A DNA stretch of 64,000 bases from Pseudobutyrivibrio sp. OR37 (GTDB lineage: Bacteria > Bacillota > Clostridia > Lachnospirales > Lachnospiraceae): assembly GCF_900113655.1 (NCBI RefSeq), contig NZ_FOQF01000020.1, forward strand, positions 1-64,000. The letters run 5' to 3'. Positions 1-64,000 of this stretch are shown piece by piece. The position numbers and the translations under genes were made by a program. The stretch's first letter is position 1, and each line of letters starts with the position of its first letter. The notes beneath the pieces are model-generated. The model saw nothing but the letters and a program-made list of their open reading frames with translations. It was not told the DNA's origin and did not search any database.

Positions 1-1
1 A

Positions 2-142
2 AAGTTTTACCGCGGTATTACATCTCCACCTGATTTAGAAACCATCATATCAAGAAATCTTGTACCCATTAGACCAGACCGACATCGTGAAAGATACCAG
101 TCAGCAAGAATCTTTAGAGGTTTCTTATATAGAGTAGCATAA
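2..142 (+). CDS. C-terminal end of an unidentified protein (5' cut by window edge)
   Basis: An open frame runs from the window edge and ends at TAA 140-142, giving 46 residues that end in FRGFLYRVA. It is rich in Arg and aromatic residues and shows no motif I recognise. A weak hairpin (about 171-190) and then the strong inverted repeat at 212-248 follow it, which fits a real gene end. I cannot name the family from this fragment, and it could be the last part of a mobile-element protein or a core enzyme. Confidence 0.4.
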   Translation, partial: KFYRGITSPPDLETIISRNLVPIRPDRHRERYQSARIFRGFLYRVA

Positions 143-211
143 AAATGAAAAGTTAAAAATGTTATTTAGGCAGATATACAATCTGTCTTCTTTTAATGTC
201 TAAAAAAGGAA

Positions 212-248
212 AAAACGAGATTGAAGCATATCACTTCAATCTCGTTTT
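212..248. terminator. Bidirectional intrinsic terminator
   Basis: A perfect 15-bp inverted repeat (212-226 with 234-248) has a 7-nt loop, with A-rich sequence on one side and T-rich on the other. It sits between the plus-strand gene fragment ending at 142 and the minus-strand gene ending at 336, so it can terminate both. Confidence 0.85.
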
Positions 249-335
249 CTTCATCGTAGCCTCCACCGCAATGTTAACTTAATGACATTGGTATATCATA
301 CCGAGCCTTTTTTCATTTCTTCCGCAGATGTATTT

Positions 336-878
336 TTACAAAAGAGATTTTCCAAACTCATAAGCCTCCCGCTTTTCCTCTTCTTTGCCTTCTGCTTCAC
401 CCATGTCATTTATTCCGCCGCAGAACAGTGAACCTTTAAATGAAGCTTTCTCAAAACACTCTACCCAACCATTCAGACCACTGACAGCTTTCTCAGGAAC
501 AAATGTCTCATCTTCAGCAGCAGTCGAAAGCATATAGACATTACGAAATCTATAGTCAGAAGGATAAAGCGGATTAAGTCTGTCAAGGAGAGTTTTCATC
601 TGTCCGCTCATCTCGTAATAGTAGATAGGGGTCGCAAATACAAGCGTGTCTGCATTCTTTACTTTTTTCGCAATCTCCACAGCATCATCATTTATCACGC
701 ACTTCTGCGTCTTTTGGCATGCAAGACATCCTTTGCAGAATCCAACTGTTTTGTCCTTGAGGCTGATGACTTCCACATCATGTCCCGCAGCTTTTGCTCC
801 ATCAGATACTTTATCTGCCAGAATATCAGAATTGCTCTTTGCTCTAAGACTTGTCTTTATTATCAAAATCTTACTCAT
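336..878 (-). CDS. Flavodoxin-fold NAD(P)H-dependent oxidoreductase / iron-sulfur flavoprotein family
   Basis: A cytosolic FMN-binding reductase-like protein of about 180 residues. The N-terminus MSKILIIKTSLRAKSNSDIL is the beta1/phosphate loop of the NADPH-dependent FMN reductase/flavodoxin superfamily. It is followed by a cysteine-containing segment (GFCKGCLACQKTQKC, residues ~45-60) typical of the iron-sulfur-flavoprotein-like branch, and the FMN-contact segment ATPIYYYEMSGQMKTLLDR (~82-100). The ATG at 878 is chosen because GGAGAGG lies 5 nt upstream; an in-frame GTG at 884 would overlap that site. It is the last gene of a three-gene minus-strand unit with the hydrolase and a small protein, divergent from a LysR regulator. 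The electron donor and substrate are unknown. Confidence 0.8.
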   Translation of the reverse strand: MSKILIIKTSLRAKSNSDILADKVSDGAKAAGHDVEVISLKDKTVGFCKGCLACQKTQKCVINDDAVEIAKKVKNADTLVFATPIYYYEMSGQMKTLLDRLNPLYPSDYRFRNVYMLSTAAEDETFVPEKAVSGLNGWVECFEKASFKGSLFCGGINDMGEAEGKEEEKREAYEFGKSLL

Positions 879-890
879 CGTCACCTCTCC

Positions 891-1895
891 TTATTTCAGA
901 TATTCATTAAAGAAGCTCTCAAGTTTGTCAAACGGAATATAATCCTTATCTCCTCCATCATACAGATCTGTATGAACTGCATCTGGAATGATCATCAGTT
1001 CTTTATTATCAGCATATTTGCTGTCCTTTATCATGTCGGCATAAGCGTCTTTACTGAAGTAGCAGGAGTGAGCCTTCTCGCCATGTACAAGAAGCACTGC
1101 ACTTCTGATTTCGTTGCTGTATTTAAGGATTGGCTGATTCACGAAGGATTCACAGCCTATCATATTCCATCCATCATTGGAATTAAGGGAACGGGCATGA
1201 TATCCACGATCAGTTTTGTAGTAATCAAAATAGTCTTTTACAAAGAAAGGTGCATCTGCAGGTAGAGGATCTACAACGCCTCCAGCGCGCTTATATTCTC
1301 CATTCTTTAAATCTTCAAGACGCTGAGCGCACATAGCCTTCTTCGCTTCATATCTCTTGTCTTCACTGTCATCAGCATCAAAGTAACCTTTTGCATTAAC
1401 TCTTGTCATGTCATACATGGTCATTGCAGCCGTAGCTTTGATTCTTGTGTCAAGCGCTGCCGTATTGATAGCCATTCCGCCCCATCCGCAGATTCCTATG
1501 ATTCCTATTCTTTCCGGATCTACCTTTTCATTAAGTGAAAGAAAATCAACTGCAGCCATAAAATCCTCTGTATTGATATCAGGTGATGCCATATATCTTA
1601 CGTTGCCGCCTGACTCTCCTGTAAAAGAGGGATCAAAGGCTATTGTAAGAAATCCTCTTTCTGCCATAGTCTGAGCGTATAATCCTGAACACTGCTCCTT
1701 AACAGCTCCGAAAGGTCCTGATACTGCAATAGCCGGAAGCTTGCCATCTGTATCCTTTGGTATATACATATCTGCCGCAAGAGTTATCCCGTAGCGATTT
1801 GCAAATGTCACCTTGCTGTGTTCTACCTTCTCACTCTTTGGAAAGGTCTTATCCCACTCTGTTACTAAATTAAGTTCTTCTGTTCTGATCATCAT
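891..1895 (-). CDS. Alpha/beta hydrolase, dienelactone-hydrolase-like
   Basis: A 334-residue cytosolic alpha/beta hydrolase without signal peptide. The nucleophile elbow is GICGWGG (residues ~134-140), so the nucleophile would be Cys136, as in dienelactone hydrolases, rather than Ser. The likely acid lies in the region of LLVHGEKAHSCYF (~270-282) and the histidine in PDAVHTD (~306-312). GGAGG stands 6 nt before the ATG at 1895. The gene starts 12 nt after the small protein at 1908 and ends 12 nt before the flavoprotein, so the three are probably co-transcribed. The substrate cannot be read from the sequence; the oxidoreductase neighbour and LysR control suggest a small xenobiotic or carboxylic-ester substrate, which is inference. 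Confidence 0.8.
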   Translation of the reverse strand: MMIRTEELNLVTEWDKTFPKSEKVEHSKVTFANRYGITLAADMYIPKDTDGKLPAIAVSGPFGAVKEQCSGLYAQTMAERGFLTIAFDPSFTGESGGNVRYMASPDINTEDFMAAVDFLSLNEKVDPERIGIIGICGWGGMAINTAALDTRIKATAAMTMYDMTRVNAKGYFDADDSEDKRYEAKKAMCAQRLEDLKNGEYKRAGGVVDPLPADAPFFVKDYFDYYKTDRGYHARSLNSNDGWNMIGCESFVNQPILKYSNEIRSAVLLVHGEKAHSCYFSKDAYADMIKDSKYADNKELMIIPDAVHTDLYDGGDKDYIPFDKLESFFNEYLK

Positions 1896-1907
1896 TTGAT
1901 ACCTCCG

Positions 1908-2132
1908 TCATCTCTGCTTCATTTCGTTTTCGATTTTTCTTAGCATGAAATCCATGCAGTCAACTTTTCTTCCACATTCGTGGTACTCGTCCATGGCTCG
2001 GCATCTTTCTTTTTTCAGAAGCCTTACCATTTCATCGATACTGCCTGACTCAAATCTTTCCAGAATAGCGTCTGTTGCCTCATTACAGCATCCCGCATCT
2101 GAAAGGCTTTGCTTTAGATATTCTTTATCCAT
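1908..2132 (-). CDS. Small conserved protein, function unknown
   Basis: A 74-residue charged, helical protein beginning MDKEYLKQSLSDAGCCNEAT and containing ERCRAMDEYHECGRKVDCMDFMLRKI. It resembles a short Firmicutes protein often seen next to oxidoreductases and regulators, for which I know no function. A Shine-Dalgarno GAGGA lies before the ATG. It is the first gene of the unit leading to the hydrolase and flavoprotein. Four cysteines in 74 residues could mean metal or thiol chemistry, but they do not form a clear zinc knuckle. Confidence 0.7.
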   Translation of the reverse strand: MDKEYLKQSLSDAGCCNEATDAILERFESGSIDEMVRLLKKERCRAMDEYHECGRKVDCMDFMLRKIENEMKQR

Positions 2133-2163
2133 GAGTATTCCTCATTTCCATGTAACTATTTCA

Positions 2164-2214
2164 CTTACAATTCTATTGTATGAGCTTGTAAGATTTTTTG
2201 CTAATAGTTATAAT
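2164..2214 (+). promoter_or_regulatory. Promoter and inverted repeat in the LysR/hydrolase divergent region
   Basis: On the plus strand TTGTAA (2186-2191) and TATAAT (2209-2214) are separated by 17 nt, a good sigma-A promoter for the LysR gene. A 7-bp interrupted palindrome CTTACAA (2164-2170) and TTGTAAG (2186-2192) overlaps the -35 box. This is the sort of site where a LysR protein would repress itself and activate the divergent operon. The promoter is well supported; the operator role is inference. Confidence 0.6.
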
Positions 2215-2278
2215 GAATATCATATTATTCCATTTTGGCATATCATTTAGCATTGAGCAGTACAGGAAAGGAAGCACC

Positions 2279-3154
2279 ATGGAAATCAGGACTTTAAGAT
2301 ATTTTTTAGCTGTAGCAAGAGAAGAAAACATGAGCAGAGCCGCTGAGATACTGCATGTGACTCAGCCAACTCTATCCAAACAATTAAAATCATTGGAAGA
2401 AGAATTGGGTAAGAAGCTATTTACAAGGCACAGTTTCAGTATAAAGCTGACAGAAGAAGGAATTCTTCTCAGAAACCGCGCAGAAGATCTTGTGAGCATG
2501 GCTGATAAAATCGAGCAGGAATTTGTTTCACTTGATGACATAAGCGGAGGCGATCTTTACCTCGGACTTGCAGAATCTTATCAGCTAAGATTCCTTGCAA
2601 GAGCAATCAAGACCTTTAAAGAAAGCTATCCCAACCTCCATTATCACATCACAAGTGGTGATACAGAGCAGCTATCTGAAAAAACAGAAAAAGGGCTTCT
2701 TGATTTTGTTGTTCTGGTTGAGCAGCCGGACATCAGAAAGTATGAATATATAGAATTTCCACAGGCTGATACCTGGGGACTTATCATTCCTGAAAATGAC
2801 CCTCTGGCAAAAAAGGAATCCATTGGTTTGGATGACCTGATAGGATTACCTCTTTTCTGCTCAGATCAGGCTTGGAACGGAGATATAAAGAAATGGGCCG
2901 GGAGCAGATTTTCAGAGCTACAGCTTGAAGGATCTTTTCGTCTTTCCTACAATGGCTCTATTTTCACAATGGAAGGTCTTGGGTATCTTCTCACCTATGA
3001 TCACCTTATTGATACATCAAAAAACAACGGCCTTGCATTCAGACCGTTGTCTCCTAAACTTGAAAACAAAATATATTTCGCATGGAACCGCTATCAGGCA
3101 TTTACACCTATAGCAGAAAGATTTTTATCGCACCTAAAAGTTCTAGTGTTATAA
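2279..3154 (+). CDS. LysR-family transcriptional regulator
   Basis: A 291-residue LysR-type regulator. Residues 1-60 are the winged helix-turn-helix (MEIRTLRYFLAVAREENMSR, then LHVTQPTLSKQLKSLEEELG), followed by the linker helix. From ~90 onward is the periplasmic-binding-like effector domain (GDLYLGLAES start). The ATG at 2279 is preferred over upstream in-frame starts because GGAAAGGAAG precedes it and the LysR N-terminus is canonical. It is divergent from the minus-strand flavoprotein/hydrolase operon and probably regulates it. The effector is unknown. Confidence 0.9.
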   Translation: MEIRTLRYFLAVAREENMSRAAEILHVTQPTLSKQLKSLEEELGKKLFTRHSFSIKLTEEGILLRNRAEDLVSMADKIEQEFVSLDDISGGDLYLGLAESYQLRFLARAIKTFKESYPNLHYHITSGDTEQLSEKTEKGLLDFVVLVEQPDIRKYEYIEFPQADTWGLIIPENDPLAKKESIGLDDLIGLPLFCSDQAWNGDIKKWAGSRFSELQLEGSFRLSYNGSIFTMEGLGYLLTYDHLIDTSKNNGLAFRPLSPKLENKIYFAWNRYQAFTPIAERFLSHLKVLVL

Positions 3155-3184
3155 CCCATCTTTTTGGACTACTAACCCCGACAA

Positions 3185-4177
3185 TCACTCATTAAGTGAA
3201 GGCAATACTTTTTGCTCAATAAATTCAACTCTGTCAAAGATTCTCGGCTTAAATGTACCTGTCATTCCAACCGATACATTTTCCTCTTTGTTTACATAGA
3301 TAATATTTCCGCTGTCACCAATTGCCGCATATACATCTTTGTCATCGTAAGGCTTATACCATAAGTATCCATAGTTCATGAATCCAAAGCGCTCACCAAG
3401 CTTGAGATGGGGAAAGAGCATATCTTTCAGATATTCTTCTGAAATTATTCTATTTCCGTTAAACAGGCCATCATTCAACACCATAGCGCCGATTACAGCC
3501 ATATCTTTCGCTGACATACATAATCCCCAGCCCGCAGTAACGCAGCCCCGAGGGTCGCTGTACCATTCATATTTCCTTGGATTCTTATTCATGAAAAAAT
3601 CAAACTGATCTTCTTTGGAGCTGTCTCCATGCGCTATTCGCTCAGGAAGGTTCAACGGCACAAACAGATTATTGTTAGCAAAATCAATGCACTTCTCATC
3701 GGCTGCCTTCTCGATTATCCCTGCCAAAATCTGAATACCAAGCGTAGCATATCTGAACTCACCTGTAATTCCGCTACGTCCTCCGAGATAATCAAGTATC
3801 GCATATGTAAAATCCTGTGAAGTACACACCTTCTTCCAGGGTTCTGACCTGCCTTTATAAGGAGCTGTCATAGTGAGCAGCTGCCTAATTGTGACATCAT
3901 ATATGGTCTTCTCCCCACGCTTTACAATGTAATCAGGGAAAAAATCTATCACCTTTTGATCCAGGTTTTTGATATATCCCCCGTCCAAAGCAATCCCTGC
4001 CAGTAATGCCATAATACCTTTCGTCACGGAATTGACATTCATCGCATCTAGCGTCTTGAACCCATGCCAACAATCATCAAGTGCCACCTCATTGTCTTTA
4101 ATGGCATAAATCTGGCATATGTTACTCTCGTTTCTGGTGCTTTCAGAAACGTATTTATGAAGTTGTTCTTTCGTCAT
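3185..4177 (-). CDS. Serine hydrolase of the class C beta-lactamase/PBP fold
   Basis: A 330-residue protein with no signal peptide. The catalytic SxxK is S50-V-T-K53 (NVNSVTKGIMALLAG); the second motif, normally YxN, appears as YATLG near residue 143; the third (normally H/KxG) is degenerate, GDSGN near 290. This is the PF00144 family that includes esterases, D-aminopeptidases and beta-lactamases. The cytosolic location and altered third motif argue for esterase or peptidase activity rather than drug resistance. Its start codon is preceded by a hairpin that covers the ribosome binding site (see 4183-4224). Confidence 0.8.
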   Translation of the reverse strand: MTKEQLHKYVSESTRNESNICQIYAIKDNEVALDDCWHGFKTLDAMNVNSVTKGIMALLAGIALDGGYIKNLDQKVIDFFPDYIVKRGEKTIYDVTIRQLLTMTAPYKGRSEPWKKVCTSQDFTYAILDYLGGRSGITGEFRYATLGIQILAGIIEKAADEKCIDFANNNLFVPLNLPERIAHGDSSKEDQFDFFMNKNPRKYEWYSDPRGCVTAGWGLCMSAKDMAVIGAMVLNDGLFNGNRIISEEYLKDMLFPHLKLGERFGFMNYGYLWYKPYDDKDVYAAIGDSGNIIYVNKEENVSVGMTGTFKPRIFDRVEFIEQKVLPSLNE

Positions 4178-4182
4178 AAAAA

Positions 4183-4224
4183 AGCCTCCTCTTAGGAAAG
4201 ATTCAGACGTCCTAAGAAAAGGCT
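4183..4224 (-). promoter_or_regulatory. 5' leader hairpin covering the Shine-Dalgarno of the 3185-4177 gene
   Basis: In the minus-strand RNA, 4224-4210 pairs with 4197-4183 over 15 bp, two of them G-U, with a 12-nt loop. The 3' arm contains AGGAGG, the ribosome binding site, and is followed by UUUUU and then the AUG at 4177. The structure therefore looks like both an intrinsic terminator and an SD-sequestering hairpin. Confidence 0.6.
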
Positions 4225-4346
4225 AATATGATTAAAAATTTTTTTCAAGAAAAATCTTAAAAATCTTTATATTCCAGGATATCATTTCAAAGACATCACA
4301 TAGATCCGACAGCCTCATCATCTTCTTTCCGTTTCAATCATATATC

Positions 4347-5120
4347 TCATGCTACATATCTCCTTATCGCTTTCACCCACTGCTTCATCACAATCTTTGT
4401 TGGTGTATATTTTGAATAGATTCTAAAATAACTTGCAAAGGCTCCTGGTGTAGAAATATCCTTACCCTTTAGACAATCCCTCATAGCCTTTTTCACTACC
4501 TTTTCAGCACTGATCTTACCAGTATAATGTATCTTTTCGCCATCCTTCTCATCAGGAAGCATCTCCGTATCTATCCATCCAGGACAAACACACGTTACCG
4601 TAATCCCACGGCTTTTAAGCTCAACACTTACAGCCCTAGAAAGATTTTTCAGAAAAACTTTGCTGGCCGAATACATACTTAAATAAGGATTAGGTTGAAA
4701 TGAAGATGCTGACGAAACATTTATTATCTTTGCCCCTCTCTTCATATATGGAATGCAAAGCGACATAAGAGCTGCAGGAGCACTACAATTAATCTTGCAA
4801 AGTTTCTCAATATCTTCCGTACCCTGCTTATCAAAATGACCCATATATCCAATTCCAGCGTTGTTGATCAGAAATCGAACGTCATCAATATTAGCTCGTA
4901 ATTCTTTCCGTATTTTCTGCTTAATGACTTCAACTCCATCTGTACTAAAATCTGCAATAACAGGACGAATGATAGAATATTTTTTCCTAAGTTCTTCAAG
5001 TTTCTTCTCATTTCGTCCTACTGCCCATATCTCATCTATCTCGTCAATTTTTTGTATTTCCTTGATGAATTCCTGTCCAAGTCCGCCGGTAGCACCAGTA
5101 ACGATTGCAATTTTTACCAT
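4347..5120 (-). CDS. Short-chain dehydrogenase/reductase (SDR)
   Basis: A 257-residue classical SDR. The Rossmann glycine motif is TGATGGLG (8-15), NNAG is at ~86-89, the catalytic Ser lies in INVSSASS (~133-140), and YSASK gives Tyr150/Lys154. NADPH preference is suggested by the Arg in AVGRNEKK (~33-40). The C-terminal half resembles the DltE/YqjQ-type 'SDR family NAD(P)-dependent oxidoreductase' group. Its GGGAGG site begins directly after the stop of the truncated ORF at 5130, so it is coupled to that remnant. The substrate is unknown. Confidence 0.88.
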   Translation of the reverse strand: MVKIAIVTGATGGLGQEFIKEIQKIDEIDEIWAVGRNEKKLEELRKKYSIIRPVIADFSTDGVEVIKQKIRKELRANIDDVRFLINNAGIGYMGHFDKQGTEDIEKLCKINCSAPAALMSLCIPYMKRGAKIINVSSASSFQPNPYLSMYSASKVFLKNLSRAVSVELKSRGITVTCVCPGWIDTEMLPDEKDGEKIHYTGKISAEKVVKKAMRDCLKGKDISTPGAFASYFRIYSKYTPTKIVMKQWVKAIRRYVA

Positions 5121-5129
5121 AATGCCTCC

Positions 5130-5276
5130 CTACTTATCTTTAAGTAATAACCTTTTAATGTATCCTTTGTAACCAATCTCTTCGCCATTACGACAATATC
5201 TTTCTGTATGATCTCCATGCAAAAAACCTGTCACTTCTATCGTAAATTCATATTCTTCGTCATACCACTTTTTCAT
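5130..5276 (-). pseudogene. Truncated TIGR04076-like protein (48 codons)
   Basis: A short ORF beginning MKKWYDEEYEFTIEVTGFLH and continuing to about residue 35 (RYCRNGEEIG) matches my memory of the N-terminus of TIGR04076-family proteins, normally about 100 residues with a Cys-rich C-terminus. After residue 35 the sequence becomes an unrelated basic tail (KGYIKRLLLKDK) and stops. The Cys-rich part is missing, so the gene is deleted at its 3' end. It remains upstream of, and very close to, the SDR gene. It may still be translated because the reading frame is intact. Confidence 0.6.
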
Positions 5277-5316
5277 ATTTCCTTATCTCCATTAGTCAAT
5301 TATTCTGTAATTAATC

Positions 5317-5829
5317 TTACACAGGGCATATCATCTGAAGGTCAAATGGTTCTTCTTCAGCAATTTCTTTTATTGGGTTAACTGTCAAATCACTCCCCAT
5401 CGCTCTGTAAAACGCAATCGTCTCCTCTGAAGAGCAAGCAGATATGTACAAAGCTTCCGCACCATTTTTTCTTGCTTCATCTTTTCCTACTTCAAATAAT
5501 CGTCTGCCGATGCCTTGACCTCTACATTCAGAAGATACCTGCATCATATCAAGAATCATATATCGACCTTTTAGTTGTTTTAATAGACCTATAAAACCAA
5601 CAACTCTATCATTTTCTAATGCAATGTATGTAATATATTCATCACTGCTTATTTGCTTGGCTACTGAACGTTTTTTATTTAGATCCCAATCTTCGGTATA
5701 TTTGCATTCAATCAATATATATTCCCCGTCAATTCTGCGATATACCTTATTTACATCCTGTTTTCTGTTATATGAATCCAATGAATTTATAGAGAAATTC
5801 TTTTCTGATAATAATTCTATTTTAATCAA
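5317..5829 (-). CDS. GNAT-family N-acetyltransferase
   Basis: A 170-residue GNAT enzyme. The acetyl-CoA binding motif is VSSECRGQGIGRRLFE (~98-113 of this frame), preceded by the beta4 strand MILDMMQV and followed by YISACSSEETIAFYRAMG. The start is placed at TTG 5829 because GAGGAGGG lies 7 nt before it and the resulting N-terminus (MIKIELLSEKNFSINSLDSY) matches the family; an ATG at 5856 would lie upstream of the ribosome site. The acceptor substrate is unknown. Confidence 0.8.
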   Translation of the reverse strand: MIKIELLSEKNFSINSLDSYNRKQDVNKVYRRIDGEYILIECKYTEDWDLNKKRSVAKQISSDEYITYIALENDRVVGFIGLLKQLKGRYMILDMMQVSSECRGQGIGRRLFEVGKDEARKNGAEALYISACSSEETIAFYRAMGSDLTVNPIKEIAEEEPFDLQMICPV

Positions 5830-5971
5830 ATAATAACCCTCCTCGCTATGTAACATTTATTATTAAAGTTTGAAAGAGATCGACAAATTTGTTAATCTTA
5901 CTGCCTTCAATTATACAGAATCCACATCCAGCAAGAAATACACAATTTAAAAGTGATATTTTTCTACTCCC

Positions 5972-6009
5972 GAGCAGTGCTACATTCATTTTTGCTTCTA
6001 GCACTGCTC
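5972..6009 (-). repeat. Stem-loop module 1
   Basis: An 11-bp perfect stem GAGCAGTGCTA / TAGCACTGCTC with a 16-nt loop. It aligns without gaps to the module at 6335-6375 over about 50 nt, read on the minus strand. Confidence 0.6.
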
Positions 6010-6334
6010 ATTTCTCTTCTTCCGAATGGGCTTTGTGGATTTGGGATTTGTGATGCTACGGCAATATGCTATGAATAGTTACTTCTTACCGTAATATTTC
6101 GCTGAGATTGGACTGATTTTCTATTACTTATTTTAGTTTACTTTTGTTTATTAAAGTGTATTTCACCATATTTCAAATACGTTGCCAAGTTACGCCACAC
6201 TGCCTGAAGTCATTACATCACAAATTCATATTCTCACTATTTTCACGTAATAAGCCATATCTCCTAAGTAATATCCTACTATTTTTTACCACTGTATCCC
6301 ACCATTCTAAATTCATAGGGGTAATTCTCCACTT

Positions 6335-6375
6335 CAGGGCAGTACTGGAAACATTTTCTTCTCTAGCACTGCCTG
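6335..6375 (-). repeat. Stem-loop module 2
   Basis: Stem CAGGGCAGTAC / AGCACTGCCTG with a loop related to module 1. Relative to module 1, an A-T pair near the stem base is replaced by G-C, a compensatory change that argues for selection on structure. Confidence 0.55.
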
Positions 6376-6535
6376 ACCCCACAAAACACTTCACAAAAAA
6401 GGAACGCTATCTCTTTCGAAATAACTGCCCTATGTAAATTATCAAGCCCTTTCGATTATAGAATAGCCCTATAAACTGCCGATTTGTCTTAGTCGATAAT
6501 ACTGTAATATAATATTGTTGATATTATTATTTAAA

Positions 6536-7870
6536 TCATTTTTCTTCCCTTCCCCGGGCAATAAGCCAAATTGCAAATGCCAATATACTAATGATCATCA
6601 CACTAAAACTATAGGGCATCCAAACAAACATGAACCTGTAGCTGATACGAGAGATCACAGGAATCAGAATCAAAACAATCAGAACCATGATCCCACCGTA
6701 AAGGCAAAGTTTCTTTTTCCTATAATCCAGCAACAATGCAATATACAAAGTCAAAAGTATCCCCATGACAAATAAAAAGTCTTGAAGCTCATGGCCAGAC
6801 ACACAGAGTCCAATTCTCGCATTCACTCCCATGTGCATACCATATATGCCATCGGCTATTCTTGTGGCAATATCCCCTGCAGAAGCAGACAAAACAAAAA
6901 CCCCAAGATCACGCTCTCTGGAAATGATGATCTGTGTACTATAATTTGGATTGTTTCCCCCGTGGTGTACAGTTTCCGGATGTAAATTCCAACCTGCATA
7001 GTAATTATTTGCGTCTGTTATCTGAAAAGAATTAAAATCAATTTTTCCCCTGACATACCTCATCCATGTAACCAAATCATTAGTGTCAGAAACAAGATAG
7101 CCGGCTGCAGTATTTCCATAATAGGTTGGTGCATCATATTGCCACATTCCAAAAAAGCTAGCCTTACGTCCCGTAAAGATACGCTGTCTGTCAGAGTCTG
7201 AAGTCCTAAAAAATGACTCATTCATTCCTACATCTTTAAGAACAGTCTCTGTAATATAATCCTCGTATTTTTGACCGGTAACATTTTCAATAATAAGTGC
7301 AAGCACATCATAATTGATCGTTGCATATTCATGAACTTCGCCGGGTGCATGAGATAGCTTAACATCAGCTATTTTTCTAACAGTATCCTCTAATGTTATT
7401 TCTCCTTCACTGCCTTCCGGAATAAGCGAAATGGTCCATACCGGAATCCCGCTTGAATGATTCATAAGATGCCTGACTGTGACTACAGCATCACGACCTT
7501 TATACTGTGGCTTAAACCAGTCTATATAGTCTGTAACAGGTGAATCCAGTTTTATCACGCCTTCCTTCTGAAGATTAAGTATCCCCAGCCCCGTGAATGC
7601 CTTTGTCGTCGACCCTAATTCAAAAAGAGTATGCTCATCAACACTTTTTCCTGCAATATCACAGTATTCCAGATAAATGTTTTCATCGCCGTCCATTATT
7701 CCTACAGCGACTGCTCTGTTATGTGTCATCCTGGAGATTTTGTTGATATATTCCTGTTCATTTTGCAGGGAATATTCTTTTGAATCATAGTGCAAAACAA
7801 AGAAGATGACTGCAGTAATTATCATAATTATCAGAAGTATTCTTCTAAGTATTATTTTGCTTTGTTTCAT
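6536..7870 (-). CDS. Membrane-anchored serine hydrolase (beta-lactamase/PBP-like fold)
   Basis: A 444-residue protein: an N-terminal membrane anchor (residues ~8-27), an extracytoplasmic PF00144 domain (~40-345), then three or four C-terminal transmembrane segments (~360-440). SxxK is S87-T-T-K90 in FELGSTTKAFTGLG. The second motif tyrosine lies in YATINYDVL (~205-213). The third is HHGGNNPNYS (~314-323), a proper HxG-type motif. This architecture (PBP-like domain plus C-terminal membrane helices) is typical of Firmicutes peptidases/esterases such as the FmtA/PbpE-like group. AAGGATTAG precedes the ATG. Drug resistance should not be inferred. Confidence 0.82.
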   Translation of the reverse strand: MKQSKIILRRILLIIMIITAVIFFVLHYDSKEYSLQNEQEYINKISRMTHNRAVAVGIMDGDENIYLEYCDIAGKSVDEHTLFELGSTTKAFTGLGILNLQKEGVIKLDSPVTDYIDWFKPQYKGRDAVVTVRHLMNHSSGIPVWTISLIPEGSEGEITLEDTVRKIADVKLSHAPGEVHEYATINYDVLALIIENVTGQKYEDYITETVLKDVGMNESFFRTSDSDRQRIFTGRKASFFGMWQYDAPTYYGNTAAGYLVSDTNDLVTWMRYVRGKIDFNSFQITDANNYYAGWNLHPETVHHGGNNPNYSTQIIISRERDLGVFVLSASAGDIATRIADGIYGMHMGVNARIGLCVSGHELQDFLFVMGILLTLYIALLLDYRKKKLCLYGGIMVLIVLILIPVISRISYRFMFVWMPYSFSVMIISILAFAIWLIARGREEK

Positions 7871-7884
7871 AAAACTAATCCTTT

Positions 7885-8030
7885 TTAGTCTCGCTCCAAC
7901 ATCACAATGTATTCTGTGTTCCTTCTTCTAATTGTCTTTTTCCATTAAGCTTAAAGTTATGCGCCTCGTAAAAACGGATATCATCTTTGTTCTTCTCCAG
8001 GGTCCATAGTATAGCTTTCCTCCAGAATTC
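7885..8030 (-). pseudogene. C-terminal remnant of a second GNAT acetyltransferase
   Basis: In a frame different from the neighbouring ORF the minus strand reads WTLEKNKDDIRFYEAHNFKL, continuing NGKRQLEEGTQNT, a clear C-terminal GNAT segment (the FYE..NF..NG motif). It stops at 7902-7904, but a one-base frame change continues as IVMLERD and a stop at 7885-7887, the expected terminal strand. No N-terminal two thirds exist. The fragment overlaps the 3' end of the DinB-DUF3795 gene, which appears fused onto it. Confidence 0.6.
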
Positions 8031-9066
8031 TCAGTCCTTCCTTATAATCCTGTCCTAAAACTTCCTGTGTCTTTTGGAAGTCATATTTCTCATGTAGTCT
8101 GTCATGAACCTTGAGGAACGCCCTCTTTCCATATTTCCTTATATATAATGCCTGAGCCTTTGCTGCATTTGCTCCGTCATTTGATGGAATATAGAACCCT
8201 TTATTGCAATTTTCGAGCTCATCACACTCATAACATCCGTCCAAATCTTTTTCCTTACAGCATTTCACATTCGGACATATTCTGTCCTCCGCACAGGTGG
8301 CAAAAGAGCAGACATTGTACTTCGTTCTGCAGGATCCGCACCACTCTGAAAGGAAACAGTGATTACAGGAAAAGCCACAATAAGCAACAGGATCAACACC
8401 ATTTCGTGCTATCTTGCAGAGTTTATTCTTGATGCGGCGCATGGCTTCGATATGCATGATCCAGTGACGGCTAAATGGCATCTGAATCAGTCCTTTTATA
8501 TCCTTTCCGCACCAGTAATCAATCAGCCAAAAGGCATTCTCATTCTCGCTGACGCATTTACTGCGGATAAGTTTTTCCTTTACATCGTCGCCGAATTTTT
8601 GCTTTAAATCCTTGTATGTCAGATTTCTAAGAATCTGATCCGTAGACTCCTTTACAGCTTTTACATACAGGTATAGCTCTTTGATATTCAGTTTTTCTGA
8701 AAACTCTGCAATCTCGTTTCCCTGAAGTTCATTACCCGTAGTAATAATAGGTGCGCCAATGCGATTATGAAAGTCATGTGTAAAAAGGATTTGACTATCC
8801 CCTGCTATCATCTCATGGGCAACTATATCTTCAATCCTGAAAATATGCCAGATAGAATAGGCAAGGGTTTTACTGTGATATCCATCTGCACCCGCAAAAG
8901 GCATTTTGGCAAAGGCCTCATCTGGGTATCCACTCACAATCTGAGTAATCTGCTCAAACATTTACTCGCGGAAAGCCAAAAGCTTCTGAATAGCATCTTT
9001 AAATGTTGCTTCCTTCGTCAACAATTTCTGTATTTCTTTATTGTTTTCTGACCATGATTTGTCCAT
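7981..9066 (-). pseudogene. DinB-like/DUF3795 fusion protein, interrupted by an in-frame stop
   Basis: The reading frame starts at ATG 9066 (MDKSWSENNKEIQKLLTKEA...LLAFRE) and is cut by TAA at 8962-8964. It then resumes in the same frame as MFEQITQIVSGYPDEAF for 326 codons. The N-terminal ~180 residues form a DinB-like helical bundle with metal-site histidines (WHIFRIEDIVAHEM, HDFHN, HWIMHIEAM). The C-terminus is a Cys-rich DUF3795 zinc-binding region (CGFSCNHCFLSEWCGSC ... CYECDELENC). As I recall, homologues have a serine at the stop, so TCA to TAA is the likely lesion. The last ~11 residues are out-of-frame GNAT sequence. Restart at 8961 lacks a good ribosome site. Confidence 0.65.
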
Positions 9067-9100
9067 AATCTATCTTCTCTCATCGGTTAATTCATCATTA

Positions 9101-9535
9101 TTATTCCATTTTTCTTTCTTTTGCACTGTTGATAAGACCAAGAAGGCCTGCCTCCTTGATGAGAGCTATACCCTTGAATTCATCTCCGAGGACGATCAGA
9201 TTGTCGCCTGTTTTAATATCGAAGAGTTTTCTTGCCTTGGCAGGAATAACAATCTGACCCTTATCTCCCACTTTGACCATTCCAAAGATATGCTTTCCTT
9301 TCGGCGGTATAACACATCCCAGGTTGTCCGAATCATTCTTTTCATATGATATAAGGTCGTCCATGGTTACACCAAAAAGGTCAGCCAGCATCTTACATCT
9401 CTCTATATCCGGCAGCGACTCTCCTGTCTCATATTTTGAAAGCGTCTGTCTTGATACGCCTATCTTCTCCGCAATATCCTCCTGTGACAAGTTATTAAGC
9501 TTTCTCAATTCCATGAGATTATCTGCAAAACTCAT
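9101..9535 (-). CDS. XRE-family regulator with C-terminal AbrB/SpoVT-type domain
   Basis: A 144-residue DNA-binding protein combining an HTH_3/XRE domain (residues ~5-60, LSQEDIAEKIGVSRQTLSKY) and an AbrB swapped-hairpin domain (~85-130, VKVGDKGQIVIPAKARKLFD). The start is ATG 9535, with AAGGAGAAG upstream; its ATGA overlaps the stop of the acyltransferase gene, so translation is coupled. Fusions of this kind are found in clostridia. It probably regulates its own operon. Two DNA-binding modules in one small protein is the notable point. Confidence 0.88.
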   Translation of the reverse strand: MSFADNLMELRKLNNLSQEDIAEKIGVSRQTLSKYETGESLPDIERCKMLADLFGVTMDDLISYEKNDSDNLGCVIPPKGKHIFGMVKVGDKGQIVIPAKARKLFDIKTGDNLIVLGDEFKGIALIKEAGLLGLINSAKERKME

Positions 9536-10608
9536 TCTTTCTTCTCCTTTTTTATTCCCAGAACACACCACCTTATGAAAGGTATGCGGCTTATGATTTC
9601 ATACAGAAGGTATGAACCTGCGAATGCTGCTAATGTAACCAACAGGTATACGATGATGGGTGCAAGGGAAGGAAATAATGTATGCAGATACCATCCGCTG
9701 ACCGCTATCATCAGATAATGGAATACATAGAGCCCCCATGATTTCTGGCACATCCACTTTGAGAAAGCATTCGTGAAATTGCCCCATTTTTTCATGAAGG
9801 CAAGTATACCGAGAGTTCCAAACCATGCGTATACATTGCACATGATTTTATCCAGAACCACGTGATCCGGATATGGCTGACCTTTATATAAAATCACGAA
9901 GGCTATGCAGGATGCGAGAGCAAGGATGCTTAATAGCAGCCAATTTTTGCCAAGTCTATCCATCACGACCTCATGAGACAGTACAAAGTAGCCAATCAAA
10001 AAGCCCAGTCCGTAGATACCGAATCTGTATACCACTATTATCGGTGTGTTAAGTATCTGCGCCGCTCCATATACGGGTATGACAAGAAGTATAAGTATCA
10101 AAAGATTGGCTTTGCCACAGATATTAAAGAATCTGTCCTTTTCAATCCTTCTGAGCAGTACCAGCATTAGGCTAAAGAGCCAGAGCATCTGAACGTACCA
10201 CAGAGGACCTGAGCCGCTGACTGCCATTATCAGGAAAAGAATTGGCCCCGGTACGTTGTTCATGGAATTAAATGCACCAGACATCAGCATGTTGTAATAG
10301 CCAAGAATCCAGCCGAAAACCAGAAGGCCGATTGTTGATGGCACAAGATATTTTCTCGTTCTTACTCTGATGAATTCCTTTTCTGTTCGTTTAATTAGTT
10401 CATAGCGGGCTGACATACCGGATACCACAAACAGAAGTAACATGAACCAAGGATATACAATATATTGATATGTATCCTGGGGCTGATGTTCACTGAAAGG
10501 TCCGATGATGCCATGTTGTGTTACACCGTTGAATATGTAGATTACATGATAGATGACAACCAGCACTACTGTTATCCAACGAATATTATCCAAGTATATC
10601 TTTCTCAT
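9532..10608 (-). CDS. Acyltransferase family 3 membrane protein
   Basis: A 358-residue polytopic protein with about ten transmembrane helices. The first block MRKIYLDNIRWITVVLVVIY with the early histidine (VIYHVIY) is the hallmark of the acyltransferase 3 family (OafA/YrhL/NolX-type), which O-acetylates sugars or other surface molecules. The ATG at 10608 follows AAAGGTGG. The 3' end overlaps the XRE-AbrB gene by 4 nt (ATGA). The acceptor is unknown; some family members in this size class sit in antibiotic or polysaccharide loci. Confidence 0.82.
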   Translation of the reverse strand: MRKIYLDNIRWITVVLVVIYHVIYIFNGVTQHGIIGPFSEHQPQDTYQYIVYPWFMLLLFVVSGMSARYELIKRTEKEFIRVRTRKYLVPSTIGLLVFGWILGYYNMLMSGAFNSMNNVPGPILFLIMAVSGSGPLWYVQMLWLFSLMLVLLRRIEKDRFFNICGKANLLILILLVIPVYGAAQILNTPIIVVYRFGIYGLGFLIGYFVLSHEVVMDRLGKNWLLLSILALASCIAFVILYKGQPYPDHVVLDKIMCNVYAWFGTLGILAFMKKWGNFTNAFSKWMCQKSWGLYVFHYLMIAVSGWYLHTLFPSLAPIIVYLLVTLAAFAGSYLLYEIISRIPFIRWCVLGIKKEKKE

Positions 10609-10652
10609 ATTTATACCACCTTTGTTAAATAATATAACATTTTTCTTAATCA

Positions 10653-10692
10653 TAAAAAAGTAAGCTCCGCCTGTCTACCAAGCGAAGCTTAC
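10653..10692 (-). terminator. Intrinsic terminator upstream of the acyltransferase operon
   Basis: On the minus strand, an 11-bp stem (10692-10682 with 10670-10660, one G-U) is followed by a run of U. It stops transcription arriving from the MATE side just before the acyltransferase gene. Confidence 0.75.
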
Positions 10693-10778
10693 ACATTTTG
10701 CTTTTTTTGTTAAATTTGGTTGCGAAAGCATTATTACATAATGTGTTTGCTGTCGCGCTATAAAACAAACACAAATAA

Positions 10779-10814
10779 AAAACTCCCATGGATGCAAGCA
10801 TCCAGGGAGTTTTG
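10779..10814. terminator. Terminator downstream of the MATE gene
   Basis: The stem AACTCCC-TGGATG / CATCCA-GGGAGTT has one bulged base and a CAAG loop, with A/T runs on both sides, so it can act in both directions. It lies about 145 nt past the MATE stop codon. The 10693-10775 stretch between this and the next terminator holds no gene that I can support. Confidence 0.8.
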
Positions 10815-10956
10815 ATTGCATTTCTTTTGCACCGCTTGTAGTTCGCGCAGATTACCTCTTTGAGAACTATTAATGAACTGAAAGTTCCGTATTTTAGGCA
10901 TTTCTCCTTCAAGTTGCTGTTTACCTGCTGCGTACGGTAGAAAGTTCAGTGCTACT

Positions 10957-12306
10957 TTATGCTATTGCTTTAGTTCTTTTGCCAATTAAACAATAGTATG
11001 TCACCATGAGCATCAGAAAAGCGCCTATCCATGCAGATACTTCAGAAATGGCAATTCCCTTAAATCCGTTCCTTCCTACCAAAAAGCCAAAGATCAGTCT
11101 CATAATGACTTCGAGCCCGCCTGAGAGCATTGGTATAAAGGTATTGCCCAACCCCTGAACAGAGTATCTGTATACAAAAAGCCAGCCCAGGGCAAAAAAG
11201 CTTATTCCCATGATCGGCATGAAATCGGTACAATAACCGATTATCATGTTGTCAGTCAACAGCATCCTTGCCAGGCTTCTGGGCACAAATATCATAAGGA
11301 GCGATATAGGCACATTCACAAGTGTAGAGAGCATCAGACCCTGTCTTACTCCTGTGCGTATCCTGTCATATTTGTCAGCGCCCTTATTTTGCCCCACAAA
11401 TGTCATCATGGAAAGACCTACGGACATTCCGAACTGCTCAAAGAGTGATGCAAATTTCATGCAGGCTGAATAGGCTGCCACATATGCGCTTCCCATAAGA
11501 TTTACGAAGTACTGCAATACCATGGCCCCTGCAGCTGTGACCGAATTCATAAGTGCCACAGGAAGTCCTATTTTCATCAGTTCAACCAATATATTCTTTT
11601 CATCTGCTATTTCTGACGTGTCTTTTCCCAGACTCATAAAATCGATGGTTCTAAGCTTTTTAAGGCACAAAAGGTATGATACAAACTGAGAGACCACTGT
11701 TGCCACTGCTGCTCCGACAACTCCTGTGCCAAAGGCCATTATGAAAATAATATCAAGCATGATGTTCACGAGTGATGAGCAGATCATAGCAGTGAGGGGC
11801 GTTCTGGAATCTCCCATTGACTGGAGAATTGTAATCTCAAGGTTATTAATAACCGTCACTACAATTCCCAATAAGATCACAGCAAAATATCTATACGAAT
11901 CGTCAAAGATATCTTCAGGAGTGTTCAAGAACGTCAGCATCTTATTGAGCAAAGAAACGCATACAACAGTAAAGGCTATTCCAAACGTGATACTGAGCTT
12001 CTTGGCTGCTCTGATGTATGCATTCAGCATAGCCATATCGTTTTTTCCAAAGCTCTGGGCAAAGGTTATGCCAAATCCTCTGGTCATCCCCACAACAAAT
12101 CCAAGTATAAGGAAGTTAAGTGTCCCGGTTGCCCCAACAGCAGCCAGCGCCTGATCCGAGATTCCCTTGCCAACTATAATGCTATCCACAAGACTATATA
12201 GTTGTTGGAAAAGGTTTCCCCATAATAAGGGCAAAAAGAACAGTATGATCTGTTTCATACTGTTTCCTGAGGTCATATTTTGTGTGGTCTGTTCTGTATT
12301 TGTCAT
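10957..12306 (-). CDS. MATE-family multidrug/Na+ antiporter-type exporter
   Basis: A 449-residue inner-membrane protein with about 12 transmembrane helices and the MATE signature in the first helices (FFLPLLWGNLFQQLYSLVDS, IIVGKGISDQALAAVGATG). The two halves resemble each other (second half: GLPVALMNSVTAAGAMVLQY). It belongs to the DinF-like branch common in clostridia. The substrate cannot be predicted. Its start ATG overlaps the stop (ATGA) of an esterase remnant, and the ribosome site is weak, which suggests its original upstream region was replaced. Confidence 0.88.
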   Translation of the reverse strand: MTNTEQTTQNMTSGNSMKQIILFFLPLLWGNLFQQLYSLVDSIIVGKGISDQALAAVGATGTLNFLILGFVVGMTRGFGITFAQSFGKNDMAMLNAYIRAAKKLSITFGIAFTVVCVSLLNKMLTFLNTPEDIFDDSYRYFAVILLGIVVTVINNLEITILQSMGDSRTPLTAMICSSLVNIMLDIIFIMAFGTGVVGAAVATVVSQFVSYLLCLKKLRTIDFMSLGKDTSEIADEKNILVELMKIGLPVALMNSVTAAGAMVLQYFVNLMGSAYVAAYSACMKFASLFEQFGMSVGLSMMTFVGQNKGADKYDRIRTGVRQGLMLSTLVNVPISLLMIFVPRSLARMLLTDNMIIGYCTDFMPIMGISFFALGWLFVYRYSVQGLGNTFIPMLSGGLEVIMRLIFGFLVGRNGFKGIAISEVSAWIGAFLMLMVTYYCLIGKRTKAIA

Positions 12307-12476
12307 GGCCGCTCTCTTTGGTCTTTCAAATGATTTCCGGGATTCATTTCAAACGTAGTTTCTATGCCCTTATTCTTGTATTGATTATAAACTTTTCCGG
12401 TCTTATCTTCAACTGTGCTAAGAAGCGTGTTGCGAGTGCGTGCCTCTCTATCGCCAAGGGAAAAATATATTGTTTT
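12303..12476 (-). pseudogene. C-terminal remnant of an alpha/beta-hydrolase (esterase) gene
   Basis: On the minus strand a frame reads YFSLGDREARTRNTLLSTVE..., then GIETTFEMNPGNHLKD, ending RERP and TGA. This is the C-terminal part of the esterase family that ends with a FSLGD...NPGNHFKD motif, the His being catalytic. The rest of the gene is absent upstream: only about 200 bp of non-coding sequence lies between it and rpsI. The terminal TGA overlaps the MATE ATG. Confidence 0.55.
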
Positions 12477-12586
12477 TCACAAATATGTATTTACAGCAAC
12501 CAATTTATTGCTATTTAGTTTTATCCTCTATACAACCCCATTGAAAATCCCATAGAATCAATGTTTCTCTATTATTAAACATAAAA

Positions 12587-12610
12587 AGAGCCATCCAATC
12601 GGATGACTCT
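12587..12610 (-). terminator. Terminator after rpsI
   Basis: A 10-bp stem (one G-U) with an AATC loop, followed on the minus strand by U-rich sequence, lies about 38 nt past the rpsI stop codon. Confidence 0.85.
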
Positions 12611-12647
12611 CTTGTATAATGCTTTGTAATCTCGTATAGAGAAACGA

Positions 12648-13046
12648 TTATCTCTTTGAGAACTGAGGTGCGCGACGTGCAGCCTTTAAACCGTACTTCT
12701 TACGCTCCTTCATACGAGGATCTCTTGTAAGGAATCCTGCAGCCTTAAGTGTAGGTCTGTACTCAGCATCTACCTCAAGGAGTGCACGTGAAATACCGTG
12801 TCTGATAGCACCAGCCTGGCCAGTGTATCCGCCACCCTTAACGTTAACGATAACGTCAAACTTCTCTACAGTACCTGTAGCTACAAGTGGCTGACGAACA
12901 ACTACCTTTAATGTCTCAAGACCAAGGTACTCGTCGATATCTCTCTTATTTATTGTAATCTTACCTGTGCCAGGTACAAGATATACTCTAGCAACTGAAG
13001 ACTTTCTTCTACCAGTTCCATAATACTTTGTTGTATTCTTAGCCAT
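12648..13046 (-). CDS. rpsI: 30S ribosomal protein S9
   Basis: A 132-residue S9, near the usual 130. It has [20 protein letters not shown] at the N-terminus, [19 protein letters not shown] in the middle and the conserved basic C-terminal tail [14 protein letters not shown] that reaches the tRNA in the P site. AGGAGG precedes the ATG. It follows rplM after 13 nt, forming the universal rplM-rpsI operon. Confidence 0.98.
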
Positions 13047-13059
13047 GATCTACCTCCTA

Positions 13060-13488
13060 TTAAAATGTAAGCACTTCTGGCTTCTGTGCCTGCTGCTTGT
13101 GATCTGGTCCAGCGTAAACGAAAAGCTTTGTGTACATCTGACGACCAAGTGGTCCCTTTGGAAGCATGCCCTTAACAGCGTGCTCGATAACTCTCTCAGG
13201 ATGTGTGTTAAGCATTTCCTTAAGAGTTGTCTCCTTCATACCACCAACGTAATCTGAGTGATGGTAGTAAACCTTCTGATCAAGCTTCTTACCTGTAACC
13301 TTAATCTTCTCTGCATTAACTACGATAACATAGTCACCACAATCAGCGTGTGGAGTGAAGACTGGCTTATTCTTACCTCTTAAAACCTTTGCAACTTCTG
13401 CACAAAGACGACCAAGTGTCTGTCCTTCTGCATCAACTACATACCATTTTCTCTCAAGCTGAGATGGGTTTGGCATATAAGTATTCAT
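13060..13488 (-). CDS. rplM: 50S ribosomal protein L13
   Basis: A 142-residue L13. Diagnostic segments are [40 protein letters not shown] and [20 protein letters not shown]. It is the first gene of rplM-rpsI, with AAGGAGGAA before the ATG. A promoter (13620-13648) and a structured leader precede it. In many Firmicutes truA lies directly upstream; here a GH43 gene separates them. Confidence 0.98.
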
Positions 13489-13613
13489 GAGAATTCCTCC
13501 TTAAATAAATCTGTAAAAAAGCTTCCTGCCGGTGATGTCCGGGCACCCACAAGAAATGTTATAGTAAAACCTGTCTCCGGGCTAATGGACACAAGTCTCC
13601 TTACTACATCAAC
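13489..13613 (-). promoter_or_regulatory. Structured 5' leader of rplM-rpsI (candidate L13 leader)
   Basis: Between the predicted transcription start and the rplM ATG lies about 125 nt of GC-rich, foldable RNA. It includes TGTCC...GGAGACA, the pair TGTCC/GGACA, and a stem TGCC-GG/CC-GGCA followed a few bases later by UUUUUU, which resembles an attenuator. Autoregulatory L13 leaders are known in Firmicutes; I cannot confirm that this matches that class. Confidence 0.4.
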
Positions 13614-13619
13614 CGTTAC

Positions 13620-13648
13620 ATTGTACTATAGGAATCATATTACGTCAA
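13620..13648 (-). promoter_or_regulatory. Sigma-A promoter of rplM-rpsI
   Basis: On the minus strand TTGACG and TACAAT are separated by exactly 17 nt. Confidence 0.75.
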
Positions 13649-13724
13649 CACAAAAATTGTATTTTGGAGTAACAAAAAATACCCTTGGTGCACAAAGTAA
13701 CCAAGGATATTTTAACATCATTTA

Positions 13725-15947
13725 CTATTCAATTTCAATGGAAATATTATCAACTGAGCCAACTCCATTAAAGCCGAACTCTACACTTCCACCATTTCCA
13801 ATAGATGTGTTCCAGTCTACTGGTGTAATAACATAATAGTCGCCAGATTCCTTAAGATTTACATTCCAGATTGAATCAATCTTTGCTTGGCTTTTTTTGA
13901 TTTTTGCAGTCCATCCGTTTACCTGATGGCCTGTAGAATTAGAAACCTTTACAGATGCTGTATAGCCTGAGCCCCAGCTGTTTACTGTAGCAGTTGCCTC
14001 AAGCCCCTTTGTGCTTACAGATGGTGTAGGTGTTGGAGCTGGTGTTGGCTGAACTGAAGGAACATCTGTCTGTGTGCCAGAAGCTGGTCCCTGGCATGGT
14101 TCAAATATCCACTCCTGATTTGGATTACCATAGTATAGCCACTGGCATACATTAGTACCATCAGTCTTTTTATGTTCATAAACATCTATATATTTAGTAG
14201 CTGAGGAAACCTTTGTGCCGATGGTATAAACACCAGATTTTTTTGTATTCTTAACTACAAATTTTTGAGCATCTCCTGAATATCCATGGTAAATACCGAT
14301 ATTTGCACCATCCACATTTTCTGCATTGGCCACATCAAGCATAAAGTTTCCAAGGCCAGACTTTAATGTGATATATCCGTCAGATGTGTTTTCAACATAC
14401 CACTTCTGTCCATCAGCGCCTGTTCCCTTGAAGATGCATACGTTTGTACCGGCTTCTGCCTTGTCGCCCTCAACAGCCAGATATCTCTGAGAATTTGTAT
14501 TCTTCAAATAATACCAGCCATTATCAATGTGAGCGGTGCTGTTGTTATTAACATTCTCTGTGCTAGGCGCAGGTGGTGGAGTAGGTGTTTCTTCTACAGG
14601 GAAGAACTGCCAATTGTTAAAGTTCATCAACGAACCACCGTTGCCCTTAAATGCAAAATACAAATCGTGGCGTCCGCTGACATTATTTACATCACAGTAT
14701 TCTGTAACATATTTCTGCCAGTTGCCTGTGTTAGGAACCTTGATTGTACCTACAATTCTTCCTGTAAGTGAATCAAGGTGAAGCTCAATTGTTCCGCCGC
14801 CTACTGGTGATGCAACTCTCGCTGCAAATGCCTTAGCGCCCTTGCCAAAATCAACGTTTCTTACTTTAATCCAATCATTGTTTTCGATGAAGGCTACATT
14901 CTGCGTACCCTCCCCACAAGCCTCTGTCTTAACACCGCTTGAGAAGCAGATTGTTTCAGCCTCTACCCTTGTGTATGGGTTAAGAGTTGCTATTGGATTT
15001 GGTCCAGATGTAGACATCTTAATGGTTGGGAAGCTTCCATCTGGATTGTACTTGAACTCCTCCACTGCTACTGAACGAGCAAATCCGCTACCACCTGGAA
15101 GCGCTCCATTGTGATAGAAGAAATATGAGTGTCCCTTAAAATCTACAACACCACAGTGATTTGTGAAGCTTCTACCTTCTGTTGGCATGATTACGCCTCT
15201 GTAGGTCCATGGACCAGTTGGTGATGTACTTGTAGAATATGCGATGTGTTCTGGAATACCATTACCAGAGAAAAGCATGTAATAAAGGTTACCTCTCTTG
15301 TAGAACCATGGTCCCTCCTCGTATGCACTGGCACGTCCTGGGTATGGTCCAAAGCTTTGAGTTGTTGTGTTGACCTTGTTGATTCCACCTGAATATGAAA
15401 TCATGTTTGGATTAAGTTTTACGTAGCATAAATTTGGATTTCCAAAATAGAGATATGCCTGTCCGTTTGAATCCACATAAACTGTTGGGTCGATGAAGCC
15501 ATAACCCTGGCAAAGTGGATGTCCTATTGCATCCTTGAATGGGCCTGTTGGACTATCGGATACAGCCACTCCGATAGAATTGCCACCCTGTTTTGCAATG
15601 ACAGGAACATAATAATAGAATTTGCCGCCTCGTTCTACGACTTGGCCAGCCCAGGCATCAGACTTTGCCCAGCTGAAGGTGTTAAGTGAACAAACAGTTC
15701 CATGGTCTGTCCAGTTAACCATGTCCTTTGTTGAGTAGCAGTGCCAGTCTCTCATGTCGTAGTACTTGGCTCCGTCCTCATCATGTCCGGTGTACACATA
15801 CAGCGTGTCCTTGTACACCATTGGTGCGGGATCTGTGGAATAGATTGTTTGCACAATCGGATTATCAGCCTTTGCCACAGATGGATTAGCCCCAGCAAGA
15901 ATAATTGCTGCGGCCATCAACCCTACTATCCCCCTCATTTTTTTCAT
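13725..15947 (-). CDS. Secreted GH43 glycosidase with CBM6, ricin-type (CBM13) and CBM2-like modules
   Basis: A 740-residue secreted enzyme. The signal peptide is 1-28. The GH43 five-bladed propeller covers ~30-325 with catalytic Asp39 (TDPAP), Asp153 (FIDPT) and Glu211 (YEEGP). A CBM6-like domain (~330-450) begins YTRVEAETICFSSGVKTEAC. A beta-trefoil CBM13 (~475-620) has QKW/QKF/QEW repeats. After a Pro/Thr linker comes a C-terminal CBM2-like domain (~645-740, TVNSWGSGYTASVKVSNSTG). It probably releases arabinose or xylose from arabinoxylan while bound to plant cell wall. There is no sorting motif or anchor. It lies inside the truA-rplM block and has its own extended -10 promoter (TGGTATAAT, around 16001-16010). 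Confidence 0.9.
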   Translation of the reverse strand: MKKMRGIVGLMAAAIILAGANPSVAKADNPIVQTIYSTDPAPMVYKDTLYVYTGHDEDGAKYYDMRDWHCYSTKDMVNWTDHGTVCSLNTFSWAKSDAWAGQVVERGGKFYYYVPVIAKQGGNSIGVAVSDSPTGPFKDAIGHPLCQGYGFIDPTVYVDSNGQAYLYFGNPNLCYVKLNPNMISYSGGINKVNTTTQSFGPYPGRASAYEEGPWFYKRGNLYYMLFSGNGIPEHIAYSTSTSPTGPWTYRGVIMPTEGRSFTNHCGVVDFKGHSYFFYHNGALPGGSGFARSVAVEEFKYNPDGSFPTIKMSTSGPNPIATLNPYTRVEAETICFSSGVKTEACGEGTQNVAFIENNDWIKVRNVDFGKGAKAFAARVASPVGGGTIELHLDSLTGRIVGTIKVPNTGNWQKYVTEYCDVNNVSGRHDLYFAFKGNGGSLMNFNNWQFFPVEETPTPPPAPSTENVNNNSTAHIDNGWYYLKNTNSQRYLAVEGDKAEAGTNVCIFKGTGADGQKWYVENTSDGYITLKSGLGNFMLDVANAENVDGANIGIYHGYSGDAQKFVVKNTKKSGVYTIGTKVSSATKYIDVYEHKKTDGTNVCQWLYYGNPNQEWIFEPCQGPASGTQTDVPSVQPTPAPTPTPSVSTKGLEATATVNSWGSGYTASVKVSNSTGHQVNGWTAKIKKSQAKIDSIWNVNLKESGDYYVITPVDWNTSIGNGGSVEFGFNGVGSVDNISIEIE

Positions 15948-16057
15948 TTCTTTTCTCCCTTTCTCTCCCCTTATTTTTATTCATAACTCTCCTAACGCCA
16001 ATTATACCATAATAATATTATTATGTGGTTCTATATAAAATATTTCTAAAAATAAAA

Positions 16058-16080
16058 GAGCTTCCAGTAGTTGGAAGCTC
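16058..16080 (-). terminator. Terminator after truA
   Basis: Perfect 9-bp stem GAGCTTCCA/TGGAAGCTC with a 5-nt loop, followed on the minus strand by UUUUAUUUUU. It separates the ecf-truA operon from the GH43 gene. Confidence 0.85.
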
Positions 16081-16110
16081 CATAACATATAATTGTTCCA
16101 GGAATATAAC

Positions 16111-16154
16111 ACCTCATCCGCCCCTTCGGGGCACCTTCTCCTCAAGGAGAAGGC
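16111..16154 (-). repeat. Palindromic intergenic repeat, copy 1
   Basis: A two-hairpin element: GCCCC-TTCG-GGGGC and CCTTCTCC/GGAGAAGG, ending in CCTCATCC. It sits 1 nt past the truA stop codon. It belongs to the family also found at 20057, 35006, 35070, 55389, 59037 and 59809. Confidence 0.85.
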
Positions 16155-16155
16155 T

Positions 16156-16893
16156 TTATTCTTCGTATTCAATTCCTATCATGGTAAGGCCGTGAGCTGG
16201 GGCTGTTGGGCCGGCAAGCTCACGGTTGCGACCACGGAAAATTTCAAGCATATACATTGGTTCCATTTCACCGGCACCTACTTTGATAAGAGTACCTGCA
16301 ATGATTCGAACCATATTGTAAAGGAATCCATCTCCTGTAAGGCGGATGTGGATTACGTCATCCTCCTTGTATACTTTTGCAGTGTAGATGGTACGAACAC
16401 GGGATTTTACCTGTGCCTTTACAGATGAAAATGAAGTGAAGTCATGCTGACCTATAAGATAGGCCGCTGCTTCATTCATCTTATCTACATCTAAATCGTA
16501 ATAGTAATGGAATGTATCCTTGCGCTTGGTTGGGTCTGGCATCTTGCGGTTTAAAATCTTGTATTCGTATGTCTTGCGGCAAGCTGCATATCTAGGATGG
16601 AAATCATCCTCAACCTGGCATGAATACTGAACTACAATATCGTCTGGAAGGCGCTGATTAAGTGCAAAGCTGATTTTATCGGCAGGCATTCTGGAATTAG
16701 TATCAAAAACTGCTACATTGCCAAGCGAATGCACGCCTGCATCTGTACGGCTTGCGCCCATAATAGATATAGGCTCCTGCAAAAGATCTGTAAGAGCCTC
16801 GTTTAATTTCTGTTCTATTGTCACTCCGTTTGGCTGAATCTGCCAGCCGCTATAGTTTGACCCATCGTAGGCCACTACTATCATTACTCTCAT
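16156..16893 (-). CDS. truA: tRNA pseudouridine(38-40) synthase TruA
   Basis: A 245-residue TruA converting U38-U40 of the tRNA anticodon stem-loop. The catalytic Asp51 is in the family motif ASRTDAGVHSLGNVAVFDTN; KTYEYKI and FLYNMVRIIAGTLI are also diagnostic. It lies 1 nt after ecfT, consistent with the conserved ecfA-ecfA-ecfT-truA operon. Confidence 0.97.
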   Translation of the reverse strand: MRVMIVVAYDGSNYSGWQIQPNGVTIEQKLNEALTDLLQEPISIMGASRTDAGVHSLGNVAVFDTNSRMPADKISFALNQRLPDDIVVQYSCQVEDDFHPRYAACRKTYEYKILNRKMPDPTKRKDTFHYYYDLDVDKMNEAAAYLIGQHDFTSFSSVKAQVKSRVRTIYTAKVYKEDDVIHIRLTGDGFLYNMVRIIAGTLIKVGAGEMEPMYMLEIFRGRNRELAGPTAPAHGLTMIGIEYEE

Positions 16894-16894
16894 A

Positions 16895-17695
16895 TTATAA
16901 AACTACCTTTACCGCATAAAAAATGATTATATAAGCTACTATACAAATATAAGCTCTCTGATCAAGTGAGCTGTATTTAAGTGGGCGCATTTTAGTTCTG
17001 CCCTCACCACCATTGTAGCATCTTGCTTCCATTGCGTATGACAAATCGTTGGCACGTCTGAAGGCTGATACGAAAAGTGGAACCAAAAGTGGAACCATGT
17101 TTTTAGCCTTTTTGATAAGACCGCCTGATTCAAAATCAGCACCACGGGCCATCTGCGCCTTCATGATTTTATCAGTCTCCTCAATGAGGATTGGTATAAA
17201 TCTAAGGGCAATAGACATCATCATTGAAATCTCATGAACTGGAACGCCAAATTTCTTCATAAATCCTAAAGATTTCTCCAAACCATCTGTAAGCTGATTT
17301 GGTGTGGTTGTAAGTGTCATTAAAGATGTACCGATTATAAGAAGAATCATACGGCTGGTCATAAGCACTGCGTTCTTAAGTCCCACATCACTGATTGTTA
17401 AAAAGCCAAATGAAAAGATGGTAATACCAGGTGTCAAAAACAAGTTAAACAAGCCTGCGATTATCAGCAAGACAACTATGGACCTAAGTCCTTTAACCAT
17501 AAATGAAAATGGCACATGGCTCATTTTTATAATTCCAAAAAGTGTAAGTAAAACTATTGCAAATAAAACAACATTATCCACAGAAAACAAAGTGATAATA
17601 AAAACTAGTGTAGAAAACAGCTTCACTCTAGGGTCCAATGAATGGAGAATAGACTTTGCTGGATAATATTGTCCTAATGTTATTTCTCTAAGCAT
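16895..17695 (-). CDS. ecfT: Energy-coupling factor transporter membrane protein EcfT
   Basis: A 266-residue T-component of the group II ECF vitamin importers, with about five transmembrane helices. The N-terminus LGQYYPAKSILHSLDPRVKL is the family start. The coupling-helix motif occurs as AQMARGADFES (~183-193), and a second Ala-Arg-x element is AMEARCYNGGEGRTKM (~222-237). It transmits ATP hydrolysis by EcfA to exchangeable S-components encoded elsewhere. It is located between the fused ATPase and truA. Confidence 0.95.
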   Translation of the reverse strand: MLREITLGQYYPAKSILHSLDPRVKLFSTLVFIITLFSVDNVVLFAIVLLTLFGIIKMSHVPFSFMVKGLRSIVVLLIIAGLFNLFLTPGITIFSFGFLTISDVGLKNAVLMTSRMILLIIGTSLMTLTTTPNQLTDGLEKSLGFMKKFGVPVHEISMMMSIALRFIPILIEETDKIMKAQMARGADFESGGLIKKAKNMVPLLVPLFVSAFRRANDLSYAMEARCYNGGEGRTKMRPLKYSSLDQRAYICIVAYIIIFYAVKVVL

Positions 17696-17741
17696 ATTTA
17701 TAAATTCCTTTTTTAGTCAAATCCAAAACTGGTATCTGCTA

Positions 17742-19505
17742 TTAATTCAACGCCTTTAAAATAGAATCTCTGGCCTCTGTAACTGTAGTTGCACTTGCAT
17801 CTACATCAAAGCCTGCATCTATCAAATCGTTCATTACGTATGTAACCTGAGGAGCTGCAAGTCCCATTTTCTCAAGCTCCTTGTAGTGAGCGAAAACTTC
17901 CTTTGGTGTACCATCAAATGCTGGGCGACCTGCATCCATAACGATGATTCTATCAACATAGTTGGCAACATCCTCCATTGAATGAGATACAAGGATAACT
18001 GTGTCGCCGCGTTTTTCGTGCATGTCCTTGATAAGACCTAAGATATCATCACGTCCCTTAGGGTCCAGACCTGCTGTTGGCTCATCCAAAATAAGAACTG
18101 CTGGCTTCATGGCGATAACACCGGCAATAGCTGCACGACGCTTCTGTCCACCAGAAAGCTCGAATGGGGATGCCAGATATAATTCCTCTGGAAGCTTAAC
18201 CAGACCAAGTGCCTCATAGGCACGCTTTATCTGTTCCTTTTCATCCAAGCCCTGATTCTTAGGGCCGAACTGAACATCCTTAAATACTGTAGTTTCGAAA
18301 AGCTGATGCTCAGGGTACTGGAATACCATACCCACCTGAGTACGCAAATCCTTCAAATCAAAATCCTTATCGTAGATATCCTGCCCACGATAATAGATAT
18401 GACCGTCTGTAGCCTTAATAAGGCCGTTCAAATGCTGAACAAGTGTAGACTTGCCACTACCTGTGTGGCCGATAACACCAATGAACTCGCCCTCTTTTAT
18501 TGAAAGGCTAACATCGTCTAAGGCTGTAACCTCGTAGGCTGTTCCTGGCGAATATTTATATGATGCATGGTCAAGAATGAGTACGTTGTCACCAAATGAT
18601 TTTTTATCTTCTGGCTGTGATGCAACTGATGCCTGACCTGCTGCTAGCTTGCGTAAGTTTAATTGGCAAAGAGCCTCTAACAATTCCTTTCTAGTAAGAA
18701 TACATTCAGGAATCTGAAGGCCAGATTTTCTAAGCTCATGCGCCAAAAGTGTAACCTGTGGCACATCAAGGCTGTGCTCCTTTAGAAGCTCAACATCCTT
18801 GAAAATCTCTCTTGGGGTGCCTTCCATGAAGACCTTACCCTTTTCCATTACAAATACATAATCAGAATCAACAACCTCTTCCATGTAATGTGTAATGAGA
18901 ATAACTGTAATTCCCTTTTCACGGTTAAGAGTGTGAACTGCTCTAAGCACGTCTGCTCTTCCATCTGGGTCAAGCATGGCTGTTGGCTCATCCAAAATAA
19001 TGCACTTTGGCTCCATGGCCATAACGCCTGCGATGGCAACACGCTGCTTCTGACCACCTGAGAGCTTGTTAGGTGAATGGCTTCTGTATTTTTGCATTCC
19101 AACCATCTTGAGAGACTTGTCTACGCGAACAAGAATTTCTTCAGTTGGCACGCCGATATTTTCTGGGCCGAAGGCCACATCCTCATCTACAACAGAAGCG
19201 ATTATCTGATTGTCAGGGTTTTGGAAAACCATGCCAGCTGTTTGACGAACTGCAAATGTATACTCGTCATCAGATGTATTCATTTCATCAACCCAAATAG
19301 TGCCCTCCGATGGAGTTAACAGAGCATTAATATGCTTTGCGAAAGTAGATTTACCAGAACCGTTATGTCCTAAAATGGATATAAACTGTCCTGGCTCTAC
19401 ATTAAGATTAACGTGGTCGAGGGCAGTGTGAATGCTTTCAACATTGCCCTCTTCGTCACGTCTTATATATTCATGTACTAAATCTTTAGATCTGATAATT
19501 GACAT
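17742..19505 (-). CDS. Fused energy-coupling factor ATPase (EcfA1-EcfA2 in one chain)
   Basis: A 587-residue protein with two complete ABC ATPase domains, where most Firmicutes have two ~280-residue subunits. Domain 1: Walker A GHNGSGKST (46-54), Q-loop in VFQNPDNQI, signature LSGGQKQR (148-155), Walker B CIILDEPT. Domain 2: Walker A GHTGSGKST (346-354), VFQYPEHQL, signature LSGGQKRR (450-457), Walker B VLILDEPT. The linker is ~285-305. Each half ends with the EcfA C-terminal segment (VPQVT / APQVTYVMNDL). Order and similarity indicate EcfA1 then EcfA2. It starts 9 nt after trmL ends. Confidence 0.93.
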   Translation of the reverse strand: MSIIRSKDLVHEYIRRDEEGNVESIHTALDHVNLNVEPGQFISILGHNGSGKSTFAKHINALLTPSEGTIWVDEMNTSDDEYTFAVRQTAGMVFQNPDNQIIASVVDEDVAFGPENIGVPTEEILVRVDKSLKMVGMQKYRSHSPNKLSGGQKQRVAIAGVMAMEPKCIILDEPTAMLDPDGRADVLRAVHTLNREKGITVILITHYMEEVVDSDYVFVMEKGKVFMEGTPREIFKDVELLKEHSLDVPQVTLLAHELRKSGLQIPECILTRKELLEALCQLNLRKLAAGQASVASQPEDKKSFGDNVLILDHASYKYSPGTAYEVTALDDVSLSIKEGEFIGVIGHTGSGKSTLVQHLNGLIKATDGHIYYRGQDIYDKDFDLKDLRTQVGMVFQYPEHQLFETTVFKDVQFGPKNQGLDEKEQIKRAYEALGLVKLPEELYLASPFELSGGQKRRAAIAGVIAMKPAVLILDEPTAGLDPKGRDDILGLIKDMHEKRGDTVILVSHSMEDVANYVDRIIVMDAGRPAFDGTPKEVFAHYKELEKMGLAAPQVTYVMNDLIDAGFDVDASATTVTEARDSILKALN

Positions 19506-19514
19506 TGGTACCTG

Positions 19515-20012
19515 CTATTCCTTCCAGTCAAGTCTATGCAAATTACCCTCGGTCTCTAAATCGAGGAAGTCGTTTTGTCTCAGTGCCTCGTATAAAACTA
19601 CGGCAACTGAATTTGATAAATTAAGGGATCTGATATCATGTCCCATTGGTATACGAACACAATTCTCCTCATTATCAACAAGGATTTCTTCAGGGATTCC
19701 TGCTGATTCCTTGCCAAACATTATGTAGCAGTCTGGTTCGTAATGAACATCTGTATGTTTTCTTTTGGCTTTTGTGGTAGCCATATAAACCTTAGCATCT
19801 GGGTTCTTTGCCTTGAAGTCTTCCCAATCATCATAGCGGAAAACCTCTAGCTTATCCCAGTAATCCATGCCGGCACGCTTTACTGTCTTATCTGTAAGCA
19901 CAAAACCAAGTGGCTCAATCAAATGAAGACGAGTTCCTGTAGCACAGCATGTTCGCCCAATATTCCCCGTATTTGCAGGAATCTCAGGCTCATGTAATAC
20001 AATATTTAACAT
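19515..20012 (-). CDS. trmL: tRNA (cytidine/uridine-34 2'-O)-methyltransferase TrmL
   Basis: A 165-residue SPOUT methyltransferase. It begins MLNIVLHEPEIPANTGNIGR, includes MFGKESAGIPEEIL, and has the knotted SAM site RIPMGHDIRSLNLSNSVAVV near the C-terminus. It methylates the wobble base of tRNA-Leu isoacceptors in characterised homologues. The ATG at 20012 gives the canonical start and follows AGAGG; an upstream in-frame ATG adds only a non-conserved tail derived from intergenic sequence. Confidence 0.95.
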   Translation of the reverse strand: MLNIVLHEPEIPANTGNIGRTCCATGTRLHLIEPLGFVLTDKTVKRAGMDYWDKLEVFRYDDWEDFKAKNPDAKVYMATTKAKRKHTDVHYEPDCYIMFGKESAGIPEEILVDNEENCVRIPMGHDIRSLNLSNSVAVVLYEALRQNDFLDLETEGNLHRLDWKE

Positions 20013-20056
20013 TTTAAAACCTCTAGTCTGTGTACAGAGTGTTACGGCGACAATCC

Positions 20057-20105
20057 ACCTCATCAGTCAGCTAAAGCTGACAGCTTCCCCTCAAGGGGAA
20101 GCCTT
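20057..20105 (-). repeat. Palindromic intergenic repeat, copy 2
   Basis: A variant of the family with GTCAGC/GCTGAC and CTTCCCC/GGGGAAG hairpins and the CCTCATCAG end. It lies between the aminotransferase and trmL genes. Confidence 0.8.
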
Positions 20106-20161
20106 TTACATTCTGTTCTATACGTTTTTTTTAATCAACTACGTCTCATAAACCTAACGAA

Positions 20162-20250
20162 CATAATTCAGTTAACAAAGTAAAAATGTTCTGAATGAGA
20201 CATTCTTAGTCGAATGAAGAATATTTTTTCTTTGTTAACGTAGAATTATG
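20162..20250. repeat. Large imperfect palindrome P1
   Basis: Outer arm 20162-20169 pairs with 20243-20250 (8 bp). The next arm 20171-20180 (GTTAACAAAG) pairs perfectly with 20230-20239. Inner A-rich and T-rich segments extend the fold. It starts 31 nt past the aminotransferase stop codon (minus strand). No ORF is visible. It resembles P2 (21961) and P3 (57428) in size and position. Confidence 0.6.
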
Positions 20251-20280
20251 CACACAGCCTACGCTGATTTTGTGCTCAGC

Positions 20281-21450
20281 CTACGATTTACGTAGTTCGT
20301 CGACAAATTCTTCGATGCGGTCCATAGCGCGCTTTAGGCTTTCAAGGGAGTATGCGTAGGAAATACGTACGTTGCCCTCTCCGCTTTCACCGAAGGCTGT
20401 TCCTGGAACCACGGCAACCTCTTTCTCACGAAGGAGGCGTGTACAGAATTCTTCGGAAGTCATTCCGAATTCTGTGATGGATGGGAAAATGTAGAAGGCT
20501 CCGTATGGTTCGAAGCATTTGATTCCCATTTTCTTAAAGCGATTAAGGAGATAACGACGTCTGTCATTATATTCCTCTCGCATGTGAGCTACATCCTCAT
20601 CGCAGTCACGGATAGCTGTTACTGCAGCGTACTGACTGGTAGTAGGTGCACACATAATAGCAAACTGATGAATCTTTGTCATCTGCTTTACTATAATTTC
20701 TGGAGCACAAACATAACCAAGTCTCCATCCTGTCATGGCATGACTCTTTGAAAAACCATTGATGTAGATGGTGCGCTCCTTCATACCTGGGAAGCTGGCA
20801 ATTGAAACATGCCCCTCCCCTGTATAGGTAAGCTCTCCATAGATTTCATCTGTAAGCACAAACAAATCGTACTTTTTAACAAGCTCTACGATTGGCTCTA
20901 AATCTTCCTTTTCCATAACAGCTCCTGTAGGGTTATTAGGGAAAGGCATGATTAAAATCTTTGTTTTATCGGTGATTGCTGCCTCTAATTCCTCTGGCTT
21001 AAGTCTGAATTCATTTTCTTCCTTAAGGTTGATTGGAACTGGCACACCACCAGCAAGTATTGTACATGGTTCGTAGCTTACATAGCAAGGCTGAGGAATA
21101 AGAACCTCATCTCCTACATCAAGCATGGCACGAAGAGCAATATCAATACCCTCTGAACCACCTACTGTCATAAGCATCTCTGTAAGTGGATTATAATCCA
21201 AATTATAGTGACGCTTTAAAAAATCTGCAATCTCTACTCTAAGCTCCTTCAATCCTGAGTTAGATGTATAGAAGGTGCGGCCTCTTTCCAATGAATAGAT
21301 TGCTTCGTCTCTAACCTTCCATGGTGTATCAAAATCTGGCTCACCTACACCAAGTGAAATAGCATCTGGCATTTCTGCCACAATATCAAAAAACTTTCTG
21401 ATGCCAGAAGGCTTTATCTCTGTAATAGTATGATTTAAAGGATTTCTCAT
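20281..21450 (-). CDS. Class I/II (PatA/AspC-type) pyridoxal-phosphate aminotransferase
   Basis: A 389-residue fold-type I aminotransferase. Visible landmarks: LGVGEPDFDTP near the N-terminus, GGSEGIDIAL, NNPTGAV (substrate carboxylate region), TDEIYGELTY (PLP Asp ~201), and the Schiff-base Lys235 in NGFSKSHAMTGWRLG. It resembles PatA-like aromatic/aspartate aminotransferases. Its start overlaps the Lrp-type regulator by 4 nt (ATGA), so the two are translated together. The exact amino acid is not predictable. Confidence 0.92.
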   Translation of the reverse strand: MRNPLNHTITEIKPSGIRKFFDIVAEMPDAISLGVGEPDFDTPWKVRDEAIYSLERGRTFYTSNSGLKELRVEIADFLKRHYNLDYNPLTEMLMTVGGSEGIDIALRAMLDVGDEVLIPQPCYVSYEPCTILAGGVPVPINLKEENEFRLKPEELEAAITDKTKILIMPFPNNPTGAVMEKEDLEPIVELVKKYDLFVLTDEIYGELTYTGEGHVSIASFPGMKERTIYINGFSKSHAMTGWRLGYVCAPEIIVKQMTKIHQFAIMCAPTTSQYAAVTAIRDCDEDVAHMREEYNDRRRYLLNRFKKMGIKCFEPYGAFYIFPSITEFGMTSEEFCTRLLREKEVAVVPGTAFGESGEGNVRISYAYSLESLKRAMDRIEEFVDELRKS

Positions 21451-21929
21451 AGACTCACCTTCTCCCTCTCATCAACGTGCTTTTCTGCCATAATGATGCC
21501 GTGATCCTTGTATTTCTTAAGGACGAAGTTTGTCTGTGTTGAAAGCACTGAATCAAGTGGAGAAAGCTTTGCAGAAACAAAATCTGCAACCTCTCTAAGT
21601 GTATGACCTTCAATTGAAACCATGAAATCATAGCTTCCTGAAATAAGATAAACTGCATCTACCTCTGGATAATTGTAGATGCGCTCTGCAACCTTATCAA
21701 ATCCCATGCCACGCTGAGGTGTAACGCGAACCTCAATAAGAGCTGAAACCTTTTCAACGCTGGCCTTCTCCCAATTAATAAGAGTAGGATAACCGCAAAT
21801 GATATGCTCGCTTTCCATAGCCTCCAGCTCGTTCACTACTGTGGCCTGGTCGCAGCCAAGCATCATTGCCAAGTCCTCTAAATCAATCTTACTGTTATGC
21901 TCAATATAAGTTAAAATCTTCTCTCTCAT
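21447..21929 (-). CDS. Lrp/AsnC-family transcriptional regulator
   Basis: A 160-residue regulator with an N-terminal winged HTH (MREKILTYIEHNSKIDLEDL, MLGCDQATVVNELEAMES) and a C-terminal RAM ligand-binding domain (~65-140, VSALIEVRVTPQRGMGFDKV, then YDFMVSIEGHTLREVADFV). Overlap with the aminotransferase start suggests amino-acid-responsive control of that gene. Confidence 0.92.
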   Translation of the reverse strand: MREKILTYIEHNSKIDLEDLAMMLGCDQATVVNELEAMESEHIICGYPTLINWEKASVEKVSALIEVRVTPQRGMGFDKVAERIYNYPEVDAVYLISGSYDFMVSIEGHTLREVADFVSAKLSPLDSVLSTQTNFVLKKYKDHGIIMAEKHVDEREKVSL

Positions 21930-21960
21930 TTTTTCACCCCTTAATCTTTCTCTAGCCTAC

Positions 21961-22110
21961 GCCTGCTATATGAAGTCTAAATATATTTCCATTCGCCACG
22001 CTCTCGCTCTATACGTAACGTAGCAGTACTAAGCTCGCGCTCTGCGCTCACTAAGTGCTGACGTTACTCCACGGGCTCATGGCAATATATTCAGCCTCCA
22101 TCTAGCAGGC
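21961..22110. repeat. Large imperfect palindrome P2
   Basis: Terminal arms GCCTGCTA (21961-21968) and TAGCAGGC (22103-22110) are perfect inverted repeats. Inside are AATATATT on both sides (21980-21987, 22084-22091), GTAACGT/ACGTTAC, and a GCGC-rich tip. It fills the gap between the AIR-synthase-like gene and the Lrp gene, with no ORF. Confidence 0.6.
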
Positions 22111-22128
22111 TTAGTTTACATAAATACT

Positions 22129-23127
22129 TTATTTTCGTTCTACGTTTGGTACGGAATAGAGTGCGTCGGCTTTTGGTGGTTCGAGGAAGCGGACCTCGTC
22201 GCCACTGATGACGCACTTATCGTTTGAAGAGTTGGACTTTCCGATAATGGCGGATGCTACCCCCGCATCACGCAATTTTCTAACAAGTCCATTGCCATCG
22301 TTTGTGGCTATCAGCATAGAGCCTGATGATATGAGTTCGTATGGATTGATTCCAAAGAACTCGCACACCTCTATTGTTTCCTGCTTAACAGGGATGGCCT
22401 TTAAATCTACATCAACTCCTACTCCAGAGGCTTCTGCCATTTCCCATAATGCACCGAAGATACCGCCTTCGGTAACATCATGCATAGCTGCTACCCCATG
22501 CTCTACTGCAATGCGGCTTTCTGGGAGAACGCTTAAGTACTGGTCAAAGCCCTTGGCTGTATCTATAAGGCTTTGAGGCAATCTGGTAAGAAGCTCCTCT
22601 TCGTGGTCTTTTGCAATGATGGATGTGCCTTCAAGGCCAATCCATTTGGTAAGCACGATATCCATGTCAGGCTTAGCGCCGCCAGTGGAAACCATGCAAC
22701 CCTTTTTAACCTTACCAACTGCTGTTACAGAAATAAGTGGCTGATTGACTGCCTCTGTAACCTCGGTGTGGCCGCCCATAACCTGGACGTTGTATCTCTT
22801 GCAGGCATTATCAACCTGCTCCATAATCGCCTTGAGTTTGGCCTCCCTCATCCTAGGAGTGAGCAAAACTGTAAGCAAAATGCCAATTGGTTCTGCTCCT
22901 GCACTGGCCAAATCGTTGATTGAAACAGTAACTGCAAGCTCTCCAATATCAGAAGCTGTGCCTGTGATAGGATCTGTGGACATTACGATTTCTTCATCAG
23001 GTCCTACCTGAAGAGTGGCACAATCCTCGCCAATGCTAGGACCATTGCCAACTTCTGGTCTTTTAACGTGTAATTGTTTAATAACCGAGCGTTTAAGAAC
23101 ACTCTCCTTTAATTTTCCGATTTCCAT
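22129..23127 (-). CDS. AIR synthase-related (HypE/ThiL/SelD-superfamily) protein
   Basis: A 332-residue PurM-like ATP-binding protein. The N-terminal half has GPSIGEDCATLQVG and STDPITGTASDIGELAVTVS with the conserved Asp. The middle has GGHTEVT, and the C-terminal half has the glycine-rich HDVTEGGIFGALWEMAEASG (~218-237). It is closest to HypE-like proteins seen in clostridia without other hyp genes. No hydrogenase maturation genes are nearby, so the precise role is open: hydrogenase maturation, phosphokinase, or another ATP-dependent dehydration. Confidence 0.8.
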   Translation of the reverse strand: MEIGKLKESVLKRSVIKQLHVKRPEVGNGPSIGEDCATLQVGPDEEIVMSTDPITGTASDIGELAVTVSINDLASAGAEPIGILLTVLLTPRMREAKLKAIMEQVDNACKRYNVQVMGGHTEVTEAVNQPLISVTAVGKVKKGCMVSTGGAKPDMDIVLTKWIGLEGTSIIAKDHEEELLTRLPQSLIDTAKGFDQYLSVLPESRIAVEHGVAAMHDVTEGGIFGALWEMAEASGVGVDVDLKAIPVKQETIEVCEFFGINPYELISSGSMLIATNDGNGLVRKLRDAGVASAIIGKSNSSNDKCVISGDEVRFLEPPKADALYSVPNVERK

Positions 23128-23145
23128 AAATATTATCCTAAAAAA

Positions 23146-24843
23146 CTAGTTAGCTGTGTCTCCTGTTGCCTGTGGTGCTGGAATCTCCTCTGGCACTGGC
23201 TGTGTTGTAGCATCCGGTGCTGGAGTTGGTGTTTCCGGTGTAGCTGGTGCGGCACCATCCTGAGCATTTTCAGGTGGATTTGTCACCTTGTACTTAGGTG
23301 TAATAACAAATGGTGTTGAATTGGCAACTCCTGGAGCGTAGGTTGCAATTGCGTTTGCAATAGTTGTTACGTCCTGAGTGTTGACTGCCTGAAGCATCGC
23401 ATAGGAAAGATTTGGGTCTTCTGATGCAATACCTACTGTAACCATTCTGTTAGATGGATTGTATTTACTATTATTATATACCTCGCGGCTTACTTCCTCG
23501 CCATTCTCGTAAACGATTTTCCAAAGACGAGCCGAATAGCCTGTATGACCGCCAACAGTAGTTGTCATCTTGCCAAGTGGTACATTTGGATCTGCCACCC
23601 ACTGTGTATTCTGCACGTTTACACCAGTGATTTCTGTTTCGTATTTTACACTGTGTGCCGGGTCATCCTCTTCCTTACCATAGATATTGAAGTAGGCCTT
23701 GTTTCCGTCACAATAGCCTTCTATATAAATAGGGTAATTCTTGTTGTTACGGATTTGGAAATCCTTGCCGCCACTTTCAGCAATAGCTGCATCCTGTGAA
23801 GGTGGAACATAGGTAACAATCATGGAGTGGCAGGAACGTGTAACAATCCCAAGCTCTGCCTCTCTGACAGCACCATAAAGTGTGGTAGAAACCTGGCAGA
23901 TACCGCCGCCATAGGTTTCAACAGTAGTTCCGTTTTCGTAGGAACCTGCAAGCATGTATCCATTCTCTGCAGAGAAAGGTGTGATTGTATTTAAAACTGA
24001 AAATTCATCTCCTGGGTAAAGGATAGTTCCATTGATAAAGCCTACACCGTTTGCAACGTTGTTCTTTCTGGCTGTAGATGAAGAACTATAATCTGTATTA
24101 AAGCTTCCAAGTAAATCCTTGATTTCGGCGAGCTCTTCCTTGCTTCCTCTAGGCTCCTTAACGATAGTTGAAAGCTCGATAGTAGCTGACTGCTTGTCCC
24201 AATCGTTTTCTATGAAATCTGCAATGATATCAACCGATTCATCCACCTGCACTACTACACCGGAAGAACCTTCGTGGAATACGAACTGTCCGTTTTCCCT
24301 TGTAAGATAATCATCGCTAGCCTCGTCATTTACCTGAGAAGAGGCTGATGAAAGATAGGTGTTAAGTGCTGCTCTATCTACTCCTAAAGAAAGAGCAAAG
24401 TCCTTTCCTCTTCCTTCCTCTAAGTCCTTGCTGGCCTTGAATCTTTCGGCAAAATTTCCGTATGAGCCGTAGTTGGCTGCCTTGGTGGTTACATCGCTAT
24501 TTTTAGCTCCGATGCAAATGTCTGCTCCAGTTGCATTAATCTGCTGGCCATTGGCCGATAATGTAAAGGAAACATCATCATACTGGGCGAAATAATCATC
24601 TACCACGCTTTTAGCCTCTGCTACTGTCATTCCGCCTACAGATGTACCTGCTATTGAAATTCCTTTTGGAATGATTCGTAGATTGTCCTCATCCTCGGAA
24701 ACTGCTTCTGCTTCCTCATTAGCAAGCTCCTCTTCTGAGACTGAGGCTGCTTCGCCTGCTTCCTCTGCATAGACATTTGTAGGAGCTACAAGGGTACCCG
24801 CAAATGTCAAAGACATAATAATTGATAAAAATCTTTTTTTCAT
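23146..24843 (-). CDS. VanW-family cell-envelope protein with PG-binding-4 repeats
   Basis: A 565-residue exported protein with signal peptide MKKRFLSIIMSLTFAGTLVA. After an acidic stretch come PG_binding_4 type modules (~50-240, ISIAGTSVGGMTVAEAKSVV). A VanW domain follows (~265-400) with NGTILYPGDEFSVLNTITPF and ETYGGGICQVSTTLYGAVR, then a G5-like/beta segment and a Pro-Thr-rich tail. Start 24843 is chosen for the signal peptide and GAGGG upstream. The family is linked to the cell wall but its biochemical function is unknown, and it does not by itself indicate vancomycin resistance. Confidence 0.85.
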   Translation of the reverse strand: MKKRFLSIIMSLTFAGTLVAPTNVYAEEAGEAASVSEEELANEEAEAVSEDEDNLRIIPKGISIAGTSVGGMTVAEAKSVVDDYFAQYDDVSFTLSANGQQINATGADICIGAKNSDVTTKAANYGSYGNFAERFKASKDLEEGRGKDFALSLGVDRAALNTYLSSASSQVNDEASDDYLTRENGQFVFHEGSSGVVVQVDESVDIIADFIENDWDKQSATIELSTIVKEPRGSKEELAEIKDLLGSFNTDYSSSSTARKNNVANGVGFINGTILYPGDEFSVLNTITPFSAENGYMLAGSYENGTTVETYGGGICQVSTTLYGAVREAELGIVTRSCHSMIVTYVPPSQDAAIAESGGKDFQIRNNKNYPIYIEGYCDGNKAYFNIYGKEEDDPAHSVKYETEITGVNVQNTQWVADPNVPLGKMTTTVGGHTGYSARLWKIVYENGEEVSREVYNNSKYNPSNRMVTVGIASEDPNLSYAMLQAVNTQDVTTIANAIATYAPGVANSTPFVITPKYKVTNPPENAQDGAAPATPETPTPAPDATTQPVPEEIPAPQATGDTAN

Positions 24844-24894
24844 AATATTCTTGCCCTCATTATTATTTGACATCGCTAATCTATTAAAATAAAC

Positions 24895-24993
24895 TTAAAT
24901 TAAAGCACTTGCAAATGTGGTAAATACCATACAAACCACAACAATTACTAAAATTATTCCAGCTATAAGCTGTTGTTTTTTTGATCTTTTCAT
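24895..24993 (-). CDS. 32-residue single-pass membrane protein
   Basis: A short ORF encoding a basic N-terminus MKRSKKQQ, then a hydrophobic helix LIAGIILVIVVVCMVFTTFA, ending SALI. GCGAGG stands 7-8 nt before the ATG. It resembles short clostridial membrane proteins found downstream or upstream of envelope genes. It is divergent from the gene at 25024 and just upstream of the VanW gene, so it may be co-transcribed with the latter. Confidence 0.6.
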   Translation of the reverse strand: MKRSKKQQLIAGIILVIVVVCMVFTTFASALI

Positions 24994-25023
24994 AAAATAC
25001 CTCGCATAAGTAAAGGAGCAACT

Positions 25024-25656
25024 ATGGGCTTCCCAATATTACCTTTTGTCTTATTATTTTTAATCTGGTTAGCAATTAGAATCAAAACCCTCGATGCTAA
25101 ACAAGAGCAGGAGGAAGCTGAATTCTGGGCTAAGGAAAAAGCCGCTAATGCTACCCCAGCAATGGATATATCTAATCTAAGATATATTACCATTCCAATA
25201 GAGAAATTTCCATTAAATTTTAGTAATGACGAAAAAGTTATGGAAATAGAAAGTGAACTTATAGAATTATCCACCCACAAGCTTCTCAATCTTTCTGGGA
25301 TTTCCAACACCGATTTAAAGCTAACTTATGGTGTTCCAAACTTTGAAACAATGACACAAATCGGCGAAGATTTTGATAAAATGTGTATTTTGCTAAATTC
25401 CTATTCCAAAATACTAATCTCTTCTGACAAAGAGGAGGATGCCGTTAAGGTTTTGGAATTTGCCATCGGTGTAGGCACTGATATTAGCGAAAGCTATATC
25501 ATGCTAGCCAATTTATACAAAAAGCGCTCACAGCAAGAAAAGCTAGGCTTTCTCAGGGAGCGCATTTTAAATAGTAATCTACTATTGAAAGATTCAATTT
25601 TAAATAAGATCGACAACTCTACTGAGGAAAATTTCTACACCAGCAGCCCAGAGTAA
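25024..25656 (+). CDS. Membrane-anchored hypothetical protein
   Basis: A 210-residue protein with one N-terminal transmembrane helix (residues ~3-19, MGFPILPFVLLFLIWLAIRI) and a cytosolic helical region. Its C-terminal part (~130-195) reads like tetratricopeptide-type helices (DAVKVLEFAIGVGTDISESY, IMLANLYKKRSQQEKLGFLR). GGAG precedes the ATG. I do not recognise the family beyond similar Lachnospiraceae proteins. Its last 57 nt overlap the 3' end of the convergent membrane gene. Confidence 0.75.
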   Translation: MGFPILPFVLLFLIWLAIRIKTLDAKQEQEEAEFWAKEKAANATPAMDISNLRYITIPIEKFPLNFSNDEKVMEIESELIELSTHKLLNLSGISNTDLKLTYGVPNFETMTQIGEDFDKMCILLNSYSKILISSDKEEDAVKVLEFAIGVGTDISESYIMLANLYKKRSQQEKLGFLRERILNSNLLLKDSILNKIDNSTEENFYTSSPE

Positions 25657-26184
25657 TAAGGCACCTGCTATATAAGCAATAGTCTTTTTCTCGAAGCCAA
25701 AGTGCATTCCTGTGTACAAGCCGCCTAATACTACTAAAACAGAAATTGCCAGAATAAGTGCAATTATCTGCCATACAGTATTTCCAACAAGTCCGCAGGC
25801 ACAACCAGCAGCTGTTGTATAGAAGCTAGAAACAATAACGATTCTGATGTAATCAAATACAATCAGTGCTTCACGTCGTCTTTCCTGTATAAATTCTCTT
25901 TTTAAAGCCTTTAATATAAGCCTAATTCCAAGAAGTGCAAGGACGATAACAGCCAGTACTTCGCCCTGCTTAACCGGATTAACAATATATCCATTGATGG
26001 CTAATAATCTGCAGACTGCATATCCGCCAAAATAAAAAACCAATTCTGATGCCGCAACAACTACACTGGCAACAAAAATTGTTCTCTTTTTAAGCTTTGC
26101 AATCATTGCCCCCTGTATTTCCATAGCTGCAAAAACATCTAATAATATCCCTGCTATAATTAGCAGGTTTTCCAACCAAGTCAT
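25600..26184 (-). CDS. Six-helix membrane protein, MntP/TerC-like
   Basis: A 194-residue integral membrane protein with about six transmembrane helices in two halves. The first helix LENLLIIAGILLDVFAAMEI carries the Asp and the residue pattern seen in MntP-type (LysE superfamily) proteins. The fourth helix carries SFYTTAAGCACG. A cation export role is possible but weakly supported. It converges on, and overlaps, the gene at 25024-25656. Confidence 0.65.
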   Translation of the reverse strand: MTWLENLLIIAGILLDVFAAMEIQGAMIAKLKKRTIFVASVVVAASELVFYFGGYAVCRLLAINGYIVNPVKQGEVLAVIVLALLGIRLILKALKREFIQERRREALIVFDYIRIVIVSSFYTTAAGCACGLVGNTVWQIIALILAISVLVVLGGLYTGMHFGFEKKTIAYIAGALLLWAAGVEIFLSRVVDLI

Positions 26185-26304
26185 ACTTATATTTACTCCA
26201 TTCTTTTACACTTTGCTTAATAATAATAGCTCAATACCTATCTGCTTAAAATATTCAAATATGTTACCTTGTTAGATTCAAAGCTACATTAATCCAGATT
26301 TGTA

Positions 26305-26877
26305 TTATCGCTTTTCGTTAGTGATAACCTCAATGATAGGACTTCTGAAGATTTTGATGTAAACATCCGCCAGTTCTTCAACAGGCACATTCATGCCTCG
26401 CTTAATCCATTGAATAGTTACCCAGCTTATGGAATGTGCTAAAAAGTCTGCCACAAGCTCTTTCTTAAGCCATTTATAATCAGCCATGGTTGCAAGTCTT
26501 TCAACATCGATGTACTTAAGTACAGCTTTTGCAACGCATCTGTTATAAATTTCATTAAAGGAATTCTGCCCCTCAAGAGCTGCTGCTCTCTTATAAAACT
26601 CCTTCTCACGCTCCATCGTAGTAAGAATGAAGGTTACCCCTTCCTTTAACATTCCGTTGGAAAGTAATGGATCAACTGGTGCAAATAATTCATTTACAGT
26701 AATCCATTCCAACAATTCATATTTATCCTGGAAATGATTATAAAAAGTAGGTCTAATCACTCCAGCTTTGTCTGTTATTTCTTTAATAGTGATTTTATCG
26801 ATAGGCTTCACAGCCGCCAGTTCCTTCAAGCTCTCTGCAAGCACAATATCTATAGCATTCTGTGATTGATTATTCAT
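26305..26877 (-). CDS. TetR/AcrR-family transcriptional regulator
   Basis: A 190-residue TetR-type repressor: N-terminal HTH (KITIKEITDKAGVIRPTFYN HFQDKYEL, residues ~30-58) and an all-helical ligand-binding domain with the TetR_C pattern of the dihydroxyacetone-kinase-regulator (DhaS-like) branch. ATG 26877 is used because GAGGAG is directly upstream; the upstream ATG at 26889 overlaps that site. It follows the 81-residue protein at 26886 after 8 nt, at the end of the degV operon. Confidence 0.88.
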   Translation of the reverse strand: MNNQSQNAIDIVLAESLKELAAVKPIDKITIKEITDKAGVIRPTFYNHFQDKYELLEWITVNELFAPVDPLLSNGMLKEGVTFILTTMEREKEFYKRAAALEGQNSFNEIYNRCVAKAVLKYIDVERLATMADYKWLKKELVADFLAHSISWVTIQWIKRGMNVPVEELADVYIKIFRSPIIEVITNEKR

Positions 26878-26885
26878 ATTTCTCC

Positions 26886-27131
26886 TCAAGAATCTTCATA
26901 TTCAACTGTCACATAGAATCCCTTCGGGGTTTCTTTAATGTCCACTACCTTTGCTTCTGTCTTACCGTTTTGGGTTTTGACACGCTCTAAAGTGGTATAA
27001 TTTGCTGACATAGCATAAGACCTTCCTAACACATAATAATATGAGTTAGAAAGGGCATATTCTGTAACTGGAAGCACATCTCCTACCTCTAGCAAGCCTG
27101 TGCGTTCCATTTTAAATTCCATTTGTCTCAT
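26886..27131 (-). CDS. Small conserved protein, function unknown
   Basis: An 81-residue, beta-rich, soluble protein beginning MRQMEFKMERTGLLEVGDVL and containing YYYVLGRSYAMSANYTTLER. It resembles short proteins conserved in Lachnospiraceae next to TetR regulators. Start 27131 follows AGAGGAAG, just after the stop of the DUF308 gene at 27133. No catalytic motif is visible. Confidence 0.7.
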   Translation of the reverse strand: MRQMEFKMERTGLLEVGDVLPVTEYALSNSYYYVLGRSYAMSANYTTLERVKTQNGKTEAKVVDIKETPKGFYVTVEYEDS

Positions 27132-27132
27132 T

Positions 27133-27705
27133 TTAGATATCTTCCTCTCTGGTGATGGTTCCATCTACAACAGAACCAGTAGCCTTTCTAACAGAGTGAA
27201 CAATACCAAAATCTGTAATACCATCCCAAATAAGCATGATACCTATAAGCTGTGTTGCAAGGCTGACTACCTTAAAGGCAGCACCGATACACACTACGCC
27301 AAAAAGAATATTAACTGCCGCAAGAATGTAGCTTATCCAAAAGCCTGCTGCCCTTGCGCGGGTGGCTTCGATGGCAAGGCCTAAATCCTGTACGCCGTGA
27401 ATCACCAAAATCACGCCGATAGCAATAGGTATAATGCTAATAATTTTGCCAGAATCATAAAAAAGCCATACACCAACAATGGCAACAATAACGCCAACAG
27501 CTATTCCAAGGCCATTTTCAAAGCCTCTTTCAAAAATCTGATTAATAACAATAAAGATTCCAGACAAAATAATTATTATTGCTATTACTTTGCTAATTGT
27601 AGCAAGACTCTCCACTGGATAAATCAGAAGTAACGCACCAACAATAACAGTAAATATTGCAGGGATTGTAATGTTTAGTCTAAATTCTTTAATCTTATCT
27701 TTCAT
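27133..27705 (-). CDS. DUF308/HdeD-like membrane protein
   Basis: A 190-residue protein with six transmembrane helices in three repeated hairpins, matching the HdeD/DUF308 family (for example LLLIYPVESLATISKVIAII and IGVILVIHGVQDLGLAIEAT). It is cytoplasmic-membrane located. HdeD is linked to acid resistance in enterobacteria; that role should not be assumed here. It lies 3 nt after degV and 1 nt before the small protein, clearly one operon. Confidence 0.85.
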   Translation of the reverse strand: MKDKIKEFRLNITIPAIFTVIVGALLLIYPVESLATISKVIAIIIILSGIFIVINQIFERGFENGLGIAVGVIVAIVGVWLFYDSGKIISIIPIAIGVILVIHGVQDLGLAIEATRARAAGFWISYILAAVNILFGVVCIGAAFKVVSLATQLIGIMLIWDGITDFGIVHSVRKATGSVVDGTITREEDI

Positions 27706-27708
27706 GAT

Positions 27709-28596
27709 TTACTTCTCCTTTTTGCTACCCCAAAAACCAACAGCGACTGTACCAGGACCTGTATGTGCACCAATAGTAGGACCAATATCGAAAATACGAA
27801 CCTTTTCCTTCATTTTAGGGAAGGCCGCTTCAAGCATTTCTGCTACTTCCTTGGCATCCTCATAACAAACTGAGTGAGTTATGAACATGTTCTGGTCATA
27901 ATCTGCACCGTTTTCCACGCGCTCCTTGATAGCTGCAAGACAAGCCTTTTTAACCATCTTCTTACCACGACATTTCTGTCTTGGAATAAGCTTTCCTTCA
28001 TCATTGATGTTAAGAAGTGGACAGATATTAAGTGCTGTACCAAACCATCCAGAAAGCTTTGAAATTCTACCTCCTCTGATGAAGAAGGTAAGGTCTGTAG
28101 TAAAGAACCATGTGTTTTGATTCTGAATGTGTTCATTTGTCCAATCAACAAGCTCGTCAAAGCTCTTTCCTTCATCACGAAGGCTTGCAAGCTTATCCAT
28201 TATAAGAGCATAGCCTGCTGATGCTGATAAGCTGTCGATAACAACTATCTTTCTATCAGGAAACTCCTCTGCAAGCTCACTTGCTGCGATTCGTGCAGAA
28301 TTAATAACACCAGAAATACCACTTGATAATGTTAAGTGAAGAATGTCCAAGCCCTTCTCAAGAAAGCCTCTAAAGTATGTAGCAAATTCTTCTGCATTAA
28401 CCTGTGATGTTCTTGTCATGGCTCCATCTACCATCTTCTGGTAGAAATCCTTAGCAGAAATAGATTTGAATAAATCATCTGTATAAGCCACATCATCTAA
28501 ATAATAATGAAAACAGATGTGTTCAAGATTTTTTTCCTTCAAATATTCTTCTGTAGTATCTACAGTTGAACAGCAACTGATTATATATTCTCCCAT
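27709..28596 (-). CDS. DegV-family fatty-acid-binding protein
   Basis: A 295-residue DegV protein. The N-terminus YIISCCSTVDTTEEYLKEKN, the TSQVN segment (~63-67), the SSGISGV loop (~91-97) and the C-terminal IGPTIGAHTGPGTVAVGFWG are all family hallmarks. DegV proteins bind long-chain fatty acids; the better-known FakB members deliver them to FakA kinase, but fakA is not in this window. It is first in the degV-DUF308-small protein-TetR operon. Confidence 0.92.
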   Translation of the reverse strand: MGEYIISCCSTVDTTEEYLKEKNLEHICFHYYLDDVAYTDDLFKSISAKDFYQKMVDGAMTRTSQVNAEEFATYFRGFLEKGLDILHLTLSSGISGVINSARIAASELAEEFPDRKIVVIDSLSASAGYALIMDKLASLRDEGKSFDELVDWTNEHIQNQNTWFFTTDLTFFIRGGRISKLSGWFGTALNICPLLNINDEGKLIPRQKCRGKKMVKKACLAAIKERVENGADYDQNMFITHSVCYEDAKEVAEMLEAAFPKMKEKVRIFDIGPTIGAHTGPGTVAVGFWGSKKEK

Positions 28597-28695
28597 ATTT
28601 ATTCCTATTCTTTCTAAAATTTTTAACCCGTTTGAGTATAACGCAAAGTATCCGCCACTTCAACCTCTCCAAATTAAAACAGTAATAAGGCAATA

Positions 28696-28718
28696 GGCCA
28701 GCAGAAAATCTGCCGGCC
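28696..28718 (-). terminator. Probable terminator after the GH51 gene
   Basis: A 10-bp stem GGCCGGCAGA/TCTGCTGGCC on the minus strand (one G-U) with a 3-nt loop, about 44 nt past the stop codon. The U-tract is poor, so it may be a weak terminator or a 3' stabiliser. Confidence 0.5.
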
Positions 28719-28761
28719 CATTATGAATTATATTATATGGAAGGATTTATGAAAAAGAAAT

Positions 28762-30282
28762 TTACTTGTTTAGGCGGATGCTAACAACTGAGCACTTAGG
28801 AAGTGTAACCTTGATGCCTTCAGCTGTCTTTGAGTAATCCTTGAATTCCTGCTCTTTTACAACTTCTGGATTCTCAAATGTATTGTGTGCAGCCATTGCG
28901 CCTGTAACATATACAGCCTCACAAACATTGTATGAGCCACCGTCCTTTGTAAGCTGAATTTCTACATCTTCAGCCTGCTCAAGTGAATTGTTTGTAAGAG
29001 TAATTGTGATAACACCGTTCTCATCCTCAGATACTGATTCGAATACCTTAGGAAGCTCGTTCTTACCACTTCCTACTGTACCGTTTTCAAGTAAGTCACT
29101 GCCAAGAAGAGTAGCGCCCTGGTGGTGACGGAACATCTTGAATACATAATATGTAGGGGTTTTAATCATCTGAGCTCCATCTGTAAGCATTACAGACTGG
29201 AGAACGTTAATCATCTGTGCAATACATGCCATCTTTACTCTGTCAGCATGCTTGTTGAATATATTAAGGTTCATACCAGCTACAAGCGCATCACGCATTG
29301 TGTTCTGCTGATATAAGAAGCCTGGGTTTGTGCCTGGCTCTACATCTGTCCAGATTCCCCACTCATCAATCATAAGGCCAATCTTCTTTTCTGGGTCATA
29401 CTGATCCATGATTGCACCATGCTTGTTGATAAGCTCTTCCATGAAGTAGCTACGCTTAAGTGTTTGGTAGAATACTTCCTCTGTGAAATCTGTAGCACTT
29501 CCCTTGATATTCCAGTCGTCCTCTGTCTCAGGAAGTGTATAGTAATGAAGTGAAAGACCATCCATAAAGCCGTGGAACTGTGCAGGTGTGTGGTCGAAGC
29601 AAGTATCAAGTACTTCCTTTGTCCAGTGATAATCATCTACGTTAGCACCACAAGCAATTTTTGCGATAGGCTTGTTTCCATTGTAGTTTCTTACATAAGT
29701 CTGGTAACGTCTGTACTCATCTGCATAGTGCTGAGGACGCATGTTTCCGCCGCAGCCCCAGTTTTCGTTACCAACACCAAGATAATCTACTACCCATGGC
29801 TCCTCGTGACCATTCTTCTTACGAAGATCAGCCATTGGAGATACACCATTAAATGTCATGTACTCTACCCATTCGCTCATTTCGCGAACAGTACCTGAGC
29901 CTAAATTCGCATTTACGTATGTCTTACATCCAAGTTGCTTGCAAAGCTCGAAGAACTCATGTGTACCGAAGCTGTTGTCTTCTACAACACCGCCCCAGTG
30001 AGTGTTAATCATCTTCTTGCGATTTTCCTTTGGACCAATTCCGTCCATCCAGTGATACTCATCTGCGAAGCATCCGCCTGGCCAGCGAAGAACTGGTACC
30101 TTCATCTCTTTAAGAGCTTCTACTACATCTGTACGCATACCATTTACATTAGGGATGTCGCTGTTTTCACCAACATAAAGTCCCTCATAGATGCAGCGTC
30201 CTAAATGCTCAGAAAAATGTCCATAGATTTCTGGAGCAATTGTGCTCTTTTTGTTTTCGTTGTTAATTACTAGTTTTGCCAT
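28762..30282 (-). CDS. abfA: Intracellular alpha-L-arabinofuranosidase, GH51
   Basis: A 506-residue GH51 retaining arabinofuranosidase with no signal peptide. The (beta/alpha)8 domain includes VLRWPGGCFADEYHWMDGIG. The acid/base is Glu173 (GVGNENWG) and the nucleophile about Glu307 (MIDEWGIW), followed by the C-terminal beta-sandwich (~390-506). Length and sequence match Geobacillus/Bacillus AbfA. It cleaves arabinose from short arabino-oligosaccharides after uptake. It is the last gene of the SBP-permease-permease-abfA unit, separated from the permease by two hairpins. Confidence 0.96.
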   Translation of the reverse strand: MAKLVINNENKKSTIAPEIYGHFSEHLGRCIYEGLYVGENSDIPNVNGMRTDVVEALKEMKVPVLRWPGGCFADEYHWMDGIGPKENRKKMINTHWGGVVEDNSFGTHEFFELCKQLGCKTYVNANLGSGTVREMSEWVEYMTFNGVSPMADLRKKNGHEEPWVVDYLGVGNENWGCGGNMRPQHYADEYRRYQTYVRNYNGNKPIAKIACGANVDDYHWTKEVLDTCFDHTPAQFHGFMDGLSLHYYTLPETEDDWNIKGSATDFTEEVFYQTLKRSYFMEELINKHGAIMDQYDPEKKIGLMIDEWGIWTDVEPGTNPGFLYQQNTMRDALVAGMNLNIFNKHADRVKMACIAQMINVLQSVMLTDGAQMIKTPTYYVFKMFRHHQGATLLGSDLLENGTVGSGKNELPKVFESVSEDENGVITITLTNNSLEQAEDVEIQLTKDGGSYNVCEAVYVTGAMAAHNTFENPEVVKEQEFKDYSKTAEGIKVTLPKCSVVSIRLNK

Positions 30283-30342
30283 ATTCTCTCCTTTATAGTC
30301 TTGCTCATTGGCTAGCCACTACTTTTTGGCAGTCTACGGGAA

Positions 30343-30382
30343 GACGCACCATTTAAGATTGCCTCCGGCAATGGGGTGCGTC
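30343..30382 (-). promoter_or_regulatory. Intercistronic hairpin A (permease-abfA gap)
   Basis: GACGCACC (30343-30350) pairs with GGTGCGTC (30375-30382), and ATTGCC/GGCAAT forms an inner stem with a 3-nt loop. It lies about 60 nt before the abfA start and lacks a U-tract. Confidence 0.6.
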
Positions 30383-30385
30383 GTG

Positions 30386-30424
30386 GGAGACATTTTGCAA
30401 AATCAAGTTTTGCAAAAAATCTCC
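30386..30424 (-). promoter_or_regulatory. Intercistronic hairpin B (abutting the permease stop)
   Basis: A stem of about 16 bp, 30386-30402 with 30408-30424, containing ATTTTGCAAAA on one arm, with a 5-nt loop. It begins at the base after the permease stop codon. It probably protects or separates the upstream transcript. Confidence 0.6.
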
Positions 30425-31294
30425 TTATCCTTTTACGGCACCTGCTGTCATTCCATCGATAATGTACTTCTGGAAGATGAGGAAGATTATAAAGATTGGT
30501 AAAATTCCGAACATCGAACCTGCAATAAGTACATCATAGTTGTTGCCGTATGGTGTTAAAAGTGTATTAAGTCCGATTGGAAGTGTAAACTTCTCTGCTC
30601 CCTTAAGTACAAGAAGTGGCCAAAGAATAGCATTCCATGCACCCATTGCGCTAAGAATACCCATTGATGCAAAGGCTGGCTTTGCAAGTGGAAGGATGAT
30701 TCTTACTGAGATACCGTATTCGCTACATCCATCGATACGTGCTGCATCAAGCAAATCCTTTGGAAGTCCTGAAAGGTACTGTCTAAAGAAGAAAATTGTT
30801 GATGCGGAACAAAGTCCGATGATAATAACACCTACATAAGTATCAACAAGCTTAAGTGCGATGATTTCCTTATACAATGGAAGCATAAGAATTTCAAAAG
30901 GCACCATCATTGTTGCAAGTACTATTGTGAAGAGTGCATTCTTGAATCTGAACTCATACATTGTTAATCCATAAGCAACAAAATAACAAATTATAAGTGT
31001 AAGCGCTACCGAAATAATGGTAATTAATAACGAATTCTTGTACCACATGAAATATTTAATACTATCAGCATTGCCACCGAATAAATATTTGTAGTTGTTA
31101 AGATTCATTGTAGTAACATTCAAATCTACAGAAAGTCCTCTACGGATAAGTTCTGTACCAGGTCTGAATGATGCAAGTAAACCTGCAAAAACAGGAAATA
31201 TAATAATGAAACAAAGGATAACAAAAAATCCTGTTCCAAGTACTGTGCCTACTACTCTTTTAGGAGAGCTAGCCATAGTCTTTTGCTTTGCCAT
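30425..31294 (-). CDS. Sugar ABC transporter permease (MalG/AraQ-like)
   Basis: A 289-residue inner-membrane permease with six transmembrane helices. The cytosolic coupling loop (EAA motif) is LPKDLLDAARIDGCSEYGIS ... ILPLAKPAFAS (~177-210). The C-terminus FLIFQKYIIDGMTAGAVKG is typical for the second permease of CUT1 importers. GGGAGAGG precedes ATG 31294. It pairs with the permease at 31296 and the binding protein at 32254; the ATPase (MsmX-like) must be encoded elsewhere. Confidence 0.93.
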   Translation of the reverse strand: MAKQKTMASSPKRVVGTVLGTGFFVILCFIIIFPVFAGLLASFRPGTELIRRGLSVDLNVTTMNLNNYKYLFGGNADSIKYFMWYKNSLLITIISVALTLIICYFVAYGLTMYEFRFKNALFTIVLATMMVPFEILMLPLYKEIIALKLVDTYVGVIIIGLCSASTIFFFRQYLSGLPKDLLDAARIDGCSEYGISVRIILPLAKPAFASMGILSAMGAWNAILWPLLVLKGAEKFTLPIGLNTLLTPYGNNYDVLIAGSMFGILPIFIIFLIFQKYIIDGMTAGAVKG

Positions 31295-31295
31295 A

Positions 31296-32192
31296 TTAAT
31301 CCTCTCCCTTCTTGAATGTACCATTTACGATAAGCTGTGCAAAGTTGATAATAAGTGCTACCACAAGAAGTACTACACCTACTGCACATGCGTATCCCAT
31401 ATCGTTCTTTTCAATACCACGCTTGTATAAGTAACCTACGATTGTAAGACCTATGTTGTTTGGTGATGAATTTCCTGCCCATAACATGTATGACTCAAGG
31501 AACATTGCAAGACCAGCGTATACTGAAATTGTAAGGACATAAACTGTTGTAGGCTTAAGAAGTGGAAGTGTTACATACTTGAACTTCTGCCAGCCTGTTG
31601 CACCATCAATATCTGCAGCTTCATATAATGAAGTATCGATTGATTTAAGACCTGAAAGGAAATAGAGCATATTTACACCTGTCCATCTCCAGCAGGCAAC
31701 GATTAAGAGGGCGAGCATACCAGACCAACCCATCTTTAACCATTTATATGTTCCAAGGCCTAAAGCCGCTGTAATCATGTTCATCTGACCTGTTGTATAT
31801 TCTGTAAACATCAGGCGGAATAAAGTACCAGAAATAACTACTGATGTTAATGCTGGCATGTAAAGAATTGCTTTCCATACGCCCTTTGCCTTTACCAAGT
31901 TGCTATCAAGAAGCACTGCAAAAAGCATTGGAAATGGGATAAGAAGTACTAATGTAAAGAACATGTATTTTACACTGTTCCATACAGCAATATGGAATAC
32001 ATTATCCTTAAGAAGCTTTGCATAGTTAGCAAAACCAATCCATTCAGATTTAATTGCTCCAATATCCTGGAAACTCATTGTGAAAGCTGTGATAAGTGGG
32101 TAAACCCAGAAAATGAAAAAGCTTAAAATAAAAGGTAAAACAAATACATATGGTGCCACCTTTTGAGAGTATAAAAAGTTCTTGATTTTCAT
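31296..32192 (-). CDS. Sugar ABC transporter permease (MalF/AraP-like)
   Basis: A 298-residue permease with six transmembrane helices, beginning MKIKNFLYSQKVAPYVFVLP, the typical CUT1 first-permease start. The EAA loop is SLYEAADIDGATGWQKFKYV (~196-215). GGAGAAAGG stands before ATG 32192. Its stop is 2 nt from the partner permease start, showing tight co-translation. The substrate is inferred to be arabino-oligosaccharides from the neighbouring enzymes. Confidence 0.93.
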   Translation of the reverse strand: MKIKNFLYSQKVAPYVFVLPFILSFFIFWVYPLITAFTMSFQDIGAIKSEWIGFANYAKLLKDNVFHIAVWNSVKYMFFTLVLLIPFPMLFAVLLDSNLVKAKGVWKAILYMPALTSVVISGTLFRLMFTEYTTGQMNMITAALGLGTYKWLKMGWSGMLALLIVACWRWTGVNMLYFLSGLKSIDTSLYEAADIDGATGWQKFKYVTLPLLKPTTVYVLTISVYAGLAMFLESYMLWAGNSSPNNIGLTIVGYLYKRGIEKNDMGYACAVGVVLLVVALIINFAQLIVNGTFKKGED

Positions 32193-32220
32193 AATGCACC
32201 TTTCTCCATTTTTAAAAATA

Positions 32221-32247
32221 GGGTTGCCTGCCAATGGCTGGCAACCC
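32221..32247 (-). terminator. Partial terminator between the binding protein and permease genes
   Basis: GGGTTGCC (32221-32228) pairs with GGCAACCC (32240-32247), followed on the minus strand by AUUUUUAAAAA. It probably reduces permease expression relative to the binding protein, as is common in such operons. Confidence 0.7.
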
Positions 32248-32253
32248 TTCGTA

Positions 32254-33678
32254 TTACTGCTCCATGTCTATAGCGTCTTGTGCCTCCTGAAGGGCATCAT
32301 CGATTGAGTAGTCTGGATCTTCAAGCACTTCATTAAGTGTTGTTGTGCAGAGATACTCGTTGATTGTTGGGCTGATAGATACAACTGAAATCTTACCAAT
32401 GTTGTCCATTCCGATATCGCTTAATACATCGTATGGATAGTTGATAAAGAACTGGTTGTACTGGTTGTTATCATCATGAGCGAATGCTTCATCACCCCAA
32501 AGAGCTGTGTTACATACATCAAATCCAAGTGTATCCCAGATATGCTGCTCACCAGCTTCTGACATCTTAGCCCAGCATGTAAACTCTGCTGCAAGCTCCT
32601 TGTTAGCAGACTGCTGTGTTACAACTGTACCTGTACCACCTACACCAACTGAGCACTTCTGTCCCTCTTTGAATACTGGACACTTAGCAATGTACCAGTT
32701 GCCCTTTTCATCAGGCATGTAGTTTGTGAAACGTGACATATACCACATTGCCTTAGGGAATGAAACGATGTTTCTATCCATAATATTCTGGAAACCAGCT
32801 TCAAGGTCAACGTGACCATCTGGAGAAACCTCAGCAAATCCTGACTTTAACCAAGACTGCTGCATTGAAAGCATTTCCTTAACTGAATCAAGCTGAACGT
32901 TTGCTGGATTATCGAATCCACCTGTCCAATCATCACCGTACTCAGCCATTGCAATCCAGAGCCAATCAACTCCGCCTGTATCAACTGATGTAAAGTACTT
33001 TGTATCATCTCCTAAAGCTGTAAGGTATTCATTACCAAGAGCTTCGTAATCTTTCCATGTCTTAACTGCATCAATCTTTGCAATTACTTCATCCTGGCTA
33101 AGGCCCATTGCCTCAGACATTGCAGCAACGTTGTAATACATTACTGTAGCACCTACATGGTATGGAGCACCATAGTAGTTACCATCTTCACCCTGATATG
33201 TCTCCATTCTTGCAGGAACCATTGTATCAAGATAATCCTTAGCGTAATCATTAAGTGGTACGAGCCACTGATCAAGACCTTCAACTACGTTAGGGAACTG
33301 ACCAACTTCTACATCACAGATATCTGGAGCACCTGTGCCAGCCTCAAGAGCTGTAAGAAGCTTTGTATGCATATCACCATAAGGATATGTTGTACATGTA
33401 ATTTCGATTGTGTTATCTGGGTGTTCCTTGTTCCACTCCTCTGCCATAACACCGTAGTGCTGACCGTGAAGCTCAACGAATGTCCACATCTCAAGATGTG
33501 TACCGTTTGGATCACCGAAAGTATTTGTTACTACTTCAGACTCAGCTGATTCTTCAGCTGTCTCATCGGCTGCTGCATCTGGATCTACCCCACCTTCTGA
33601 TGCTGCGCCGCCGCAGCCAACAAATAAACTGGCTGCCATTGATGTGCAAAGTAATGCACTAATCAATTTCTTCTTCAT
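32254..33678 (-). CDS. Extracellular solute-binding lipoprotein (CUT1 family)
   Basis: A 474-residue lipoprotein: signal peptide with lipobox LFVGC (Cys22), then an acidic linker. A two-lobed family 1 binding domain follows (~55-470; LEMWTFVELHGQHYGVMAEE, and a central MYYNVAAMSEAMGLSQDEVI). It captures oligosaccharide at the cell surface and delivers it to the two downstream permeases. It is first in its operon, with promoter at 33808-33835 and a 5' UTR of ~120 nt containing an inverted repeat. The ligand, probably arabino-oligosaccharides, is inferred from context. Confidence 0.93.
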   Translation of the reverse strand: MKKKLISALLCTSMAASLFVGCGGAASEGGVDPDAAADETAEESAESEVVTNTFGDPNGTHLEMWTFVELHGQHYGVMAEEWNKEHPDNTIEITCTTYPYGDMHTKLLTALEAGTGAPDICDVEVGQFPNVVEGLDQWLVPLNDYAKDYLDTMVPARMETYQGEDGNYYGAPYHVGATVMYYNVAAMSEAMGLSQDEVIAKIDAVKTWKDYEALGNEYLTALGDDTKYFTSVDTGGVDWLWIAMAEYGDDWTGGFDNPANVQLDSVKEMLSMQQSWLKSGFAEVSPDGHVDLEAGFQNIMDRNIVSFPKAMWYMSRFTNYMPDEKGNWYIAKCPVFKEGQKCSVGVGGTGTVVTQQSANKELAAEFTCWAKMSEAGEQHIWDTLGFDVCNTALWGDEAFAHDDNNQYNQFFINYPYDVLSDIGMDNIGKISVVSISPTINEYLCTTTLNEVLEDPDYSIDDALQEAQDAIDMEQ

Positions 33679-33738
33679 TCTTCTCCTCCTTGTAAAAAAG
33701 AAATGTGTTTTTTAATTGTTTAGAACCCCTATTTTGTA

Positions 33739-33772
33739 GTACAATTGACAGAGGCTTGATAGCCAATTGTAC
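33739..33772. promoter_or_regulatory. Inverted repeat in the binding-protein operon leader
   Basis: Perfect 9-bp arms GTACAATTG (33739-33747) and CAATTGTAC (33764-33772), enclosing a smaller GGCT/AGCC hairpin. It lies 30-60 nt downstream of the predicted start of transcription on the minus strand. It could be a repressor operator or an RNA hairpin. Confidence 0.5.
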
Positions 33773-33807
33773 CTCTTCTGTAAAAGTTCTTTAACGATTA
33801 TGTAATT

Positions 33808-33835
33808 ATTATAAATCGGTCTAAAGATAAGTCAA
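33808..33835 (-). promoter_or_regulatory. Promoter of the arabino-oligosaccharide importer operon
   Basis: TTGACT and TATAAT are separated by 16 nt on the minus strand. The leader to the binding-protein ATG is about 120 nt. Confidence 0.65.
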
Positions 33836-33993
33836 TAATTATTTTAGGTTTTTCTAAAGTATTTCAGATATTCTTTTATTCTTCACAATTTCGACATAGT
33901 ATTTTTGGTCATATTTAACAATCAGTCTACAAATCCTCAATTTTAATAAATCACAATAGCAATAAATTTACTTTTTATTAAAATAATATTACT

Positions 33994-34041
33994 TAAACGT
34001 TTACTACTTTTATTGACAGCATATATAAGAAAATTTATAAT
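33994..34041 (+). promoter_or_regulatory. Consensus promoter of the ArsR-type regulator, with upstream palindrome
   Basis: TTGACA (34013-34018) and TATAAT (34036-34041) are exactly 17 nt apart, a perfect sigma-A promoter. A 10-bp palindrome TAAACGTTTA (33994-34003) lies just upstream of the -35 box and could be an operator. The rest of the 400-bp gap 33679-34082 is AT-rich and shows no ORF. Confidence 0.75.
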
Positions 34042-34082
34042 AAAAAAGAATATTTTAGAATAAATTAAAAAGGAGCAGTGTC

Positions 34083-35003
34083 ATGATTCACATCACTTCG
34101 CTGGATGATGGACTTGAATTATTTAAAGCCTTAGGCTCTGACGTACGAATCCAGATTTTAAACATACTATTAGAAAATGACCACATGAGCATGAATCAGC
34201 TTGCTACTGAATTAAAGCTTTCAAACGGCGCTCTAACAGGTCACATTAAAAAATTAGAAGAATGCGGCCTTATTTCTACATCTAATGAATCTGCCAGCCA
34301 TGGCAATTCCAAAATATGTTCTGTAATCCAGGACAAAATCGTAGTAGAAATTGAAAAACCAGAAGAACTTAACAATGCATTTACTACTGATATTAAGGTT
34401 GGCCAGTTCTCTAAATACGAAATTTGCCCAACCTGCGGTCTTGCTAACAGCCAGTCTGTTATTGGCGAGATTGATGACTGCAGATACTTCAGCCATCCAG
34501 ATCACTTTAATGCAGACATATTATGGTTTACAAAGGGATATGTAGAATACTCTCTTCCAAACCTTATTCCTAGCAATAACAAAATTACTCAGATTTCCAT
34601 CTCCTTCGAGATTTCATCTGAGGCACCAGGCATTGATAATAACTGGCCTAGCGATATATCATTTTCACTTAACGGTAAAAAGCTTGGAATGTGGACCAGC
34701 CCTGGAGATTTTGGCGGAGACATCCGCGGAATGTTTACACCAGATTGGTTCCCACCTAACTGGAATCAATACGGCTTATTAAAGCTTTTAGTTGTAAATA
34801 AGCATGGAACTTTCATTGATGGTCTACAGATTTCAGATATCACCATCGAGGATTTAGAACTTGCGCAGGGCGCGCCACTTGATTTTAGAATTGCAGTTGA
34901 GGATGACGCTGAACACATTGGAGGTGTTACACTCTTCGGAAAGACCTTCGGTAATTATGGACAGGATATACGTGTAGCAATCAACTATTGTCCTGTAAAA
35001 TAA
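34083..35003 (+). CDS. ArsR-type regulator with a large C-terminal beta-rich domain
   Basis: A 306-residue protein. Residues ~8-90 are an ArsR-like winged helix (LFKALGSDVRIQILNILLEN, LSNGALTGHIKKLEECGLIS). A CPTCG knuckle is at ~118-122. Residues ~125-306 are beta-rich, probably a jelly-roll, with aromatic residues that could bind sugar (WTSPGDFGGDIRGMFTPDWF, PPNWNQYG). AAGGAGCAG precedes the ATG. It is divergent from the importer operon and lies between it and three GH43 genes, so it is the likely arabino-oligosaccharide sensor. The ligand and the domain fold are inference. Confidence 0.8.
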   Translation: MIHITSLDDGLELFKALGSDVRIQILNILLENDHMSMNQLATELKLSNGALTGHIKKLEECGLISTSNESASHGNSKICSVIQDKIVVEIEKPEELNNAFTTDIKVGQFSKYEICPTCGLANSQSVIGEIDDCRYFSHPDHFNADILWFTKGYVEYSLPNLIPSNNKITQISISFEISSEAPGIDNNWPSDISFSLNGKKLGMWTSPGDFGGDIRGMFTPDWFPPNWNQYGLLKLLVVNKHGTFIDGLQISDITIEDLELAQGAPLDFRIAVEDDAEHIGGVTLFGKTFGNYGQDIRVAINYCPVK

Positions 35004-35005
35004 AA

Positions 35006-35052
35006 AGGCTTCCCCCTCTGGGAGAAGCTGTCACCGCAGGTGACTGATGAGG
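35006..35052 (+). repeat. Palindromic intergenic repeat, copy 3a
   Basis: Plus-orientation copy starting 3 nt after the regulator's stop codon: GGCTTCCCCC/GGGAGAAGC hairpin, then TCACC/GGTGA, ending CTGATGAGGG. It faces copy 3b, so both convergent genes end with one. Confidence 0.8.
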
Positions 35053-35069
35053 GCTGTATGTAGAGATAA

Positions 35070-35169
35070 CCCTCATCCGTCTGCTACGCAGCCACCTTGT
35101 CTCGCCTCCCGGCTCGGTCGTTGCTAAACAGGCTCCACTGGAGCCTAGCAACCCCAGAGGGGGAAGGCT
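35070..35169 (-). repeat. Palindromic intergenic repeat, copy 3b, enlarged
   Basis: The usual ends CCTCATCCG and AGAGGGGGAAGGC are present, but about 55 bp are added in the middle. The insert carries its own stem-loop (GTTGCTA...AGGCTCC / GGAGCCT..AGCAAC). It lies just downstream of the minus-strand DUF6171-like gene. Confidence 0.75.
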
Positions 35170-35175
35170 ATTTTT

Positions 35176-35424
35176 TTACCATAATTTTTTCGGGCAGCGG
35201 GATACTTTGGCAGTGGCGCGAAGCTCAACGTAACAGCCACATGCCATGCATGTGCCTTCGTTTAGCTTATCGCAGCCCTTGCATATATCCAGGCGGCTTT
35301 CATATTCTTCATCGCTGACTATATCTTCTGCCTTTAAAGCCGCCTTGTATTTCTCAATCATAGATGTGTCTGCATCAATCATATCTCTCAGCAAACATCT
35401 GGTACATACTCGATTATTAATCAT
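35176..35424 (-). CDS. DUF6171-like small Cys-rich protein
   Basis: An 82-residue protein with four cysteine pairs: VCTRCLL at the N-terminus, CKGCDKL in the middle, CMACGCYVELRA near the end, and a final Cys (SRCPKKLW). This pattern suggests a small zinc protein; similar proteins in Firmicutes are labelled DUF6171. The ATG at 35424 overlaps the GH43 stop codon (ATGATTAA), suggesting coupling; an upstream in-frame ATG at 35445 lies within the GH43 gene. A role in the sugar locus is not evident. Confidence 0.65.
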   Translation of the reverse strand: MINNRVCTRCLLRDMIDADTSMIEKYKAALKAEDIVSDEEYESRLDICKGCDKLNEGTCMACGCYVELRATAKVSRCPKKLW

Positions 35425-36364
35425 AGCTAAATACTGGTCTTCCATCCTGCCACTTGAACTTCATAAGCATAGCATGGCGATTAGGATTGTAAAGTGGGTC
35501 TCCTACTATTTCAGTTTCTGTTCTGGCATGATATACAAGGATGTCGTTTCCATCTTCATCAACAGTAAATGAATTGTGACCTGGTCCGTATACTACATGC
35601 TCTGCAGAGGACTTAAGTACTGGGTAGCGCTCCTTTTTCCATGATAAAGGATCAAGTAAATCGCTGTCTTCATCAGCAGTAAGCATACCCATGCAATAAT
35701 TTACGCCTGTGTCGCTGGCAGAATATGTCATAAAAATCTTACCATTACGCTTAATCACTGATGGGCCTTCATTAACCCAAAAGCCATGACGCTCCCAATC
35801 ATAATCAGGGGTTGTAAGTAATACCTGATCTGTTTCGAGAGTGTAACCATTCTTCATACGTGCAATGTAAAGATTAGATATCTGCTTGCCTACACCAGTT
35901 TTCTCTGCCCAAATATAATACCACTTTCCTTGGTTTTCAAAAACAGTTGCGTCCAAAGAAAATGCTTCAAATGAAAATTCATCACTGTCAGCTCTGGTCA
36001 TTTTTCCCTTTTCAATCCAAGGGTCACGCATAGGGTCATCACCCTGGCACTCAAGTACGTATGGGCGGATTTTCCAAATATCCTCTTCCTCTCCACCTGC
36101 ATAATAGATGTACCATTTACCAAAAAGATAGTGTAGCTCTGGTGCCCAGATATGCTTTGACATTGGGCCTGATTCATGCTTGTGCCAAATTTCTAATTCC
36201 TTGGCATCCTTTAAGCCTTCAAGACTTCCGCTGCATCTTAAGATAATTTTGTCATATTCTGGCACTGATGCTGTAAAATAATATTTTCCATTTGTGTGCT
36301 TATATATGTATGGATCTGCACGCTGCAAAATCCATGGTTTATTGTATTCAAAACTCTTGTCCAT
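35417..36364 (-). CDS. Intracellular GH43 arabinofuranosidase
   Basis: A 315-residue single-domain GH43 enzyme with no signal peptide. The inverting catalytic residues are Asp17 (ADPYI), Asp138 (SLDATVF, the pKa modulator) and Glu199 (NEGPSV). Histidine GHNSF near residue 270 is the usual calcium/active-site ligand. Size and motifs match cytosolic exo-alpha-1,5-L-arabinofuranosidases (GH43 subfamily 26-like). It would work with the GH51 enzyme on imported arabino-oligosaccharides. Confidence 0.88.
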   Translation of the reverse strand: MDKSFEYNKPWILQRADPYIYKHTNGKYYFTASVPEYDKIILRCSGSLEGLKDAKELEIWHKHESGPMSKHIWAPELHYLFGKWYIYYAGGEEEDIWKIRPYVLECQGDDPMRDPWIEKGKMTRADSDEFSFEAFSLDATVFENQGKWYYIWAEKTGVGKQISNLYIARMKNGYTLETDQVLLTTPDYDWERHGFWVNEGPSVIKRNGKIFMTYSASDTGVNYCMGMLTADEDSDLLDPLSWKKERYPVLKSSAEHVVYGPGHNSFTVDEDGNDILVYHARTETEIVGDPLYNPNRHAMLMKFKWQDGRPVFSYD

Positions 36365-36412
36365 TTTAATACTCTACTCTCCTTTATTATTTACAAAATA
36401 CAACCTTATAAA

Positions 36413-37939
36413 TCAGTTGTATTTTACTCCCCAAAGACTCTCGTTATCTCCCACTGCTGAGAAGGTAAACACATCTGTGCCCGCCTCATCCTTCATAGCA
36501 CAAAAGACTCCGCTGAATTCCTTATCTCCAATAGTTATGTTCATGTAGTAGCTGCCATCTGTCATGCTCCAGCTTCCCTTCACATCTACTCCTTCCACAG
36601 AACCATCCTTATTAAGATAAATGATTCTTGGATTAGCAATATCGCTGGAAATATCTGTACCCTGATTAACCACAAAATAACGGCCTACCACATCAGCCTT
36701 ATCGTATCCAGTATCAGAAACAGTCTCCCCCTGAGTCTGATATGGAAGTTCACATGGCCAGCCTTCTGCATTCATGAGCATTTGGTGAACTCGTGGTGAG
36801 TGATTTTCTGTACCATCATTGAATCTGGTGTGATAAATCACATATACCTTATTATCACTATCCACAAATGCTGAATTATGGCCAGTTGCCATATAAGCCT
36901 TATCCAGGCTAGGTAGCTTGTAGTTTCCTGAAAGCTTCAAGCCAAAGTTTTCATGCAATGCGCTCTTTTCAGGGAACGCTCCCTTCATATCTACATATTC
37001 TCCATCCACTGTCTTTGAACGGAATACTCTGATTTGGTATCCACCGTTGCTGGTAAGGCCGCCGTAGGAAACAAACAGATAATAATAATCTGTTGCCTCG
37101 TCGTACATAATGTATGGTCCCTCAATAGAGATGTGACCGCCGCCTAAAAGCTTTTTACCAAAGTAGACATCTACATTATTTGCCTCATCCGCCTTAGGAT
37201 GAATAACAAGTCCCGTTTCAGGATCTAGCTCTAGCAGATAGATTCCTCCTGACCAAGAGCCGTAAACCATCCACATTCTGCCATCCTTATCATAGAAAAC
37301 TGTTGGGTCGATGGCATTTGGGTAATCCTCGTAATTATAGGCGCCACCCTTGATGTAATGCTTCTTGGCATAATCTTCATCTACATAATCAAGCACATCT
37401 GTTGCATCAATATTTTTGCTGGTAAAGCCTGAATAGATAAGTGCTCCCTGCCACTCAAATGGCCCCTCTGGCGAAGTGCTTGTGCCAAAGCAAAGATTTG
37501 AAGCATTGAAGGTACTGGTAGTGCAATAATACATGTAGTACAAACCAGTGGTTTCGTTATAAATCACATCTGGTGCCCATACATGAGTGCCACCATCATC
37601 AGTTTTGATAATACTATCCTTTGAGCCAGAATAAGCGAAGGCCTTGTCCTTCACATCATAAATCTGACCATAAACTGGATTTGTTTTCATATATCCATCT
37701 GCAATACTCTCCCAATTAAGCAAATCAGTACTTTTAGCAGCTGTCATATGTGAACCGTAAATATAATATGTTCCGTCTACTTCTAAAATGGATGGATCAT
37801 GGACAGAAACGCCCGAAGAGACATCGCCTGTAGCAATGTCGTCATAGCTAACTGTAAAATTTTTAGATTCTGAGCCTGAACACGCCACAAGACTTCCCAT
37901 CATAGAAACAGCCAAAACACATGAAAAGAATCTTTTCAT
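36413..37939 (-). CDS. Surface lipoprotein endo-alpha-1,5-L-arabinanase, GH43
   Basis: A 508-residue lipoprotein with lipobox LVAC (Cys20). The GH43 propeller (~40-400) has Asp48 (VHDPSIL), Asp211 (AIDPTVF) and Glu273 (SIEGPY), plus ATGHNSAF (~353-360) for calcium binding. A C-terminal beta-barrel (~415-508; GRYFVVNQG...) follows. This two-domain form resembles Bacillus AbnB/Abn2, endo-acting on arabinan. It would generate the oligosaccharides for the importer. Confidence 0.88.
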   Translation of the reverse strand: MKRFFSCVLAVSMMGSLVACSGSESKNFTVSYDDIATGDVSSGVSVHDPSILEVDGTYYIYGSHMTAAKSTDLLNWESIADGYMKTNPVYGQIYDVKDKAFAYSGSKDSIIKTDDGGTHVWAPDVIYNETTGLYYMYYCTTSTFNASNLCFGTSTSPEGPFEWQGALIYSGFTSKNIDATDVLDYVDEDYAKKHYIKGGAYNYEDYPNAIDPTVFYDKDGRMWMVYGSWSGGIYLLELDPETGLVIHPKADEANNVDVYFGKKLLGGGHISIEGPYIMYDEATDYYYLFVSYGGLTSNGGYQIRVFRSKTVDGEYVDMKGAFPEKSALHENFGLKLSGNYKLPSLDKAYMATGHNSAFVDSDNKVYVIYHTRFNDGTENHSPRVHQMLMNAEGWPCELPYQTQGETVSDTGYDKADVVGRYFVVNQGTDISSDIANPRIIYLNKDGSVEGVDVKGSWSMTDGSYYMNITIGDKEFSGVFCAMKDEAGTDVFTFSAVGDNESLWGVKYN

Positions 37940-38067
37940 GCTTTTCCTCCTATTGTCTTATTGCTAATGCATCAAGCCCCTAATAAAAATGCTTAGCTAT
38001 TTTTCAAAAAATAATATATCAGAATAGGTTTAGATTTTCAATAATTATTTTAATTATATTTAAACTA

Positions 38068-38099
38068 AAAAGCTGCTCCACTAATGTGAAACAGCTTTT
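38068..38099 (-). terminator. Terminator between two GH43 genes
   Basis: A 14-bp stem with a TAAT loop (two G-U pairs in the minus-strand RNA) and a U-run. It ends the transcript of the 38215 gene, so the two GH43 lipoprotein genes are separate units. Confidence 0.8.
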
Positions 38100-38214
38100 A
38101 ATAACTAAAATATTTTACCGTATTTTCTTTTTCTTCTTTTACTCAACCATTTAACGAAGAATCTAAGAATCAAGAATATGGTGCAAAGGCTTGCTATGGA
38201 AAATCCAAGAAATC

Positions 38215-39777
38215 CTAATATTGTTGGTTTTCCACAATAAATGTAGCATTTTCCTTATCCTTACCCTCTGAAAGAGCCAATACACCATTTTCCACTGTAA
38301 GGTACTTACCTGGAATTGCTACGCTTTCAAAGGAAACCCCATTTTTATCAGACAAGCCCTGAACTGTCTTAAATGTCTGATTGGCTGCTGAATTAGCATT
38401 TGCCTTTGTATCCTGAGAAAGTGTAACTTTTCCCTCAGAATTTACGTTAATATAGAGTCCTGGCTTGTTTTCCGATTCTATAGAAACATAAGTATCATTG
38501 GCACTATCCGCCTTACCGGGACGAATAACCCACTGTCCATCCTTAGGATTATCAGCTTTCTCCTGGGAGTATATTTTCATATTGCTATATGGATAATCTG
38601 CATCAGCAGAAGAATTAACAAATGGTTCATGGCATACAATACTCTTAGCATCGGTAGTCTTAATCTGAGAAATGGTTCCATCTAAACCTACTGCACTTTC
38701 CTCAAACATATCTATAGAACCATCCTCATTAAAGGAAAGCTCTACCACACAGGCTGTTCTCCTAAAGCCACTACCTGCTGGAAGGGAACCATTGTGATAA
38801 ACAAAGTAAGTCTTTCCCTTAAAATCAAATACCGCCATATGGTTTGTATTGGAGGTGGCTGTTGGCTCCATTATCTTAGTAGTCTTAGACCATTTGCCTT
38901 CAAGCAAATCATCTGTAGTTGCATACGCCATACACTCTCTCCACTGATGAGCAAAGAAAAGATAGTAATCACCATAGTAATTTCCCTTTTCATCACTTCT
39001 TCTATATATCCAAGGTGCCTCAGTATATGCTTCTAAGCCATCAGTGCGGGTAATAATGTCAGCTTCACCCGGCACCTTACCATTAGTAATTTTGCCATCG
39101 CCATTTACATCGGTTATGGAAATCATATCTTCATTAAGCTCACACACGAAAAACATTCCATTTCCCCATGCAAGATAACGGTGCTCTTTACCATCCTCAT
39201 CTGTCTCAATCCAGGCCGTTGGATCAATATCATTGAAAGTGCTGGTATTAGGCTTAGTTACAGTACTCTTTACAAGTGGCTGCCCAATATCCTCAAACTT
39301 ACCAGTTGGAGAATCCGAAACTGCAACACCTATGCACTGCTTTCCTGTCTTATCCCAGCTACAGTAGTAAAGATAATATTTATCCTTACCATCACTAGGG
39401 TCAGTGTGCTTCATTACCTGTGATGCCCAGGCGCTTGAGTCATTACTATCCCATTTCACATCAGACATAGACATCACTATTCCCTCTTCCTTCCAATTCA
39501 CCATATCTGTTGATGAATAGCAAAGATACTCTGGAATATTATAAATTGACTTTCCTACTTCTTCATCAGTAGAAGCATCATGACCTGTGTATAGATACAC
39601 AGTATCCCCATCAACAAGCACTGATGGGTCACCACCATAAGTGATATTCTGATTGTCTGCTACCATAGGATTTCCCTTATCACATTTATCAATGCTAACC
39701 TCCTTTGGCGCTCCACAACCTACCATACTGCAGGCACATACCATGCCAAGCATTATCGCGATAACTCTTCTTTTCAT
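38215..39777 (-). CDS. Surface lipoprotein GH43 enzyme with C-terminal trefoil-like domain
   Basis: A 520-residue lipoprotein with lipobox MVGC (Cys21). GH43 domain ~40-375: Asp50 (GGDPSVL), Asp185 (NDIDPTAW) and Glu253 (TEAPW, Ala replacing the usual Gly after Glu). The C-terminus (~385-520) has repeated beta segments (VSIESENKPGLYINVNSEGK, KYLTVENGVLALSEG), probably a beta-trefoil of the AbfB/GLAA-B type. The second ATG (39777) has the better spacing from GGGGG. It is similar to the catalytic part of the 13725 enzyme. Probably removes side-chain arabinose or xylose. Confidence 0.85.
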   Translation of the reverse strand: MKRRVIAIMLGMVCACSMVGCGAPKEVSIDKCDKGNPMVADNQNITYGGDPSVLVDGDTVYLYTGHDASTDEEVGKSIYNIPEYLCYSSTDMVNWKEEGIVMSMSDVKWDSNDSSAWASQVMKHTDPSDGKDKYYLYYCSWDKTGKQCIGVAVSDSPTGKFEDIGQPLVKSTVTKPNTSTFNDIDPTAWIETDEDGKEHRYLAWGNGMFFVCELNEDMISITDVNGDGKITNGKVPGEADIITRTDGLEAYTEAPWIYRRSDEKGNYYGDYYLFFAHQWRECMAYATTDDLLEGKWSKTTKIMEPTATSNTNHMAVFDFKGKTYFVYHNGSLPAGSGFRRTACVVELSFNEDGSIDMFEESAVGLDGTISQIKTTDAKSIVCHEPFVNSSADADYPYSNMKIYSQEKADNPKDGQWVIRPGKADSANDTYVSIESENKPGLYINVNSEGKVTLSQDTKANANSAANQTFKTVQGLSDKNGVSFESVAIPGKYLTVENGVLALSEGKDKENATFIVENQQY

Positions 39778-39933
39778 CATATCCCCCTTTATTGATTTTA
39801 GAATTATCTAAATTAATTCAACATTATATATAACACTATTTTCCTTAACTGGCAATAGCTAGATACAGCTTCCAAGGACAGCTTGTTTTTCTTTATAAGA
39901 ATTACATTGTAATTTCCTAAAATAAAGTAAAAA

Positions 39934-39955
39934 GAGCCTTGCAGTCGCAAAGCCC
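39934..39955 (-). terminator. Terminator after the CoA-transferase gene
   Basis: A 9-bp stem with an AGTC loop (two G-U pairs in the minus-strand RNA), followed by UUUUUACUUUAUUUU. Confidence 0.8.
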
Positions 39956-39990
39956 TAAATAAATAATCTAGCTATTTAATTAAAATCACT

Positions 39991-41337
39991 CTATGATATC
40001 TTATTGGATTTTCTCCAGATGTGCATCTTCTCTGCTTCTGCAATAAGCTCATCTCTGAAATCAGGATGTGCGATGCTGATAATCTTTTCTGCACGCTCCC
40101 AAGCTGAAAGGCCCTTGAGGCAAACCTTACCATACTCTGTTACAAGATAATGTGTGTTCGCACGTGTATCTGTAACGATAGAACCGTCTGCAAGTGTAGG
40201 ACGGATACGGCTCTTTACTGTACCATCCTTTGTTGTGAATGTAGATGAAAGACATACAAAGCTCTTACCACCGTTTGAAAGATAAGCGCCAAGTACGAAG
40301 TCAAGCTGTCCGCCTGCACCAGAGATGTGCTTTGTTCCAGCTGACTCAGCATTAATCTGACCGAATAAATCCACATCAACAGCATTGTTGATAGAGATAA
40401 AGTTATCAAGTGCAGAAATCTGACGGATATCGTTAGTGTAATCAACCGGTGCACTCATAAGCTCTGGATTCTCATCCATGTAATCGTACATCTTTTTAGT
40501 ACCTGCACCAAAGGCGTATGTCTGACGGAATCTATCGATGTTCTTCTTAGAACCGTTAATCTTGCCAGCCTTTGCAATATCTACAAATGCATCAACGTAC
40601 ATTTCTGTATGAACACCAAGATCCTTAAGATCTGAATCTGCAATCATAGCACCAACTGTGTTAGGCATACCGCCGATACCAAGCTGTAAGCATGCACCGT
40701 TTGGAATCTCCTCTACGATAAGCTTTGCAACAGCCTTATCTACATCTGTAGGAGCACCGCCTGCGCCCATCTCTGAAATAGCAGGATTGCTGCCCTCTAC
40801 GATAGCATCAACCTTTGAAATGTGGATGCCTTCCTCAAAACCACCAAGGCAACGAGGCATGTTTTCATTTACCTCTACGATGATGTGCTTTGACTTTTCA
40901 ACTGCAGCCATAAGATGTGAAGCATTAGGTCCGAAGTTGAAATATCCATGATTATCCATTGTTGTAGTCTGAATCATAAGAACATCGTTTGGCTCGATGT
41001 GCTCACGATAGTATCTAGGAAGTTCAGAGTATCTGATAGGTGCATAGTATGAGCAGCCTCTTGCAATAAGCTTACGCTCGATACCACCCATATGCCATGA
41101 GTTCCAGCAGAAATGCTCACCTGCATCTTCTCTTTCGAAGATAGCTGGAAGCTTCATTAAAATACCACCACGAACCTTTACATCACGTAATTCATCTGTA
41201 CGTGCTGCAAGTGCCTTATCAAGTGCATCTGGTGTACCTGTACACCAACCATAATCTACCCAATCTCCGCTCTTTACAACCTTAACAGCCTCTTCAGCTG
41301 TTGTGAGCTTGCTTTTGTATTCAGCCTGAAAATCCAT
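39991..41337 (-). CDS. but: Butyryl-CoA:acetate CoA-transferase
   Basis: A 448-residue family I CoA-transferase of the 4-hydroxybutyrate/butyryl-CoA:acetate type. Catalytic Glu245 is in [10 protein letters not shown], and the oxyanion-type glycine loop is LGIGGMPN (~219-226). Two alpha/beta halves are present. It moves CoA from butyryl-CoA to acetate, giving butyrate and acetyl-CoA, the last step of butyrate formation in Roseburia, Butyrivibrio and relatives. Its size and motifs fit the Lachnospiraceae But enzymes better than Cat1. It is monocistronic, with a promoter at 41377-41405 and its own terminator. Confidence 0.93.
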
Positions 41338-41376
41338 AATAAACCTCCGCTCGTTAAAAAATTATCAATTAGATAT

Positions 41377-41405
41377 ATTTTATCACTTTACAACTCTCAC
41401 TTCAA
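41377..41405 (-). promoter_or_regulatory. Promoter of the CoA-transferase gene
   Basis: TTGAAG and TAAAAT are 17 nt apart on the minus strand. On the opposite strand the thioesterase has an extended -10 (TGGTATAAT, 41412-41420). Confidence 0.6.
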
Positions 41406-41452
41406 TATAAGTGGTATAATAAAGATAGAATTTCATCAGGAGGTAAGAGACT

Positions 41453-41908
41453 ATGGCAAAACAAGAAATTGAAGTTGCTGGTGCTAAAAGGCAGATGAAA
41501 ATTACCCCTTTTGAGCATCGCACTAAATATCACGAAACAGATCAACAAGGTATTATTCACACATCCAATTATCTAAACTGGATTGAGGATGCCAGAATGA
41601 ATCTTATGGAGCAGATGGGACTTTCCTTCAAGCAAATGCTTGATATGGAAATCAGCTCCCCTATCATATCTCATTCCATTGAATACAGAAGCGAAGTAAA
41701 ATTTGACGAAACCATCGTGGTAGACACAAAGCTGGTATCCTACGATGGCCACGAAATGGAGGTTGCATATCGTATATACGATAAAGCCACCGGAGAGGAC
41801 CGGGCCGTAGCACGTACCACCCACTGCTTCATAGATCGCAGCGGGCTACCAATTTCCATTAAGCGCGCCTATCCCGAACTGGACACCAAATTCTTCGAAT
41901 TTAAATAA
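41453..41908 (+). CDS. Acyl-CoA thioesterase, 4HBT/YbgC hotdog family
   Basis: A 151-residue hotdog thioesterase. The 4HBT active-site segment is KYHETDQQGIIHTSNYLNWI with catalytic Asp30. The central helix follows (EDARMNLMEQMGLSFKQM). CAGGAGG precedes the ATG. It hydrolyses acyl-CoA in characterised relatives; its location beside the butyrate CoA-transferase suggests a short-chain acyl-CoA, but the genes are divergent. Confidence 0.88.
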   Translation: MAKQEIEVAGAKRQMKITPFEHRTKYHETDQQGIIHTSNYLNWIEDARMNLMEQMGLSFKQMLDMEISSPIISHSIEYRSEVKFDETIVVDTKLVSYDGHEMEVAYRIYDKATGEDRAVARTTHCFIDRSGLPISIKRAYPELDTKFFEFK

Positions 41909-41962
41909 AATGCCCGCCACCTACCTTGGGGTGTGGAACCACAGGGTAGGTGGCGGGCATTT
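41908..41962. terminator. Strong bidirectional terminator
   Basis: A perfect 18-bp stem (41908-41925 with 41945-41962) with an inner TGTGG/CCACA element separates the convergent thioesterase and 41968 genes. Confidence 0.92.
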
Positions 41963-41967
41963 ATAAT

Positions 41968-42210
41968 TTATTGTCCCTTGGCGCCGATTTCCATTAGGAG
42001 TTTGATGAATTCGATGTCGGATTCGTGGACGCGAAGGTTTGTCTCGATTTTTTCGCCGTTTGGATCTGAGATGGCGATTTCGATGATTGAACCTGGTGTC
42101 ATAGCCTTTGTGCGGGCTGCGCTAAAAAATGGGAGAAGCTTTGGATGATTTGCATTGAAGTTTGCAGCTGCACTTCTCACTCTTAATAAATCTGCTGGAT
42201 TGAATGCCAT
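41968..42210 (-). CDS. Small conserved protein, function unknown
   Basis: An 80-residue soluble protein: MAFNPADLLRVRSAAANFNA, then NHPKLLPFFSAARTKAMTPG and a beta-rich C-terminus (SIIEIAISDPNGEKIETNLR). It resembles a short clostridial protein family of unknown function. GGAG precedes the ATG, 13 nt after the kinase stop codon, so it is co-transcribed with the histidine kinase. Confidence 0.7.
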   Translation of the reverse strand: MAFNPADLLRVRSAAANFNANHPKLLPFFSAARTKAMTPGSIIEIAISDPNGEKIETNLRVHESDIEFIKLLMEIGAKGQ

Positions 42211-42223
42211 AATATTATTCTCC

Positions 42224-44560
42224 TTACATTATGTATTTACGAATTAGCTTGCGGAGCTCTTCCTCCTTGATTGGCTTTTCAATGTAGTCACTGAAGCCAA
42301 GGCGCTCGTACTCTTCCTTGGCGCCGACCACTGCATTTGCCGTCTGCATGATAAGTGGTGTATCCTTGTTCGGATTGTCGTCTAAAGAATCTAAAATATT
42401 CTTTAATTCGATACCATCCATGCCTGGCATTAAATGATCAATAAATATCATATCATATTTTGTCTTTTTTATCTTCTCAATTGCTTCTACTCCACTGATT
42501 GCTGTATCCACTGTAATATCAGTGTTGTTAAGAAGCATCGAAAATACTCTAAGATTTATGGCCACATCATCTACCACAAGGATGCTGCCAAGTATGTCGA
42601 AAATTTCATGACGATCAGCCACACGTCTATCACCGTTAGGGCCCATTGAAAATACTCCGCATGGTTCTACAGAACGAATCTCCTGTGGGATTACAACAGT
42701 AAAGGAGGTTCCCTTTCCAACCTCTGATTCTACTGAAATAGAACCGTCCATTAAATCAATAAGCTGTTTTGTGATAGTAAGGCCAAGTCCTGTTCCTTCT
42801 ATTTTCTTGTGTTGGAACTCCCCAACACGTCTGAAGGAATCGAAAAGATATGGTATGTTTTCCTTTTCCACACCTATACCAGTATCACTGACAGTGATAA
42901 TGAGAAGTAGTCTGCCTTCAAAAATCTTACCTCGAATAGTAAGGGTGATTCGTCCTTCAGGAGTGTATTTTACTGCGTTGGTAAGTAGATTTGTTATAAC
43001 CTGAATGATGCGGTCCTTGTCACCTCGTAATACAGAAGGCAAAACATCACTCATGTCTACCTCAAAGGCAAGACGGCTGGCCTTTGCTCTAGGACGTACC
43101 AGTGAATAGCACTCGCGGACCATTTCCATTAGGTCGTAATCCTCTTCCACGATTTCAATTTTACCTGCGGTAACCTTTGCTAAGTCAAGGACCTCGTTTA
43201 CAATGCTAAGAAGATAATTGCCTGCGCCATTTACATCACGGGCATAATCAAGAATATTCTCTTCCTTGCTTTCCCTTAAAATCATTTTGTTCATACCTAG
43301 GATGGCATTTATAGGTGTACGCATTTCATGTGACATTCTTGAAAGGAAGGCGGTGCTAGCTTCTTGCGCCTGGACTGCTGCATACATATCTCTTTCCATG
43401 GTTCTTACATTATTAAGAGCCTTGATATAAGACATAACTACCATAAACAGCAAGCCCAAAAGAATAATCACTCTGTCGATAGATGTAGGATGAGTCCTGT
43501 AGGCATTAATTTGTATAAGCCCTGCAACTATGCCACCTAATATACCTATCATTTCAGGTAACAATCCTTTTAAATTTCCCTGGATGAAATCACAAATCAA
43601 TGTGATAACAAATATTATCACTGTTAGAATAATTCCAATAAATGCAAATGGAAGTATTCCGCTTAAATCTGTATCGTTAAAGAACTGCAAAATCAGCCCA
43701 ATATATGCCACGAACAAATCAAGCACCTCAACTACCATATAAAACATGTGGTATCTGTTATCCTGCAATTTATCAAAATACATGGCCATTACAAAAGGAA
43801 TCATCATCAGGCTTAGGTATGTAATATAGGAAATAAGTGTAAAGTTTGGAGCTATAAACTGTCTTGCATTTGATTCAGCAAGTGCCCAAAGTGCAGCACA
43901 CATTACAACCCAGCCAGCATAAAACAGTGGCAATGTTTTATTGTAGGAAATCTTAACGCCTACTCCAATAATGAAGGCTATAAAACCAACCATAAGGAGC
44001 AAACCGGCAAGAAACAGGGAAAGCTTTTCTCTTTCAAATAAATCGCTGACTATTCCAAGCTGGGTACCTATTCTGATTTGACCAACAACTCCTGAATAAT
44101 TGTTATCACCTACGAAAACAATTTTTAAGTTCTTGCCCTCATCAGCTTTTGCAACAGGGACAAACATCAATGCGCCTGGGCTATTGCTACCAAACAGCCT
44201 GGTATCCTTTGTAGAATATTCATAAACAAGCTTGTCATCCACATAAGCGAAGATATCCTGCTTGGCTGAATCGAAGGTTACGTACAAGCCATCCTCGGAA
44301 ACATCCGTAATCTTCTTTTGAATTACAAGCTGATTCACATTGGATTGCTCATACTCCCCCGGAACCTGTATATCTACAAGCCTTCCATTCTCATCTAATC
44401 GTTGCCAACCAGTACTATAATCACGTAAAGAAAAATCACTATATGTTCGTTCTTCAGGTAGGGCATGCTCTCCCCAAATCATCAGGACAAGAACGAAAAT
44501 AAATAAAATTATTCCACAGGTAACAATAATCTGGTATACAAATTTATTAGTTTTCTCCAT
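42224..44560 (-). CDS. Hybrid sensor histidine kinase with 7TMR-DISM-type sensor and receiver domain
   Basis: A 778-residue membrane kinase. An N-terminal helix (~8-30), an extracytoplasmic beta-rich domain (~40-165), seven transmembrane helices (~175-385), HisKA with phospho-accepting His411 (SRMSHEMRTPINAILGMNKM), HATPase_c (~500-635; N and G boxes ITNLLTNAVKYTPEG, GTGLGLTITKQL), and a C-terminal receiver (~650-778) with Asp in MIFIDHLMPGMDG. Start 44560 follows GGGGAG. No DNA-binding output partner is adjacent. The divergent neighbour is the TPR protein. The signal is unknown. Confidence 0.9.
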   Translation of the reverse strand: MEKTNKFVYQIIVTCGIILFIFVLVLMIWGEHALPEERTYSDFSLRDYSTGWQRLDENGRLVDIQVPGEYEQSNVNQLVIQKKITDVSEDGLYVTFDSAKQDIFAYVDDKLVYEYSTKDTRLFGSNSPGALMFVPVAKADEGKNLKIVFVGDNNYSGVVGQIRIGTQLGIVSDLFEREKLSLFLAGLLLMVGFIAFIIGVGVKISYNKTLPLFYAGWVVMCAALWALAESNARQFIAPNFTLISYITYLSLMMIPFVMAMYFDKLQDNRYHMFYMVVEVLDLFVAYIGLILQFFNDTDLSGILPFAFIGIILTVIIFVITLICDFIQGNLKGLLPEMIGILGGIVAGLIQINAYRTHPTSIDRVIILLGLLFMVVMSYIKALNNVRTMERDMYAAVQAQEASTAFLSRMSHEMRTPINAILGMNKMILRESKEENILDYARDVNGAGNYLLSIVNEVLDLAKVTAGKIEIVEEDYDLMEMVRECYSLVRPRAKASRLAFEVDMSDVLPSVLRGDKDRIIQVITNLLTNAVKYTPEGRITLTIRGKIFEGRLLLIITVSDTGIGVEKENIPYLFDSFRRVGEFQHKKIEGTGLGLTITKQLIDLMDGSISVESEVGKGTSFTVVIPQEIRSVEPCGVFSMGPNGDRRVADRHEIFDILGSILVVDDVAINLRVFSMLLNNTDITVDTAISGVEAIEKIKKTKYDMIFIDHLMPGMDGIELKNILDSLDDNPNKDTPLIMQTANAVVGAKEEYERLGFSDYIEKPIKEEELRKLIRKYIM

Positions 44561-44742
44561 ATTAACTCCCCAATAATCAAAATATACTAGTTTTATTTTA
44601 ATCATTAACAGTAGCCAAAACAACAAGTTACGAAAAATGTCACAGAATTTTAAACATTAGCACAAGTGTAACATGCTATACTAAAAATGTATGAGGTAGT
44701 TTTACGAAGATTAGTAGATTAATGGTTTCACAGGAGGTAAAT

Positions 44743-45690
44743 ATGGCTAGTTCAGAACAGATTGCACGAGAATATTATGATAAAGGGATGGAGCTGATTC
44801 ACGCCAACAGCGTTGAGCCTGCCATTGATAATCTAAATATGGCCCTTAGTATCTATGAGGAATTAGATGATAACATCTCATATATTTGGACAATTCGTGG
44901 GCTTGCCATTGCTTATGGCATCCTTGGTTACGATAGCAAGATGCTCCACAAATGCCTGGCTGCTCTAAACTATATTGATAAAAAAGGGGTATTGGGTGCA
45001 AAGCATTTCTTCTACACCACCATCTGTGACCGTTATATGATACTTGGAGATTATGATAGCGCTATCAACTATGGCCGAATGGCTTTGCAGGATTTGGAAG
45101 ACCATGGCACTGATTTTCCTAATGAGCCTCATTCTTATATGGTCGCATGTATGAATTTGGCTTATTCGTATTTGCATATCCACCGCTACTCTGATGCAGA
45201 AGCATTTTTAGATAGAGCTAGAGAGATTGCCATAAAAAACGATATGCATCATCACGATTTAAGTCTTTCAGTTCTCAATGCAAATCTTCACTATCACATG
45301 GGCGATGAAGATTACGTTTATGAGCACATCGATGAGCTGGTAACATTTATAAAAAGTTCAAGGATTACTATTCAGGATTACATTCAAGACCTTCGCCTTT
45401 TGATAGAAACCTTCTGTGGAATGAAGGAATTTGAACGTGCCGAGGCTGTTGCTATCAGCCTTGAATCCTCTGCCACTATCTCAAATGATGTACATATGAA
45501 GCTGAACGCAGCCCAGCTATATATGATGGTGTACAAGCTTAGCGGGGATACTGAAAAATACCACACAGCCTGTGTTAAATTTGCCGAAGGTACCATTGCA
45601 GTAAAGGAAGCTGAAGCTACTCAGCATTTGTTGGAGATGGACACCGCAATCGCATTGTCTATTGCCGATACACCTTCCGATTTATTATAA
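44743..45690 (+). CDS. TPR-repeat protein
   Basis: A 315-residue soluble all-helical protein. At least four tetratricopeptide-type hairpins are visible (AIDNLNMALSIYEELDDN, YDSAINYGRMALQDLEDHG, YSDAEAFLDRAREIAIKN, FERAEAVAISLESSA). In Butyrivibrio such modules often precede GGDEF domains; here the protein ends without one. Start 44743 follows CAGGAGG, and an extended -10 (TGCTATACT, 44674-44682) lies upstream. It is likely a protein-interaction factor, and may serve the divergent hybrid kinase. Confidence 0.8.
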   Translation: MASSEQIAREYYDKGMELIHANSVEPAIDNLNMALSIYEELDDNISYIWTIRGLAIAYGILGYDSKMLHKCLAALNYIDKKGVLGAKHFFYTTICDRYMILGDYDSAINYGRMALQDLEDHGTDFPNEPHSYMVACMNLAYSYLHIHRYSDAEAFLDRAREIAIKNDMHHHDLSLSVLNANLHYHMGDEDYVYEHIDELVTFIKSSRITIQDYIQDLRLLIETFCGMKEFERAEAVAISLESSATISNDVHMKLNAAQLYMMVYKLSGDTEKYHTACVKFAEGTIAVKEAEATQHLLEMDTAIALSIADTPSDLL

Positions 45691-45715
45691 TTTCTTCTAT
45701 GGAGAGTAATGAAAC

Positions 45716-46900
45716 ATGAAGAAAAAAATTGGAATTGCAGTAATTATTATTTTTACACTAGTTATTTTCATTAAGGCAGAATTAGATTTCAACCCGTCTG
45801 TCAGGGTGCTTGCATCGGTTATCAACTTTTCCGAGTCCACCCTTAAAAGTCCAGATTATCTGGCCTACAATATCGATTTGAAGGACTTATTCCGTAACTA
45901 CACCAACTCGGATATTAGTTATTCTGGAAGCGCCTACATCAAAAAAATCAAAGGCTTTCCTTATTCAATCAGTGGAAGCATTAAGGGTCAGCGCTCCTCA
46001 GAGCAGGAAAAATTTTCTTGCAAGGCAGATTTGGATGTTCTTGTACTAAACATTGGAAAGATGGATTTTTACGCAGATAAAAGTACAGTTTATCTGGTAG
46101 CTCCAATGCTAGGGGATATTTCCTACGGCTTTGATACTGGGGACAATCTATTCCCTCAGGCTCCAAACCTTAACAACGATATTAACAGGGAATGGTTCCA
46201 CAACAACAAGAAAAACATCTACAATTTTGTACGCAGCATCGAAATAACCAAAACTGATAATGTTTACGTAGATGAAGACGGAACTGAGGCTCGCGAATTT
46301 GATATTGTAATCCCTCAAGGTGAGGGTGATTTTATTTGGGACCTTCTTGGAATGGAGGCTCCTGACCATGATATGAAGTGTTCACTCTTTTTGGATAAAT
46401 TAAATCACACCAGAAAGATTGTATTTGACCTTTCCTACAAAACAAAAGGTGCTTATATCTCTGTCTATGGTAAGAATCTTGGTACTCTTGAGCTTTATTC
46501 TCCTCTTCCAGATGATGAAGAGATTACAGCTACTATTAAGCGTGATGGAGAGTCTTCATATACAAACGCATATCAGGACAACCTTACATATAAAACAAAT
46601 GCAGGTGATGTCTTCACTATTGATTGTGGAGTATTTTTAAACTATGTTGATTCTGGAATCAAAACAGAGCTTACCAACATCAAGGTAGCCAAAAACAGCA
46701 CAATTCTTGCTGAAGGCTACATTAAGGGTTCCATCAAAGCTGAAGAAAACATGGGTGATGTTTTCGAAAATGCTGGCGCAGATTTATCTGATGTTAATGT
46801 TATCGATTGGGACACAATAAAAAATGACACCGCCTCTTTCATAGACGATGTCATTAATAAAGCTCGTGAAAATGTAGATGTGTTTGATATATTCGACTAA
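45716..46900 (+). CDS. Extracytoplasmic hypothetical protein
   Basis: A 394-residue protein with an N-terminal signal anchor (MKKKIGIAVIIIFTLVIFIK) and a beta-rich extracytoplasmic part (for example ISYSGSAYIKKIKGFPYSIS, LSYKTKGAYISVYGKNLGTL), suggesting a LolA/LppX-like barrel. There is no Cys for lipidation and no catalytic motif. It begins 25 nt after the TPR gene and is probably co-transcribed with it. The family is not recognised. Confidence 0.7.
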   Translation: MKKKIGIAVIIIFTLVIFIKAELDFNPSVRVLASVINFSESTLKSPDYLAYNIDLKDLFRNYTNSDISYSGSAYIKKIKGFPYSISGSIKGQRSSEQEKFSCKADLDVLVLNIGKMDFYADKSTVYLVAPMLGDISYGFDTGDNLFPQAPNLNNDINREWFHNNKKNIYNFVRSIEITKTDNVYVDEDGTEAREFDIVIPQGEGDFIWDLLGMEAPDHDMKCSLFLDKLNHTRKIVFDLSYKTKGAYISVYGKNLGTLELYSPLPDDEEITATIKRDGESSYTNAYQDNLTYKTNAGDVFTIDCGVFLNYVDSGIKTELTNIKVAKNSTILAEGYIKGSIKAEENMGDVFENAGADLSDVNVIDWDTIKNDTASFIDDVINKARENVDVFDIFD

Positions 46901-46918
46901 AAACTTGCTATTATATCA

Positions 46919-47359
46919 TTAATCCTCTGCAAAGCTTCCCAAAATTTTATAAAGCAATTGATAAAGCTGATTACATTCTTGTGGCGATAGCTGAACGCAT
47001 TTGCCCATTTTAGCAGGTATTTCACATGCCTGCTTTTTTAATTCCAAACCTTCATCTGTAAGTGTAATGATAAGATTTCTTTCATCATCCTTAGAGCGGC
47101 TGCGCTTAACATAACCCTTCTGCTCCAACTTCTTAAGCACTGGTGTAAGTGTGCCTGAATCTAAAAATAGCTTATCTCCTAAAGCCTTAACTGTGATTTC
47201 CTTTTCTTCCCATACAACCATCATAGTAATGTACTGTGTGTAGGTAAGATCTATTGGATCAAGAAATGGCTTATATCTTTTCACTATTTCTTTAGAGCAT
47301 GCATATAGTGGAAAGCATAGCTGATTTGTAATTTTTAAGCAATCGTATTTATCGCCCAT
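46919..47359 (-). CDS. MarR-family regulator, OhrR-like (cysteine redox sensor)
   Basis: A 146-residue winged-helix regulator: LFLDSGTLTPVLKKLEQKGY (recognition region, ~64-83) and the wing RSRSKDDERNLIITLT. It begins with an OhrR-type segment NQLCFPLYACSKEIVKRYKP, where Cys15 matches the peroxide-reactive cysteine of OhrR. It is the third gene of the thioredoxin reductase-thioredoxin-regulator operon, so it probably senses thiol or organic peroxide stress and controls that operon. Confidence 0.88.
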   Translation of the reverse strand: MGDKYDCLKITNQLCFPLYACSKEIVKRYKPFLDPIDLTYTQYITMMVVWEEKEITVKALGDKLFLDSGTLTPVLKKLEQKGYVKRSRSKDDERNLIITLTDEGLELKKQACEIPAKMGKCVQLSPQECNQLYQLLYKILGSFAED

Positions 47360-47378
47360 TGTTATTCACCTCTATTAA

Positions 47379-47690
47379 TTATATGTTCTTAGACACAAAA
47401 TCTGTAAGAGCTTCCTTTGGAACGAAGCCAACATTCATGTCTACTTTTTCTCCATCCTTTAATACAACGATGGCTGGTATATTCATTATACCATACTCCC
47501 TAGCTAAATCTGGATTTTCATCAGTATCCACACTGTAGAAATTTGCTTTTCCAGCCAAATCCTCTGATACTTCCTCAAGAACTGGAGCAAGCATTTTACA
47601 TGGGCCACACCATGTAGCATTGAAATCTAAAACTGAGATTCCTGCCTTGTCCATTGTTTTGAATTCATCCTGATTAATTTTCTTTACCAT
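47379..47690 (-). CDS. trxA: Thioredoxin
   Basis: A 103-residue thioredoxin with the active site WCGPCK (Cys28/Cys31) and cis-Pro in NIPAIVVLKDG. It reduces protein disulfides in the cytosol. It lies 30 nt after the thioredoxin reductase-like gene and 19 nt before the OhrR-like regulator. Confidence 0.95.
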   Translation of the reverse strand: MVKKINQDEFKTMDKAGISVLDFNATWCGPCKMLAPVLEEVSEDLAGKANFYSVDTDENPDLAREYGIMNIPAIVVLKDGEKVDMNVGFVPKEALTDFVSKNI

Positions 47691-47720
47691 GTTATATCTC
47701 CTTTCAAATTAAATCAACTG

Positions 47721-48593
47721 CTAATTTTCAGCCTTCTTAAGCTCTGCTAAATATGAAACAGCGGAAAGTGCTGCTACATTTCCTTCACCTGCTGCCTTGA
47801 TGTACTGATAAGGTGCACCAGTAATATCACCACAGGCAAACAAGCCCTTAATATTGGTAGCCATCTGTCTATCAACAGCTATGTGATTACCATCCATTGT
47901 AAGTCCTGGAACAAGCTGTGATGGAGCTATCTGCTCTCTTAGGATAAATATTCCATCAGCTGTGTATGTCTCACCATCTGTTGCAAGATAAGCTTTACCA
48001 TCTGTGTATGCAATGGAAGCTGGCTTCACGCCTGTTGTTACTTCTATATTACCTGAAAGACTTCCTGCGTATTCGTACTGAGGTAGGTAGTAAACCTTTT
48101 CAGCACGCTCTGCTAAAAACTCTGCCTCTTCCTCATCATTAGCACTGTAAGCAATGATGATAGCTGTCTTTCCCTTATAGAGTGCTGCATCACAGGTAGC
48201 GCAGTAGCTAACTCCTCTGCCTAAGAACTCCATCTCACCTGGGAATGGCTTCATAGTGGTCATACCTGCTGCTACGATAACTGAGCTGGCTTCGTAATCA
48301 CCACCGTGGCACTGAATAGCGAAGTATTTACCCATTGAGTAAACTGCGTTTACCTTATCTTCTGTAATTTCAACGCCCATTGATGCGGCATGGTCTAAAA
48401 ATGCTTTAGCCATCTCATCACCTGCTACATTAGGAAGACCTAAGTAGTTTTGAATGGTGTGCGCCTTTGAAACCTTATCCGATGAGCCCTTCTGACCTAA
48501 CAATAATACTGTCTTATTTCTAACTTTTGCGGTAATGGCTGCCTCCAAGCCGGCTGGGCCAGTACCAATAATTGCAATATCAAATCTTTCCAT
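47721..48593 (-). CDS. Thioredoxin reductase-like flavoprotein lacking NADPH motifs
   Basis: A 290-residue flavoprotein of the thioredoxin reductase family. The FAD motif is GTGPAGLEAA (10-19), the redox pair is CATC (Cys131/Cys134), and the C-terminal FAD motif is GLFACGDITGAPYQYIKAAG. In the central domain the usual NADPH glycine motif GGGxSA is replaced by IIAYSANDEEEAEF, and the phosphate-binding HRRxxxR by LPQYEYAG. This pattern fits ferredoxin-dependent flavin thioredoxin reductases known from clostridia. It is the first gene of a redox operon with thioredoxin. Confidence 0.85.
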   Translation of the reverse strand: MERFDIAIIGTGPAGLEAAITAKVRNKTVLLLGQKGSSDKVSKAHTIQNYLGLPNVAGDEMAKAFLDHAASMGVEITEDKVNAVYSMGKYFAIQCHGGDYEASSVIVAAGMTTMKPFPGEMEFLGRGVSYCATCDAALYKGKTAIIIAYSANDEEEAEFLAERAEKVYYLPQYEYAGSLSGNIEVTTGVKPASIAYTDGKAYLATDGETYTADGIFILREQIAPSQLVPGLTMDGNHIAVDRQMATNIKGLFACGDITGAPYQYIKAAGEGNVAALSAVSYLAELKKAEN

Positions 48594-48634
48594 TTTATTT
48601 TATACCTCCTTGATAAATCCCCAGGAAGCCTATT

Positions 48635-48693
48635 AGATTTTGTACAATCTTTTAGGTTGATTTAATTGTACTCAATCTAATTGCCTTTGTCAA
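48635..48693 (-). promoter_or_regulatory. Promoter and candidate OhrR/MarR operators of the thioredoxin operon
   Basis: TTGACA (48688-48693 complement) and TACAAT (48665-48670 complement) are 17 nt apart. A near-palindrome AGATTTTGTACAATCT (48635-48650) lies in the leader, and the related TTGTACTCAATCT (48666-48678) overlaps the -10 box. Both share TTGTAC..AATCT, so they may be bound by the regulator encoded in the operon. Confidence 0.6.
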
Positions 48694-48716
48694 CACAATT
48701 TTTTATAAAAAAAATA

Positions 48717-48745
48717 AGGCCCTAGGATAAATATCCTAAAGCCCT
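48717..48745 (-). terminator. Terminator after surface protein A
   Basis: Inverted repeat around GGATA...TATCC with GGCCC/GGGCT outer pairs, followed by a long U-run on the minus strand. Confidence 0.75.
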
Positions 48746-48758
48746 ATATTACGCTAAA

Positions 48759-50969
48759 CTATTTATTTCTCTTTTTAGCAATTACAACGATAATGAAAGC
48801 AATAGCTAATGCAGCTACCGCAAAAATAGCAATCCATGAAGATAAGCTTAATACATTTTCCTGTATTGCAAGTGGAGCCTCTTCATCATTGATTGTTGTT
48901 GTTTCTTTTGAATCAATAGCTGTATTGCCCTTTGACTCTTCTTCAGTCTCTACAGCTTCTTCCTCTTCTTCAGCTTCTGTAGCCTCTGATGTAGAAGCCT
49001 CTGATGTAGAAGTAACTGTTGCCTTTGCTGGTGCAACCTTAGCGTTAGCTACTGGAGTAGCCTGTGGAGCTGCAAGTAAGATATCTGTAGCTGTAACAAG
49101 CTCTGCTGGAACTGTAGCTGCGTTTGCTACTACGTTTACAGTGTGATTGCTTGTAGGCTGTGAAGGTACAACTAATACTGGTGTGTTGGCTGGTGTGTTG
49201 GCTGGCTTGTCAGCGCCTGTGTTACCAGGTGTAACCTCTGGCTGAACCTTCTTGATAAATAACTTTACAATATCAAAGGTCTTAGGTGTAGCAACCTGCT
49301 GTGGTACGTACTTTTCAACTACCTTACCAGTGATGTAAGGCTTTGACCCCACATAGCCTTCAACACCAATCATACCCATAATTCTGATTGTATTCTTGAC
49401 GATTAAAGGTAAATCAATATTGTAGCCATTGTAGCTGATTCCTGATGGAATATAGTAGCTATGGCCCTTTGAATCTGTGCAAGTACCAAATGCAGTATTC
49501 CATGCCTCTACTGCTATAGATGCACAGTTGTTGTGCATTACATTGTATTTGTCCTTACCTCTTGTTCCAAAAACACCAAGTACAGCTTCTGTCTCGCCCA
49601 TTGTGATGTCATGCTCAATCATCATGTTAGGAGCCTGATCATAACCAACCTTCTGGTTGTAAAGCTCCTGATTAAAGCAAACACCACCTGGTGTCTTACT
49701 GTTGTAAACTGCTTCAAATAAAGGATATGCCTTTGCGCCAAGGATTTTAAGAACTTCAACTAAATGCTGACTAACGTAAGCATAGTCAATCTTCTCTCCT
49801 GTAGCTGCTTCGTAAAGCTTCTGTACAGCCTCAATTTCCTCTGGACCATAAATCTGCTTAGCGAGCTCATAATAATCTGCAACAAGATCTGATACATAAT
49901 TTACTGTGTACTGACCAATAGTAACATAATCGCCACGGTTAAGTGTAACAGAAGCAGGTGTATTTTCCTTATGGTAAACATCGCCCTCCGCTTCTGTATG
50001 AGGCATAAACATTTCGTTTGTAGCTTCTGTACGTTCTGTCTCATTTGCCTCAGTCACTTCGTCAACTGTACTTCTCCATGAAACTATTTCAGCTGCTTTA
50101 TAATCACCCTCAGCAACAGCCTTGGCTGCATCCTGAAGCTGTTCCTTGTAAGCATCATTTGTTACATAATACTTGTAGATGGAATCAATGCTAAGTGTAA
50201 GATTATCAACGTAGCTGGTGTAAACAATACCAACGTGACCATCTACAGGATTGAATGATGATTCTCTGTGACGAGCAACAAGTCTGATAGAACCAACTAC
50301 ACCACCGTTGATACCATAGAGCATTCTGTCCTCTTCAGCTTCATCAAAATCCATGATGCCATCATTGTCAGAATCTGCAAGTAATGGATTTGAAATAAGT
50401 ACTGCATATTCCTTGCCATCGATGACCTGGATTTTAACCTCCTCGCCATTGAGAAGACCATCAGCATCTAAATCGTTGCTAGCCTGAACCTCAAGATATG
50501 TCTTATCACCGAAGGCTTTTTTGCCATCCTCAGTAAGAATCTCTCCGTCACAAAGGAGCTTTGTCATCAGGTCTGAGATACCATCCTCGTTGAAATCCTC
50601 GCCATCCTTTGGCTCAAGCATTTCAAGCTCATCAAAGTTGATTTCTTCTGCTTTTTCTTCCTCTTCATTAGAAATATTCTCTTCTGTAGTTTTATCTGTT
50701 GTGTCATTCTCTTCAGCCCTAACTACCACACCTGTTTCTACTGCTTCTTCATTAATAACAGGCTCCTCAAAAGAAATTTCTGTCTCTTCACCGTCAACTA
50801 CTTCATCAGTAGCTTCTTCAACTGATTCTTCAGCTACTTCTTCAACTGCATTTACAGTTTCTGTTGCATGAAGCTCATCGTTATCAGCTAATACTGATAA
50901 AGGTGAAATTGCTTGAAAACCTAGTACTCCAGCAAGTACCAATGCTGCAAATTTGTAATGTTGTTTCAT
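48759..50969 (-). CDS. Surface protein A: calcium-loop repeats plus putative papain-like domain
   Basis: A 736-residue exported protein. Signal peptide 1-28; acidic low-complexity stretch 30-118. Three thrombospondin-3/EF-like loops follow (~125-136 DFNEDGISDLMT, ~166-177, ~199-210 DSDNDGIMDFDE). The central domain (~215-530) has conserved GHVGIVYTSYVDNL (His245), LNRGDYVTIGQY, PGGVCFN (Cys431) and HNNCASIAVEAWNTAFG (Cys482), an order that recalls permuted papain/DUF4105-like cysteine hydrolases. A Pro/Thr/Ala linker, the motif INDEEAPLAI and a C-terminal membrane helix with basic tail (AKKRNK) complete it. Enzymatic activity is inference. It is a paralogue of the next gene upstream. Confidence 0.8.
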   Translation of the reverse strand: MKQHYKFAALVLAGVLGFQAISPLSVLADNDELHATETVNAVEEVAEESVEEATDEVVDGEETEISFEEPVINEEAVETGVVVRAEENDTTDKTTEENISNEEEEKAEEINFDELEMLEPKDGEDFNEDGISDLMTKLLCDGEILTEDGKKAFGDKTYLEVQASNDLDADGLLNGEEVKIQVIDGKEYAVLISNPLLADSDNDGIMDFDEAEEDRMLYGINGGVVGSIRLVARHRESSFNPVDGHVGIVYTSYVDNLTLSIDSIYKYYVTNDAYKEQLQDAAKAVAEGDYKAAEIVSWRSTVDEVTEANETERTEATNEMFMPHTEAEGDVYHKENTPASVTLNRGDYVTIGQYTVNYVSDLVADYYELAKQIYGPEEIEAVQKLYEAATGEKIDYAYVSQHLVEVLKILGAKAYPLFEAVYNSKTPGGVCFNQELYNQKVGYDQAPNMMIEHDITMGETEAVLGVFGTRGKDKYNVMHNNCASIAVEAWNTAFGTCTDSKGHSYYIPSGISYNGYNIDLPLIVKNTIRIMGMIGVEGYVGSKPYITGKVVEKYVPQQVATPKTFDIVKLFIKKVQPEVTPGNTGADKPANTPANTPVLVVPSQPTSNHTVNVVANAATVPAELVTATDILLAAPQATPVANAKVAPAKATVTSTSEASTSEATEAEEEEEAVETEEESKGNTAIDSKETTTINDEEAPLAIQENVLSLSSWIAIFAVAALAIAFIIVVIAKKRNK

Positions 50970-51005
50970 AAAAAAATATCCTCCCTGAAACCGAAAAACA
51001 GGAAC

Positions 51006-51059
51006 AGTATACCATATAATTTCTTATATGGAAACTCTTTTTTATCCTGTTAGTTTCCA
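51006..51059 (-). promoter_or_regulatory. Promoter of surface protein A
   Basis: Minus strand: -10 TATACT within TATATGGTATACT and an upstream TGGAAACT (51052-51059). The two are spaced exactly as in the promoter of surface protein B. An inverted copy of TGGAAACT (51028-51035) covers the -35 position, which is otherwise poor. Confidence 0.55.
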
Positions 51060-51113
51060 AGAGGATATTTTTGTTGTATATGCTATATTTATTAAATTTA
51101 GCGTATAAATAGG

Positions 51114-53246
51114 CTATTTAGCCTTTTTTCTTAAAGCTACAGCGATAACGCAAGCTATGCCTACTGCTACAACTGCCCCAATCACAGGCCATGGGAAATC
51201 AGCCATTAAACTATTTCCAATTGCAAGAGGTGCATCCTCATCACTTATTACTGTAGTTTCTTTTGTACTATCTTTTGTACTATCTTTTGAACTATCTTTT
51301 GTATTATCTGCCACATCATTTGTTGGCTCAATTTCTACATTTTCTTCATCTTCTGCTTCAACTGATTCTTCAACAGCTGGTGCTGTAGTCTTTGAAGTAG
51401 TTACAGCAGTCTTCTTTTCCTGCTTTGTAGTATTTAGTGCTGCAGTAGCTGGTGGAGCTGTAAGCTGAAGTTCTGTTGCAGTTACTACTGCAACAGGTCC
51501 TGGCTGGGCAGCATTTTGAGCAGGAGTGCTAACAGAAGTGTTGTTTCCATTATTTGTAGGTGCTGTAGGACCTACTACTGGAGCTGGTGTTGGCTCAGCT
51601 GGTGTAGGTTCAACTGGCTGAATCTTCTCCTTGATGATAGCTCCAATCATTTGAAGCTTTGTAAAGGTAGTTGGTGTAGCTCCAGTTGATTTTTCGTATT
51701 TATCTAAAGCCTTACCTGTAACATATTTTCTAGGTCCTACGTAACCCTTTACGCCCATAAGTCCCATGTTACGGATAGAATTCTTTACCATAACTGGAAG
51801 GTCTGCGCGATAGTCTAAATATTTGATACCAGAATTTGCATAGTACTGAGTCTTCACAACATTTCCATTATCATCTGTTGTAAATCCAAATACTGTGTTC
51901 CATGCTTCGGTTGTAACTGTAGTACAGTTATGTGGCATGAACTGATATTCCTTAACACTTTCAGCACCATAATAATCTAACAGCTTTCTTGTCTGGTCGA
52001 AAGTGATGTCACATTCAACAATTTCATTTGGCCCCTGGTCATATTCTAATTTTTGATTATATAATTCTCTATTAATGCAAACACCACCTGGAGTAGTAGC
52101 ATTATAAACCTTATTTAGAAGCTCTGGAAGCTTTGGAAGAACAACTCCTGCCACCTCTGGCAAATGAGCCTTAACATATTCCATATCAGGATTTGAGCCT
52201 GTTGCTGCAGCATATAATTCCATAAGCTTATTAACAACTTCCTCTGAATAGATGCCATTAACAATATCGTAGTAAATCTGCTGTGTCTTAGCATCTTCCA
52301 TTGAATAGTGGCCAATAGATACATAATCACCTCTATTAAGGATAACTACTGCTGGCGAATGCGTGCCATGATTATCATCCCTAATGTACATATCCTTAGC
52401 TGCCTGTGCGCGCTGTTCTTTATTAGCCTTATTTACTTCATCTACAGTGCTTCTCCATGATGTGATTTCAGCACCCTCAGCATCAGTTTCAGCTGCCTTT
52501 GCAGCATCCTGAAGCTTTTTACTGTAAGCTTCGTTTGTAACGTAATATTCGTAAATATCATCTACATCAATCTTAAGATTATCCACATAGCTGGTGTATA
52601 CAATGTAAACATGGCCATGTGTTGGATTCTTGGTTGATTCATCATGACGAGCCACCAATCTAACTGAACCAACAACTCCTCCGTTGATTCCATAGACCAT
52701 GCGGTCTTCTTGCTTTTCGTCAATATCGTTGTAGCCATCATTATCTGAATCTACTTTTGTAGGATCTGATAAAAGTACTGCGTACTTATCGTCCTTGATA
52801 ATAATTTCTTCACCATTCTTGAGGCCATCTGAATCAAAATCGTCTGAGCTTTGAACCTCCAAATAGGTAGCATTTCCAAATATCTTTTTGCCATCCTCGG
52901 TAAGAACGTCTCCATCGCAAAGGCGTTTTGTCATTAAATCAGAAATACCATCCTTATTGAAATCTTCATCAGCCTTTGGATCAATTAGCTCGTATTTGTC
53001 TAAATCGATTTCATTTTGATTGTTTTCCTCTTCAGACTTGGTTGTTTCTTCTTTCTTTGAAGTCTCGTCTTGTGTTGTGTCTGATTCTGTTTTTGTGTCG
53101 TTTTCGCTAGTAGTAGTTTCTGTTACTTCTGAAGCTTCTGTCACTTCAGTAACTTCATCATCAGCCAATACTGTTATTGGTGAAACTGCCTGAAAAACTA
53201 TGGCACCCGCTAGAATCATTGCAACAAATTTGCAATTCTTCTTCAT
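51114..53246 (-). CDS. Surface protein B: paralogue of surface protein A
   Basis: A 710-residue exported protein with the same order as its neighbour. Signal peptide 1-28, acidic Ser/Thr stretch 30-88, three calcium-type loops (~95-106, ~136-147, ~166-177), central domain with GHVYIVYTSYVDNL (His212), LNRGDYVSIGHY, PGGVCIN (Cys390) and PHNCTTVTTEAWNTVFG (Cys441). A Pro linker and four 4-residue KDST-type repeats follow (DNA repeat 51261-51308), then ISDEDAPLAI, a transmembrane helix and the tail RKKAK. His, both Cys, and the Trp-Asn after the second Cys are kept in both paralogues. No LPXTG is present. Confidence 0.8.
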   Translation of the reverse strand: MKKNCKFVAMILAGAIVFQAVSPITVLADDEVTEVTEASEVTETTTSENDTKTESDTTQDETSKKEETTKSEEENNQNEIDLDKYELIDPKADEDFNKDGISDLMTKRLCDGDVLTEDGKKIFGNATYLEVQSSDDFDSDGLKNGEEIIIKDDKYAVLLSDPTKVDSDNDGYNDIDEKQEDRMVYGINGGVVGSVRLVARHDESTKNPTHGHVYIVYTSYVDNLKIDVDDIYEYYVTNEAYSKKLQDAAKAAETDAEGAEITSWRSTVDEVNKANKEQRAQAAKDMYIRDDNHGTHSPAVVILNRGDYVSIGHYSMEDAKTQQIYYDIVNGIYSEEVVNKLMELYAAATGSNPDMEYVKAHLPEVAGVVLPKLPELLNKVYNATTPGGVCINRELYNQKLEYDQGPNEIVECDITFDQTRKLLDYYGAESVKEYQFMPHNCTTVTTEAWNTVFGFTTDDNGNVVKTQYYANSGIKYLDYRADLPVMVKNSIRNMGLMGVKGYVGPRKYVTGKALDKYEKSTGATPTTFTKLQMIGAIIKEKIQPVEPTPAEPTPAPVVGPTAPTNNGNNTSVSTPAQNAAQPGPVAVVTATELQLTAPPATAALNTTKQEKKTAVTTSKTTAPAVEESVEAEDEENVEIEPTNDVADNTKDSSKDSTKDSTKETTVISDEDAPLAIGNSLMADFPWPVIGAVVAVGIACVIAVALRKKAK
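51261..51308. repeat. Four tandem 12-bp repeats inside surface protein B
   Basis: Unit TTTTGTACTATC, four copies with two substitutions, in frame, encoding KDS(S/T)-type tetrapeptides in the wall-spanning linker. Copy number could vary between strains by slippage. Confidence 0.85.
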
Positions 53247-53282
53247 AAAAATATCCTCCCATAAAAATAAAAACCGTGGATT

Positions 53283-53336
53283 ATTATACCATATAGAAAA
53301 TATGCGGGATACTAAAACTTACGACACGAGTTTCCA
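53283..53336 (-). promoter_or_regulatory. Promoter of surface protein B
   Basis: Minus strand: -10 TATAAT within TATATGGTATAAT, and TGGAAACT at 53329-53336. The ATACCATATA and AGTTTCCA blocks are 43 nt apart here and upstream of surface protein A. The -35 is not recognisable, suggesting an activator. Confidence 0.55.
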
Positions 53337-53364
53337 TTATTGAGTAAGAATACACAGGGCATAA

Positions 53365-53392
53365 AAAACCAAGCTCCGAAAAGCTTGGTTTT
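53365..53392 (-). terminator. Terminator after the short flagellin gene
   Basis: Perfect 11-bp stem AAAACCAAGCT/AGCTTGGTTTT with a 6-nt loop; U-run on the minus strand. Confidence 0.88.
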
Positions 53393-53408
53393 AATGAGTT
53401 TATTAATT

Positions 53409-54224
53409 TTATGCCTCAAACATCTTGTTTACAAGATTTGCTTCATTATCCATTTGTTTTTTTAGCGCCATGTTCTGAGCCTGATTAACAACCTGGCTAG
53501 TCTTTCTTCTGGTAATTGCATCTGCAAAATCTGCATCCTCCTTACGAGACTGAGCTGCTGTAAGATTTTCTGCTGTGTTACCATTTACATTATAGGCAGC
53601 CTCAAGACCATTAGTTTCAGCTCCAATCTTGCTTCGCATAGAAGAAAGCTTTGAATAAGTAGAATCTAGGGCATCTGTGGAAATCTTGTCTGGATTTCCT
53701 GAAATATCAAAGTTCTCTAACTCGGACATTGCGGCTTTTGCATCAGCCTCTGCAATTGTAGAGCTTGAATTGCCTGTATAAATATTGATGTCGCCAGTGC
53801 TTCCATCCAAAAGCTTCTTTTCATTATATTGAGCCTGGTTGATAGTCTGATTAATTGTGGCAATGGATTGCTTATTAGCCTCCTGAAGGATAGCTCTGTC
53901 GCTGTCTGAATACAGACCGTTCATTGCACGAACTGTGTTCTGCTGAACATCTCCAAGGGAATCCGAGATATTAGCAAGTGCACCATCGGCAATGTTTGCC
54001 GCATCGATTCCATAAGATATATTCTTGCTGCCCTGATTTAAGCTGTTAACCTCTTTTTCAATCTGCTTTGAAATAGCAAGTGCAACTGCATCATCAGCTG
54101 CGGTATTTACCTTTTTGCCTGATGAAAGCTCCCTTGCACTTTTCTTCTGGTGAGCCTCAGTGGCCTTCATGTGATTAATAGTGTTCTTATACTGTGATGT
54201 ATTTAGGTTAGATTGAATATTCAT
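53409..54224 (-). CDS. Short flagellin-like protein
   Basis: A 271-residue flagellin with N-terminal D0/D1 (MNIQSNLNTSQYKNTINHMK ... LSSGKKVNTAADDAVALAIS) and C-terminal D1/D0 (QSRKEDADFADAITRRKTSQ ... LVNKMFEA). Only a short central region is present, so it lacks the exposed D2/D3 domains. It ends MFEA rather than the usual LLxx. Start 54224 follows GAGGTGTG. It is distinct from the long flagellin at 62764. It may be a minor filament component. Confidence 0.88.
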   Translation of the reverse strand: MNIQSNLNTSQYKNTINHMKATEAHQKKSARELSSGKKVNTAADDAVALAISKQIEKEVNSLNQGSKNISYGIDAANIADGALANISDSLGDVQQNTVRAMNGLYSDSDRAILQEANKQSIATINQTINQAQYNEKKLLDGSTGDINIYTGNSSSTIAEADAKAAMSELENFDISGNPDKISTDALDSTYSKLSSMRSKIGAETNGLEAAYNVNGNTAENLTAAQSRKEDADFADAITRRKTSQVVNQAQNMALKKQMDNEANLVNKMFEA

Positions 54225-54324
54225 AACACACACCTCAATCTTTCGTTATACATGTTTTAACATTTTCCGATTCTTAACACTATTATAACACCGTGCCATT
54301 ATATTGTCTGTGAAAAATCTGTTA

Positions 54325-55383
54325 CTAATCCTCAGTATCGCCGTGGACGTTACCAAACTTTTCTAAATTTGTAGTCTGTCTTTTTATTTCTGCATTGTAG
54401 CGCTTTTCAACAGAATCCCAATAATTTTCAAGGGCTTTATCCCCTCTTCTATCTGGAAGCTGCATATCCTTTGAAAGAATCTCTCCAAAGTATTTTGAAA
54501 GCTTTTCGGCACCAGCAAGATTAAGATGTAAGCCACCGTCGTAGGTGTCCTTTGTCCAATCTAATTCCATTTCATCCTGGGCCTCAAGGAAATTAATATA
54601 AGTAAGATTGTTTTCCTTTGCATAATCTACCATCTGCTTGTCCCACTCTTCATACCAATATGGATAAAGTGTTGGAGCCTTTACAAGCACAAGCTGAACA
54701 TCATTGTCCTTGCAAAGCTTTGTGAGCTTGTCCAGATAGTAATAGGCATTGTCGCCGAATTGATAATCCGCAAGAGGTCTACCCTCAGGAACATCTGTGG
54801 CTTCCTTGACATCTACACGCATGTAGTAGCCGTTGAAGGAAACCTTGTCTCTGTGAAGTAAGTATTTAAAATCGTCTGAATTTAAATCGCTCCATCTGCT
54901 GTGGTAACGCAATATTGGGAACAGATACTCAATGAAATGCTCATCCTCCATCATGGATGCTTTGATGGAACCTACCTTACTTTCTGACCATTTCATGCCA
55001 TCGATGGTCATGCGATTGTAGGCCTCGTTCTGTGGCTCGTTGTATTTCATTGATAGCACGTTGAAAACTATCATGTCAGGATGCTCTCTTTTAATAGTCT
55101 CCTCTGCCAGATAGTAGGACTGCCAGATAAGCTGTTGAGCGCTGCCACGTATATACGAATTGATGCCATAATTTTCCCACAGGTAAACGGGTGATATGTT
55201 TTCATAAAGCTCGCAGTCGCCAATGAAAACCACATCATGGTCTGTTGGGTCGTCGTAGTATTCACCTATCATTGCGCCTTCTAGGATGCCTGTCATGTAT
55301 TTAGGCTCTAGGAGTTTGGTGGTGAAGAAGATGCCGGTGATGGATATGGTGAGAATTAATATAATTGAAATAAATTTTTTCAT
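54325..55383 (-). CDS. DltD-like SGNH-fold membrane-anchored protein
   Basis: A 352-residue protein with an N-terminal signal anchor (MKKFISIILILTISITGIFF) and an extracytoplasmic SGNH/alginate-acetylation-like domain. The first block is VVFIGDCELYENISP, with Cys in place of the usual Ser, and the C-terminal block GGLHLNLAGAEKL supplies the Asp/His-type motif. By position it corresponds to DltD, acting with the MBOAT protein to pass an acyl group to a surface polymer. The ribosome site GAGGG before ATG 55383 is the end of the palindromic repeat at 55389. Confidence 0.75.
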   Translation of the reverse strand: MKKFISIILILTISITGIFFTTKLLEPKYMTGILEGAMIGEYYDDPTDHDVVFIGDCELYENISPVYLWENYGINSYIRGSAQQLIWQSYYLAEETIKREHPDMIVFNVLSMKYNEPQNEAYNRMTIDGMKWSESKVGSIKASMMEDEHFIEYLFPILRYHSRWSDLNSDDFKYLLHRDKVSFNGYYMRVDVKEATDVPEGRPLADYQFGDNAYYYLDKLTKLCKDNDVQLVLVKAPTLYPYWYEEWDKQMVDYAKENNLTYINFLEAQDEMELDWTKDTYDGGLHLNLAGAEKLSKYFGEILSKDMQLPDRRGDKALENYWDSVEKRYNAEIKRQTTNLEKFGNVHGDTED

Positions 55384-55388
55384 GTATG

Positions 55389-55433
55389 CCCTCATCCGCC
55401 CCTTCGGGGCACCTTCCCCCAGAGGGGGAAGGC
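55389..55433 (-). repeat. Palindromic intergenic repeat, copy 4
   Basis: Hairpins GCCCC-TTCG-GGGGC and CCTTCCCCC/GGGGGAAGG, end CCTCATCCG. It fills the MBOAT-DltD junction, 4 nt after the MBOAT stop, and its end GATGAGGG gives the ribosome site of the next gene. Confidence 0.88.
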
Positions 55434-55437
55434 ATTA

Positions 55438-57030
55438 TTAAAATTGATTATATATGAACTGGCTGGCCGAATATCCGATGCCGTAGGCGCCGAAGATTAG
55501 GGTGGCCATAAATAATCCGTACCAGATGATAAAACGTACTGGGGCGGCGCAGGTTGCGATTTTGCCACGGACGCTTCCACTTCGGCCAATTAAGCTTACT
55601 GTGATAAGAATAAGCATTCCTACAAATACAACAGCATAGTCAAAGCCTGTAATGCCCATTCCTGTAAAGGCTGCTGGTGTAAGCTGAGCAAAGCTTGAAT
55701 CTGCAAAGATGCTTCCAAACATTTTGAAGGTAAGTGGTACATCTCTGTAGCAGTCAAACATACGAAGTGATGACATGATAAGGACTGTTCTGATTACCTG
55801 GAACAATCTCCAGCCGAAGGTGCCATCTACATGAACCTTGCTGTGGAACCATCTGTAGAATGGCTCTAGCTCTTGGGAAATCATGATGACTACAAAGTTG
55901 CCAAGTCCCCATACGATAAAGTTCCAGCTGGCTCCATGCCAGATACCTGTAGTAAACCAAACTATAAAGCTGGATAGGTAAACTGGTACACGCTTGCCAA
56001 GATTATTTCCAAGGCGTGCTCTACTCTTCTTTGAAAGCTTCATCATAAACTGGCTGGCAGATATAGGATAGAAAATGTAATCTGTAAACCATGTTCCCAT
56101 GGTAATGTGCCATCTATTCCAGTATTCCTTGATGTTCTTTGAGAAGTATGGGCGAATAAAGTTTTCTGTAACCTTAATTCCCATTGTCTCTGCCACACCG
56201 ATAGTAATATCAATACCACCAGTAAAATCTGCATAAAGCTCTAAGGCATAGAACATTGCGCCTGCAAAGGCGTAGAAGCCATTATAGGTATCTGGATCTG
56301 CAATGATTGCCTGAACAGCCACAAGTATTCTATCTGCAATAACAAGCTTTTTGAAAAATCCCCAAAGGATTCGTTCTAAGCCAAAGCTTACAGTTCTCCA
56401 ATCGAATTTGTGCTCCTCATAAAGAGTCTGGCTCAAATCAGCGTAACGGCTGATAGGACCCTGCACCAGCTGTGGGAAGAATGAAACAAAAAGTGCAAAC
56501 TTGAACAGATTATCCTGAGCCTTGAACTTGCCATTGAATACATCGATAAGGTAGCCCATAGACTGGAAGGTGTAGAAGGAAATACCCATTGGGATAATCA
56601 AATCCACAAATGAGATTCCATCTGGCCTTCCAAAGCTTGCCATAATGCCGTTGATATTTGCGATGGTGAAATTTGTGTATTTTGTAACCGCAAGAATACC
56701 TAAATTCAAAAGAAGGCAGGCGAGGAAAATCTTCTTTTCAGCTGCATGCTCCTTAGCCTTTAGAGCTTTTCTTTCTTCCTTTTCATATTCCTTTTTATGC
56801 TCCTTGAACCATGCATCAAAGCTTTCCTTTTTATCGGAAATCTTTTTGGCGGCAAAAAAAGTAGTCACTGTAGTGACCATAATAAAAATCAAATATCTTG
56901 GGTCACACATAAAATAAAATGCGTAACTTGCAAGAAGCAGGAAGGACCACTGGGCCCTTCCTGGCAACAAATAATACATTATAAATACTACTAATAAAAA
57001 TAATAAAAATTCGTAGCTTGTAAATAACAT
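55438..57030 (-). CDS. MBOAT-family acyltransferase (DltB/AlgI-like)
   Basis: A 530-residue membrane protein with 11-12 transmembrane helices and the MBOAT signature: Asn/His region NRWHITMGTWFTDYIFYPIS and catalytic His in TGIWHGASWNFIVWG. It begins MLFTSYEFLLFLLVVFIMYY, typical for AlgI-like members. It transfers an acyl or aminoacyl group across the membrane, here probably from the carrier protein encoded 5 nt upstream. Confidence 0.9.
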   Translation of the reverse strand: MLFTSYEFLLFLLVVFIMYYLLPGRAQWSFLLLASYAFYFMCDPRYLIFIMVTTVTTFFAAKKISDKKESFDAWFKEHKKEYEKEERKALKAKEHAAEKKIFLACLLLNLGILAVTKYTNFTIANINGIMASFGRPDGISFVDLIIPMGISFYTFQSMGYLIDVFNGKFKAQDNLFKFALFVSFFPQLVQGPISRYADLSQTLYEEHKFDWRTVSFGLERILWGFFKKLVIADRILVAVQAIIADPDTYNGFYAFAGAMFYALELYADFTGGIDITIGVAETMGIKVTENFIRPYFSKNIKEYWNRWHITMGTWFTDYIFYPISASQFMMKLSKKSRARLGNNLGKRVPVYLSSFIVWFTTGIWHGASWNFIVWGLGNFVVIMISQELEPFYRWFHSKVHVDGTFGWRLFQVIRTVLIMSSLRMFDCYRDVPLTFKMFGSIFADSSFAQLTPAAFTGMGITGFDYAVVFVGMLILITVSLIGRSGSVRGKIATCAAPVRFIIWYGLFMATLIFGAYGIGYSASQFIYNQF

Positions 57031-57034
57031 TTAA

Positions 57035-57268
57035 TTAATCCTCATCATCTAATTTAGCTTTAATCAAAGCATAGATTGTCTCTGCTGATGCAAAATTCTC
57101 AGGTGTAAGCTCTGCTGCACCAATTGTAACATCAAACTCCTCATTAATCTCCGAAATCAGTGACACAATATCAAATGAATCAAGTATTCCTCCTGTCACT
57201 AAATCCTTTGCAGTTGTGAAATCCACCTCTGGGTGTAAGTCTCCTAAAATTGTAAGTAATTCTTCCAT
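57035..57268 (-). CDS. Acyl/aminoacyl carrier protein (DltC-like)
   Basis: A 77-residue carrier protein with phosphopantetheine Ser31 in GGILDSFDIVSLI. The remainder is strongly acidic (ends KLDDED). Size, the GGxLDSF motif and the neighbours fit DltC. AAGGAGAT precedes the ATG. It carries the activated amino acid from the adenylating enzyme to the MBOAT protein. Confidence 0.85.
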   Translation of the reverse strand: MEELLTILGDLHPEVDFTTAKDLVTGGILDSFDIVSLISEINEEFDVTIGAAELTPENFASAETIYALIKAKLDDED

Positions 57269-57288
57269 GTTTTATCTCCTTTTCGTGT

Positions 57289-57420
57289 AGCGGCCTCTTA
57301 GTACTCCGTGCTCCCGGAGGCCACCTCCCATTGCAGTCAAGGGAACCTCCCCTTCGGGGTCCCTCCTTAACTACATGGGGCCCTCCTCCTCGCGCTTGCC
57401 TAGGTTGAGTTGCCGCTTAT
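57289..57420 (-). repeat. GC-rich structured intercistronic segment
   Basis: Between the adenylating enzyme and the carrier gene. It holds GGCCTC...GGAGGCC, a CCCC-TTCG-GGGG hairpin and outer GCGGC/GCCGC arms. It resembles a diverged member of the palindromic repeat family fused to palindrome P3. Confidence 0.5.
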
Positions 57421-57427
57421 TATATGA

Positions 57428-57513
57428 GCCTGTAGTTAACAAGATATTATATTTCTCAAGGAGAGCTTTCTTCAGCTCGACGGAGAAATATAATGCTTGT
57501 TAGCGTAACAGGC
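57428..57513. repeat. Large imperfect palindrome P3
   Basis: Terminal arms GCCTGT (57428-57433) and ACAGGC (57508-57513); TAACAAG/CTTGTTA (57437-57443, 57496-57502); a perfect 12-bp arm ATTATATTTCTC/GAGAAATATAAT (57446-57457, 57483-57494); and GAGCT/AGCTC at the tip. It begins 4 nt past the stop codon of the adenylating enzyme. Confidence 0.7.
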
Positions 57514-57516
57514 GGA

Positions 57517-59028
57517 CTAACGGCTTTCGAACATCTTGGTAAGACGCACACGGTCTATCTTTCCATTGGCTGTGAATGGCATTTCTTCAAGGCGATTTAC
57601 CTTGTTTGGCAGCATGTAGCGTGGCAGCTTTGTTTTAAGTGCCTTGATAAGGTCGCCTTCTGTGATGTCGCCTACGTAATAGAGGACGATTTTGCCCTGT
57701 TCCTTGGCGTAGATGCAGCCGGAAAGCTTTATTTCTGGGACCAGGTTTACGTTGGCTTCGATTTCGCCTAACTCGATGCGGTGTCCCATGTGCTTAATCT
57801 GGAAATCCTTACGTGAGTGGAATATAAGCTCGCCGTATTCGTTGATGTGGCCCATATCTCCTGTGCGGTAAATGATTTCTGGATAAGCTGTATTCAAAGG
57901 ATTTTGAACATAGGCTTCGCTAGTCTTTTCTGGGTTGTTGTAGTAGCCAAGTGTAACTGATGTACCACGGATACAGATTTCGCCCTGCTCTCCATCTTCT
58001 GCCAATGTGTTGTCATCCTTGAGTAAAAGGATTTCGGTGTTCTTGAATGGGAAGCCTACTGGGATTATCTCGTCATCTGCAAACTCTCTTTCCACTGGAT
58101 AATAGCAGCACATACCAGTGCCCTCTGTAGGACCGTAAAGATTGAAGAACTTTGCCTCAGGGCAAGCCTCTCTCCATAATCTAAACTGCTTGATTGGGAA
58201 TACCTCGCTACCAAATGCAATAGTACGAAGTGTGGTAGGCTTTACTGTATCAAATGTAGCAAAGGCACTAATCATTGTAAGTGCCGAAACTACCCAACAA
58301 ACTGTATTAATATTGTGCTCATTGATATATTCCACCAGCTTCACTGGGAACATGAAATATGAGTGTGGAATCAGGTATGTGGTTGCTCCAAATTTAAGAG
58401 TTGGATAAAGCTCCTTAAGGCAGGCGTCAAAATAAAGTGGTGTCTGATTACCAAAGATAGTGTCCTCGTTGAAGCCAAGTGTCTCTGAAAGCTGCTCGAT
58501 ATAATCGATTACAGAACGATGGCAGGCACACACGCCCTTTGGCACACCTGTAGAGCCTGACGTAAATACGATATAGATTGGATCTGTATCGATGGCCTTC
58601 TTTCTTACAAGAGCAAGCGCCTCATAATCTGGATTCGTATTTACGATATCTGAAAACAGAACAATGTCTGCCTTATAATCAAAGCCTTTTGCGATTTCCA
58701 CTGTGCTATCATCACAAATAATTACACGTGGCTTGCAGTTATCTAAAATAAGATTGATTCTGGTAGCTGGCATTTCGCTGTCGATTGGAACATAATAGCA
58801 ACCTGCGTTAATTACACCAAAAAAGGTTGCTATGGTGTTTGGACTCTTTTTCATGAACACGATAACTGGCTCGCGCTTGCAGCCTTTGTTTATCAGGCCT
58901 GTGCCTACGGAATCCATGATATTTTTTACGTCTGAAAAAGTAAGCTGTACCTCATCATCGGCGTAGGCGATTTTGGTTGGCACTCGGTTTAAAGATTCGT
59001 TTAAATAGTCTAGTACGTTGTTTTGCAT
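57517..59028 (-). CDS. Amino-acid-adenylating enzyme (DltA-like)
   Basis: A 503-residue adenylate-forming enzyme, the same length as DltA. Core motifs: TSGSTGVPKG (A3, ~150), NLYGPTEGTG (A5, ~292), YRTGDMG (A7, ~385) and the terminal NGKIDR with catalytic Lys (A10, ~490). It activates an amino acid with ATP and loads it onto the carrier protein at 57035. D-alanine is the usual DltA substrate; specificity here is uncertain, and an aspartate/glutamate-type racemase is directly upstream. Its ribosome site GAGGG is the end of the repeat at 59037. Confidence 0.88.
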   Translation of the reverse strand: MQNNVLDYLNESLNRVPTKIAYADDEVQLTFSDVKNIMDSVGTGLINKGCKREPVIVFMKKSPNTIATFFGVINAGCYYVPIDSEMPATRINLILDNCKPRVIICDDSTVEIAKGFDYKADIVLFSDIVNTNPDYEALALVRKKAIDTDPIYIVFTSGSTGVPKGVCACHRSVIDYIEQLSETLGFNEDTIFGNQTPLYFDACLKELYPTLKFGATTYLIPHSYFMFPVKLVEYINEHNINTVCWVVSALTMISAFATFDTVKPTTLRTIAFGSEVFPIKQFRLWREACPEAKFFNLYGPTEGTGMCCYYPVEREFADDEIIPVGFPFKNTEILLLKDDNTLAEDGEQGEICIRGTSVTLGYYNNPEKTSEAYVQNPLNTAYPEIIYRTGDMGHINEYGELIFHSRKDFQIKHMGHRIELGEIEANVNLVPEIKLSGCIYAKEQGKIVLYYVGDITEGDLIKALKTKLPRYMLPNKVNRLEEMPFTANGKIDRVRLTKMFESR

Positions 59029-59036
59029 TTTTTTAC

Positions 59037-59080
59037 CCTCATCCGCCCCTTCGGGGCACCTTCCCCCAGAGGGGGAAGGC
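59037..59080 (-). repeat. Palindromic intergenic repeat, copy 6
   Basis: Nearly identical to the copy at 55389. It fills the racemase-DltA junction, and its end GATGAGGG lies 7-8 nt before the DltA-like ATG. Confidence 0.88.
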
Positions 59081-59085
59081 TTTTT

Positions 59086-59802
59086 TTATTTTGTTATTAA
59101 TTCTTCGTATTCTTTTCTTAGCTTTGCGCATTTTTTTACGCAGTCGGCGGCTAGTACGTCTATGATGTCTAGCACCTTATCTCCTACGGCGTGGTCGCGT
59201 TTTACTATGGATAATTCTGTGCAGCCTAAGATTATTACATCGGCTCCAGCTTCTAGAAGCTCTGATTTGATAAGCTCAAACTCTTTCATTGCAACCTTGC
59301 GGCCAGCTTTTACATCATCATAGATGATAGACATAACCAGCTTTTGGCATTCTTCAGAAGGATAGATGCATTTGATGTCGTAGTCCTTAAAAACTGAATC
59401 AAAAAGATGCATCTGGGCTGTGCCGTCAGTGGCCATTATGCCAACATTTTTTATTCCTCTTGTATGTAGATATTCTGCGGCCTCACGCACACCATTTGAA
59501 ACTGGCACAAATACGCTATCTGCTATCTGGTCGTGAAAATAGTGAGCCGTGATGCATGGCATTGCTATATAATCAACATTCTGCCGCTCCAATCCCTGGG
59601 CAAGCTCCAGTATCTTAGGAAGTGGACTCTGGGAGCTGTTTCCTAAAATGTAGCCTGTTCTGTCCGGAATGGTTGGGCAGTTGTAAATAATCATTTCAAT
59701 ATTATCTTGATCTGTGGCGGCATCGGTCATTTCGATAATTCGGCGCATGAAATAGGCTGTTGCCATTGGGCCGAGGCCACCGATTATTCCTAGTTTTTTC
59801 AT
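59086..59802 (-). CDS. Aspartate/glutamate racemase-family protein
   Basis: A 238-residue cofactor-independent racemase-fold protein. The N-terminus KKLGIIGGLGPMATAYFMRR is typical of aspartate racemases. The two catalytic cysteines are Cys83 (MPCITAHYF; the usual Asn after Cys is Ile here) and Cys194 (LGCTELS). It would make a D-amino acid in the cytosol. Placement directly before the adenylating enzyme suggests it supplies that enzyme. The Asn-to-Ile change may alter specificity. Confidence 0.82.
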   Translation of the reverse strand: MKKLGIIGGLGPMATAYFMRRIIEMTDAATDQDNIEMIIYNCPTIPDRTGYILGNSSQSPLPKILELAQGLERQNVDYIAMPCITAHYFHDQIADSVFVPVSNGVREAAEYLHTRGIKNVGIMATDGTAQMHLFDSVFKDYDIKCIYPSEECQKLVMSIIYDDVKAGRKVAMKEFELIKSELLEAGADVIILGCTELSIVKRDHAVGDKVLDIIDVLAADCVKKCAKLRKEYEELITK

Positions 59803-59808
59803 ATTTAC

Positions 59809-59855
59809 ACCTCATCCACCGCTAAAGCGGTCCCCCTTCCCCTCAAGGGGAAGGC
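59809..59855 (-). repeat. Palindromic intergenic repeat, copy 7
   Basis: Hairpins CCGCT-AAA-GCGG and CCTTCCCC/GGGGAAGG, end CCTCATCC. It overlaps the last codons and the stop of the upstream gene (59843) and ends in GATGAGGTG, which is the ribosome site of the racemase gene. Confidence 0.85.
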
Positions 59856-61099
59856 ATAAAGTAAGTATATATTTCTCTATCGTAATTGTGAGAACGATAA
59901 TGAGCATTGGAATATTCCATCAGCTCCTCATCTGTAAGATAAAATCCCTTGAATGACTTGTCTGTACGAGGTGTGGTGTCGAAATGTCGCCAGCCCTCGC
60001 CGCAATCAATTACATTCCAGAAATGATGGCGGGTGGCAGTTGGGATGATTTCGATATCCTCATTCTTAATTCCTGCTCTGGTGAGAAGCTCCTTGCTTAC
60101 TGCAAAATAATTATAGCAGTCACCATGGCGATTCTTCAGACCATCATAGGCCCCCTTCAGCCAATCGCCTCTATCTTCGCTCTCACTGTAGCCAATATTT
60201 CCCTTTACCCACACATATATCGCATGAGCCTTGTCATAATCAGACATATCAGGCTTTATGATTTGGGCTAGAACCTCGTCTGCAAGTGCATCTACTTCAT
60301 CAGGTGTATATTCTGCTTTGATTACAGTGACAGTTCCTTCCTTCAAATCCGTATTTCCCATGGAATCTGTAGCTGTGTATTCAATAGGATATTCTCCTGG
60401 CACATCAAGATTCACGTGGCTGCTATCAACCTGTAGCTGAATATCACTATCCACATTATCAGAAACTGTAATTCCCTGTTTGTAACTGACAGCCTGGCCT
60501 GTGTAAACAATCTTGTCAAGCTGGCCCTCTATCACAGGTGGGATAATATCATATTCCTCCACAAGATGAAGGACTGTGTCCTTTGCGGTGCGATTACCTG
60601 ATGAATCCTCTGCCACAATGTTGATAGGAATATCTCCATAGTTATCAAAGCTGATTCCTTCGCCAAAATAAATCTTAACATTACCTGATGCATCATTGAC
60701 TGATTCAACAAAATCCTCTGCCCTGGGAACTTCCTCTCTAGTGCGGGTAAGTTCCTTCACAGTGAGCTCTGGCGCTATGGAATCCACCACCTCAAGTGTG
60801 CAATCGTAGGTGTAAATACCTGATTTAATTTTGACATCGTAGCTTCCGGCAATATCTGTAGTGTATGTGCTGCCACTGACAAACTCAGCAGGAATATTAG
60901 GCTTTTTTAAAAAGTCCTTAGCCTCCACCTGGCCGCCCAGTTCTACCTGGCATTTTGTGTAAACTCTGTTTGAATAATCATAATAAAAGTAGGCCCCCAC
61001 TCCAGCGCAAACTACCACAATTGTAGCTGCTATTGTAACGAAAAGCCTACTGTGTTTTTTCCTTTTTCTCTTTCTTCTGCGTCTGACATCATTTTCCAT
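59843..61099 (-). CDS. Membrane-anchored transglutaminase-like protein with Ig-like domains
   Basis: A 418-residue protein: a very basic cytosolic N-terminus (ENDVRRRRKRKRKKH), one transmembrane helix (~19-40), two or three DUF5011/Ig-like domains (~45-265, with PELTVKELTRT and GITVSDNVDSDI), and a transglutaminase-like domain (~270-415). The triad is Cys328 (HGDCYNY), His359 (HHFWN) and Asp374 (HFDTTP). Such proteins act as extracellular peptidases or crosslinkers. Its last residues and stop codon are provided by the palindromic repeat at 59809. Confidence 0.85.
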   Translation of the reverse strand: MENDVRRRRKRKRKKHSRLFVTIAATIVVVCAGVGAYFYYDYSNRVYTKCQVELGGQVEAKDFLKKPNIPAEFVSGSTYTTDIAGSYDVKIKSGIYTYDCTLEVVDSIAPELTVKELTRTREEVPRAEDFVESVNDASGNVKIYFGEGISFDNYGDIPINIVAEDSSGNRTAKDTVLHLVEEYDIIPPVIEGQLDKIVYTGQAVSYKQGITVSDNVDSDIQLQVDSSHVNLDVPGEYPIEYTATDSMGNTDLKEGTVTVIKAEYTPDEVDALADEVLAQIIKPDMSDYDKAHAIYVWVKGNIGYSESEDRGDWLKGAYDGLKNRHGDCYNYFAVSKELLTRAGIKNEDIEIIPTATRHHFWNVIDCGEGWRHFDTTPRTDKSFKGFYLTDEELMEYSNAHYRSHNYDREIYTYFMPSP

Positions 61100-61225
61100 A
61101 ATTACATCTTCTCCAGAGTGAATTCACCGAAGATAATTTTATCAATCATGGAACATATAGTCAAATCTCTGGAGTTACTTACGCATCAGGATTTTTGCAT
61201 TATTTCTTTATAATTTAAAAAGCTA

Positions 61226-61900
61226 CTACATTATAATTACATCTATTACCTTTAAACCATAGTCTGTAGATTCAAATACAATGTCGAATCCGTGATATGC
61301 CATTCTGAAATCTCTTTGCTTTCCTCTATCATAGCCTGCTCTTGGATCCTGAGATAACACCTGTATTGCAGACTTTCTAATATCTTCTGGAAGCTTCTCA
61401 AGAAATTCCTTTGGAAAATCAACCTGCACCTGCTGGCCTTTTGACAATGAATCGGTAAATCCGCCCCTGGCATCTGGATGTGCATCTGCATAAGGAATAT
61501 AAGGCTTTATATCATAAATAGGTGTGCCGTCTAACATATCAACACCACTTACCACTAGAATATGTCCTTCATTTTCCGTTTGCCTTACCTCTAAAAGCCT
61601 CACAGAGGACATACCTATATTGTTAGGCCTATATGGTGCTCTAGTTGCGAACACTCCCATATGCTTTTCTCCCCCAAGCCGTGGCGGACGCACTGTGCCA
61701 CCTTCTAACGGCTTGTTCTTCGAAAAACCCCATAGCAACCACAGATAATCATAATCCGTAATACCTTCTATGTATGTAGGATTTCTATATTCTGGGGTGA
61801 ATACAATATAACCTATTTCATCTGCCAGCCCACTTTGCCTAGGTATACCAAATTTCTGCGTAAATCCTGTTTTAATGCATGCAATTTCTTTTAATTCCAT
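61226..61900 (-). CDS. trmO: TrmO-family tRNA methyltransferase (TsaA/YaeB)
   Basis: A 224-residue protein. Family motifs: IGYIVFTPEYRNPTYIEGIT, DYLWLLWGFS, VRPPRLGGEKHMGVFATRAP and YRPNNIGMSSVRLLEV. TrmO methylates N6-threonylcarbamoyladenosine at position 37 of tRNA-Thr in E. coli. The C-terminal part is longer than the core domain and includes DPRAGYDRG. ATG 61900 follows GAGGTAAAG. Roughly 125 bp upstream of the 61099 gene contain nothing I can identify. Confidence 0.85.
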   Translation of the reverse strand: MELKEIACIKTGFTQKFGIPRQSGLADEIGYIVFTPEYRNPTYIEGITDYDYLWLLWGFSKNKPLEGGTVRPPRLGGEKHMGVFATRAPYRPNNIGMSSVRLLEVRQTENEGHILVVSGVDMLDGTPIYDIKPYIPYADAHPDARGGFTDSLSKGQQVQVDFPKEFLEKLPEDIRKSAIQVLSQDPRAGYDRGKQRDFRMAYHGFDIVFESTDYGLKVIDVIIM

Positions 61901-61981
61901 CTTTACCTCAGCTTGTTTAATCAAAAATAGTACTGCTTATATGCAGCTTCGAATATCATTATACTAATACATATAAAAAAA

Positions 61982-62003
61982 GGCAGTACCAAAAAGTACT
62001 GCC
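61982..62003 (-). terminator. Terminator after apt
   Basis: Perfect 8-bp stem GGCAGTAC/GTACTGCC with a 6-nt loop, followed by U7-8 on the minus strand. Confidence 0.92.
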
Positions 62004-62020
62004 ATTAAATCCTATATCTA

Positions 62021-62545
62021 TTATTTTCCTTCGTATGAAACAACTGAAGCTACATCATATTTTGCAAGCTTCTCACGTCCGTTAAGGCCCTTAAGCTCCA
62101 TAAGGAAGATAATCTTTGCAACTTCACCGCCGAGCTCTTCAACAAGTGAGCAAGCTGCTTCGATAGTACCACCTGTAGCAATAAGGTCATCTACGATAAC
62201 AACCTTCTGACCAGGCTTAACAGCATCCTTATGCATTTCGATTGTAGCTGTACCATACTCTAAATCGTATGTCTTTTCGATTGTTTCGCATGGGAGCTTA
62301 CCCTTCTTACGAATAAGTACGAATGGCTTGTTAAGTGCATAAGCAAGTGGTGCGCCAAATATAAATCCACGGCTCTCAGCGCCTGCGATAACATCACAAT
62401 CAACATTCTCAAGTAACTTCTTCATCTCATCGATAGCGAGGTGGAAGCCCTCAGCATCCTGAAGGATACTTGTAACATCACGGAACATGATGCCTGGCTC
62501 TGGGAAATCCGGAATAGTTCTGATATAATCTTCTACTTTTTTCAT
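62021..62545 (-). CDS. apt: Adenine phosphoribosyltransferase
   Basis: A 174-residue purine salvage enzyme making AMP from adenine and PRPP. It has the family start DYIRTIPDFPEPGIMFRDVT, AGAESRGFIFGAPLAYALNK and the PRPP-binding VVIVDDLIATGGTIEAA (~115-131). It is monocistronic, with its own terminator. Confidence 0.97.
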   Translation of the reverse strand: MKKVEDYIRTIPDFPEPGIMFRDVTSILQDAEGFHLAIDEMKKLLENVDCDVIAGAESRGFIFGAPLAYALNKPFVLIRKKGKLPCETIEKTYDLEYGTATIEMHKDAVKPGQKVVIVDDLIATGGTIEAACSLVEELGGEVAKIIFLMELKGLNGREKLAKYDVASVVSYEGK

Positions 62546-62676
62546 ATGACTCCTTCTATATTACGTGCCGTTTAATTTCCAATGGAACGGCGAACAATAA
62601 AATAGGATAAAAAGATATTATCCTTATAAATTATACGTTGTTTATATCTATATTTCAAGTGAATTATCATATACTT

Positions 62677-62703
62677 AAAAAGGGGCCCCGAAGGACCCCC
62701 ATT
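62677..62703 (-). terminator. Terminator after the long flagellin gene
   Basis: GC-rich stem GGGGTCC/GGGCCCC on the minus strand with a UUCG-type loop and U5. The 62704-62763 stretch before it holds a second foldable segment (AGTAC...GTACT). Confidence 0.82.
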
Positions 62704-62763
62704 TGGATAGTACCGAGCTTCTTGCGAAACCCTTTCGTACTCCTGCGTTTGGCCACGCTATAC

Positions 62764-64000
62764 TTACTGAAGAATTGACATAACACCCTGTGTAGACTGA
62801 TTAGCCTGTGCGAGCATTGACTGGCCTGCCTGAGCAAGAATATTATTCTTGCTGTATGTAACCATCTCGTCAGCCATATCTGCATCACGGATTCGTGATT
62901 CAGCGGCTTGTGAATTCTCAACTACATTGTCTAAGTTTGCGATTGAGTGCTCGAGTCTGTTCTGAACAGCACCAAGTGCTGAACGCTGAGCAGAAACTCG
63001 TGCAAGGGCGTCTGCAATTGCGTCAATGGCATAAGTTGCTGAAATACCTGTATCATCTGCAACATTGAGTTTCTTGATTCCGAGGTAAGCTGCGTTCATA
63101 GTGTCGATCTCTACATTAATCTTATTTGTCATATCTGCGTCGGAACCTACGTGAAGATTAAATGTTAGTGAGCTTGCGTAACTTACTGTGCCCTGCTTAA
63201 TGAGGAATGTACCATCGTTGTTGTTTGTAACCTTTGCCTCTGTGTCTGTTCCGATAGATGATGCTTTCTGAAGCTCTTCTGCCATAAGTGAATAAGCATA
63301 CTGTGCAGAAATTTTGTCTTCATCATCGCTATCAACACCGGCTACAGTCATCGTTGCACTGCCAATTGTTACCCTCTGGCCTTCCTTAAGAAGTCCAACG
63401 ATGCTACCACGAGTAAGTCTGTCATCGCTTGCTGCCTCTTGATCAGAATTCTCAACTACTGTATATGTAACTGAATTATTACCGTCGATATCAGCTATTG
63501 TTACTGTAGTTCCTGAGGCAAGTGCACCAATCTGTTTTGATACATCAGCTAACTTTTGTGCGACGAAATCATCATGTACTGCTGTAAGAATTTCTCCATT
63601 TGTGATGATTGTATCTCCTGCGGCAATTGTTGCACTTGTATTATTAAGTGCTCTTTGCTTGAACTGATTCATTGTTATCTTGCCACTAGTACCAAGCTTC
63701 CAGGTAGATACTTCGCCTTCGCCAAGATTCTTTGTAATTGCGAATGTTGTCATGCCATTTTCTGACTGCTTATCTTTTAATCTGATTGTGCTACCCTCGG
63801 TTGCAATTGAACCAATACTTACCTTATGTCCCTCTGCCTGATACAAATCTGTATCCTGGAAAGATTTCTTTTCGTACCATCCTGTCTCAACTTTTTTTGG
63901 GGAATCAGCTGTGGCGCCAGTTTCACCAAACTTTACATAGTACTGGTAAACCTTACCATCCTTTGTGGTGATGAGGTCGCCCATTGCTGGTTTATATTGG
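62764..64000 (-). CDS. Flagellin, C-terminal part (5' end beyond the window)
   Basis: The frame is open to the window edge (QYKPAMGDLITTKDG...), so this is a 5'-truncated gene of more than 410 codons. The visible part is a long variable central region (about 300 residues, beta-rich, with duplicated GEG/TVTI-type segments) and the conserved C-terminal D1/D0 domain (ALGAVQNRLEHSIANLDNVV, then SRIRDADMADEMVTYSKNNI, ending QGVMSILQ). It is the likely main filament flagellin. Confidence 0.93.
   Translation of the reverse strand, partial: QYKPAMGDLITTKDGKVYQYYVKFGETGATADSPKKVETGWYEKKSFQDTDLYQAEGHKVSIGSIATEGSTIRLKDKQSENGMTTFAITKNLGEGEVSTWKLGTSGKITMNQFKQRALNNTSATIAAGDTIITNGEILTAVHDDFVAQKLADVSKQIGALASGTTVTIADIDGNNSVTYTVVENSDQEAASDDRLTRGSIVGLLKEGQRVTIGSATMTVAGVDSDDEDKISAQYAYSLMAEELQKASSIGTDTEAKVTNNNDGTFLIKQGTVSYASSLTFNLHVGSDADMTNKINVEIDTMNAAYLGIKKLNVADDTGISATYAIDAIADALARVSAQRSALGAVQNRLEHSIANLDNVVENSQAAESRIRDADMADEMVTYSKNNILAQAGQSMLAQANQSTQGVMSILQ

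What the first reader, a model, noticed from the sequence alone, without database searches (positions are those of the whole stretch)
48759..53246. Tandem paralogous surface proteins with calcium loops and an undescribed His/Cys domain
Two adjacent 700+ residue proteins share signal peptide, acidic stretch, three DxDxDG-type loops, and a central domain of ~300 residues in which GHV.IVYTSYVDNL, LNRGDYV.IG, PGGVC.N.ELYNQK and H-N-C-(A/T)-(S/T)..(T/V)EAWNT.FG are strictly kept while the flanks differ. One invariant His followed much later by one invariant Cys, the latter in an NC(T/A)(T/S) context, recalls permuted papain-like (DUF4105/LRAT-type) hydrolases. The combination could be an exported amidase or acyltransferase working at the cell wall.
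Basis: partly seen in the sequence, partly recalled or inferred. Interest (0 to 1): 0.75.

Follow-up and report, generated by a model that had tools for sequence, protein, structure and literature searches.

The report
Fast-swapping surface cysteine-enzyme gene pair
Two neighbouring genes of a gut bacterium encode surface proteins with an unlabelled domain that is probably a cysteine enzyme distantly related to lipid- and lipoprotein-modifying enzymes, and relatives of it are mounted in many ways on the outside of gut bacteria, mostly of ruminants.

Summary
Two adjacent minus-strand genes (A 48759-50969, 736 aa; B 51114-53246, 710 aa; 44% identical) encode exported, C-terminally anchored proteins with a three-loop TSP3-like stalk and a ~320-residue domain without a Pfam or NCBIfam match above cut-off. 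Relatives lie in Lachnospiraceae, Oscillospiraceae/Ruminococcus and, by MAG titles, Atopobiaceae and Chloroflexota. There, 43 of 46 loci carry two copies, with tails such as dockerin (17 of 40), SLH (6) or sortase (2). His, Glu and Cys are nearly invariant, in this order; the one second copy without the Cys also lacks the Glu. The Cys half aligns with two DUF4105/Lnb_N-related sets (scores 26-30; 0 of 360 shuffled controls reach the real score), better than the sets align with each other (21.7). The His half gave nothing significant and no fold could be predicted: a permuted NlpC/P60-type cysteine enzyme is likely, not proved; substrate unknown. The site is hypervariable: neighbouring genes 95-99% identical between species can enclose domain genes only 48-49% identical, or none, or a chemoreceptor-like gene. 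New variant of a known kind.

The parts
48759..50969 (-). gene A, 736 aa exported surface protein with the His-Glu-Cys domain
   Evidence: no family above cut-off
51114..53246 (-). gene B, 710 aa tandem paralogue of A
   Evidence: no family above cut-off
53160..53246 (-). B signal peptide (aa 1-29, read by eye)
   Evidence: sequence
50886..50969 (-). A signal peptide (aa 1-28, read by eye)
   Evidence: sequence
52671..52994 (-). B TSP3-like calcium stalk, loops at aa 95, 136 and 166 (by eye)
   Evidence: similar stalks in other Lachnospiraceae surface proteins
50295..50624 (-). A TSP3-like calcium stalk, loops at aa 125, 166, 199
51717..52670 (-). B His-Glu-Cys domain (about aa 193-510)
49335..50294 (-). 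A His-Glu-Cys domain (about aa 226-545)
52611..52613 (-). B His212, candidate catalytic His
52065..52067 (-). B Glu394 (N-R-E), candidate third catalytic residue
51924..51926 (-). B Cys441, candidate nucleophile
50235..50237 (-). A His245
49665..49667 (-). A Glu435 (N-Q-E)
49524..49526 (-). A Cys482
51117..51266 (-). B C-terminal anchor: D-E-D-A-P-L-A, hydrophobic helix, basic tail (by eye)
   Evidence: 7 sortase matches in the genome
48762..48908 (-). A C-terminal anchor: D-E-E-A-P-L-A, hydrophobic helix, basic tail (by eye)
53364..53391 (-). stem-loop and T-run after flagellin, read by eye; a TATAAT-like box and GGGAGG follow before B
   Evidence: not listed by the consensus scan
48714..48747 (-). 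terminator-like stem-loop after A
53409..54233 (-). flagellin gene, upstream flank of the variable site
47721..48593 (-). thioredoxin-reductase-like gene, downstream flank of the variable site

Best explanation
A and B are exported, membrane- or wall-anchored surface proteins that hold, on a calcium-binding stalk, a cysteine enzyme of the permuted NlpC/P60 kind, nearest to DUF4105 (the family of Lnb). Inferred mechanism: the His (H245/H212), oriented by the Glu (E435/E394), activates the Cys (C482/C441) at the start of the last core helix; the Cys attacks an acyl or amide carbonyl, an acyl-cysteine forms, and it is resolved by water or passed to an acceptor. Most likely substrates are acylated molecules outside the cell (phospholipid, lipoprotein, or acylated surface or plant polymer). 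Shown here: export and anchor signals by eye, residue order and invariance, similarity of the Cys half to DUF4105, allele-like change of the locus. Inferred: fold, calcium binding, catalysis, substrate.
For: His, Glu and Cys are present in 99 of 99, 99 of 100 and 100 of 101 copies that cover the column, among 104 hmmsearch stretches; in the second copies, which did not bring in the loci, 44/44, 43/44 and 43/44, the one exception (L064) losing Cys and Glu together. The order His-Glu-Cys is that of permuted enzymes (BcPPNE His49, Glu64, Cys154; passages of PMC3142127). Two sets of plasmid-borne proteobacterial proteins, F1 (12 rows) and F2 (9 rows), align Cys-on-Cys at 26.4-29.6 with the three profiles used for controls; 0 of 360 column-shuffled targets reach the real score, shuffled maximum 22.4, reversed 11.9-17.2. 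F2 is clear Lnb_N (3 of 9 rows scanned: 116-156 bits). F1 is divergent: its annotated DUF4105 member L216 scores 24.0 bits and its member L205 14.3, below second copy L069 of our domain (16.7), over the same model part. F1 and F2 score only 21.7 with each other. The A2 profile also found L111, an RHS-repeat protein whose C-terminal part passes the Lnb_N cut-off by 0.2 bit. Surface context: 17 dockerin, 6 SLH, 2 sortase, and choline-binding, ChW and CWB2 tails among 40 relatives.
Against: No model of the fold could be made. Lnb_N scores in family members stay below its cut-off where bits were seen (best 16.7 against 22.2). Unrelated Pfam models reach similar or better E-values in some of 66 members (PqqD 5.1e-5 in 3, WapI 0.0072 in 6, ORF6N 0.0041 in 3); their bits are not in that listing, and 24 members scanned singly did not include the PqqD ones, so I cannot say whether PqqD passes its cut-off there. 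hhalign probabilities against F1 and F2 are only 2-13% and significance rests on the controls. The His halves scored 14.7 and 16.6; the top alignment pairs His with His in one of two cases. Global alignment paired none of His, Glu, Cys. No solved relative. The aromatic at -7 is Phe in 45 of 45 first copies, not the Tyr expected if it is the NlpC/P60 tyrosine.
Confidence: 0.6

Rival explanations
1. Same permuted papain-like fold, but a peptidase or cell-wall amidase: the Cys cuts peptide or peptidoglycan cross-links of neighbours, of the bacterium itself, or of plant wall protein.
For: Canonical NlpC/P60 enzymes cleave amide bonds in cell walls (PMC3142127 passages); the closest architectural precedent, RflaF_05439 of Ruminococcus flavefaciens (two NlpC/P60 modules plus X-dockerin), is a proposed cysteine peptidase (PMC3573020). 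BcPPNE and YiiX are proposed amidases for a lipid-amino-acid bond, which lies between this rival and the main reading.
Against: Permuted members are described as acting on lipids or acyl groups (PMC12994826 section 11); RflaF_05439 has the canonical order Cys109-His215-Gln230, its authors detected no protease activity, and its structure 4EYZ is not among the PDB hits of our profiles.
Confidence: 0.25
2. Not an enzyme in A and B: an adhesin or binding domain whose His, Glu and Cys are structural, the gene varying because it is a target of phages, protists or rivals.
For: Surface display, C-type lectin and VWA partners in relatives, allele-like divergence at a fixed site.
Against: Near invariance of His, Glu and Cys down to 17-20% identity, with joint loss of Glu and Cys in the one exception, is typical of an active site; with one family-wide Cys in the domain a conserved disulphide is unlikely.
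Confidence: 0.12
3. Unrelated fold: the similarity to DUF4105 is a local helix-Cys resemblance (aromatic at -7, N/S before Cys, small residues after it). This overlaps with the other rivals.
For: Only the Cys half is significant; Pfam evidence is weak and shared with unrelated models; the first-copy plus Pseudobutyrivibrio set scores 22.2 with F1 and 22.5 with the NlpC control.
Against: 0 of 360 shuffles reach the real scores; all five sub-alignments score higher with F2 (25.7-29.6) and with L111 (31.1-42.5) than with the sortase, C92 and NlpC controls (9.0-22.5); His precedes Cys in both.
Confidence: 0.15

Closest known systems
DUF4105 / Lnb_N (Pfam PF13387), including Lnb, the lipoprotein N-acyltransferase of Bacteroides
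   Same: Order His then Cys; aromatic at -7 and N (here N or S) before the Cys; Cys half aligned well above controls; an invariant Glu between His and Cys in 9 of 9 F2 rows.
   Different: Below the Pfam cut-off; long inserts between His and Glu; extracellular stalk, lectin, VWA, dockerin or SLH partners; two copies per protein in most relatives outside Pseudobutyrivibrio. Lnb itself was not compared.
YaeF/YiiX-like permuted NlpC/P60 (Peptidase_C92, PF05708)
   Same: Triad order His-Glu-Cys; the best local alignment places Cys on Cys.
   Different: No significant profile score (13.0).
RflaF_05439 (PDB 4EYZ), tandem NlpC/P60 with X-dockerin in Ruminococcus flavefaciens
   Same: Rumen surface protein with two papain-like modules and dockerin; Cys replaced by Ser in one repeat of strain 17 (PMC3573020), as in the second copy of L064 here.
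   Different: Canonical order Cys-His-Gln; not found by our profiles.
Tox-Act1 phospholipase (permuted NlpC/P60, sister of DUF4105; PMC12994826)
   Same: His ... Cys order (His43, Cys151) and superfamily.
   Different: Secreted antibacterial effector; its sequence was not compared here.

Membership tests
Pfam Lnb_N / DUF4105 (PF13387) | score at or above the curated cut-off (22.2 bits) | tested here: not met
   A and B no hit at E<=10; 2 of 66 members at E<=0.1 (bits not shown); best bits seen 16.7
DUF4105-like superfamily | Cys-helix half similar beyond chance with Cys on Cys | tested here: met
   0 of 360 shuffles reach the real score
DUF4105-like superfamily | His strand similar beyond chance with His on His | tested here: inconclusive
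   (N halves, 14.7 and 16.6; His pairs in one of two); uninformative
permuted NlpC/P60 | His, polar residue, Cys in this order and conserved | tested here: met
permuted NlpC/P60 | papain-like core with the three residues together in space | not testable with these tools
   Structure prediction switched off
permuted NlpC/P60 | conserved tyrosine of the active site | tested here: inconclusive
   position -7 is Tyr in 40 of 44 second copies but Phe in 45 of 45 first copies; equivalence to the known Tyr is not established
YiiX / Peptidase_C92 | significant profile similarity | tested here: not met
   score 13.0 (9-row C92 set)
LRAT | significant profile similarity | not tested
   no LRAT set was built; no LRAT hit among the Pfam families listed
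canonical NlpC/P60 (RflaF_05439 type) | Cys before His | tested here: not met
   invariant His precedes the invariant Cys in the alignments
LPxTG sortase substrates | LPxTG-like pentapeptide before the C-terminal helix | tested here: not met
   A and B have DEEAPLA / DEDAPLA; whether a sortase cuts there is not known

The most novel reading that the evidence does not exclude
An undescribed family of extracellular permuted cysteine acyl-enzymes has spread among rumen bacteria of several phyla, usually as a fused pair mounted on cellulosomes, S-layers or cell walls, and in Pseudobutyrivibrio it has become a hypervariable, allele-swapped surface enzyme whose variation is driven by encounters with phages, protists or rivals.
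Probability: 0.3. Interest if true: 0.72.

Novelty: new variant of a known kind. Interest (0 to 1): 0.55.

Why it matters
Of more than 220 dockerin proteins of R. flavefaciens only about half are carbohydrate-active (PMC3573020 section 13); a cysteine acyl-enzyme family there would mean chemistry other than sugar hydrolysis (lipid, lipoprotein or ester processing) at the fibre surface. Characterised relatives are Lnb and its sister Tox-Act1; display on stalks and scaffolds would be a new use. The variable site between flagellin and thioredoxin reductase, with empty, one-gene, two-gene and chemoreceptor-like states, is a natural experiment on what drives surface variation in a rumen genus.

Tried and rejected
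Family look-up: A and B have nothing above cut-off in Pfam or NCBIfam. The scans of 66 members list families without bits: in Pfam the only one under E 0.001 is PqqD (3 members, 5.1e-5), in NCBIfam and PHROGs none is (best 0.0025 and 0.0085). PADLOC was not searched. PDB profile searches gave no relative (27, 69; best 8ikr at E 0.021 over the middle of the domain, taken as chance). No relative in viral contigs (46, pattern scan) or, for one first-copy query, in plasmids. PF13387 was found in 0 of 6 and 0 of 219 Bacillota genomes. Profile tests that failed: YiiX/C92 and NlpC (48, 106), global hhalign, His halves. The A/B tree is mostly unresolved (4 of 14 inner branches well supported), so the origin of A (old paralogue or acquired allele) is left open. 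Rows dropped: 10 stretches; L217, fetched, was left out of F1 (its reading frame is broken).

Literature: searches listed no paper on this domain; supplements could not be read, so S3 Table of PMC12994826, which lists DUF4105 homologues including a Firmicutes-rich branch, may already hold some of these proteins. Seen: PMC12994826 (passages; section 11), PMC10318531 and PMC3142127 (passages), PMC3573020 (abstract and outline, passages, section 13); the rest only as search listings.

Full report
WHAT IS THERE. Genes A (48759-50969) and B (51114-53246) lie head to tail on the minus strand between a flagellin gene (53409-54233) and a thioredoxin-reductase-like gene (47721-48593). They share 44% identity over their length. 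By eye each has a signal peptide, an acidic stretch, a stalk with three DxDxDG-type loops, the domain, a Pro/Thr-rich linker, and a C-terminal hydrophobic helix with basic tail preceded by D-E-(E/D)-A-P-L-A. The consensus scan lists a terminator-like stem-loop after A and a TTGACA/TACAAT box before the reductase gene; a stem-loop after flagellin and a TATAAT-like box before B are seen by eye. This suggests, but does not show, a transcription unit B-A of its own. No further copy of the domain was found in the genome; it has seven sortase matches. The genus is Pseudobutyrivibrio, inferred from same-genus contigs whose lengths and ranges match titled records.

NO NAMED FAMILY. Neither protein has a hit above cut-off in Pfam or NCBIfam. 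Scans of 66 domain members against Pfam, NCBIfam and PHROGs show only scattered weak matches; the one Pfam family below E 0.001 is PqqD in 3 members, and the listing gives no bits. Of the members scanned singly (24 of 66), none has a family above cut-off. No solved structure is related by sequence.

RELATIVES. In the genus 14 of 29 genomes have the domain (the tool's tally of 15 counts one genome that matches only near the C-terminus). In 299 genomes of the family one search gave 14 with any match, 9 of them only over the stalk, N-terminus or anchor; outside the genus the domain was seen in G248 (L005) and G131 (L014), with a short remnant in G265 (76-89 aa frame). The L014 domain added G052 (L134, L138). 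Class and phylum samples gave 2 of 391 and 2 of 398 genomes, all from the genus except one, the L111 genome. A scan of one genome per species of GTDB gave 58 loci. It used peptide patterns around GHV.. and NRE.., so its sample is biased to those motifs. Twelve are Pseudobutyrivibrio or Butyrivibrio; 46 are others: Lachnospiraceae, Ruminococcus, Oscillospiraceae, Clostridia, one Erysipelotrichaceae, three Atopobiaceae contigs, one Anaerolineaceae, one Chloroflexi, by record title. Sixteen of 58 titles name a ruminant gut site; 19 more carry RUG/RUI identifiers, which I recall as rumen genomes. MAG contigs may be misbinned; the two Chloroflexota records have different isolate series and the same architecture, sortase tail included.

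ARCHITECTURE. Of the 46 loci outside Pseudobutyrivibrio/Butyrivibrio, 43 hold two copies of the domain (42, leaving out L104, plus L093 by eye); L074 and L079 run off the contig and L104 is a 132-residue fragment. Of 40 complete tails scanned, 17 match Dockerin_1, 6 SLH, 5 Big_2, 2 sortase, 2 Choline_bind_3, 1 ChW, 1 CWB2. L087 begins with a GDSL lipase domain. L014 has VWA and TSP3 before a 200-residue version of the domain; L134 and L138 have TSP3 and C-type lectin.

RESIDUES. In 24 diverse domains the invariant columns are two Gly, His, Glu (of N-R-E), Cys, Trp, Asn. The rows found by script had been picked with a pattern that requires the Cys, so this alignment alone is not an unbiased test of it. 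Over 104 hmmsearch stretches, counting those that cover the column, His is 99 of 99, Glu 99 of 100, Cys 100 of 101, Trp and Asn 101 of 101; here each ORF had been chosen because some copy in it fits a Cys-Trp-Asn pattern (L093, which did not fit, was added by hand). The second copies were used neither in the scan nor necessarily in that choice: His 44/44, Glu 43/44, Cys 43/44, and the one without Cys (L064, Cys to Ser) is the one with Glu to Asp. First and second copies were told apart by script rules. A and B keep all three residues.

LINK TO DUF4105. Direct Pfam evidence is weak: Lnb_N reaches 16.7 bits (cut-off 22.2) in second copy L069 and 11.7 in L061, over model positions 103-153, where the Cys lies. 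So I built yardsticks. PF13387 was sought in 7 large plasmid records and gave one weak hit, L205 (E 0.056); its homologues in plasmids (44 records) include L216, annotated DUF4105; 12 rows make set F1. A neighbour annotated DUF4105 (L218) gave set F2, 9 rows, 7 of them so annotated. Pfam confirms F2 (L218, L219, L221: 116, 139, 156 bits) and shows F1 to be divergent (L216 24.0 bits, L205 14.3); in F1, as in our domain, Lnb_N sees only the Cys half. The domain profiles align Cys-on-Cys with both sets: A2, A4 and second-copy profiles score 26.4-29.6, while 60 column shuffles of each target per profile (360 in all) have means 12.7-14.6 and maximum 22.4, and reversed targets 11.9-17.2. Sortase, C92 and NlpC controls score 12-19 for these three profiles. 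Less good: the first-copy plus Pseudobutyrivibrio set scores 22.2 with F1, no better than with NlpC (22.5), and 27.2 with F2; the three-row minimal set scores 20.8 and 25.7 against 19.8 for sortase; no shuffles were run for these two. hhalign probabilities are low throughout (2-13%). F1 and F2 score 21.7 with each other, so the domain is at least as near to each as they are to one another. L111, found by the A2 profile at E 8e-4 in one of 398 genomes (about 0.3 expected by chance over the whole search), scores 74% with A2 and passes Lnb_N by 0.2 bit: a bridge, but a single sequence. The His halves are not significant and global alignment fails.

MECHANISM. From papers: permuted NlpC/P60 enzymes have His, polar residue, Cys in this order with a hydrophobic pocket and act on lipids or acyl groups (PMC3142127 passages; PMC12994826 section 11); DUF4105 contains the lipoprotein N-acyltransferase Lnb (same section). 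Inferred: the domain forms an acyl-cysteine and hydrolyses or transfers an acyl or amide group outside the cell. I put the cysteine-enzyme reading at about 0.7-0.75 and acyl/lipid over peptidase chemistry at about 2:1.

A VARIABLE SITE. The trxR gene is found in 29 of 29 genomes of the genus. Upstream of it: the domain gene in 13 (two genes only in the window's genome); flagellin adjacent with a gap of 166-385 bp in 9, leaving no room for the gene; a chemoreceptor-like (MCP) gene by eye in 5; a gap of 815 bp without an ORF of 80 aa in 1; ABC-transporter-like genes by eye in 1. Flagellin is seen upstream of the domain gene in 9 of these 13, and once (L196) 3.3 kb away in the other direction; in 3 it was not seen in the stretch fetched. 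G311 has its copy on a 3.2-kb contig while its trxR site lacks it. Among six close species four flanking proteins are 83-100% identical, while the domain protein (B for the window) is 45-65% in 13 of 15 pairs and 97-98% in 2. For L188-L189 flagellin is 95%, trxR 98% and the domain protein 49%; for L188-L197 95%, 99% and 48%. DNA similarity falls within or just after the signal-peptide codons (about codons 14-34) and returns within the last codons or just past the gene. This looks like allele replacement of the gene body; B goes with L188 (65%), A with none (44-52%). The domain tree is too poorly resolved to say more.

NEAREST PRECEDENT. RflaF_05439 of Ruminococcus flavefaciens has two NlpC/P60 modules and an X-dockerin; its order is Cys109-His215-Gln230 and strain 17 has Ser for Cys in one repeat (PMC3573020). 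Ours has the opposite order and our profiles do not find it; the parallel in niche and layout is striking. The searches behind 'no description found' are listed under Tried and rejected; the library lacks most subscription journals.

VERDICT. Real, unlabelled in the libraries searched, probably an extracellular DUF4105-like cysteine enzyme; fold and activity unproved. New variant of a known kind, interest 0.55.

Noticed in passing
window 47721-54233: The site between flagellin and trxR is empty, or holds one domain gene, two, or a chemoreceptor-like gene, in 29 species of the genus; neighbours are conserved while the domain gene is allele-like divergent.
   Followed up: partly
window 54325-57030: MBOAT O-acyltransferase gene with a GDSL-like partner next to flagellin, 92-100% and 90-93% identical to five close species; an acylation pair beside the putative acyl-enzyme genes.
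   Followed up: partly
L100, L103: Proteins of Anaerolineaceae/Chloroflexi MAGs carry an LPxTG-like motif followed by a sortase domain (PF04203) in the same chain, after two copies of the domain.
   Followed up: partly
window 48762-48908, 51117-51266; L046, L048: Shared C-terminal signal, roughly (D/E)(D/E)xxPxA plus helix plus basic tail, in other large surface proteins of the genus; possibly an unusual sortase signal; seven sortase matches in the genome.
   Followed up: partly
L111 1-1815: RHS-repeat protein of an unnamed Bacillota genome with a C-terminal domain just over the Lnb_N cut-off.
   Followed up: partly
window 59843-61099: Protein with bacterial surface Ig-like domain and transglutaminase-like core, kept near the MBOAT genes in several relatives.
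   Followed up: no
L087 4456-11199: 2248-residue frame with GDSL lipase, a weak Big_2-like stretch below cut-off, two copies of the domain and dockerin-like repeats by eye.
   Followed up: partly
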